DNA of 36,767 nt from a bacterium (lineage in GTDB: Bacteria > Patescibacteriota > Minisyncoccia > Phycocordibacterales > UBA2100). A model generated the notes under the pieces. It ran no database searches and was not told where the DNA came from. It worked only from the letters and a program-made list of their open reading frames with translations. The stretch covers positions 1 through 36,767 of the forward strand of contig JAJXVV010000008.1 in assembly GCA_021781955.1 (NCBI GenBank). Direction: 5' to 3'. The position numbers were made by a program, and so were the translations under genes. Below are positions 1-36,767 of this stretch, in pieces (positions within the stretch are counted from its first letter, which is position 1; each line of letters starts with the position of its first letter).

Positions 1-1195
1 GCTGCACCACGAAGTTGCTGCCGCCGACGGTGAAGCCTTGGCCTGATGCGATGGTGGTGGTGCCGGTGGTGCCGGAGAGCGTGAGTGCTTTGGTGAAGCT
101 GTTCGTGCCTGAGAAGGTGTTGTTGTCTGCGAGGAGCGTGGAGGAGGCGGCGTTGATGGTCTGCGTCGTGCCGAGGCCCACCGAAGTGCCGTTCAAGGTG
201 AAGGCGGAGGTGGTGGCGACGAGCTTGCCGGTCTGGTCGGTGGAGAGGAGCGCGTTGGCGAGGCCGGTGATCGCGAGATTGGTGGTGGTCGCGCTGGTCG
301 TGGTGGAGTTCGTGGCGGTGAGGCCGGTGATGTTCGCAAGCGAGGCGGTGAACGTATCGACGATGCCGCTCGTGAGGTGGGCGAAGGTGGAAGTGAGACC
401 TTGGAAGGTCGATGTCGCAGCGGTGTCGGTCGCGCTGAAGTAGGGCGCGGTGATTGCGCCGCCAGAGGAGACGCCGGCGACCGCAAGGGAGCCGACGGTG
501 AGAGTACCGGAGAACGTGGCGTCGGTGCCGGTGAGCACGCCGTCGAGCTTGAGTTGTCCGTTCAGAGTCGAATCGTTGGTGACGAGGAGCGAACTGGCGG
601 TGGTGGAGCCGGTCGATGACGTGTTGGCGGAGAGCGTGGTGGCGGAGACGGGCGTGTTGCTGATCGAGCCGCCCGTGATGGCGGGGCTGGTGATCGTCGT
701 GTTGGCGAGCTGCGAGATATTCTGCGATGCGGCGGGTATGTAGCCGCCGCCTCCCCCTCCGCCGCCGTAGCTACCGCCTGCGGCAACCCACTGCGGGGTC
801 GGCGGAGCAGGCTGCGTCGCGGCGGCGAGCTTCTGGTCGATGCCCTGCTCAAATTGTGCGAGTATCGTGGCGAGCGCGGTCGGGGTCACGGCGCTCCCCT
901 GGGGGAGCGTCTCGATGATCTTCTGGATGATGGGCTGCTCCACGATGGTGGTTGAGGTCGGAAGTTGAGCAGCACCGGAGGTAACTCCTCCCGGGGAGGT
1001 GTCTCCTCCGGTTCCTGTCGTCGTGGCCGCAACAATGGCGGGCGCGTTTTCGGTGGCGACGACAGAGGCGGCCGGCTGGCTGACCGGCGGTACGCTCGCG
1101 GTCGTAGAAGTGCCGGTAAAGAGCAGCGCCAAACCAGCGAAAAAGGCGGCGATAGCTGATCCGAATATATGCAACAACCCCGCGAGACTATTCAT
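1..1195 (-). CDS. N-terminal part of a large secreted/surface Thr/Ser/Gly-rich beta-repeat protein (truncated by window start)
   Basis: Not in ORF track. Hand translation of the minus strand from ATG at 1195 is open to the window edge: MNSLAGLLHIFGSAIAAFFAGLALLFTGTSTTASVPPVSQ...GGSYGGGGGGGYIPAASQNISQLANTTITSPAITGGSISNTPVSATTLSANTSSTGSTTASSLLVTNDSTLNGQLKLDGVLTGTDATFSGTLTVGSLAVAG...TTIASGQGFTVGGSNFVVQ. Signal/TM-like N-terminus followed by tail-fibre/beta-helix-like repeats. Confidence 0.85.
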   Translation of the reverse strand, partial: MNSLAGLLHIFGSAIAAFFAGLALLFTGTSTTASVPPVSQPAASVVATENAPAIVAATTTGTGGDTSPGGVTSGAAQLPTSTTIVEQPIIQKIIETLPQGSAVTPTALATILAQFEQGIDQKLAAATQPAPPTPQWVAAGGSYGGGGGGGGYIPAASQNISQLANTTITSPAITGGSISNTPVSATTLSANTSSTGSTTASSLLVTNDSTLNGQLKLDGVLTGTDATFSGTLTVGSLAVAGVSSGGAITAPYFSATDTAATSTFQGLTSTFAHLTSGIVDTFTASLANITGLTATNSTTTSATTTNLAITGLANALLSTDQTGKLVATTSAFTLNGTSVGLGTTQTINAASSTLLADNNTFSGTNSFTKALTLSGTTGTTTIASGQGFTVGGSNFVVQ

Positions 1196-1311
1196 ACTAC
1201 AGAATCAGTGTAGCACCACAAATCCGTTAAACAGGCGTTACGGTATCCTCCCCCCGTGGGAATATTTTTTAGGAGCTGTGCACCCGCGGGGCGACACCTT
1301 GCGGGCATCAA

Positions 1312-2418
1312 TTATGAACGACCCTTTCTTTGATGGCGAGAGACGTTGAGCAGAATGCCCGCGCTCATGAGCGACATGAGCATAGCCGAGCCGCCTTGCG
1401 AGACGAAGGTGAGCGGAATGCCGGTCAACGGAGCGACTCCGAGCATCGCGGCGATGTTGATGAACGCTTCAGAGGCGAGGTAGGTAGAAATACCGACCGC
1501 AAGCAGCCCGCCGAACAGATCAGGCGTATGCGCCGCTACGTAATAGCCGCGCAAGGCGAAGAGCATGAACAGTACCACTATAGTGATGCTTCCTACCAAT
1601 CCAAGCTCCTCGCCCGCGACCGCGAATATCGAATCCCCCATCGGTTCGGGCAAGTAGGTGAATTTTTGTATCCCCTGCCCGAACCCTCGGCCCAGCACGC
1701 CGCCCGAGCCTATCGCGATGAGCGATTGATGCAGCTGGAAGCTCTGCGTCTGCTGTCCCTGGGCGGGATTGAGGAACGTGGCCACTCGATCGCGCAAGTA
1801 TGGTTTGTACAAAAGGAGCGCTCCCGCTCCCAAGAGCCCGATAACGACGACGAGTCCCATATCGCGCCACCGTCCGCCTGCAGCGAAATAGATCGCGAAT
1901 ATGCTCGCCAATATGACGAGCAGCGTGCCGATGTCCGGCTGTGCCACGAGCAGCAGGACCGGCAGCGCGAGTATCGCGAGCAATCCCCCGAGACCGTAGC
2001 GGAGGGTAGCCGTCTTATCGCGCATCGCTGCGAAGTATGCGGCTGCCATGACGATCGTGGCGATCTTGAGGATCTCCGAAGGCTGAAGCGAGGCTCGTCC
2101 GAGCCACAGCCAGCGCTGTCCGCCGCCGTGGGAACCCCCGAGGTGCGGCACGAACACGAGTGCGGTAATGAAAAGAGCGCCGCCGAACACGTATGGAGCG
2201 AACTTCCTCCAGCGCTGATATTCCACCGCGAGCGCGATAAAAAGCAGCGCGATGCCGCCGCCGACGCCGAGCACGAGGTGGCTGAACACGATCGAGGTGA
2301 TGCTCGTCGAGCCTTTGGCGAGCGATCCGAATGCTGCCGACGCGAAGATAAAGCATCCGCCGACGAGCAGCATGCCGATGAGGAGGGCGAGCATTTTATC
2401 GACGCGTGCGTGTCTCAT
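1312..2418 (-). CDS. ftsW: FtsW/RodA/SpoVE family peptidoglycan glycosyltransferase (FtsW-like)
   Basis: Polytopic membrane protein with RWLWLGRASLQPSEILKIA, QSFQLHQSLIAIGSGGVLGRGFGQGIQKFTYLPEPMGDSIFAVAGEELG, FVSQGGSAML motifs; next to mraY. Confidence 0.88.
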   Translation of the reverse strand: MRHARVDKMLALLIGMLLVGGCFIFASAAFGSLAKGSTSITSIVFSHLVLGVGGGIALLFIALAVEYQRWRKFAPYVFGGALFITALVFVPHLGGSHGGGQRWLWLGRASLQPSEILKIATIVMAAAYFAAMRDKTATLRYGLGGLLAILALPVLLLVAQPDIGTLLVILASIFAIYFAAGGRWRDMGLVVVIGLLGAGALLLYKPYLRDRVATFLNPAQGQQTQSFQLHQSLIAIGSGGVLGRGFGQGIQKFTYLPEPMGDSIFAVAGEELGLVGSITIVVLFMLFALRGYYVAAHTPDLFGGLLAVGISTYLASEAFINIAAMLGVAPLTGIPLTFVSQGGSAMLMSLMSAGILLNVSRHQRKGRS

Positions 2419-2425
2419 AGCGATG

Positions 2426-3487
2426 CTAGTGCTGCGCGAGCGCGAGGATGACGCCGGCGAACGCGAGCATGATGGAGAGGACCCAGTAGCGCATGACGAC
2501 CTTCTGCCCCGGCCAGCCGATAGCCTCGAAGTGATGGTGGAGCGGCGCGATCCGGAGCAGTTTCCGCTTGAAAAGCCGCTTCGAGAGCACCTGCGCGATA
2601 TCGGAGAGAACGGTCACGACGAGGAGTCCGCCGATCACCGGCAGCACCGCGACGCCGATGCCTCCGCCGAGGCTGTCGGTCAAGAACGCGACGACGCCGA
2701 GCGAGAGCGTGAGCCCCATCGTGCCTGTGTCGCTCATGTAGAAGCGGGCGGGCGGGATGTTGAACCACAGGAACGCGAGCAGGCCGCCGACCACGCTCGC
2801 ACAGAACGCCGCGAGGTCGGTCTGTCCTTGCTCGAACGCGATAATCGCGTACGAGGCGAAAATGGCGCTGAAGACGCCGCCCGAAAGGCCGTCGATGCCG
2901 TCGATGACGCCGGAGGCGTAGAGCGCGAGCGAAATGAGCACGAATACCGGTATGATCAGTATGCCAAGCTGGAGCGGCGCGCCGAAAGGGACGTTGATCG
3001 CGGCCACGCCGAGCTTCGCCCAGAACCACCAGCCGATGAACGTCGAAAGCGCGAGCACGACGACGAGCCGATGGCGCAGGCGCAGCCCTTCCCCGCGCTC
3101 GCCTATCACGAGCAGGTCATCCACCAGGCCGGTGAAGGCGCCGACGACGAGCGCCGCGAGCGGCAGCCACGTTTCGCTGCGGCTCAGGTAATCAAGGTGC
3201 GAGACGAAAGCGTTCGGAGCGAGGCGCGCGAGCGCGGATATGCCGAATATCGCGGCGAGCACGCTCCCCCAAATGACGACGCCGCCCATGCGCGGCGCGC
3301 GCGTCTCATGGCCGTTGTGGAGGCGATTGAACTCGGAAGCGACTGAGCCGTCGAGGGCGCGCTTACCCGCCTTTTTCTTCCATGCCTTGTGCTTGTAGAG
3401 GTAGTGCGTAAGGAGCGGCGTACCAAGCATGCCGAGCGCGAAGGCGACGGCTCCGGGGATCAGCGTTTGCGCGATAGACAGGTGCAT
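2426..3487 (-). CDS. mraY: Phospho-N-acetylmuramoyl-pentapeptide transferase
   Basis: RAPRMGGVVI, DGIDGLSGG, NIPPARFYMSDTGTMGL, LHHHFEAIGWPGQKVVMRYWVLSIML motifs. Confidence 0.93.
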   Translation of the reverse strand: MHLSIAQTLIPGAVAFALGMLGTPLLTHYLYKHKAWKKKAGKRALDGSVASEFNRLHNGHETRAPRMGGVVIWGSVLAAIFGISALARLAPNAFVSHLDYLSRSETWLPLAALVVGAFTGLVDDLLVIGERGEGLRLRHRLVVVLALSTFIGWWFWAKLGVAAINVPFGAPLQLGILIIPVFVLISLALYASGVIDGIDGLSGGVFSAIFASYAIIAFEQGQTDLAAFCASVVGGLLAFLWFNIPPARFYMSDTGTMGLTLSLGVVAFLTDSLGGGIGVAVLPVIGGLLVVTVLSDIAQVLSKRLFKRKLLRIAPLHHHFEAIGWPGQKVVMRYWVLSIMLAFAGVILALAQH

Positions 3488-3503
3488 AGGCCGTGACGAA
3501 AAG

Positions 3504-4592
3504 CTATCGCGCTGCGTTCGAACCGAGGACCTGCTCGGTCGTCGCGACGAGCTTTTTCATGTCGTCGAAACGCCCGTCGAACGTGGAGTGCAAGACGACC
3601 GCGACGACGCGATGTCCTGCCACGTCGAACACGACCGCCAGGTTGCCACCGGCAAGATCGGTGTAGCCCGTTTTGCCCATGACGAGCCCCGGTATCGAGC
3701 TGAGCGCTTCGTCGGTGTTGTACGCATGCGTGGTGCTGCCGTTGATTGAGGTGAACAAGAAACCGTCGCGCGAGGTGCCCTCGAAGATCGGGAGCGAGGT
3801 CGATGCCGCGTATGCCATCAGCGTGGCGATATCGTGCGCCGAACCGTACGCGCCTGCCTGGGTCGTGCTGATGTCGAGGCCGTTATCGTTGAGGAAGAAG
3901 GTGTTGGTCAGGTGGAGCTGCCGCGCCAGATCGTTCATGCGCCAAAGCGTCGCGCCGCTTGCGGGCGATCGCGGATACTTCTGATGCAGGCCGTTGTCGG
4001 CCGCAGCGGCGAGGATATCCGCCCCCGCGTTCGACGACGCGACGAGCGTGAAGGTCATGACGTCGCTCTCTTTCCACACCTCTCCTTTGGCGAGGCGCTC
4101 GACGCTGCCGGGCGGCGCGGTGTCGTACGGGATCGTGATAATGTCGTTGGGCGACAGTACTTCGGACACCGAGAGCGCCATCGCGACCTTGGTGATCGAG
4201 GCGAGCGGCAGTTGCGCGTTGGCGTTGCGCTGGAAAAGCACCGTGTTGCTCGTCGTGTCGAGCACGTATATGCCTTCCGCTTGCAGATCGAGCGCGTCGA
4301 ACGGGTTTGGGCTCGGCACGGCCGCCGCCGCCGCTTCGGGAGATGACGGGAGTTGGGCCACGGGCGCCGTCGACGAGGCCGCATACAAGTATGAAGCAGT
4401 AAACCCGGCGCTCGCGACGAACATGAGCACGAGCGTGACGGCGCCGACGACGGTCACTGCGCGCTTCGTTTCGCTCTCTTGCGGTGCTGCAGATGCCCTT
4501 GGCGTCTCGGCCGTAGCCGACTCCTCAAGGAGCGCGGCCGGCGTGTCCTCCGGCGTATGTTCAGGTATCTTCACGATGAATTCGTCGTTCAT
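3504..4592 (-). CDS. D-alanyl-D-alanine carboxypeptidase (serine-type, S11 family)
   Basis: N-terminal TM; SxxK (SITK), SxN (SSN), KTG (KTGYTDLAGG) motifs. ATGA overlap with the scpB stop. Confidence 0.88.
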   Translation of the reverse strand: MNDEFIVKIPEHTPEDTPAALLEESATAETPRASAAPQESETKRAVTVVGAVTLVLMFVASAGFTASYLYAASSTAPVAQLPSSPEAAAAAVPSPNPFDALDLQAEGIYVLDTTSNTVLFQRNANAQLPLASITKVAMALSVSEVLSPNDIITIPYDTAPPGSVERLAKGEVWKESDVMTFTLVASSNAGADILAAAADNGLHQKYPRSPASGATLWRMNDLARQLHLTNTFFLNDNGLDISTTQAGAYGSAHDIATLMAYAASTSLPIFEGTSRDGFLFTSINGSTTHAYNTDEALSSIPGLVMGKTGYTDLAGGNLAVVFDVAGHRVVAVVLHSTFDGRFDDMKKLVATTEQVLGSNAAR

Positions 4593-5173
4593 ATCGTTCG
4601 TTCGGATGCTTCGGTCTCGTCCGCAGTTGCCCGCGCTGTCGTCTCAAAGGCGGCGAGCTCGCCCGCTATTTTCGCATGATCGGGCAATTCATGGGTAGTG
4701 CGGACCCCAAGGTGCGCGAGCAGCTCGACGGTGGGCCGATACAGGTACTCGCGCGCGTCGTCCGGGTTGCCGGTACGCTCGAGAAATCCGCGAGAGAGCA
4801 GCGTCCGAATGGTCGAGCTGGTGTTGACCCCGCGAATGTAGTCGATCTGCGCGCGAGTCGACGGCCCGCGATACAGCACGATGGCGAGCACTTCTGATCC
4901 CGCGTCACCGATGTCTTTCTCAAGGTCGCGCTGGTACGCCGCCCGCACATCGTCGGAGCACGCTTTCGCGACGGCGAGCGTGGCTTCGGTGTCGGTCAGG
5001 ATGAGCGAAAGACCGCCGCCTAAAAGCATCTCGGAGAGGCGAGTGAGGATAGGTGCGAGCTCGGCCTCCGTCACGCCGAGCAGCGATCCCAACTTCTTAC
5101 GCGTGAGCGAACCGCCTTCCGAAAAGAGGAACGCTTCCGCCCGCTGGGCGCTATGGGTGAGATCAGGCGCCAT
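4589..5173 (-). CDS. scpB: Segregation and condensation protein B
   Basis: Winged-helix protein with EVLAIVLYRGPSTRAQIDYIRGVNTSSTIRTLLSRGFLERTGNPDDAREYLYRPT; overlaps scpA. Confidence 0.9.
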   Translation of the reverse strand: MAPDLTHSAQRAEAFLFSEGGSLTRKKLGSLLGVTEAELAPILTRLSEMLLGGGLSLILTDTEATLAVAKACSDDVRAAYQRDLEKDIGDAGSEVLAIVLYRGPSTRAQIDYIRGVNTSSTIRTLLSRGFLERTGNPDDAREYLYRPTVELLAHLGVRTTHELPDHAKIAGELAAFETTARATADETEASERTI

Positions 5174-5888
5174 AACTCGGTGCGCCCGTCACCTGCTCGA
5201 GCTCGATGGTAATGTCGGAAAAAAGCTTATCCTGCGAGACGCTCGCCGAGCCCGAGCGCACGAGTTCGAGCATTGCCAGAAAGTAGACGATGATGTCGTG
5301 CTTGCCGCGGGAACGGATCAGTTCGGAAAAGCGCGCACGGAAGGCGCTCGTCAGCCTGCCCTTCATCTGTACGATGACCTCTTCGAGCGCGAGCACGGGC
5401 GCGACCGCCGCCTGAGCCATCGCCTCCGGTTTCGGGAACGTGGCAATAAGACGTCCGGCTGCGCGCATGACGCCAGCGAGCGAAATCTCGCCGGGCGCGA
5501 AGATCGCTTCTCGCAGCGGCGCGCGTTTGGCGAGCAGGAGCGGCTGGCGCCCCCATTCTTTGCGCACGAGTTTCGCTGTCGACCGAATGAGCCGCAGGCG
5601 CGCGAGACGACGTTCGAGTTCATCGACCGATTCGCGCTCATTCGCCGTGAGCTCGAGCGAAGGCAAGAGCGCGCGGGATTTTATAAGAAGCAGAGTCGAA
5701 GCCACCAAGATGAACTGCGCTGTCTCAGCGAGCGGCAGTTCCGGGAGCTTCTCAAGGTAGGCGAGGTACGAGTCGGCGACGTCGGCGAGCGATACGGTCG
5801 ATATGGATAGCTTGCGTTCCTCTATCATGCCCAAGAGCGCCTCAAGCGGGCCTTGGAAATTCGTGGTCGATAGTTCGAATTTCTCCAT
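5163..5888 (-). CDS. scpA: Segregation and condensation protein A
   Basis: FQGPLEALLGMIEERKLSISTVSLADVADSYLAYLE...FILVASTLLLIKSRALLP. Confidence 0.92.
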   Translation of the reverse strand: MEKFELSTTNFQGPLEALLGMIEERKLSISTVSLADVADSYLAYLEKLPELPLAETAQFILVASTLLLIKSRALLPSLELTANERESVDELERRLARLRLIRSTAKLVRKEWGRQPLLLAKRAPLREAIFAPGEISLAGVMRAAGRLIATFPKPEAMAQAAVAPVLALEEVIVQMKGRLTSAFRARFSELIRSRGKHDIIVYFLAMLELVRSGSASVSQDKLFSDITIELEQVTGAPSYGA

Positions 5889-5894
5889 GGTGGC

Positions 5895-7205
5895 TCAATC
5901 GGACAGGCGGACATCGATGCGGTTCATGTCGCGCGGGAACGCGGTCGCTTCTTTTACGTTCGGTATCTCGAGCATGCGGGCGGTGAATCGTTCAAGGCCG
6001 GTCGAGCAGCCGCCGTGCGGCGGCATGCCGTATTTGAAGGCTTGGAGGTAGTAGCGGAACTTCTGCGGATCAAGGCCGCGGTCGCGCATGCGCTCGACGA
6101 GCATGGCCTGGTCATGAATGCGTTGCGCGCCGCTGTTTATCTCAAGCCCGCGGAAGAGAAGATCAAAACCGCGCGAATACGGCGCCTCGGCGGGGTCTTC
6201 ATAGGTGTAAAAGGCGCGCTTTTTCGTCGGGAACCGGGTGATGAAGATGAAATCGGAGCCGCGCTCTTTCTTGGCCCATTCGCATATGCCGCGCTCATCC
6301 TCCGGCTCCATATCAGGCGCCTCTTTCTTGCCGAGCGCCTTCAGTGCTTCTTGTAGCGTGAGGACCGGAAAATGTTCGGGGGTCAGCGGCGGCGTGGTGC
6401 CGAAGCGCTCGAACATATCGGCGTGCGTCCGCGACACCTCCTCGACGACATCGCGTATCGAGCGCTCGAGCGCTCGCATGACGGCGTGCTCGTTCTCGAC
6501 GAACCCCATCTCGAAATCGATGCAGGTTGCTTCGGAAAGGTGGCGGGTCGTTGCACTCTTTTCGGCACGGAAGATCTTGGCGACCGTGAACGCGCGCTCG
6601 AACGGTCCGACCATAATCTGCTTATAGAGCTGCGGCGAGGTCGCAAGAAAGGCGACGGCATCGTTGAAGTACTCGACCTTGAACGCGGCAGCGCCGCCTT
6701 CGGCGTCGCCGCCCACGAGCGCGGGCGCGGCGAACTCCGTAAATCCCTGCGCGATGAGCGAGCGGCGATACGCGTCGAGGATCGCTGCCTGCATGGTAAA
6801 GATGTCGCGGCTCCGCTTGGTGCGGAGCGTGAGAGGCAGGTAATCGAGATGGGTATCCAAATTGAGCTCTGCGGCCATATCGAACGGCAGCTCTTCCGCC
6901 TGCGAGAGCACCGCGATGCGCCTCGCGACGAGCTCGACGCCGCCGCACACGCCCGCGCCCTTCATGTTCTCGGGGCGCTCTTTTACCTCGCCTTCGATCT
7001 CGACAACCCATTGCGGGCGGAGCGTTTTCGCGACCGCGAGGGCATCTTCGGCCTTCGGGGTCACGACGCATTGCACCTCGCCGCTGCGGTCGCGCACGTC
7101 GAGGAAAATAAGTTTCCCGTGGTCGCGGCGGATGCTCACCCACCCGGCGGTGCGTACCGGCTCGCCGATTTTGTCCGTCAATTCGCTGTTCAGGGTTCGT
7201 TCCAT
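5895..7205 (-). CDS. aspS: Aspartyl-tRNA synthetase, short archaeal/eukaryal-like form (likely non-discriminating)
   Basis: OB-fold N-terminus; SPQLYKQIMVGPFERAFTVAKIFRAEKSATTRHLSEATCIDFEMGF; GFDLLFRGLEINSGAQRIHD; GGCSTGLERFTARMLEIPNVKEATAFPRDMNRIDVRLSD; 436 aa, apparently without the bacterial GAD insertion. Confidence 0.92.
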   Translation of the reverse strand: MERTLNSELTDKIGEPVRTAGWVSIRRDHGKLIFLDVRDRSGEVQCVVTPKAEDALAVAKTLRPQWVVEIEGEVKERPENMKGAGVCGGVELVARRIAVLSQAEELPFDMAAELNLDTHLDYLPLTLRTKRSRDIFTMQAAILDAYRRSLIAQGFTEFAAPALVGGDAEGGAAAFKVEYFNDAVAFLATSPQLYKQIMVGPFERAFTVAKIFRAEKSATTRHLSEATCIDFEMGFVENEHAVMRALERSIRDVVEEVSRTHADMFERFGTTPPLTPEHFPVLTLQEALKALGKKEAPDMEPEDERGICEWAKKERGSDFIFITRFPTKKRAFYTYEDPAEAPYSRGFDLLFRGLEINSGAQRIHDQAMLVERMRDRGLDPQKFRYYLQAFKYGMPPHGGCSTGLERFTARMLEIPNVKEATAFPRDMNRIDVRLSD

Positions 7206-7215
7206 GTGATCGAGA

Positions 7216-8247
7216 TTAAAGAGTAACGCCTACCTTTGCGCGAACATCGCGCATCTTCTTATCCGCCTGCGCTCGCGCGCGCTCAGCGCCTTCGCGAAGC
7301 ACGGACTTCACGTCGGCGTCCGTGATGCTTTCGCGCCGCTGCCGCATCGGCGCGATGAGCGCGTCGATATCTTCGACAAGCGCGTCCTTGAGCGCTTTGT
7401 ACTTGCCTTTGTGCGCCGCGTAGAGGATGGCGAGCTCATGCTCCGTGCGGAGAAGCTTATGTATCGCGTATACGTGTTCGGGCATATCGCCGGCCGAATC
7501 GGTGACGATGCCCATGACCGCCTTCGTGATCTCGTCGCGCGTGCCGAAAAGCGGGATCGTATTGCCGTAGCTCTTGCTCATCTTCTTGCCGTCGGTACCC
7601 GGCACGACAGCGACGGATTCCAGGATCTTTTCTCGCGGTTCTTTGAAGGTTGCGCCGAACGTGTTGTTGAATTTGGCTGCAGCCTCGCGCGCGTATTCCA
7701 CATGCTGCCGCTGATCTGCCCCCACGGGCACAACGTCGATCTCGTACAGCAAAATATCGGCTGCCATGAGCATCGGGTACGTGAAAAGGCCAGCGTTGGC
7801 CTCAAGCCCTTTGGCGACCTTGTCCTTGTATGCGTGCGCCTGCATCAGAAACGGTACGGTCACCAGGCAATCGAAAACCCACGCGAGCTCAGTGTGCTCG
7901 GGCACGGCGGACTGCTGGAAAATGATCGTACGCGCGGGGTCCACCCCCACGGCCAGGAAGTCCCGTACCACCTCGGCGACATTCGCGCGCAATTCGTCCG
8001 CAGACTTGAGCGAGGTCAGCGCATGGTAATCGGCCACCATGACGAGGCCGTTTGTTTCCTGTAGCAATTCGACGGTTTGCTTGAGCGCGCCGAAATAGTT
8101 GCCGATATGAAGCTGCCCGCTGGGCTGTAGCCCGGTAAACAAACGCGGTTTGTTTTCAGATCCCTCGGCTCGACCGTGCGATTCCGGCATGCCGGAATCG
8201 CACGGTACTCGCTCTACGTTGTCCGTAAATAGCCGTTTTTTGGCCAT
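7216..8247 (-). CDS. trpS: Tryptophanyl-tRNA synthetase
   Basis: PRLFTGLQPSGQLHIGNYFGAL (HIGH-type) and KKMSKSYGNTI (KMSKS); N-terminal extension of about 33 aa before the canonical start of the family. Confidence 0.93.
   Translation of the reverse strand: MAKKRLFTDNVERVPCDSGMPESHGRAEGSENKPRLFTGLQPSGQLHIGNYFGALKQTVELLQETNGLVMVADYHALTSLKSADELRANVAEVVRDFLAVGVDPARTIIFQQSAVPEHTELAWVFDCLVTVPFLMQAHAYKDKVAKGLEANAGLFTYPMLMAADILLYEIDVVPVGADQRQHVEYAREAAAKFNNTFGATFKEPREKILESVAVVPGTDGKKMSKSYGNTIPLFGTRDEITKAVMGIVTDSAGDMPEHVYAIHKLLRTEHELAILYAAHKGKYKALKDALVEDIDALIAPMRQRRESITDADVKSVLREGAERARAQADKKMRDVRAKVGVTL
8173..8206. repeat. 34-bp perfect palindrome inside the trpS N-terminal extension
   Basis: accgtgcgattccgg-catg-ccggaatcgcacggt; 15-bp stem with CATG centre; centre ATG is in the trpS frame. 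Confidence 0.95.
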
Positions 8248-8276
8248 ATAACGGCCATTGTACCAGAAAATCCTTC

Positions 8277-9836
8277 CTAGGACATGGGGAATTCCACCGA
8301 AAATTCGGATCCTTTGCCTTCCCCTGCGGATGTCGCCCAGATCTTGCCATGGTGAGCCTCGACGACTTGCTTGGCGATGTAGAGGCCGTAGCCTGTGGAG
8401 TGGACGTTGACCTTGATCGAGTTCTCGCCGTGTCCTCCCTCGGTAAAGAGGCGCGCTTGATCGGCGGGCGTAATGCCGACGCCGCTATCCTTGATCGAAA
8501 GGCGGGCCATGCCATCGTGCCGCGATAGAGCGACAACTATTCCCCCCTGCGGGGTGTAGCGAATCGCGTTGTCGAGAAGGTTGCGCACGACATGATCGCG
8601 CACCCGCGCCTCATCTCCCTCCATCGCGTACGATCCATCGCCCACGCTCAGCTCAAGCTTCAGGCGCTTAGCTTCGGCAAAAGGCCGCTGTGACCCGACC
8701 GCTTGCTCGACGATCGCCCTGAGATCGCACGGCGCCCTGTTGAACGCCATCGTGCCGCGCTTCAGGTTGGCCGCCTCGAGGATGTCCATCACGGTACGCA
8801 CTCCCTCGCGCATCTCCACGAGCGCGAGCGCCGCGAAATCACGCACCTGCTGCGACGCGTCCATGCCGTCCTCGGCGATCTCCGCGAGCGCGCCCACGCC
8901 TTTCGTCATGTACGCCTTCACCTCGTGGCTGATGAAATGCAGCAGCGCTTCTTGCTGGTGATTGGCGATCTCAAGTATTTTCTCTTGTTTTTCGATGAGC
9001 TCTCGCTGTTCGATCTCGTTGTACACGCTGCGCACGAGCTGCCAGCTAAAAATGCTTACGATCGCAAGCGAACCCGCTCGAATAAGCCACGTCGAGAAGG
9101 AGCTGGCGTCGAAGAGGTTGAAGATCGACGCGAGGACCAGGCCGCTGGCAAAAAGCTGCGCAGCGATCAGTTTAATGTTAAAGATTTGATATCGAATGAC
9201 CGCATAACTCATCAAGACGACATATAATATGACAAAATAGTTCCCGAATGGATACACGTTGAATAGTTGCGGGAGAAAATCGGTCGCGCCGCCACTGAAC
9301 CCGATCGCCGCAGCGATGATGTGATTGAGTATTTGCCCGCTTTCTCGCGAGCCGCGAGGCGCTTTTCTGTAGGCCTTCACAAGGAATGAGAAGGCGGCTG
9401 TCGTCACGACGGCGTAGTACAGAGGGAAGAGAAAATATAACGGCCCCGGCTTGATCCAGTAAAATCCAAGTTCATGATTCTCGAGACCTGGGGAATAGAG
9501 GTTGGTAAATAGCAACATAGTCAGGCCGATGGAACCTAGGAGCACGATGCTTTCGAGAAAGCGCGATTCTTTTTTTACGAAGGTCGTTACGAACGCGAAG
9601 TATGCTGGAGGTATAAAAAAAGCGGAAAGGTCGAGCAAGTACTGCCATCCGCGCGCGATCTCGAGTACCGAAGACGTTGTCACGCCCCACATGCCGATGG
9701 TCCAGGCGCCAATAAGCATTGAGAGGACGAGCCACCGAAACCCGAGTCGAGATTTGGTGTCCGCAGTGTATACGAATAAGCCGAATCCGAGGCTCGCACA
9801 GGCCGTTAGCACGGCAGATATCGCAAAGAGATTCAT
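8277..9836 (-). CDS. Membrane sensor histidine kinase (N-terminal multi-TM, HisKA, HATPase_c)
   Basis: Seven or more hydrophobic segments, H-box FISHEVKAY, N-box DHVVRNLLDNAIRYTPQGG, G-boxes DSGVGI and GYGLYIAKQVVEAHHG. Start at 9836 (MNLFAISAVL) gives an ATGA overlap with the upstream HAD gene. Confidence 0.9.
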   Translation of the reverse strand: MNLFAISAVLTACASLGFGLFVYTADTKSRLGFRWLVLSMLIGAWTIGMWGVTTSSVLEIARGWQYLLDLSAFFIPPAYFAFVTTFVKKESRFLESIVLLGSIGLTMLLFTNLYSPGLENHELGFYWIKPGPLYFLFPLYYAVVTTAAFSFLVKAYRKAPRGSRESGQILNHIIAAAIGFSGGATDFLPQLFNVYPFGNYFVILYVVLMSYAVIRYQIFNIKLIAAQLFASGLVLASIFNLFDASSFSTWLIRAGSLAIVSIFSWQLVRSVYNEIEQRELIEKQEKILEIANHQQEALLHFISHEVKAYMTKGVGALAEIAEDGMDASQQVRDFAALALVEMREGVRTVMDILEAANLKRGTMAFNRAPCDLRAIVEQAVGSQRPFAEAKRLKLELSVGDGSYAMEGDEARVRDHVVRNLLDNAIRYTPQGGIVVALSRHDGMARLSIKDSGVGITPADQARLFTEGGHGENSIKVNVHSTGYGLYIAKQVVEAHHGKIWATSAGEGKGSEFSVEFPMS

Positions 9837-10513
9837 AGGATTGCCGTGTAGCTTAGTGAAGACCACTGACGAGCTTGTGCGATCTTTTGGAGCGATGAAG
9901 TCGCGTTCACTACGAATGGATGGGCAACGGCTTCGAGGAGCGGTTCGTCGCTTTCATGGTCGGTATACGCCCATGATCGCGATCGATCGAGGCCAGCGTT
10001 GGTAAGATACTGTTGCACTGCCGCGGCCTTCTCTTCTCCGTGCAGAATGCGTCCGTCGATCCGACCCGTATAGCGATCACCCGAGAGTTCCATGCGTGTT
10101 CCCGTGGCTCGCGCCACTCCCACTCGATCCCCGATCGCCTTAGCGAGCGGTTCGATGATCGATGAGAGCAGAACAACCTCCCGGCCGGCCTCCTGTTGCT
10201 CGCGTATGATGCCGACGCCGCCGCTCAAAAGGTGACGGGGCAAGTGTTCATCAAGAAAATCGTTGCAAATAGTTTGGACGTCGTTCTCGGTACGACCTTT
10301 CGCATACCGTATCCCGATCTCGAAGAGATCCCGCGGGTCCTTCAGGAAGTGCATTTTGTATAAAGCAATACCGAACACTAATCGGGCGAAATCGGTCCAT
10401 GGCAGTAACCCTTTCCGCACAAGGTACCAAATGAAAGATTCTTGCGTTAGGCCACGCACGAGCGGCCCGTCGATATCAAAAAAAACAATGTCGCGCTTGT
10501 CAGGACTCAGCAT
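9833..10513 (-). CDS. HAD-IB-like phosphatase
   Basis: DIVFFDIDGPLVRG (DxD) motif, LLSSIIEPLAKAIGD, HGEEKAAAV...AYTDHESDEPLLEAVAHPFVVN. Confidence 0.85.
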   Translation of the reverse strand: MLSPDKRDIVFFDIDGPLVRGLTQESFIWYLVRKGLLPWTDFARLVFGIALYKMHFLKDPRDLFEIGIRYAKGRTENDVQTICNDFLDEHLPRHLLSGGVGIIREQQEAGREVVLLSSIIEPLAKAIGDRVGVARATGTRMELSGDRYTGRIDGRILHGEEKAAAVQQYLTNAGLDRSRSWAYTDHESDEPLLEAVAHPFVVNATSSLQKIAQARQWSSLSYTAIL

Positions 10514-11195
10514 ACGGGTAGGCTTTGCCCGACAGTATAGCGAGTTTTTTCATAAGTGCCGAGAGTTCGCCGTTGATACGCTCGTCCGCTGGCACCGGTC
10601 CAACGGTACTGAGGCCGTATCGGATCGGCTCGCCTATTGAGAGTTCGATATTCCTTCGGAATCGAGGTTTTTTGTCGAATCTCGACATGACCGAGAACGC
10701 ACCCCGGATCCCGATCGGGACGATGGGTGCGCCCGTCTCGAACGCGTAGCGTATGACACCGGGGTAGCCGCGCAACAGTTCATGAGGCGACGGTGCGCGT
10801 GTTCCTTCAGGGAAAATGCCCACCGCCTCACCTGCATTCAATAGATCTCGAACAATTTGGTCTATGTGCGCCCTCTTCTCCTTGTGTTCGCGATCGACTT
10901 CGATCTGTCCGGTCGCACGCATGATCGGCCGCCAGAGCGGATTCCGGAAGAATTTCTCGGCAGCGAGGTAGTAGACATTCCGTCGTGCCACCGCGATGGT
11001 GCAGATAAAATCGAAGTAACTTTCATGCGTAGCGGCAAGAAGTGCCGGCCCGCGACGCGGTATGTGGTCCGCGCCTTCGACGCGCTTGATCCATATCAGC
11101 CTCACCAGCGGCCCGAATAAGAATCGAATGCATGCATACGACCATTCGATACGACGAGGTATCCGATATGCCTTGGGCTTGTCGCGATCGAACAT
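10500..11195 (-). CDS. 1-acyl-sn-glycerol-3-phosphate acyltransferase (PlsC-like)
   Basis: HxxxxD motif ATHESYFDF and FPEGTRAPSP motif. Confidence 0.9.
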   Translation of the reverse strand: MFDRDKPKAYRIPRRIEWSYACIRFLFGPLVRLIWIKRVEGADHIPRRGPALLAATHESYFDFICTIAVARRNVYYLAAEKFFRNPLWRPIMRATGQIEVDREHKEKRAHIDQIVRDLLNAGEAVGIFPEGTRAPSPHELLRGYPGVIRYAFETGAPIVPIGIRGAFSVMSRFDKKPRFRRNIELSIGEPIRYGLSTVGPVPADERINGELSALMKKLAILSGKAYPYAES

Positions 11196-11201
11196 AAATG
11201 C

Positions 11202-11954
11202 CTAGAGGCTGCGTTCGACGCGCTGCAGCGCATGCCGTGCTTCGCGCAACGCGCTTTCAATGGATGTCTCGATCTCCGCCATTATCTCGCGTGCGACATC
11301 TTTGAAGCGCGCGGGTTCCGGCGCGGAATGCGCTATGATTTCATGCACATACTTCGGTTTTCCGAACACGAGCGTTATGTGGTAACGGCGGTCCAGGAAT
11401 CGCTTGAAACTGAGGCGGTAGGTGCCGACAATCGCGACCGGGATGACCGGCACATGGGTCGCGTGCGAAAGGTACGCGACGCCGCCCTTCCCTTCCCGCA
11501 ACTTGCCGTCCTTGGTCGTCCCGCCTTCGGGGAAAATGCAGAGGCTGCCGCCGTTTTTGAGAATGGTGCGATGCTGCGCCAGCGATCGCTCGTAGTTTTT
11601 GTGTCCGGGAACGTGCGGGTACGCGCCCCATGCGCGGAAGAACCATGAGGACGAATACAGGCGGCGGCGCCAGCCGAATTTCTTATCGTGGAAACCGTCG
11701 AGCGGGCCGGCAACATAGAACATCGGCGCGAATCGGCCGAGTGGATTGATCGCGGCGGTGAGGATGATCGGGTCGAGCTCATTGGCATGATTGACCGCGA
11801 AGATCGCCTGATCGATGCCGTCGAGATGTTGCGTGCCCCGCACCTCGAAACCGCAGAAGCCGACGAGCAGGAGTCTCGTCGGCAGCCATGCGATAGTTTG
11901 CAAAATGCGCGGGATGATCGAATACGATTTGTGCATATCATCGGGCGAATTCAC
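11202..11954 (-). CDS. Second PlsC-like lysophospholipid acyltransferase
   Basis: HxxxxD motif NHANELD and FPEGGTTKDGKLREGKGGVAYLSHATHVPVIPVAI; GTG start at 11954. Confidence 0.87.
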   Translation of the reverse strand: MNSPDDMHKSYSIIPRILQTIAWLPTRLLLVGFCGFEVRGTQHLDGIDQAIFAVNHANELDPIILTAAINPLGRFAPMFYVAGPLDGFHDKKFGWRRRLYSSSWFFRAWGAYPHVPGHKNYERSLAQHRTILKNGGSLCIFPEGGTTKDGKLREGKGGVAYLSHATHVPVIPVAIVGTYRLSFKRFLDRRYHITLVFGKPKYVHEIIAHSAPEPARFKDVAREIMAEIETSIESALREARHALQRVERSL

Positions 11955-11990
11955 AGTATCACCGAGACGATCGTTCGTCGACCATCCGCG

Positions 11991-12482
11991 TCAGCTGCGC
12001 GCGAGAGCGAGCAAAAGGTATGCGGCGAGGAGCCACCAGAAGCGGTAGGTTTCGCCGAAAATGCTTTGGATCTGCGCGCTGAAGCGCCAGATCGAGTCGA
12101 GCGCCGCTACCTGCATCCAAAAGACAAGCACGATAACGGTCGTCGCGATGCCGGCAAGGAGCGCGGGCAGTATCTGCGCGGAAGAAGTGCCGAAGAAGCT
12201 CACCGCGCGATGCACGAAGAGGTACGAAAGCATCGTCAACGCGCCGAAGAGCGCCGCCTGAGCCGCCGGACCTTGGAGCTGAGCCAGCACGGTTTGCAGC
12301 CCAGCGGCGTGCTGCGCGATGCCGAACAGCAGGTACGCGAGCGGCAGCGCGAGCGCGAGCGATGTCGCTTTGTTGGTCCCGGCGCGCACGTTCTCGGCCG
12401 ACACAATGAGCAAGAAAATGCCGAGAACGCTCCATTCGAGCGGCCAGCGCGAGAGCACGTTGAGCGATGCGTGGATATCCAT
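11991..12482 (-). CDS. Hypothetical multi-TM membrane protein
   Basis: 163 aa, several hydrophobic segments (SVLGIFLLIVSAENV, ALALPLAYLLFGIAQ, ATTVIVLVFWMQVAAL, FWWLLAAYLLLAL). Confidence 0.7.
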   Translation of the reverse strand: MDIHASLNVLSRWPLEWSVLGIFLLIVSAENVRAGTNKATSLALALPLAYLLFGIAQHAAGLQTVLAQLQGPAAQAALFGALTMLSYLFVHRAVSFFGTSSAQILPALLAGIATTVIVLVFWMQVAALDSIWRFSAQIQSIFGETYRFWWLLAAYLLLALARS

Positions 12483-12527
12483 AACCGCGGCGCGCGAGAA
12501 CGCCGTATCAGCAGTATAGCGTGGAAT

Positions 12528-13586
12528 TCAAAGACCCTCCGCGCGCAAACGCTCGACGAGCTCCTTGGCCGTTCGCGAAAGTCTTTTCGGCATGTCGATG
12601 CGTACCTGCACGAGCAGATCGCCGCGCGAAGTGCGGCCATGCGGCACACCCTTCCCGCGCACGCGAATGACCTCGCCGTGCGCGACCCCGGCGGGTACGC
12701 GAACCGTTTCGTCTCCGTCGAGTGTCGGCACCGTAAAATCGCCGCCGAGGAGCACGTCGGTGAGCTTGAGCTGAAGGACGCTCGCGAGATTGTTCCCTTC
12801 ACGTTGGAAACGCGCATCCGGCTTCACGTGCAGCTTCACGTAGAGATCGCCGGCGCTGCCGCCCGTGTGGGCCTCGCCTCTTCCCGGCATGCGTATCATC
12901 TCGCCATCGGAGACACCGGCCGGGACGACGATGCGTATCTCCTCTTGCTGTTTCCGCACTCCCGCGCCAGCGCAGCCGTCGCACGGCTGTTCGGGCACCT
13001 GTCCGCGGCCGTTGCATCGGGGGCACGTGCGAGCGGTCGTAACCGTACCGAAGATCGAGTTTCGCGTCTCGCGTATCTCTCCCCGTCCATTACAGCTCGT
13101 GCAGGCGACGACCTTCGAGCCTTTTTTCGCGCCGCTACCGCCGCAGACGCTGCACGTCGCGAGCTTTGAGATGAGCACGCGGCGATCAGCCCCGAAGACG
13201 GATTCGCGGAACGTGAGCTCGATGTCGATCGAAACATCGCGGCCGCGCCGGGCGGCGCGGGTTTGCCCGAACGCGTCGCCAAAAATATCGCCGAGGTCGA
13301 ATTCGAACTGCTGTCCGTTACCGAAACCCTGGAACTGCGAGAAATCGAACCCGCCGAACCCGCCCTGCGCGCCTCCGGCGCCGGTGAACGTGCCGCGCAG
13401 GTCGTACTCGCCGCGCTTCTTTTTATCCGAAAGAACGGCGTACGCCTCGCTCACCTCTTTGAACTTTTGCTCATCGCCGCCTTTCTTGTCGGGGTGGTAC
13501 TTGTGCGCGAGCTTGCGGAACGCTTTCTTGATGTCGTCCTCGCTCGCAGTCTTCGGCACGCCGAGTATGTCGTAGTAATCTTTCAT
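12528..13586 (-). CDS. dnaJ: Chaperone DnaJ
   Basis: J-domain with HPD (YHPDKKGG) and four zinc motifs ([32 protein letters not shown]). Confidence 0.96.
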
Positions 13587-13620
13587 ACGGGCACCATAGT
13601 ACTCGGGATTTTACATCCAT

Positions 13621-13652
13621 GCAAAAAAGGCGCCATGCGGCGCCTTTTTTGC
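13621..13652. terminator. Bidirectional intrinsic terminator-like hairpin between dnaK and dnaJ
   Basis: gcAAAAAAGGCGCC-atgc-GGCGCCTTTTTTgc: 14-bp perfect stem, 4-nt loop, U6 on either strand. Confidence 0.9.
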
Positions 13653-13657
13653 GCAGG

Positions 13658-15505
13658 TTACTGTCCGGCCTCCTCCGGAGGCGTCTGGCTGTCCTGCGGA
13701 GCCTGCTGCTGGTTTATTGCTTGGCCTATCGCGCTCATGGCGCTCGAGAGCGCATCGGACGCGGCCTTCAGCGCCGGTGCGTCGCTGCCGCCGCGCGCGG
13801 TCTTGAGCGCGTCGATCTTTTCCTGGACGTTCTTGCGAATCTCATCGCCCACCTTCTCACCATGCTCCTTGAGCGCTTTCTCGGCGGAATAGACGAGCTG
13901 ATCGGCAGCGTTCTGCGCTTCGACGAGCTCCCGCTTTTTCGCATCGGCATCGGCATTGGTCTCCGCGTCCTTGCGCATCTTTTCGATATCCGCATCGGAA
14001 AGACCTGAGCTGCCCTCGATACGAATAGACTGCTCTTTGCTGGTCGCCCGGTCCTTCGCCTTCACCGTAAGGATGCCATTGGCGTCGATATCGAACGAAA
14101 CCTCGATCTGCGGGAGTCCGCGATGTGCCGGCGGGATGCCGTCGAGATTGAAGCGGCCGAGGGATTTGTTGTCTATCGCCATCGGACGTTCGCCCTGCAC
14201 GACGTGTATCTCAACCGACGGCTGATTGTCGGACGCGGTCGAGAAAACCTGCGAGCGCGAGGTCGGTATCGTCGTGTTGCGATCGATGAGTTTCGTCGCG
14301 ACGCCGCCCATCGTTTCGATACCTAAGCTGAGCGGAATGACGTCGAGCAAGAGCACGTCCTTTACATCGCCCTGTAAAATGCCGCCCTGGATCGCCGCAC
14401 CGATGGCGACAACTTCGTCAGGATTGACACTCATGTTCGGCTTCTTGCCGAAGTACTCTTCGACCGCTCTCTGCATCGCTGGCATGCGTATTTGACCGCC
14501 CACCAAGATTATCTCGTTGATGTCCTCTTTCTTGAAGGGAGAAGCTTCCATCGCGCGCTTCGTGATGGTCATGGCGCGGTCCAGGAACTCCCGCGAGAGA
14601 TCTTCGAGCTTCGCGCGGGTGAGCTTGATGAGCAGGTGGCGCGGGCCGGACGCATCGGAGGTGATGAACGGGATATTAATCTCGGTTTCGAGCGCGGTCG
14701 AAAGTTCGATCTTCGCTTTCTCGGCCGCTTCGTCGAGGCGCTGACGGGCGAGCGCATCGGTGCGGATATCGATGCCGCTCTCCTTCTTGAATTCGCTCGC
14801 GAGCCAATCCATGATCTTCTGGTCGATATCCTTGCCGCCCAAGTGGGCGTCGCCGTCCGTCGAACGAACCTCGATCACGTCGTCGCCGACCTCGAGCACC
14901 GAGATGTCGAACGTACCGCCGCCGAAGTCGAAGACGACGATTTTCTCGTTCTTTTTCTTGTTGAACCCGTACGCGAGCGCGGCAGCGGTCGGCTCGTTGA
15001 TGATGCGCTTTACGTCAAGTCCGGCGATCTTGCCCGCGTCTTTCGTCGCCTGGCGCTGGGAGTCGTTGAAATACGCAGGGACCGTGATGACCGCTTCGGT
15101 GATCGTCTCGCCCAGACGCGCCTCAGCATCGGTCTTGAGCTTCTGCAGGATCATTGCCGAAAGCTCTTCCGGACGGTACCACTTATCGGCCAATCGCACC
15201 TCGATGCCGCCGTTCCCCGACGTGCGCGTCTCGAACGGCACCGCAGCGCGATCCTTGGCGACGAGCGGCTCATCGAAGTTGTGGCCGATGAAGCGCTTGA
15301 TCTGGTAGACCGTGTTCTTCGGATTGGTGACCGCTTGGCGCTTCGCGAGAAGGCCGACCAAGCGCTCGCCAGTTTTCGAGACCGCAACGATCGACGGCGT
15401 CGTGCGCGCGCCTTCGGAATTCTCCAGTATTTCCGGCTCGCCGCCCTTGACGACCGCCATGGCGGAATTGGTCGTTCCCAGGTCGATACCAAGTATCTTT
15501 GACAT
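13658..15505 (-). CDS. dnaK: Chaperone DnaK (Hsp70)
   Basis: [47 protein letters not shown]. Confidence 0.97.
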
Positions 15506-15535
15506 AGCGATATTGCGTTAGCTTATGAGGCAATC

Positions 15536-15566
15536 ATTATATACGCGCCAGCCACGTGCATGTCAA
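15536..15566 (-). promoter_or_regulatory. Putative sigma70-type promoter of dnaK
   Basis: Minus strand TTGACA (15561-15566), with TATAAT at 15536-15541 (19-nt spacer) or TATATA at 15538-15543 (17-nt spacer). Confidence 0.7.
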
Positions 15567-15578
15567 ACCCGCGCGGGC

Positions 15579-16106
15579 CTACTTCTTGGCGATGACCTGA
15601 GCCGCGCGAAGCACCCTGTTCCCGCTCCGGTACCCGTAGCGCAGTATTCGCGCGACGGTGCCGCTCTCGCCGGGCATATCGTCGCGTTCTTCGGCCACCT
15701 CGTGCAGCGCGTGATCGACACGTTCTCCCACTTTACCGAACCGTTCGATGCCGTGACGTTTGAGCGCGCCGAGAAGCTGATTCTGCACCATCTCCATGCC
15801 GCTGCGGAATCCGTCGGAGACGTTCGTCCACGCCTCGCTCAAAGCCGCCATGTCGAACGAGTCGAGCGCAGGGATGATGTCGTGCACGAGCTCTTCGCGC
15901 AAAAGCTCGGCTGAGCGCGCGGCGCGCGCCTCAGCATCTTTACGGACGTTGATGGCATCGGCCTTCGCGCGCTGCCAGCCGTCGAGATACTCCTGCCGCT
16001 CCTTCTTCGCTCGGCCAAGTTCCTCTTTGAGCCGCTGCAATCTTGCCTTGAGAGAGTCGGCGGCGTTCAGCTCGTCTTCTGGCTCAAAATCGACGTCGTC
16101 GTTCAT
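15579..16106 (-). CDS. grpE: Nucleotide exchange factor GrpE
   Basis: Coiled-coil followed by IIPALDSFDMAAL...GMEMVQNQLLGALKRHGIERF; upstream of dnaK. Confidence 0.9.
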   Translation of the reverse strand: MNDDVDFEPEDELNAADSLKARLQRLKEELGRAKKERQEYLDGWQRAKADAINVRKDAEARAARSAELLREELVHDIIPALDSFDMAALSEAWTNVSDGFRSGMEMVQNQLLGALKRHGIERFGKVGERVDHALHEVAEERDDMPGESGTVARILRYGYRSGNRVLRAAQVIAKK

Positions 16107-16140
16107 GGCGCGAGTATAGCAAAAATGGAGGCTCAACGAA

Positions 16141-16164
16141 AACGACTGCCGAGAGGCGGTCGTT
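16141..16164 (-). terminator. Terminator-like hairpin after rpsI
   Basis: aacgac-t-gcc-GAGA-ggc-g-gtcgtt; on the minus strand the stem is followed by a short TTTT run; lies between rpsI and grpE. Confidence 0.5.
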
Positions 16165-16170
16165 CGTCAT

Positions 16171-16566
16171 TCAGCGCTTCGACCATTGCGGAGCGCGACG
16201 GGCCGCTTTGAGTCCGAACTTTTTGCGCTCCTTCGCACGCGGGTCGCGCTTGAGGTAGCCGCGGACCTTGAGGTCCTTGCGCTGCTCAGGGACGAGCATT
16301 GTGATGGCGCGCGAGAGGCCGTGGCGTACCGCCTCCGCCTGCGCCTTGTGGCCGCCGCCCTTGACCTGCGCGGTGACTTCGTAGGCGACGCCGAGCACCT
16401 GCATCGGCGCGTGTACCGTCTTTACCATCGCCTCGAGCGGGAAATAGTCTTGCGCGCTCTTGCCGTTGACAGTGATGGAGGCGCTCTTCGCTTCCGAGAT
16501 GCGGACGCGCGCGCTCGCGGTCTTGCGACGACCAACGGCTTCCGTGTACTGTTTCATCTTCACCAT
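16171..16566 (-). CDS. rpsI: 30S ribosomal protein S9
   Basis: YTEAVGRRKTASARVRI...GGGHKAQAEAVRHGLSRA...DPRAKERKKFGLKAARRAPQWSKR. Confidence 0.97.
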   Translation of the reverse strand: MVKMKQYTEAVGRRKTASARVRISEAKSASITVNGKSAQDYFPLEAMVKTVHAPMQVLGVAYEVTAQVKGGGHKAQAEAVRHGLSRAITMLVPEQRKDLKVRGYLKRDPRAKERKKFGLKAARRAPQWSKR

Positions 16567-16571
16567 ACGAG

Positions 16572-16925
16572 TTATTCAGTGATTGAGAGATTTTTAAGTC
16601 GCGCCACGCGCATGGTGTTGCGCGGAAGCATGCGCGTGACCGCTAAGCGGATAGCAGCTCCTTTGCCTTTGCGAGCGGAGAGCGAAGCGAGCGTTTCCAC
16701 TTTCTGGCCGCCGGGGTAACCCGAGTAGGTCTGGTAGGTCTTCTGCGCGCGTTTCTTCTCGCGAAGATAGAGCTTGCCGGCGTTGGTGACGGTCACTTTC
16801 ACGGCTGAATCTTTGTGCGGCGTATAGTCGGCACGCATTTTGCCCATAAGCGCTTTGGCGGCCTCGGACGCAACACGTCCGAGTGTTTTCCCTGCTGCAT
16901 CGATAGTGTAGGTTTTGTCTGTCAT
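16572..16925 (-). CDS. rplM: 50S ribosomal protein L13
   Basis: IDAAGKTLGRVASEAAKALMGK...KTYQTYSGYPGGQK...RLAVTRMLPRNTMR. Confidence 0.95.
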   Translation of the reverse strand: MTDKTYTIDAAGKTLGRVASEAAKALMGKMRADYTPHKDSAVKVTVTNAGKLYLREKKRAQKTYQTYSGYPGGQKVETLASLSARKGKGAAIRLAVTRMLPRNTMRVARLKNLSITE

Positions 16926-16928
16926 AGG

Positions 16929-17273
16929 CTATTTAACGAACTCTATGCGCGCGCTCTCGATCGCGCGCTTGCCGACTCGACCGAGGCGCACGATGCGCGT
17001 GTATCCGCCAGAGCGTTCCTCGTAGCGAGCTTTCAGCTCGAACAATTTCTTGGATGCGGTCCCGATCTGCGCGTGCACCGCACGGCGCGACGCCAGCGTG
17101 TCCTTCTTGGCGGTCGTGACGAGCTTCTCGACGAACGGGCGCAGCTCTTTGGCTTTCGCGACAGTCGTCGTGATCCCCTCCTTGAGCACGAGCGACCGGG
17201 CGAGGCTCTTCAAGAGCGCCTCGCGCTGTCGCTTCACGCGACCCAATGTCCGATGTCCGCGGTGGTGACGCAT
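16929..17273 (-). CDS. rplQ: 50S ribosomal protein L17
   Basis: MRHHRGHRTLGRVKRQREALLKSLARSLVLKEGITTTVAKAKELRPFVEKLVT; start corrected from the longer track ORF. Confidence 0.95.
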   Translation of the reverse strand: MRHHRGHRTLGRVKRQREALLKSLARSLVLKEGITTTVAKAKELRPFVEKLVTTAKKDTLASRRAVHAQIGTASKKLFELKARYEERSGGYTRIVRLGRVGKRAIESARIEFVK

Positions 17274-17277
17274 ACGT

Positions 17278-18252
17278 TCATCGATCGTTCCGGAGCGTAA
17301 GTCCCATGTTGGAAAGCGCTCGTTTGATGTCCTGCAAACCTTTCTGGCCCAGCCCTTCGATCGCCAAGAGGTCGTCCTCGCGCTTGCGGACCAGCCCGCC
17401 GACCGTACGGATCGACGCGTTGTCGAGCGCCTGCTCGACGCGGGGCGGGAGCGAAAGTTCGGTGATGCGGGTCTTGAGCACCTCAGCGTCCACCGGCGCG
17501 ATCTTCTCTTCTCGAGTCGCTGAGTGTGCAATCTCGGCCGTCGGCACTTCCTCCGCGTCCTCTTCCTTGAAGCCGACGATCGCCTTGAGCTGGTGGATCA
17601 TGGTCTCGATCGAGCGCTCCAACGCCTCGCGGGCGCCAAGGGTCCCATCGGTCTCTATGACCATGCGCAAGCGGTTGAAATCAGTACGGTCTCCGACACG
17701 CATGTTCTCCACCTCATAGTTGACGCGGCGAATGGGCGAGAAAATGGCGTCGAGCGCAATCGTGCCGATCTCGACGCGGTCCTTCTGGTGCGTCTCTTTC
17801 GCGACGTAGCCCAAGCCGCGCTCCGCGCGCATCTCGATCTCGAGCGTCGTCTTTCCCGTGACGTCCGCTATGTGCTGTTCGGGATTAAGAATCTCCACCT
17901 GGCCGGGGAGCTTGAGGTCTGCAGCGGTCACCGTCTTCGGACCTTTGATGGACACATGGATCGTCTGCGGCTCGTCGGTAAGGATCTTGAAGCGGATCTT
18001 GCGGATGTTGAGCAGAATGGTCACCACGTCCTCTTTAACGCCTTCGATGGTCGAGAATTCGTGAGAAACGCCCGGGATCTTCACGTGCGTGACCGCCGCC
18101 CCGGGAAGCGACGAAAGGATGATGCGACGAAGCGAGTTGCCGAGCGTATAGCCGTAGCCCGGGTACAGGCCGTCTATCTCGTAGATGCCGCCGCGTTCCG
18201 TTTCTGAAACGACGCGAGGCTTGCTCGGGAGGGCGATGTGGTAGTCCGACAT
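17278..18252 (-). CDS. rpoA: DNA-directed RNA polymerase subunit alpha
   Basis: GYTLGNSLRRIILSSLPGAAVTHVKI...; alpha-CTD NASIRTVGGLVRKREDDLLAIEGLGQKGLQDIKRAL. Confidence 0.97.
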   Translation of the reverse strand: MSDYHIALPSKPRVVSETERGGIYEIDGLYPGYGYTLGNSLRRIILSSLPGAAVTHVKIPGVSHEFSTIEGVKEDVVTILLNIRKIRFKILTDEPQTIHVSIKGPKTVTAADLKLPGQVEILNPEQHIADVTGKTTLEIEMRAERGLGYVAKETHQKDRVEIGTIALDAIFSPIRRVNYEVENMRVGDRTDFNRLRMVIETDGTLGAREALERSIETMIHQLKAIVGFKEEDAEEVPTAEIAHSATREEKIAPVDAEVLKTRITELSLPPRVEQALDNASIRTVGGLVRKREDDLLAIEGLGQKGLQDIKRALSNMGLTLRNDR

Positions 18253-18307
18253 ATGAATAAAAAATGGAAATTAGTAGGCGTCAACTAGTTGGTAAAAATC
18301 GCGCGAA

Positions 18308-18336
18308 AGTATAACCGATTTCCTTCCGATAGGCAA
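18308..18336 (-). promoter_or_regulatory. Putative internal promoter upstream of rpoA
   Basis: Minus strand TTGCCT (18331-18336), 17-nt spacer, TATACT (18308-18313), inside the unusually long 103-bp rpsD-rpoA gap. Confidence 0.5.
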
Positions 18337-18355
18337 ATGAATACATCTTGACCGT

Positions 18356-18973
18356 TTAGCGGCTGTAGAACTCGAACACGGTCGCGTAGTCGAGTCCAGC
18401 GTCTACCGTTGAATACGGAGGCTCGCCCGCCACCTCCGCTCGCATGAGAGAGAGGTCGACGGAAAGCCACTGGGGGATAGTGCGCGTATTCTCTTCTTTC
18501 GCTTCAGTAAGGCCTGCGAAGAGTGGGCTGCGGCGGCTCCCCTCTCGAACGGCGATGACGTCCCCTTTCTTGAGACGCATCGACGGGGTCGTGATGCGTG
18601 TCCCGTTGATCGTGATGTGGCCGTGCGAGACGGCTTGGCGCGCGGCCCGGCGAGTATTCGCCAAGCCGGCTCGATACACGGCATTGTCCGCACGGAGTTC
18701 GAGCGCCCGGTAGAGGCTCGCCGAAGGATCTTTCTCGGCGAACGCGGTGTGCGCGTAATTCGAAAGCTGACGCTCAGAGAGACCGTAGGTGTAGCGCACG
18801 CGCTGCTTTTCAAGCAGTTGGCGGCCGTAATCGTTGCCACCGCGACCGCCGCGGCGCTTCTTGTTGGCGGCAGAGCGCGCTTCGGAGAGCGCGAACTTCT
18901 GCGTTTGCGTCTTCTCGAAAACGGCAGCGCCGAGGCGTTTGGCGACCTTGTATTTTGATTTTATCAAAAGCAT
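18356..18973 (-). CDS. rpsD: 30S ribosomal protein S4
   Basis: YGLSERQLSNYAHTAF...LELRADNAVYRAGLANTRRAARQAVSHGHITINGTRITTPSMRLKKGDVIAV; start at MLLIKSKYKVAKRLG. Confidence 0.95.
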   Translation of the reverse strand: MLLIKSKYKVAKRLGAAVFEKTQTQKFALSEARSAANKKRRGGRGGNDYGRQLLEKQRVRYTYGLSERQLSNYAHTAFAEKDPSASLYRALELRADNAVYRAGLANTRRAARQAVSHGHITINGTRITTPSMRLKKGDVIAVREGSRRSPLFAGLTEAKEENTRTIPQWLSVDLSLMRAEVAGEPPYSTVDAGLDYATVFEFYSR

Positions 18974-18990
18974 AGCAACGGGTGATCGGA

Positions 18991-19425
18991 TTAAATGCGT
19001 CGAGGTTTGGGCGGCCGTGGGCCGTTGTGGGGTACCGGCGTCTCGTCGGCGATACGGGTAATGTCGATGCCTTTGCCGGCAAAACCACGGAGCGCGGATT
19101 CCCGGCCGGCGCCGACGCCGCGAATAACGGCATCCACCTCCTTGACCCCGATGATGGCTGCCTTGTCGCCGATGAGCTCCCCCACCTTCGCGGCAGCGAA
19201 AGGCGTGCCCTTCTTCGCGCCCGAGAAACCGAGCGCTCCGGAGGACGACCACGCGATCGCATTGCCGGTCTTATCGGCCAGCAACACTTTCGTATTGTTG
19301 TAGGTCGCGTGAATGTGCAACGTGCCAGCCACGATGTTCTTCTTGGCCACCCGTGCCAGAGAGCGGGACTTGAGCCCCTGATCGACGGTACCGCCTGATT
19401 TTCTGATGATGCGTTTCTTTCCCAT
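18991..19425 (-). CDS. rpsK: 30S ribosomal protein S11
   Basis: GTLHIHATYNNTKVLLADKTGNAIAWSSSGALGFSGAKKGTPFAA...TPVPHNGPRPPKPRRI. Confidence 0.97.
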   Translation of the reverse strand: MGKKRIIRKSGGTVDQGLKSRSLARVAKKNIVAGTLHIHATYNNTKVLLADKTGNAIAWSSSGALGFSGAKKGTPFAAAKVGELIGDKAAIIGVKEVDAVIRGVGAGRESALRGFAGKGIDITRIADETPVPHNGPRPPKPRRI

Positions 19426-19430
19426 AAGTT

Positions 19431-19811
19431 TTATGTCTTCTCGAGCTTGCGGCGGCCAGAGGTCATCGTGGTGCGCTTGTTGCCGCGAACGGTGCGAGAG
19501 TTGGTCTTGGTACCCTGGCCGCGCGCCGGGAGACGCTTCGCGTGCCGCGTGCCACGGTAGGCTTTGATGTCCTTCAGGCGGCGAATGTTCCCGCTGATCT
19601 CGCGGCGGAGTTCGCCCTCGATCGTGAACCGCTCGATCGCATCGCGCAAAGCGGTCTCATCCTTCGCGCTCAGGTCCTTGGCACGAACACCCGCTTCGAT
19701 GCCGAGACGCTTCAGCGTGGAGAGCGCGCGCGGGCGGCCTACTCCGTAAATCGACGTAAGCGCTATCTCGATGCGCTTCTCATCCGGTATGGTTACTCCT
19801 GCGATACGCAT
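19431..19811 (-). CDS. rpsM: 30S ribosomal protein S13
   Basis: MRIAGVTIPDEKRIEIALTSIYGVGRPRA...DIKAYRGTRHAKRLPARGQGTKTNSRTVRG. Confidence 0.97.
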   Translation of the reverse strand: MRIAGVTIPDEKRIEIALTSIYGVGRPRALSTLKRLGIEAGVRAKDLSAKDETALRDAIERFTIEGELRREISGNIRRLKDIKAYRGTRHAKRLPARGQGTKTNSRTVRGNKRTTMTSGRRKLEKT

Positions 19812-19834
19812 GATATTGAAATATTGAATGAAAA

Positions 19835-19948
19835 TTATCCCTGACGCTGCTTGTGGCGAGGATTCGTGCAAATGACCCATACCCGACCGCGCCGTTTGAC
19901 GGTACGGCAGTGGGCACAGACTTTCTTGACCGATGATTTCACTTTCAT
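19835..19948 (-). CDS. rpmJ: 50S ribosomal protein L36
   Basis: [37 protein letters not shown], zinc-binding C+ type. Confidence 0.96.
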
Positions 19949-19961
19949 ACGAAGGTCGAGT

Positions 19962-20168
19962 TCAGTTGCGCCGGACGATCCGCGCGCGCCCTCCGTATGG
20001 ATCAAGACGCAGTTCGACACGATCCCCGACGAGCACCTTCACTCTATGCAGACGCATTTTGCCGGCAAGGTACGCCAGGACAACGTCGCCGTTCCCCAGC
20101 TTGACGCGAAAGAGAGTATCCGGAAGCGCCTCTTCGACGACTCCGGGTACGACTTCTTGTTCGGCCAT
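19962..20168 (-). CDS. infA: Translation initiation factor IF-1
   Basis: [59 protein letters not shown]. Confidence 0.96.
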
Positions 20169-20185
20169 ACGGATCTGCGCGAGTG

Positions 20186-20214
20186 AGTCTATCAGCTTGA
20201 CGCGAATACGTCAA
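20186..20214 (-). promoter_or_regulatory. Putative promoter of infA/alpha operon
   Basis: Minus strand TTGACG (20209-20214), 17-nt spacer, extended -10 TGA-TAGACT (-10 at 20186-20191). The -35 is one arm of a TTGACG-cgaata-CGTCAA dyad (20197-20214). Confidence 0.6.
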
Positions 20215-20224
20215 ATATGCGGCG

Positions 20225-21679
20225 CTACTGGCCTGCTTTCGGGGTCGTCATGATGACCCTGATGTCGGCCGGATTAGAGGGGAAGGTGTTCTTCCAGAAC
20301 GGCTCGACCTTGGCATACGCCTCCTCTATGCCGGGGAATCCGGCGATGACCGCTTGGAACGCGCCCTGGTTTTTGCCTGCGAGCGCGTTTTGGAGCGCCG
20401 ACGCATCGACGGTCCACAGCAATTCGCCTTGGCCGGAGAGCGAGAATTGAACGGGATCGGTGCCGAGAACGGGCTGCTGGCCGCTCAGCGCCGAAGAGAA
20501 ACCGCTCCCGGGCACAAGGGTTACGTCTTCGTTCTGGACATCGGCAGATACTGCGGACCCGACTGATTGGCCGAGTGCCACCGCCGAGAACACCGGGGCG
20601 ACCGCGTGTACCGTTTCGTCGATGCGGATCGTGCCTCCAGGCATTTGGGTCGTGGTTGGCGAAGCAGCGTACGTAAGCTGCACGAGACCGGCCAGAACGG
20701 CACTGCTGCTCCCCGCCTGCGTCGAGAGCGCCGCATACGCCTTGTTCGCGAGATCGGTCTTCAACTGGTCTACGGCTGCCGAGAGAGTCGCGGGATCGAC
20801 GCCGGCCGTAACGCCGCCGCCGGTGGCGCCGCCGCTCATTGCAGCGGCCGATTTCGCGTAAATCGTTTTATACATAGCTGCATTACCCGACAGTCCGGGG
20901 ACCGTGAACGTCGTCGGGCCGACGTTGTATTGATCGCCGGTTTGATCCGCCATGATGGTCACCTTCACGCTGCCCGGGGTCGAGCCTTTCCTGCCCGGAA
21001 TGACTATCTCGAACGGCGTACGGAATACGAGACCGTCCGGTGTCGCGAAGCGCGTATTCTTGATGAGCTTGACGCTCGATGCGGAGTACCCGTTATACAC
21101 AGTGACGCTACCGCTCGCCTTCGCGGGCTGCGTATTCACCGGGGTCGAAGATGCGGCGATCTGTGCCGAATCTTGCAGGTCGATCGTGGCGACCGTATAG
21201 GCCAGCGTTCCGGTAGCGGCCGATTGCGCCGGATAGGCGGTGTACACGCTGCCGGAGGAGAAGATGATCGCGTGTAATCGCGGCGAAATGGTGACCGTGG
21301 TCGGCCGCAGCGCGACGAGAAGCAGTCCGACGACTACGACGACTCCCACCCCGGCGAGCGTCCAGAGCCACCACTTGCCTCTCTGTTTGCTCGGCAGTTC
21401 GCGCAATCCGGACGGCGGCAAGTTTTCGCGAACATTGCCCGTGGTGCGACCCGGCCGTGATCGGGGCGCGATGATCGTTCGAATACCGCGTGACTCTTCT
21501 TGCGAACGGTGGATCGGAATGTTCTGTTCAACGTCGTCCGAGTAATCATCTGGCGCGGCCATCGGGCGAGGGGCGGGCGGCGGCGAGACTGGCGCTACGG
21601 GCTTTTGAGGCGCCGGGCGCTGCATGCCGGCGCTCTTCTGCGCCGGGGTAATGTCTTGGAAATAGTCCTTCGCCGTCAT
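20225..21679 (-). CDS. Bitopic membrane protein with baseplate-J-like extracytoplasmic domain
   Basis: Pro-rich cytoplasmic N-terminus, TM WWLWTLAGVGVVVVVGLLLVAL, then VYNGYSASSVKLIKNTRFATPDGLVFRTPFEIVIPGRKGSTPGSVKVTIMADQTGDQYNVGPTTFTVPGLSG pattern. Confidence 0.7.
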   Translation of the reverse strand: MTAKDYFQDITPAQKSAGMQRPAPQKPVAPVSPPPAPRPMAAPDDYSDDVEQNIPIHRSQEESRGIRTIIAPRSRPGRTTGNVRENLPPSGLRELPSKQRGKWWLWTLAGVGVVVVVGLLLVALRPTTVTISPRLHAIIFSSGSVYTAYPAQSAATGTLAYTVATIDLQDSAQIAASSTPVNTQPAKASGSVTVYNGYSASSVKLIKNTRFATPDGLVFRTPFEIVIPGRKGSTPGSVKVTIMADQTGDQYNVGPTTFTVPGLSGNAAMYKTIYAKSAAAMSGGATGGGVTAGVDPATLSAAVDQLKTDLANKAYAALSTQAGSSSAVLAGLVQLTYAASPTTTQMPGGTIRIDETVHAVAPVFSAVALGQSVGSAVSADVQNEDVTLVPGSGFSSALSGQQPVLGTDPVQFSLSGQGELLWTVDASALQNALAGKNQGAFQAVIAGFPGIEEAYAKVEPFWKNTFPSNPADIRVIMTTPKAGQ

Positions 21680-21701
21680 CGATCCTAGTATACCAAACAT
21701 C

Positions 21702-22865
21702 TCACGCCCTGCTGAGTTCTCTGTTGACAAGCGCGATGGAGAACGCGAGCCCGGTATCAAGCGTGATATTCTTCCCCGCCAGAACGTGATCCGATAGATC
21801 CGCAGGCGAGACCGTTTCGACGACGAACGGCTGGGTCGTACGGGTGAACTGTCCGAAATCGATGCGAGCGAAAAATGCGCCCAGCCATTCCGTCATATCA
21901 TCCTGGGTCGTGAGAAAGAGTGCGTTGGGGAGCTTGCGGCGCGAGGCGCATTCCGCCATGCCCTCGCCGAACGCTCGGACGAGTTCGGGCTCGATCTTCG
22001 CCATCGCGGCCTGTATCGCCTGGCACGCGGCCGTCGCGCACTGCCCCGTCGAGATCATCCGGACGAGGTTCAATGTTTCCTCAGGAATGCCCTGCGGAGC
22101 GACACGCCGAATGATCGTGTGCACGCCTTCGGGAATAACCTGCTGATGCGTAAGCGCGCCATCGCGTACCACCGACAACGTCGTCGCCTCGCCGAGCACC
22201 TCGATGGCGAGATGGTCTTCATTCGGACCCGGACGCGAATCGAGCAACGACAGTATCGAGAGCGACGACGAACGGTAGACCGGCAGGAGATGCGGGAACG
22301 ATTTTTGCAGGCTCGCGCGTACGGCCATTTCCAGCGCCGGGTCGCACACGCTGAAAAGCGTCGTTACCGTGACCGCGTGCGCGCGCTGATTCTCCGGCTT
22401 AGTCGTCGAATATCCGTTGAGCTTCACGTTGACGATGCTTGCCTCGAGCAAGTTGGCGATGTTGAGCGCGCGATTTTCATCGAGCGCGCGCTTGGCGAGC
22501 GAGCTGAGCATCGAGTCGGTGATGGCGGTCTCTTCGCGAAAATCGGCTTGCGCGCGAGCGGTCGTCGAACGTACCCAGGGAGCTCGGATGACGCAGTACA
22601 GCGCCTCGACCGCCCGCACCTTCTGATCGGCCGATCGATAAGCGGCGAGCGCTTTCTCGGAAGCCTCTTCCAAGGCTGCGCCAACGCGGGCAACAGTCGC
22701 CTCACGGTCGCGCACTTCAATCGGCAACACGACGCGGGTCGCGCTCAGCACCTGTGCGGCGCGCCGCGCTGACACCAGCACGATTGCGAGCGCCGCGCTT
22801 CCGCTCCCGACATCGGCGATGGCGACGATCTGTCCCCGTCCAATCTTCGGACGCTTACCCTGCAT
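21702..22865 (-). CDS. Actin-like ATPase-fold protein (PilM/FtsA/SHS2-like)
   Basis: N-terminal IVAIADVGSGSAALAIV, mid-protein SILSLLDSRPGPNEDHLAIEVLGEATTLSVVRDGALTHQQVIPEGVHTI resembles the SHS2/ASKHA duplicated phosphate-loop layout; adjacent to the baseplate-J-like gene. Confidence 0.6.
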   Translation of the reverse strand: MQGKRPKIGRGQIVAIADVGSGSAALAIVLVSARRAAQVLSATRVVLPIEVRDREATVARVGAALEEASEKALAAYRSADQKVRAVEALYCVIRAPWVRSTTARAQADFREETAITDSMLSSLAKRALDENRALNIANLLEASIVNVKLNGYSTTKPENQRAHAVTVTTLFSVCDPALEMAVRASLQKSFPHLLPVYRSSSLSILSLLDSRPGPNEDHLAIEVLGEATTLSVVRDGALTHQQVIPEGVHTIIRRVAPQGIPEETLNLVRMISTGQCATAACQAIQAAMAKIEPELVRAFGEGMAECASRRKLPNALFLTTQDDMTEWLGAFFARIDFGQFTRTTQPFVVETVSPADLSDHVLAGKNITLDTGLAFSIALVNRELSRA

Positions 22866-22886
22866 GCGTAGAAGTATACCGCGGAA

Positions 22887-22906
22887 AATAACGCGTGATC
22901 GTTATT
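22887..22906 (-). terminator. Weak terminator-like hairpin after alaS
   Basis: AATAACG-cgtgat-CGTTATT; minus strand continues TTTTCC. Confidence 0.35.
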
Positions 22907-24833
22907 CGAGCACCGCCTTGATCCGGCGGATACCGGCAGCGACGGCCTCTTCCTTTTTGATCTTGAAGACCGCCTCGCCTTTCGGCCCCTTGAGCTCCGC
23001 AGTATTGCTCACGTGCGGGCCGCCGCAGAACTCGATCGAGAAAGCTTCGGTAAAGCGCGGGACCTCGGCGGTGGCGCCTTTCGGCCCGACCGAGTAGACG
23101 GACACGATATCGGGGTACTTCGCCCCGAACTCGTGCTCCGCGCCGAGCTGCTCCGCTCCCTCTTTCGGCAAGGTCGAACGCACGACCGGCAGCTCCTCAT
23201 CCATTTTTTCGTTGACTATTTCCTCGACCCGCGCGAGCTGCTCTTGCGTGAGTTTGGCGCCGTAGGAAAAGTCGATGCGGAGACGCTCTTGCGTGATGTT
23301 GGAACCGCGCTGCTTCACGGCCGGACCGAGCACGAGCTGGAGCGCCTTGAGCAGCAGGTGGTGCGCGGTGTGCAGGCGCGTCGTCCGCTCGGAGGTGTCG
23401 GCGAGGCCGCCCTTGAACTTCTGTTCGCTGCCCGCGCGGGAAAGCTCGCGGTGCTTCTCCATGAGCTTTTGGAACCCTATCTGATCCACGTCGAGCCCGC
23501 GCTCCTGAGCGAGTTCGAGCGTCATTTCAAAGGGGAAGCCGTACGTCGTGAAGAGCGTGTATACCTCGTCGGCTTCGATGTGCCCGGTCGCGGCGATCTT
23601 CTCGAACTCTTTCATTCCTTTCTCGAGCGTATGCGCGAACTGCACCTCTTCTTTCCATATCTCCGCGGTGACGCGCTCGTACGCGTCCTCCCCCTCGAGT
23701 TCCGCGTAGTGCTGCTTGTACTTCTCGAGCATGATGATGCTGCTGCGCACCAGCATGCTATCCTCCCGCTTCTCGGCCGCGATGCCGAGCTTTTGCGCAT
23801 GCTGCGAGGCGCGGCGTATCAGTCGGCGCAACACGTACCCACGTTCGGTGTTGGACGGACGCACGCCATCGCCGAGCATAAAGGTCGCCGCGCGCATGTG
23901 ATCAGCGACGATGCGGAAGCTTTTTCGGTAACGACCGTCCGCGTACTCTTTGTCGGAGAACTGCTGGAGCAGCGCGATGGCGTCGGCGAACACGTCGATG
24001 GCGAACACATCCGCATTACCCTGCGCGGCGGCCGCGATGCGTTCCAGTCCGCCGCCGAAATCGACATTTTGTTTCGGCAAGAGGGCGAACGTGCCGTCTT
24101 TCTGCTTGAGGTATTGCATGAAAACCGAATTGCCGATCTCGAGGAACCGGCCGCAATCGCAGTTGGGATGGCACTCCGCGCCGAATCGAGGATCGTGCGG
24201 CGTACCGAAATCGTAGAAAACCTCACTGTCCGGTCCGCCCGGCTCGCCCGCCGGCATATTTTCAGGTACGCCCGCCCTGCTCCACCAGTTCTTTTTCGCG
24301 TCGTAGTAGAAAATGCGACCGCCTTGCATGCCGAGGCGATAGCCGTCGGACTCAGAGCCGATGGGGACGATCTTGGCCTCGACGCCTTTGCGCGCGAATA
24401 GGTTCTGCCACAGCTCGGCCGCTTCGGTATCGCGCGGCACGCCGTTACGCTCATCGCCGATGAACGCGGTCACGTACAAGTTGCTCGGATCGAGGCCTAT
24501 CACGTCGGTAAGGAACTCGAAGAACCACGGCAACTGCTCCTGCTTGAAATAATCACCGAGCGACCAGTTGCCGAGCATCTCGAAAAAGGTCGTATGGCGA
24601 TTGTCGCCTACCTCGTCGATATCTTCCGCGCGGAAGCTCTTCTGGCTATCGGTAAGCCTTGCGCCTTCCGGATGCGGTTCGCCGAGCAGATAGGTGATGA
24701 GCGGCTGCATGCCCGATCCGGTGAAAAGCGTCGTCGGATCGTTCTGCGGAACGAGCGGAGCGGAAGGGATGATCGCATGCCCGCGCGCCTTGAAGAATTC
24801 CAGGTACTTCGCGCGGATCTCGTTGACGGTCAT
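22902..24833 (-). CDS. alaS: Alanyl-tRNA synthetase, short form lacking C-Ala
   Basis: MTVNEIRAKYLEFFKARGHAIIPSAPLVPQNDPTTLFTGSGMQPL...; ends in the SAD editing domain (HTAHHLLLKAL, CGGPHVSNTAEL) at 643 aa; track ORF start is too far upstream. Confidence 0.95.
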   Translation of the reverse strand: MTVNEIRAKYLEFFKARGHAIIPSAPLVPQNDPTTLFTGSGMQPLITYLLGEPHPEGARLTDSQKSFRAEDIDEVGDNRHTTFFEMLGNWSLGDYFKQEQLPWFFEFLTDVIGLDPSNLYVTAFIGDERNGVPRDTEAAELWQNLFARKGVEAKIVPIGSESDGYRLGMQGGRIFYYDAKKNWWSRAGVPENMPAGEPGGPDSEVFYDFGTPHDPRFGAECHPNCDCGRFLEIGNSVFMQYLKQKDGTFALLPKQNVDFGGGLERIAAAAQGNADVFAIDVFADAIALLQQFSDKEYADGRYRKSFRIVADHMRAATFMLGDGVRPSNTERGYVLRRLIRRASQHAQKLGIAAEKREDSMLVRSSIIMLEKYKQHYAELEGEDAYERVTAEIWKEEVQFAHTLEKGMKEFEKIAATGHIEADEVYTLFTTYGFPFEMTLELAQERGLDVDQIGFQKLMEKHRELSRAGSEQKFKGGLADTSERTTRLHTAHHLLLKALQLVLGPAVKQRGSNITQERLRIDFSYGAKLTQEQLARVEEIVNEKMDEELPVVRSTLPKEGAEQLGAEHEFGAKYPDIVSVYSVGPKGATAEVPRFTEAFSIEFCGGPHVSNTAELKGPKGEAVFKIKKEEAVAAGIRRIKAVLE

Positions 24834-24878
24834 CAGCAAAGAGTAGCGTGTTTCGGTGCAAAAGGCTACTATGCTGCG

Positions 24879-26156
24879 ATGAAATACGACATTCATACTT
24901 TGCAAAACGGCCTGCGCATCGTGCTCGCGCCGATGCCGCAAACGGAGACCGCGACCGTCGTCGTGATGTCCGGCACCGGTTCGCGTTACGAGAACGAAAA
25001 GGAGAACGGGCTCGCCCACTTCCTTGAGCACATGTTCTTCAAAGGGACCTCGCGCCGCCCCGACGCAAAAGCTATCAGCGAAGAGCTCGACGGCGTCGGC
25101 GCCGTCTACAACGCATTTACCGCAAAAGATCGCACTGCGTATTACGCCAAAGTGTCGAAACAGTACGTCGACACCGCGCTCGACGTCATGACGGACATAT
25201 TTTTGCACTCCACGCTCCCAACGAAAGAAATAACGAAGGAGCGAGGCGCTGTCATCCAGGAGATAGACATGTACGAGGACATGCCGATGTACACGATAGA
25301 CAACGTTTTCGACGCGCTCATTTTCGGCACGCAGGGGCCGCACCCGCTCGCCCGGACGATACTTGGTCCCAAAGAGAACATCCGGTCCTTCAGCCGAAAA
25401 GAGTTCTCCACCTACCTCAAGCGCAACTATACGCCGCTCAACACGATCGTGTGCGTCGCGGGTGCGTTCGATGAGGCTAAGGTTCTGGCGAAAATAAGGA
25501 AGGAATTCGCCTCGCTGCCGAACGGCGATCCTCCTGACTACGCCTCGTTCTCTTCAGAGCAGCAGGCGCCGCAGGTGGCGATCAAGGAAAAGCAGACCGA
25601 CCAGACGCAGCTCATGCTCGGCGTGCCAAGCTACCCCTTCCAGCACAAAGATGAGTACGTGCTCGCGGTGCTCTCGACGATACTCGGCGGCGGGATGTCG
25701 AGCCGATTGTTCATCGAGGTGCGCGAGAAACGCGGGCTCGCCTATTCGGTGCACGCGTCCGTCGAGAAATATCCGGATACCGGCTACTTTGTCGTGAGCG
25801 CCGGAGTGGAACACGCGAAGCTCGAGCAAGCGGTCAAAACGATCCTTGCGGAGTTCCGCAAGATCAAGAAAACGCCGCTCACGAAGAGCGAGCTTAGGAA
25901 GGCGAAGCAATATCTCAAAGGCACGATGACGCTCTCGCTCGAAACGAGCGATCGTATTGCGCAGCAGGCGGCCTCATCCATCATTTCGCTTGGCCGTGTG
26001 CGTCCGCTCGAAGAGGTGCTCGACGGTATCGACAAGGTCGCTGCTGCTGATGTCCAGCGTGTCGCTCGCGACATCCTCAGGACCGAAAAACTCAATCTCG
26101 CGATCATCGGCCCGCACGTGGACCAAAAGAGTCTCCTGAAACTGCTCCGGGCCTGA
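24879..26156 (+). CDS. M16 family zinc metallopeptidase (pitrilysin-like)
   Basis: HxxEH motif in GLAHFLEHMFFKGT and downstream E (AVIQEIDMYEDMP); SSRLFIEVREKRGLAYSV. Confidence 0.93.
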   Translation: MKYDIHTLQNGLRIVLAPMPQTETATVVVMSGTGSRYENEKENGLAHFLEHMFFKGTSRRPDAKAISEELDGVGAVYNAFTAKDRTAYYAKVSKQYVDTALDVMTDIFLHSTLPTKEITKERGAVIQEIDMYEDMPMYTIDNVFDALIFGTQGPHPLARTILGPKENIRSFSRKEFSTYLKRNYTPLNTIVCVAGAFDEAKVLAKIRKEFASLPNGDPPDYASFSSEQQAPQVAIKEKQTDQTQLMLGVPSYPFQHKDEYVLAVLSTILGGGMSSRLFIEVREKRGLAYSVHASVEKYPDTGYFVVSAGVEHAKLEQAVKTILAEFRKIKKTPLTKSELRKAKQYLKGTMTLSLETSDRIAQQAASSIISLGRVRPLEEVLDGIDKVAAADVQRVARDILRTEKLNLAIIGPHVDQKSLLKLLRA

Positions 26157-26189
26157 AATACAGAGGACGGTCCTCTGTACAAAGTTGGG

Positions 26190-26216
26190 GATAACCGATC
26201 ACAGCCAATCGATCGG
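26190..26216 (+). terminator. Putative terminator after the M16 peptidase
   Basis: ccgatc-acagccaatc-gatcgg-cTTTTT; overlaps the 3' end of ung. A 10-bp inverted repeat TACAGAGGAC/GTCCTCTGTA lies just upstream at 26159-26179. Confidence 0.45.
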
Positions 26217-26873
26217 CTTTTTGTGGTGCGCGGCGAGATACTCGTTCGTTCTGCTGAACGGTTTCGAACCGAAGAAGCCGCTCGCGGCCGAGAACGGCGA
26301 CGGGTGTGCGGATCCGATGACGAGATGCCTGGCACGGTCGATGTGCGCGCCTTTTGCCTTGGCGTAATTGCCCCACAAAATGAACACGAGACCGTCTTTC
26401 TCCTCGGAAAGTTTGCGGATGACCGCGTCGGTGAACTCCTCCCACCCCTTGCTTTGATGCGAGCCGGCGCTATGCGCACGCACCGTGAGGGTCGCGTTCA
26501 AAAGCAAAACGCCCTGCCTGGCCCAGCGCTCCAAGTCGCCGGTGCGATGTGCGAGCTTTTGCCCGAGATCGCTCTCGACCTCTTTGAAGATGTTCTGGAG
26601 CGAGGGCGGGAGCGCGACGCCTTCGCCCACCGCGAAGCACAGGCCATTGGCCTGACCCGGGCCATGGTACGGGTCTTGCCCGAGTATGACGACCTCGACC
26701 TGCTCGAACGGCGTGAGCTCGAACGCGCGAAAGATGTTCTTCGGCGCAGGGTAGACGATGGCGTGTTGGTACTCCCCCTTCACGAATTCCCGCAGCTGCT
26801 GGAAATAGTCCCGGCCGAACTCTTCCGCGAGCACCTGTTTCCAAGAACCTTCCATCTTCACCTCGTCCGCCAT
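26199..26873 (-). CDS. ung: Uracil-DNA glycosylase (family 1)
   Basis: VVILGQDPYHGPGQANGLCFAV and HPSPFSAASGFFGSKPFSRTNEYL motifs; start at MADEVKMEGSW. Confidence 0.96.
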   Translation of the reverse strand: MADEVKMEGSWKQVLAEEFGRDYFQQLREFVKGEYQHAIVYPAPKNIFRAFELTPFEQVEVVILGQDPYHGPGQANGLCFAVGEGVALPPSLQNIFKEVESDLGQKLAHRTGDLERWARQGVLLLNATLTVRAHSAGSHQSKGWEEFTDAVIRKLSEEKDGLVFILWGNYAKAKGAHIDRARHLVIGSAHPSPFSAASGFFGSKPFSRTNEYLAAHHKKPIDWL

Positions 26874-26878
26874 ACCTA

Positions 26879-27217
26879 CTAGCCGTTCAGGAGCACTGCA
26901 CCGATCAGCGCGAAGACGACGCCCACCGCCTGCAGCGCGGTCAGCTGTTCGCGGAAGAAGAACATGCCGAAAAGTACCATGAGCACGGAGTAGAAAACGA
27001 TGAAGAGGTTCGCGTAGACCGCGAGTTCGCCTTTCTCGAAAATATAAATGGCAAGCACGATCTGCGCGAGGTACAGCGTACAAATGAGGAGCATCCATGG
27101 ATCGCTCAGAGCCGCGAGGACGCCGCTGCCGAGCGCCACTTTTTTGATAAGCGCATCGGCTATCGTGATGAGGACCGCCGACGCAAAGACCGCTGCGAGT
27201 GCTGGCGCTGCGAGCAT
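26879..27217 (-). CDS. Small 4-TM EamA/DMT-like (half-size) transporter protein
   Basis: Four hydrophobic segments ending FGMFFFREQLTALQAVGVVFALIGAVLLNG, typical EamA/SMR-like C-terminal half. Confidence 0.75.
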   Translation of the reverse strand: MLAAPALAAVFASAVLITIADALIKKVALGSGVLAALSDPWMLLICTLYLAQIVLAIYIFEKGELAVYANLFIVFYSVLMVLFGMFFFREQLTALQAVGVVFALIGAVLLNG

Positions 27218-27470
27218 ACCGCGAGCATAGCACATCCCGTACAAGCGACTCTGGAGCAGGCGGGTATCGAGATCGCTCTATACGCGGAAATTCTTGAACT
27301 GCCAGCTATCTCCGAGATCGATAGCGCGTTCCCCGATCCATGGTGTCCGTCCCTTTTTTTGATTTTTCCCTCCACTCGTTTATTGTACAGGGAGTCCGAC
27401 GAAGTTGGTATGCGCCGCACTCGCGCTCCGCGTCGCGACGCAACCCATTATCCGCTTATCTGTAAGTTAC

Positions 27471-28949
27471 ATGCGCATGAAAACGAAACGAAGAACGCGC
27501 GGCAAGAGCGCCGCAGGCAAGAAGCGATCCAAGGTCCACGTGCAGTTCCCGGGCAGATTGCTCATCGTTGGGTTCGGCTCAATCGGCCAAGGCGTGCTGC
27601 CACTCATTTTGCGACACATTGGCATCGACAAGAAAAAGATACGCATTATCGCGGCTGACGACCTCGGCAAATGGCTCGCCAAGAAAGAAGGCATTCCCTT
27701 CAAAGTACAGCCGCTGACGCGCGACAACTACCAGGCCGTCCTCGACGCCTACTTGAGAGAGGGTGATTTTCTGCTTAATCTCTCCGTTGACGTCTCCTCT
27801 ATCTCGCTGATGGAGTACTGCAATGAACGCAACATTCTCTACCTCGACACGGTGGTCGAGCCCTGGCTTGGCGGCTACACCGACCCGAGCCTCTCCATCA
27901 CGGAGCGTTCGAATTATGGCCTTCGAGAAACGCTGCTCGCCGCGAAAAAGAAGATGGCGGGCGGCCCCACTGCGGTGTCGACGCACGGCGCGAATCCCGG
28001 CATCGTATCGCACTTCGTAAAACGCGCGCTCATGCAGATCGCGCGCGATACGGGTCACAAAACGAAGAAGCCCGCATCGCGCCACGAATGGGCGGAGCTC
28101 ATGCGCGATCTTGGCGTCAAAGTCGTTCACATCGCGGAATATGACTCTCAGGTGTCGAAGCTGCCGAAAAAGATCGGCTGCTTCGAGAATACGTGGTCCG
28201 TGCCGGGTTTCCACTCTGAAGGCATTTGCCAGCCCTGCGAACTCGGCTGGGGCACCCATGAACGGCATTTCCCCAAGAACGGCCACCGACACCCGCACGG
28301 CTGCGATGCCGCGATCTACCTCGATCAGCCCGGAGCACGCACGCTCGTGCGCACCTGGACGCCGGAGCACGGACCTTTCCTCGGCCGCGTCGTCACTCAC
28401 AACGAATCCGTCTCCATCGCCGATTACTACAGCATCAGCAAAGGCGGCAAAGTATCGTTCCGGCCGACCGTTCACTACGCCTATCGCTCGTGCGACGCGT
28501 CCATTCTCTCGATCGAGGAATGCTTCGGCAACAATTCCGAACTCCAATCCGAGCAACGCGTCCTCATGGACGACATCGTGCACGGCATGGACGAGCTCGG
28601 CGTTCTCTTGATGGGACACAAGAAAGGCATCTACTGGTATGGCTCGCAGCTGACCATGGACGCTACTCGAAAATTGGCACCCTACCAGAACGCGACCGGC
28701 TTGCAGGTGACAGCCGGCGTGCTCGGCGGCATGATCTGGGCGATAGAGAACCCGCGCGCGGGGGTCGTCGAGGCCGATGAGATGGACTACGAACGCGTCA
28801 TGGAGATCATCGAACCGTACCTCGGCAAAATGACCGGCGCGTACAGCGACTGGACCCCGCTCGAAGGTCGCACGGAGGGCGAGAGCATGTTCCCGGTCGA
28901 CCTGGACAAGACCGATCCGTGGCAGTTCAAGAACTTCCTGTTCTCTTGA
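27471..28949 (+). CDS. Homospermidine synthase
   Basis: Rossmann GRLLIVGFGSIGQGVLPLILRHI, THGANPGIVSHFVK, NESVSIADYYSI, YGSQLTMDATRKLAPYQNATGLQVTAGVLGGMIWAIENPRAGVVEADEMDYERV. Confidence 0.92.
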   Translation: MRMKTKRRTRGKSAAGKKRSKVHVQFPGRLLIVGFGSIGQGVLPLILRHIGIDKKKIRIIAADDLGKWLAKKEGIPFKVQPLTRDNYQAVLDAYLREGDFLLNLSVDVSSISLMEYCNERNILYLDTVVEPWLGGYTDPSLSITERSNYGLRETLLAAKKKMAGGPTAVSTHGANPGIVSHFVKRALMQIARDTGHKTKKPASRHEWAELMRDLGVKVVHIAEYDSQVSKLPKKIGCFENTWSVPGFHSEGICQPCELGWGTHERHFPKNGHRHPHGCDAAIYLDQPGARTLVRTWTPEHGPFLGRVVTHNESVSIADYYSISKGGKVSFRPTVHYAYRSCDASILSIEECFGNNSELQSEQRVLMDDIVHGMDELGVLLMGHKKGIYWYGSQLTMDATRKLAPYQNATGLQVTAGVLGGMIWAIENPRAGVVEADEMDYERVMEIIEPYLGKMTGAYSDWTPLEGRTEGESMFPVDLDKTDPWQFKNFLFS

Positions 28950-28965
28950 GCCGACCAGATACCGA

Positions 28966-29006
28966 TCGAACAAGAGGGCGCGCCTAGAGCGCGCCCTCTT
29001 GTTCGA
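28966..29006. terminator. Bidirectional hairpin between convergent homospermidine synthase and MGMT-like genes
   Basis: tcgaacaagagggcgcgc-ctaga-gcgcgccctcttgttcga: 18-bp perfect stem, 5-nt loop; the loop carries the minus-strand stop codon. Confidence 0.8.
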
Positions 29007-29238
29007 GGAGCCGCTTCTTTTTTCGAACGCCACCGCGATTGTAATCCCCCAGCGAACCATCGGACCGAACGACGCGGTGACATGGAACGGTCTCGTCGAA
29101 ATTGGCGCGCATGATGGCGCCGACCGCTCGAGCGCCGCCGGCGTTGCCCGCCCGCGCCGCCACTTCGGCATACGTCATGGTCTTCCCTTTCGGGATTTCC
29201 CGCACGATGTCACGCACTTTGTTCGCAAAGGTCTTCAT
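28984..29238 (-). CDS. Minimal methylated-DNA-protein cysteine methyltransferase-like (MGMT C-terminal domain only)
   Basis: 84 aa: IPKGKTMTYAEVAARAGNAGGARAVGAIMRANFDETVPCHRVVRSDGSLGDYNRG with PCHRV active-site Cys. Confidence 0.93.
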   Translation of the reverse strand: MKTFANKVRDIVREIPKGKTMTYAEVAARAGNAGGARAVGAIMRANFDETVPCHRVVRSDGSLGDYNRGGVRKKKRLLEQEGAL

Positions 29239-30014
29239 TTTGCGCGAACGGCTTTCCCCGCAAAGGACATGAGTTTCTTGCCGACCGTTTCGCGGTACGT
29301 GCAGTAGTCACAGTCGGGCGAAGCGTCCGGCAACGCGCCTTCGTCAAGGCACGTTTTTATTTTGAGCAGGATCGGCTCGACCCAAGAATCGTCGCCGGTA
29401 TGCGGCACGAGCGTTATTTCGAATTCGAGCTTGCCGTCGAACGCTTTCTTGTCCTTTCCGGCGTTCGCGTACACAAAATAGCCGGTGTCAGAAACGCTAA
29501 AGCCGTTGCGTCGGAAGAGCCACTGATACACTTCCATCTGCCGCTTGTAGCCGGCGTGCCAATCTTTGTCGAGCGATTCGATGCGCTCATCTTTGCTCGT
29601 GGATTTGTAGTCGACGATGATGAGCTCGCCGTCCTGCTTGACCCACACATCATCGACCGCGCCGGAAACGGTGAAGCCGGTCGGCTCGTGCCTGTAGTCG
29701 ATGCCTTTGAAATTCTCGCGCCAGATGCCCATCTTCGCGTGCTCGAAGGGCACCGCGTCCACGCCGTATTGCTCCATGAGCGGATGCGCGGTCTTCTCTG
29801 CGCGGTGGATATCGAACTCTTTTTTGAGCAGAGCGTCGACGGCGCTGTTGAGCGCGAAGGGAAAGCCAGGCGGCCGGGCCGTGCCGAGCTTGTTGTCGAT
29901 ATAAAAACAGCGGCGACATTCGACGAAAAGGTCGATCTTGGAGCGCGATAAGCGCCACTTATTGCCGCCGTAATTCCAATCCGGCTTTCTATCAGGTTTG
30001 TAGTATTGGCTCAT
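29235..30014 (-). CDS. PD-(D/E)XK nuclease, Cas4/RecB-like
   Basis: ECRRCFYIDNKLG, GAVDDVW, ELIIVDYKSTSK, GYKRQMEVYQWLFR, CDYCTYR: nuclease core plus four Cys suggestive of an Fe-S cluster; ATGA overlap with the MGMT gene. Confidence 0.83.
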   Translation of the reverse strand: MSQYYKPDRKPDWNYGGNKWRLSRSKIDLFVECRRCFYIDNKLGTARPPGFPFALNSAVDALLKKEFDIHRAEKTAHPLMEQYGVDAVPFEHAKMGIWRENFKGIDYRHEPTGFTVSGAVDDVWVKQDGELIIVDYKSTSKDERIESLDKDWHAGYKRQMEVYQWLFRRNGFSVSDTGYFVYANAGKDKKAFDGKLEFEITLVPHTGDDSWVEPILLKIKTCLDEGALPDASPDCDYCTYRETVGKKLMSFAGKAVRAK

Positions 30015-30051
30015 CGGTCCGAGTATACCACTCGCCAGCGAACTACCTTCG

Positions 30052-30576
30052 CTAGTGCAGCGTGCCGCCTTTATGCGGACCCTCGAGGACGCCAGGTTTG
30101 TCTTCGCCGTCCGCATCACGGAACCAGGATTTGAAGCGGTTCTCCACATACCACATGCCGGTGTACATAATGAGCGTGAGCACGGTCGCGAAGACGGCGA
30201 CCGCATACATGCCGTAGCCCACCGCCATGCCGAGCGCCGTCACGATCCAGAGGCCCGCAGCAGTCGTCACGCCGTGGACGGTGTCGCCGCGGAATATGAT
30301 GAGGCCGGCGCCGATGAAACCAATGCCGGTCGCGACTCCGGAGGCGAGCTGCAGCGTCTGCAACGACGTGATGCCGAGGTAGGCGTTGTTGACGTCGTTC
30401 GAGATGAGGGTGAAGAGGCACGAGCCGAGCGCCACCAAACCGAAGGTGCGCGTGCCTGCGGACTGCCGCGCGACCACTGCGCGTTCGGTACCGATGAGCG
30501 CGCCCAAAACGAGCGCGAGTACGAGCTTGCCGAAGAGGGCGAAGGTCGGATCCATGAATTCCGCCGGCGTGTGCAT
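30052..30576 (-). CDS. MgtC/SapB family membrane protein
   Basis: LALVLGALIGTERAVVARQSAGTRTFGLVALGSCLFTLIS...ATGIGFIGAGLIIFRGDTVHGVTTAAGLWIVTALGMAVGYGMY. Confidence 0.93.
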   Translation of the reverse strand: MHTPAEFMDPTFALFGKLVLALVLGALIGTERAVVARQSAGTRTFGLVALGSCLFTLISNDVNNAYLGITSLQTLQLASGVATGIGFIGAGLIIFRGDTVHGVTTAAGLWIVTALGMAVGYGMYAVAVFATVLTLIMYTGMWYVENRFKSWFRDADGEDKPGVLEGPHKGGTLH

Positions 30577-30595
30577 ACGGCAACTATAGCAGGTG

Positions 30596-31456
30596 CTAGG
30601 CGCCGCACAACCGCTGCGCCTCATCGAGCACATGCGGGATGCGATCCGGTCTTACGCCGTACTCGCGGAGCACGTGCGGAGCCGTGACCGATTTGCAGAG
30701 CACTACCTTTTGGTCGAGGAAGCGATGCTTCTCGCCGTCGCTCAAGGTCGTCAGGCAGGTCAGCGGATGCACCTTCGCCTGTTCGATCATGTGGAAGAGG
30801 CCGCGCTGATGCGGGTAGTCCCAGCTTATGATCGTGAGGCCCGAGCATTGTGCATACCGGATTGCATTTCTCGTGAACTCGGTGTTCGTCACGAGCCAGC
30901 CCTCATCGACGCGCTGCGACTCGAGCGGCGCTCGGCGGAGATCGTCGTAACGCGCCTTCACGTAGAGCGCGTCCTTCACGTCGGTCTTACCCGCGGCGTC
31001 GTTGTGGAATTTCGCCTCGATGCCGACCCGCTTGCCGCGGCGCTCCGCAAGCACGTCCACTTCGTGCGACACGCAGCGGCCGTTCATGGCGACGCCCGTG
31101 CGCGTCGACCAGCCATGTGCGCGCAACACTTCGGCAAGGAACTGCTCGAACGGGAATCCTGATGGTCCGAGGGCGAAGACGGCGCGCTTCACCGAGTAGC
31201 GCGCCGCGACCGGCGGCTGTTCGTGTTTCTTCAAGAGCTCGAACGCCCGGCGATAAATCTCCTCCGTCGTAATGCCGGGACGCAGTTCGCGCATCACGCG
31301 CGCGGTGATGGCCGCCCGCGTTACCGATGTGGCTCCCGCGAGTTCGAGCGAATGCTCGAGCTTGCCCGCGTCGAACGCTTCTTCCTCCCCATCGGCTTTG
31401 CGCACGTACACGTGCCGGAGCGGCGAGACGTTGCGATGAGCTGCGATAGGCGGCAT
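30596..31456 (-). CDS. ATP-cone domain fused to a restriction-endonuclease-like (PD-(D/E)XK) domain
   Basis: ATP-cone VYVRKADGEEEAFDAGKLEHSLELAGA...ITTEEIYRRAFELLKKHEQPPVAARYSVKRAVFALGPSGFPFE, then SHEVDVLAERRGKRVGIEAKFHNDAAGKTDVKDALYVKARYDDL (VD...EAK). Confidence 0.83.
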   Translation of the reverse strand: MPPIAAHRNVSPLRHVYVRKADGEEEAFDAGKLEHSLELAGATSVTRAAITARVMRELRPGITTEEIYRRAFELLKKHEQPPVAARYSVKRAVFALGPSGFPFEQFLAEVLRAHGWSTRTGVAMNGRCVSHEVDVLAERRGKRVGIEAKFHNDAAGKTDVKDALYVKARYDDLRRAPLESQRVDEGWLVTNTEFTRNAIRYAQCSGLTIISWDYPHQRGLFHMIEQAKVHPLTCLTTLSDGEKHRFLDQKVVLCKSVTAPHVLREYGVRPDRIPHVLDEAQRLCGA

Positions 31457-31461
31457 ACGGG

Positions 31462-31869
31462 TTATTTGGTCGGCGGGAGCGGTATGACCGCGATGGGCAG
31501 ATCCTCGCCGTTGTAGGTCGCGACGAACGTGATGCCGACTGCTGCAGCGAAGACGATCGCGTGGAAAGAGCGGGGCGTTGAGACGGAAGGGCACGGCACC
31601 GCCGGATCGGCCCACGTGGTGAATGCGAGGCGGAAGGCCGTCTGAGACAGCTGCTGCGTCGTGACGAAAAGCTGCTCGCACGGACTGTCGACCATGACCA
31701 TGCCGTCGAGCTGGTGAGCGCCGACCGACCACGTATCGCGTATGACGATCGGCTGGTACGCGCCCGCAGATTGTGCGCTCACGATGCCCGCGCCGATAAG
31801 GTACACGACATACCCGATGATGATCGCGGAGATCAGGAACGTGAAAAATCGTAATACGGCCGCACCCAT
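31462..31869 (-). CDS. Hypothetical single-TM secreted/membrane protein
   Basis: N-terminal TM FFTFLISAIIIGYVVYLIGAGIVSA followed by a soluble region; close-coupled between mnmA and the ATP-cone gene. Confidence 0.65.
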   Translation of the reverse strand: MGAAVLRFFTFLISAIIIGYVVYLIGAGIVSAQSAGAYQPIVIRDTWSVGAHQLDGMVMVDSPCEQLFVTTQQLSQTAFRLAFTTWADPAVPCPSVSTPRSFHAIVFAAAVGITFVATYNGEDLPIAVIPLPPTK

Positions 31870-31874
31870 CCGAT

Positions 31875-32990
31875 TTATTGTACCGTGGACATTGGAACAA
31901 GCTTCAAGTCTTGGACCTTCACCTGTGAACTGCGCGTCAGGCTTACGATGCCGCCGCCGAGACATACGTCGCCCTGCGGGGTCGGGCGATAGACGACCAC
32001 GGATTGTCCGGGCGACGCGATGTGCGGCTTCGCGAACGTGACGAGCCATTGCTCTCCCCTGCGCGCGAGGCGTGTGCGGACTGGTTCCTCGTGATAGCGC
32101 GCCTGAACGAGATAGTCCGTCTCGGACTCCGGACCGTGGTGCGTCCACGAAGCGTGCTCCAGCACGACCGAGCCGCGCGCGGCATCGTCGCGTTTCTTCG
32201 AGACGCGGACCGTGTTACTCGGAATATCGATACCGACCACGAAGTACGGCCCTCCGCCCTTGCGGACGGTGAAACCGTGGCGCTGGCCGAGGGTATAGAG
32301 CGGCGCGCCTTCGTGTTCGCCGATGACGCGTCCGCTCTTCTCGACGACGCGGCCGGGCGTGAGCGGTAAATAGCGCGCCAGGAAATCGCGCATCGTCACC
32401 TCCCCGATGAAGCACAGCCCCTGGCTGTCGGGCTTCTGCGCTACCGGCAACTGCAAGCGTTGCGCTTCCTTGCGCACGAGCGCTTTGGGCAGTTCGCCGA
32501 TCGGGAATATCGCGAAGCGCAGGTCTTGTTGCGTCAGCGTGTGCAAGAAATATGACTGATCCTTGGCTCCATCGGTCGCGCGCATGAGCTCGACGTGGCT
32601 CATCTCGCTCTTGATGCGCGCATAATGCCCAGTGGCGACCGCGCTGGCCCCCTGTTTCCGCGCCCACGCGGCGAACGCCCCGAACTTGATCGCTCGATTG
32701 CACAGCACGTCGGGATTCGGCGTCACGCCGCGCGCATAGTCGGCGATCATCGCGTCGACGACCTCTTTTTTATACTGCTCGGAGAGATCTATCTCGCGGA
32801 ACGGTATCTCGAGCGCAGCGCATACGCGCATCGCATCGAGCCGGTCCTCGCGCCACGTGCACTCGATGAACTCCGGCTGCCAGATCTTGATGAAGACGCC
32901 AGTCACCTGACACCCCTGCGCCTTGAGCATCGCCGCAGCAACGGCGCTATCCACGCCGCCCGAGAGACCCACATAAATCGAATGATTCAT
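31875..32990 (-). CDS. mnmA: tRNA-specific 2-thiouridylase MnmA
   Basis: VGLSGGVDSAVAAAML PP-loop, TPNPDVLCNRAIKFGAF, ATGHYARI, SQGLCFIGEV. Confidence 0.96.
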   Translation of the reverse strand: MNHSIYVGLSGGVDSAVAAAMLKAQGCQVTGVFIKIWQPEFIECTWREDRLDAMRVCAALEIPFREIDLSEQYKKEVVDAMIADYARGVTPNPDVLCNRAIKFGAFAAWARKQGASAVATGHYARIKSEMSHVELMRATDGAKDQSYFLHTLTQQDLRFAIFPIGELPKALVRKEAQRLQLPVAQKPDSQGLCFIGEVTMRDFLARYLPLTPGRVVEKSGRVIGEHEGAPLYTLGQRHGFTVRKGGGPYFVVGIDIPSNTVRVSKKRDDAARGSVVLEHASWTHHGPESETDYLVQARYHEEPVRTRLARRGEQWLVTFAKPHIASPGQSVVVYRPTPQGDVCLGGGIVSLTRSSQVKVQDLKLVPMSTVQ

Positions 32991-33008
32991 GCCCTCACTA
33001 TAACAGGG

Positions 33009-34064
33009 TCAGAAGTATTTCGCCTCGTTGGCGAGTTGGCAGGCGTAGGTTTTGCAATAGTGCGTGACGCCTTGGTGGTCGGCTAAAAAGAAGAGGTAGT
33101 CGTTCTGGATCGGGTCGGCAGCGGCTTCGAGCGAATCGAGCGAGGGCGAGCCGATCGGCGTCGGCGGCAAGCCCTTGTTGAGGTAGGTGTTATACGGTGA
33201 TGGCGTCGTGAGATCCTTCATCGTGAGCTGGAACGTTCCTTTGCCGAGCGTGTACGCGAAGGTCGCGTCGACCTGGAGCGGCATGCCGAGCCGCAGCCGA
33301 TGCCAGAGCACGCCGGCGATCATGCGGCGGTCGGTCGTATTGAACGCTTCGCGCTCGAGTATCGAGGCCATGACGACGATATCCGCGAGCGAATGCGTCG
33401 AGCTTGCGATCTGCGGTTCGATGACCGCGATCTTATCGTCGAAATTCTGCCGCATTGCGTCTATCACCATGTTCTCGTTCGCGTTGGGCAAGAAATTGTA
33501 CGTGTCAGGGAAAAGGTATCCTTCCTGCGGGCCCGCCTTGGCCATGAAGTTGCTTACATTAAAGCGCTGGAGCGACCGGCCGAAGATGACGGCCATCTGC
33601 TTGACGGTCGCGCCTTCCGGCACGCGTATCGTTATCGGCTCGAGCCCGAAGCGGCCGACCGCGAGCGCGCGCGCCACCTCGAACGCGTTCAACGGCTCGG
33701 TAAAGAGGTAGTCGCCCGCGTGGACGCTCTTCTGCGCGCCCAAAAGCGTCACGAAGAGCCGCAGCATGAGCGGCGAGCGCACGACCTGCTCTTGCTGCAG
33801 CGTGTCGGCTATCTGCCTAAGCGACTCCCCCGAATCGACCGAGACGAGCGAATCGATAGGAAAAGCGCTCGGCGGCTCGATCATGTTGACGTACACGTAG
33901 CCGAAGAGCGCGCCAAGCACCACGATGATGATGAGCGTGCGACGGTTCGCGTGCGTCTCCCATTCAGCTCGCCAAGAGTCGATGAATCGGTGCTGCCAAT
34001 CGAAAAAGCGCTCTAGGTATTTTTCGACCGCGTTCGGCGTCAGTTTATCGTCCGTCATGAGCAA
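33009..34064 (-). CDS. mltG: Endolytic transglycosylase MltG (YceG-like)
   Basis: Single TM, VPEGATVKQMAVIF, EGYLFPDTYNF, ASILEREA...AGVLWHRLRLGMPLQVDATFAYTLG, YNTYLNKGLPPTPIGSPSLDSLEAA. TTG at 34064 or ATG at 34058. Confidence 0.94.
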   Translation of the reverse strand: MLMTDDKLTPNAVEKYLERFFDWQHRFIDSWRAEWETHANRRTLIIIVVLGALFGYVYVNMIEPPSAFPIDSLVSVDSGESLRQIADTLQQEQVVRSPLMLRLFVTLLGAQKSVHAGDYLFTEPLNAFEVARALAVGRFGLEPITIRVPEGATVKQMAVIFGRSLQRFNVSNFMAKAGPQEGYLFPDTYNFLPNANENMVIDAMRQNFDDKIAVIEPQIASSTHSLADIVVMASILEREAFNTTDRRMIAGVLWHRLRLGMPLQVDATFAYTLGKGTFQLTMKDLTTPSPYNTYLNKGLPPTPIGSPSLDSLEAAADPIQNDYLFFLADHQGVTHYCKTYACQLANEAKYF

Positions 34065-34067
34065 GGA

Positions 34068-35486
34068 TCATTTGGGCAGATTCGGCGGCGGCTCAGACTT
34101 CTTTGCCGGGATACGATCGAGCCCGGGGGAGACGATCGCAGAGGACGGCGGGTGCCAGAGCGTCGCGAGCGTTTCGGTCGACATCATGTTATGCGGGAAT
34201 ATCCACGGCGAGTAGAAGTGGCCTCGGCGTCGGTACGCGTCGAAGAAGCGCCGCTGCATGATGCGCCAACGGATGTCGTGATAATCCTGCCATGGCCAGT
34301 CGAACATGTTGCCCCAGCGGCGCGGGCGCAGCTGGTTGGAGTATTGGGGGTTGCCCATGGGCCGCCAGATCCAGCGGAGCGCCGTGTATCCCGCGCCGGA
34401 GAATTTGTCGGTATCCGAAATGTAGACGCCGCGCATCCCGACGTTGAACGGGTGTTTCGCCATGTGCCGGTCCATCGCTTCGACGAGATCGATATGCCGA
34501 GCTTGTGCGACACGAACGCTCCGGCGCCACCCTTCTCCCTCTTTGTCCTGCGGGCCGGCCGCTTCTTTACGCACGTTGTCGATCTCGCGTTTGAGTGTGT
34601 TGATATACCTGCTTTGGATCGCCCAGAACGGCGCGCCAGGTTTGTGCTCGACGTCCTTGCACATCGTGATGATGATCTGTATCCACATTTGCTCGTCGGG
34701 GCGTAAATTGCTCATGCGTTCGATCACTTGCGCGAGCGGATCGATGCGATACTCCTCTTTCGGATCCTCGTCGAGCTCAAAATCTATGTACGTCTTTATC
34801 GGGTATGCGTCGTTGCGCGGCTCAAAGCGCCAGTCAGTCGGGAAGCATTCGTGTTTCTCGGGATCGAAGCGGAACTTCGTCGCATAATCCTCGACCTCGT
34901 AGATCTCTACTTCAGGGTAATACGCGTAGAGCGCGGATTCTATATTGGGCCGCCACCCGCGCCACGTCCAAATATAAAAGTGCACCGAACCGCCGAACGA
35001 CGCGATCTCGAGCGAGAAGAACGGCGTCACCTGGCCTTGCCAGATGCGGTTAAGGAACGTGGTGGTGCCGGAATCGATCCAAAGCTTCGAGAGCGCGAGC
35101 TCCATAGCGCGCGGCGAGCGGACGAGCTCGCGGGGAAATCGTATCTCGAGCAAGCAGACGTCGCGCGTCGAGAGGTACCGGCCCTGTGCGTACCAGATCC
35201 ACGATTTCCATGCGGCAAAAAGCATGACGACGGGCGCCCAGATCGGGATCGTGCCGAGGAGCCAGCCGAACGCGAAGGTCGGTAAATTGGGTATCTCGAT
35301 CCACAGCACCCCCATCATGCCCCAAAAGAGGATGCTCAGCTGCAGCGCGCGGGAAACGCCGAACAGATTGCCGATGGCCCCATCGATGACATGGTGCAGG
35401 TCGAATTCGAGGAATTCGCCGATCAAGCCGCGAATAATATCGGAGGTTACGATACCCTCTTGCTCATGCTCGCCGATGAACGCCAT
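34068..35486 (-). CDS. Uncharacterised CPR-type membrane protein, possibly related to the N-terminal region of conjugative coupling-type proteins
   Basis: TM region LSILFWGMMGVLWIEIPNLPTFAFGWLLGTIPIWAPVVMLFAA followed by LEIRFPRELVRSPRAMELALSKLWI...; no Walker A seen. Confidence 0.6.
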   Translation of the reverse strand: MAFIGEHEQEGIVTSDIIRGLIGEFLEFDLHHVIDGAIGNLFGVSRALQLSILFWGMMGVLWIEIPNLPTFAFGWLLGTIPIWAPVVMLFAAWKSWIWYAQGRYLSTRDVCLLEIRFPRELVRSPRAMELALSKLWIDSGTTTFLNRIWQGQVTPFFSLEIASFGGSVHFYIWTWRGWRPNIESALYAYYPEVEIYEVEDYATKFRFDPEKHECFPTDWRFEPRNDAYPIKTYIDFELDEDPKEEYRIDPLAQVIERMSNLRPDEQMWIQIIITMCKDVEHKPGAPFWAIQSRYINTLKREIDNVRKEAAGPQDKEGEGWRRSVRVAQARHIDLVEAMDRHMAKHPFNVGMRGVYISDTDKFSGAGYTALRWIWRPMGNPQYSNQLRPRRWGNMFDWPWQDYHDIRWRIMQRRFFDAYRRRGHFYSPWIFPHNMMSTETLATLWHPPSSAIVSPGLDRIPAKKSEPPPNLPK

Positions 35487-35505
35487 GGCGAAAGTATATC
35501 ATTGA

Positions 35506-35530
35506 GCGCGGCCGCCGAAGGCGGCCGCGC
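35506..35530. terminator. Very GC-rich hairpin between the sigma4-HARE gene and the 34068-35486 gene
   Basis: gcgcggccgcc-gaa-ggcggccgcgc; on the minus strand the apex reads C(TTCG)G (UUCG tetraloop); no U-tract follows. Confidence 0.6.
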
Positions 35531-35554
35531 CTATCGACGCACAAAAGACGCGAA

Positions 35555-36577
35555 CTATTTCGCGAGATCGTACTTGCCGTCGGGCAGACGCTTGAATGCG
35601 CTCCCCTGCAAGTTGACCGCGATGGTCGCGTCCTTCACGTACCGTTCGCGCTTCACCCGCTCGACGATCTCGTCACGGGTCATCGCACCCTCGCGCTTGA
35701 TGATGCCAGCGATGACGTCGCGTACGACACCCGGCTCGTAGCCCCACTCCTTGAGCGCGTACAGACCGCGGCCGACGAGCACGAAACGATTGTCCTTGAT
35801 GAGCTCGTTATGCGTCGTGGCCGGATGCGTCTTGCGGGCAAAAAGTTTCTCGATGTTCTTGGCGACCTCGACGAAATGCATCGGCGAACCGTGGCGCTTG
35901 AGCGTGAGATACGCGAAATCGCGCGTATTCTTGATGCGCACGTGCGGCGAATCCGTGCGACCCCACTCGCCGAGAGGATTGCGGCCGATGCGCTTCGAGA
36001 TGAAGAGCCAGCGCGGCAGCGATTCCGCCGGGCGATTGCGCACGCCCTCCTCTTTCAGATATTTGGCGAACAGCTCCAGAAATTCCGTCTCCGGCATGAG
36101 GCGATCCTGCTCAAGCGACTCATAGAGTTTGGAAAGCGCGGCTTCAACGGCGGAAGCGAGCTGTTCGTCAACGAACCAGCGGGGCTTGAAATCCGCGTCC
36201 TCGCGGCGAGCATCGAAATGATGCCCGACCGTGAGCAAAAAGACGATGTGGTTGCGATCGGCGTCGGCTTTCGCGAGACCCTCTAAGATCGTCTCCTCGG
36301 CGAGGAGGCCGCCGAGCGCAGCGACCGCCGCCTTGAGATCGCTCCACTGCGCATTGAGCGCGGTGTACGCATCAGAATCGCGCACCGAGGAGATGCCGTG
36401 GTTCTCGATCTGGCGGATGCGCTCGCGCGTAATGCCGTACTCCTTGCCGATGGAGTCGAGCGTGCGGCGTTCACCTTTGGCGCTAAGGCCGAAGCGGTCG
36501 ACGAGCACTTTGCGAGAGCGTTCCGGCAGACCTGCGAGGAGGTCTTTGGTGACCGATTTGGGTTGGAAAGACAACAT
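35555..36577 (-). CDS. Transcription regulator: sigma70 region-4-like HTH fused to C-terminal HARE-HTH (RpoE/delta-like)
   Basis: N-term LLAGLPERSRKVLVDRFGLSAKGERRTLDSIGKEYGITRERIRQIENHGIS (sigma region 4.2); C-term MHFVEVAKNIEKLFARKTHPATTHNELIKDNRFVLVGRGLYALKEWGYEPGVVRDVI (HARE-HTH). Confidence 0.85.
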   Translation of the reverse strand: MLSFQPKSVTKDLLAGLPERSRKVLVDRFGLSAKGERRTLDSIGKEYGITRERIRQIENHGISSVRDSDAYTALNAQWSDLKAAVAALGGLLAEETILEGLAKADADRNHIVFLLTVGHHFDARREDADFKPRWFVDEQLASAVEAALSKLYESLEQDRLMPETEFLELFAKYLKEEGVRNRPAESLPRWLFISKRIGRNPLGEWGRTDSPHVRIKNTRDFAYLTLKRHGSPMHFVEVAKNIEKLFARKTHPATTHNELIKDNRFVLVGRGLYALKEWGYEPGVVRDVIAGIIKREGAMTRDEIVERVKRERYVKDATIAVNLQGSAFKRLPDGKYDLAK

Positions 36578-36607
36578 AATTGACCTATGTTATATACCGT
36601 GTTGTTC

Positions 36608-36636
36608 CTTATAACAAACCACGAGGATCCTGTCAA
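36608..36636 (-). promoter_or_regulatory. Strong putative promoter of the sigma4-HARE gene
   Basis: Minus strand TTGACA (36631-36636), 17-nt spacer, TATAAG (36608-36613). Confidence 0.75.
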
Positions 36637-36767
36637 ATACTTGTACGCGTCCAGTACATTTGGCACTCCTCTGCCGATAATGTTGCCATGGTACACGAAA
36701 GCGGCGTGCGCAGCGAGAGCGCCTCGTGGGGACGTTCAGCGTTGTACCAGATGAGCCAGTCTATCAG
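36633..36767 (-). mobile_element. C-terminus of a DDE integrase-core transposase (IS3/IS481-like), truncated by window end
   Basis: Not in ORF track. Minus strand reads LIDWLIWYNAERPHEALSLRTPLSCTMATLSAEECQMYWTRTSI*; WYNAERPHEALSLRTPL is the typical integrase-core C-terminal motif. Confidence 0.87.

Follow-up and report, generated by a model that had tools for sequence, protein, structure and literature searches.

The question raised by this locus is what a cytoplasmic actin-like protein and a single-pass membrane protein, encoded by two consecutive genes, do together in a bacterium that has pilM and ftsA-ftsZ elsewhere in its genome. Patescibacteria have very small genomes and mostly live on other cells, and to our knowledge the building of their envelopes and their division are poorly known. 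The two genes, referred to here as ACT and J, lie in a stretch of 36,767 nucleotides (the window). The reading favored here, to which a probability of about one half is assigned, is that they encode an actin-receptor module of the cell envelope, comparable to FtsA-FtsN and PilM-PilN and probably engaged in cell-wall assembly.

The locus and the two proteins

ACT and J are both on the minus strand, flanked by alaS (end at 22902) on one side and infA/rpmJ/rpsM on the other. The features of the locus are:

21702-22865, minus strand: ACT gene, 387 aa; FtsA/PilM-like (ASKHA, SHS2-type) cytoplasmic protein, assigned by AlphaFold2 (AF2), Foldseek, a profile match to FtsA and a motif table
20225-21679, minus strand: J gene, 484 aa from the ATG at 21679; bitopic membrane protein, assigned by AF2 and the starts of its relatives
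22873-22878, minus strand: TATACT, a -10-like box of leaderless type, 7 nt 5' of the ACT ATG
21687-21692, minus strand: TATACT box, 7 nt 5' of the J ATG
21650-21673, minus strand: N-terminal cytoplasmic motif of J, AKDYFQDI (residues 3-10; all 73 aligned relatives have D9); putative docking peptide for ACT
21473-21490, minus strand: second cytoplasmic motif of J, RGIRTI (RSIRNI in the family), residues 64-69
21311-21373, minus strand: transmembrane helix of J, residues 103-123, from AF2/DSSP and hydrophobic sequence
20879-21121, minus strand: barrel domain of J, approximately residues 187-267, common to GlxA and phage baseplate-J proteins

The open frame of J begins with a TTG (21760); since relatives begin at MxAKDYFQDI, the ATG at 21679 is taken as the start. 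The first-pass annotation had given each gene its own leaderless-type promoter, and this was borne out: a -10-like box stands at leaderless distance from 39 of 41 ACT genes and 20 of 44 J genes of the window's order, versus 1.3% of random positions. Nearly all of the order-level loci L124-L173 have a TATACT some 5-9 nt 5' of the ACT ATG, which suggests that transcripts of this order are leaderless.

The actin-like, SHS2-type fold that had been proposed for ACT is well supported. The AF2 model (pLDDT 94.7, pTM 0.92) finds FtsA as its best Foldseek match in the PDB (E 1e-17), followed by PilM (E 7e-16) and then other ASKHA proteins. The match to FtsA covers nearly the full length, with a TM score of about 0.62-0.67, and includes the IC (SHS2) subdomain. 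As a single sequence, the window's ACT has no match in Pfam or NCBIfam, and it is through an alignment profile that ACT reaches FtsA (E 5e-7).

The motifs for ATP, on which the first-pass annotation did not remark, differ between the window's order and the rest of the phylum. Phylum-wide, ACT keeps the motifs for phosphate-1 (DIGT), phosphate-2 (DIGGGT; L209 has a degenerate form) and adenosine (GGG), and the majority of members end in a basic/hydrophobic helix-like tail. In the window's protein, phosphate-1 is partly kept (IADVGSGS), while the phosphate-2 glycines and the adenosine GG are lost. The same decay runs through the order: the adenosine GG is lost in 67 of 68 ACT relatives, and the phosphate-2 glycines and C-terminal tail are largely gone.

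J likewise has the bitopic topology first ascribed to it. Its AF2 model (pLDDT 84.8) consists of a disordered tail (residues 1-100), predicted to be cytoplasmic, one transmembrane helix and a folded ectodomain, mostly at pLDDT >90. Phylum-wide J proteins possess an extra N-terminal domain of ~90 residues, which is absent from the order's J; the latter carries AKDYFQDI and RSIRNI instead. In L203-L222 this domain (residues ~1-90) is conserved and soluble, with the pattern IYLExDEEITSVI...VPKxAxLLQSVVNLKLLK...VTxDxVG, and it has no match in Pfam or the PDB. Pfam scans of the window's J and its relatives revealed no SPOR domain.

The ectodomain had been described as resembling Baseplate_J, with a structure for host attachment as a possible use. 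The likeness holds for one barrel of ~105 residues, the sole shared fold, in which 104-106 residues align at 2.5-3.7 A (E ~1e-5 to 1e-6); the rest of the protein differs. Structure matches of the barrel are GlxA of Streptomyces (3.2e-6) and the baseplate proteins of phages A-1(L), Mu and phi812; Mu gp47, for instance, superimposes at an rmsd of 2.5 A over 104 columns. By sequence, GlxA is the closer relative: profiles match it at E 0.03 when built from order members and at 1.6e-8 when built from phylum-wide members. The GlxA barrel family (PF21110) is matched at E<=0.01 by 59 of 74 J relatives (best E 6.4e-8), although the window's J scores 17 bits against a cut-off of 27. Matches to Baseplate_J (PF04865) occur in 28 of 74 relatives and are mostly weak. 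The resemblance to GlxA is also partial, since GlxA is a secreted copper oxidase and J lacks the oxidase part.

If the barrel were a trace of phage or contractile-system ancestry, the pair could belong to an external structure used in host attachment, and the matches to phage baseplate-J proteins would be expected. Yet the barrel alone is shared, GlxA matches it as well or better, and J, which crosses the membrane once, has been inherited along with housekeeping genes; unlike gp47-type proteins it is membrane-anchored, and no tail genes accompany it. Neither a phage sheath gene nor a match to the PF04865 model, in the window's J or elsewhere, is present in the genome. With neighbors such as alaS, ruvX, mltG, slt, mreBCD, pbp2 and murJ around the pair in different lineages, a contractile origin was rejected, and the proposed host-attachment structure is highly improbable.

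Pairing across the phylum

The two genes travel together. Single-sequence searches of 60 relatives recovered J in 58 and ACT in 54, each in single copy apart from fragments, and ACT lies directly upstream of J on the same strand at 71 of 79 order-level loci. In a phylum-wide sample, ACT and J are adjacent in 71 of the 74 genomes that have both among the matches listed, the other three being split across contigs. Finally, J follows ACT at 59 of 61 loci sampled mostly at one per family. Both misses are technical: one locus is cut off where its contig ends, and in the other the J gene, which stands right behind ACT, was masked by the ORF filter. Conserved co-occurrence, which the first-pass annotation had named as a test of its proposal, is thus clearly present.

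Prevalence is harder to count. Hits of the ACT profile in 287 of 288 genomes were rejected as a measure, as FtsA, PilM and MreB cross-match at E 1e-9 to 1e-20. Hits at the strength of true ACT (E<1e-30) occur in roughly 55-60% of the 288 genomes, as counted by eye, with diverged members of the order falling below this line. The orthology of the order's ACT rests on the alaS-ACT-J gene order, its branches being long and their attachment point not fixed by the tree.

In at least 13 loci, the usual alaS/ruvX/mltG surroundings are gone and ACT-J is intact, so the pairing is more than the survival of an old operon, and what is conserved is the pair itself. ACT-J is an ancient module of two genes that much of the Patescibacteria phylum possesses, and its existence as a module with the topology given above is close to certain. 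No description of the pair was found in the open-access papers searched. Many poorly annotated membrane families enriched in CPR have been reported by Meheust et al. 2019 (PMC6744442), and these may include the pair.

Losses of ACT are also seen. An apparent double loss of ACT and J in one order-level genome (G024) was rejected, as alaS is missing too and the gap is one of assembly; in another (G057), the loss at the ACT-J locus is real. Elsewhere in the window's class, J lies between alaS and ribosomal genes with no ACT upstream in five lineages (L224, L226, L229, L230 and L231), while L244 keeps a canonical pair near murJ and L223 and L228 carry diverged ACTs. The persistence of J in several sister lineages that lost ACT indicates that J is able to work without it.

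These lineages raise the possibility that the order's ACT is itself a decaying remnant, with J working alone and the pairing left over from an ancestral operon. The loss of ATP motifs in almost all order members and the long branches in the tree are in keeping with such decay. On the other hand, ACT is still found in nine-tenths of the relatives searched (the 54/60 above), residues such as Y152, E141, N150 and G151 are conserved, the gene keeps its own promoter box (39/41), the protein models as an intact fold, and the apparent absence in G024 is a missing stretch of assembly. A remnant is considered unlikely, and an actin-receptor module that has changed in this order is preferred. A single-copy paired module that much of the phylum conserves gives the study of envelope biology a definite target. 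It also provides a natural series, from canonical ATPase through pseudo-actin to loss, for tracing co-evolution with the receptor.

Relation to FtsA, PilM and MreB systems

ACT is an additional actin-like protein, since the genome has two pilM genes and ftsA-ftsZ of its own. The two pilM-pilN/O-like loci and ftsA-ftsZ (contig C5) are all separate from ACT. A PilM_2 profile does not match the window's ACT, and its three matches elsewhere in the genome are the two pilM-like loci and ftsA. The second pilM-like locus (L062, contig C9) has pilN/O-like neighbors with a RuvX-like gene close by, much as ruvX adjoins ACT-J in other lineages. In the tree, all eight sampled FtsA proteins adjoin FtsZ and fall on one branch, and canonical ACT forms a branch apart from FtsA, MreB and PilM. 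A canonical relative matches the FtsA model TIGR01174 at E 7.5e-33 and 114 bits, below the cut-off of 175.85.

One close parallel is FtsA-FtsN. The IA-IC cleft is the binding site for FtsN on FtsA and for PilN on PilM, and in FtsN the tail contains [R/K]DY together with basic stretches (PMC7613929). ACT has an IC/SHS2-type subdomain, and bitopic J displays a comparable tail, with [R/K]DY near its N-terminus and a basic motif further on (MTAKDYFQDI...RGIRTI) ahead of its one transmembrane helix, although at ~100 aa this tail is longer than that of FtsN. The likeness may be convergent, and by analogy is a lead for docking. The systems differ in that no ftsZ lies beside ACT, the J ectodomain comprises the GlxA/baseplate-J barrel plus an alpha/beta part, and the order's ACT is without ATP motifs.

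The PilM-PilN-like layout noted at first sight, with an actin-like protein next to a bitopic partner and a fold matching PilM, was upheld. It differs from true PilM-PilN in lacking pilN/pilO beside ACT (whose neighbors are alaS, J and infA/ribosomal genes), and in a J ectodomain unlike that of PilN. Should the parallel extend to function, ACT-J would be a third assembly platform, involved in building or anchoring a type IV pilus or a secretion machine of related type. Two type IV pilus systems are used by Saccharibacteria in episymbiosis (PMC12206443), and in five sampled genomes, from two families, the gene immediately after that for a PilB-type T2SSE ATPase encodes a short J paralogue (L232, L233, L235, L238 and L240; three of the five Pfam-checked). 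Against this, two pilM-pilN/O-like loci already exist in the genome, no pilus gene was seen beside paired ACT-J at 61 loci with PilM as the sole pilus marker, and the short J has no ACT with it and is found between dnaE and thrS in other lineages. A pilus platform is regarded as improbable, though less so than the other alternatives.

The short J proteins form a second family. Its members are ~380-410 aa long and have neither the N-terminal domain nor ACT, and thrS is often located downstream of the PilB-type ATPase loci. In L236, L237, L239, L241 and L242, a short J-like gene is found between dnaE and thrS, and some of these loci have an additional intervening reading frame.

MreB is the remaining comparison. 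ACT is actin-like, and mreBCD-pbp2 lies downstream of the pair in some lineages, but ACT is a separate family, and some lineages have the pair and no MreC while others have the reverse. ACT is found without MreC in families f48, f51 and f63, and MreC without ACT in f49 and f55. As the distributions are independent in both directions, a role as an elongasome component was rejected.

Gene neighborhood and proposed module

Within the 61 loci, the neighbors of the pair are alaS (41), mltG (35), ruvX (34), slt (15), mreB (12), mreC (11), pbp2 (10) and rpoA (6). Some lineages have the arrangement slt-mreBCD-pbp2 downstream, and murJ is near one pair. This company favors an envelope role but is suggestive only. 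The alaS-ruvX-mltG linkage is old in other bacteria, so the cell-wall genes may be inherited bystanders, and the adjoining alaS and ribosomal genes of the window's own pair count against the envelope-assembly reading. The chances of a role in envelope or peptidoglycan assembly are put at roughly even.

For the actin-receptor module, the following mechanism is proposed. ACT, an actin homologue related to FtsA but distinct from FtsA, PilM and MreB, would sit under the membrane and hold or position J through the cytoplasmic N-terminus of the latter, as in FtsA-FtsN and PilM-PilN; such direct docking is likely. J would then relay signal or position through its single transmembrane helix to the barrel and alpha/beta part outside the membrane, where the ectodomain would most likely organize or regulate peptidoglycan assembly. 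Since most of the phylum has an ACT with intact ATP motifs, regulation of the module by nucleotide is probable there. In the window's order, ACT would have become a pseudo-actin adaptor and J has lost its N-terminal domain, with docking probably by way of the AKDYFQDI/RSIRNI tail; we infer that docking passed from a domain to a short peptide while the ATP site of ACT was being lost.

Extended to the phylum, this suggests, more tentatively, that Patescibacteria inherited from their ancestors one more actin system of the envelope, set apart from FtsA-FtsZ, MreB and PilM. In it, an ATPase that forms filaments would drive a membrane receptor with a barrel ectodomain; in one order, the ATPase would have evolved into a pseudo-actin adaptor that works without nucleotide, and the tail of the receptor would have been rewired. 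This is considered somewhat less probable than not.

Two other features of the window are of note. An MltG/YceG gene (33009-34064, minus strand) lies ~10 kb from the pair, beside a gene for a 472-aa membrane protein without a Pfam match (34068-35486, minus strand). Between these and the pair, positions 30596-31900 (minus strand) encode an ATP-cone domain that is fused, unusually, to a restriction endonuclease domain of the Mrr type.
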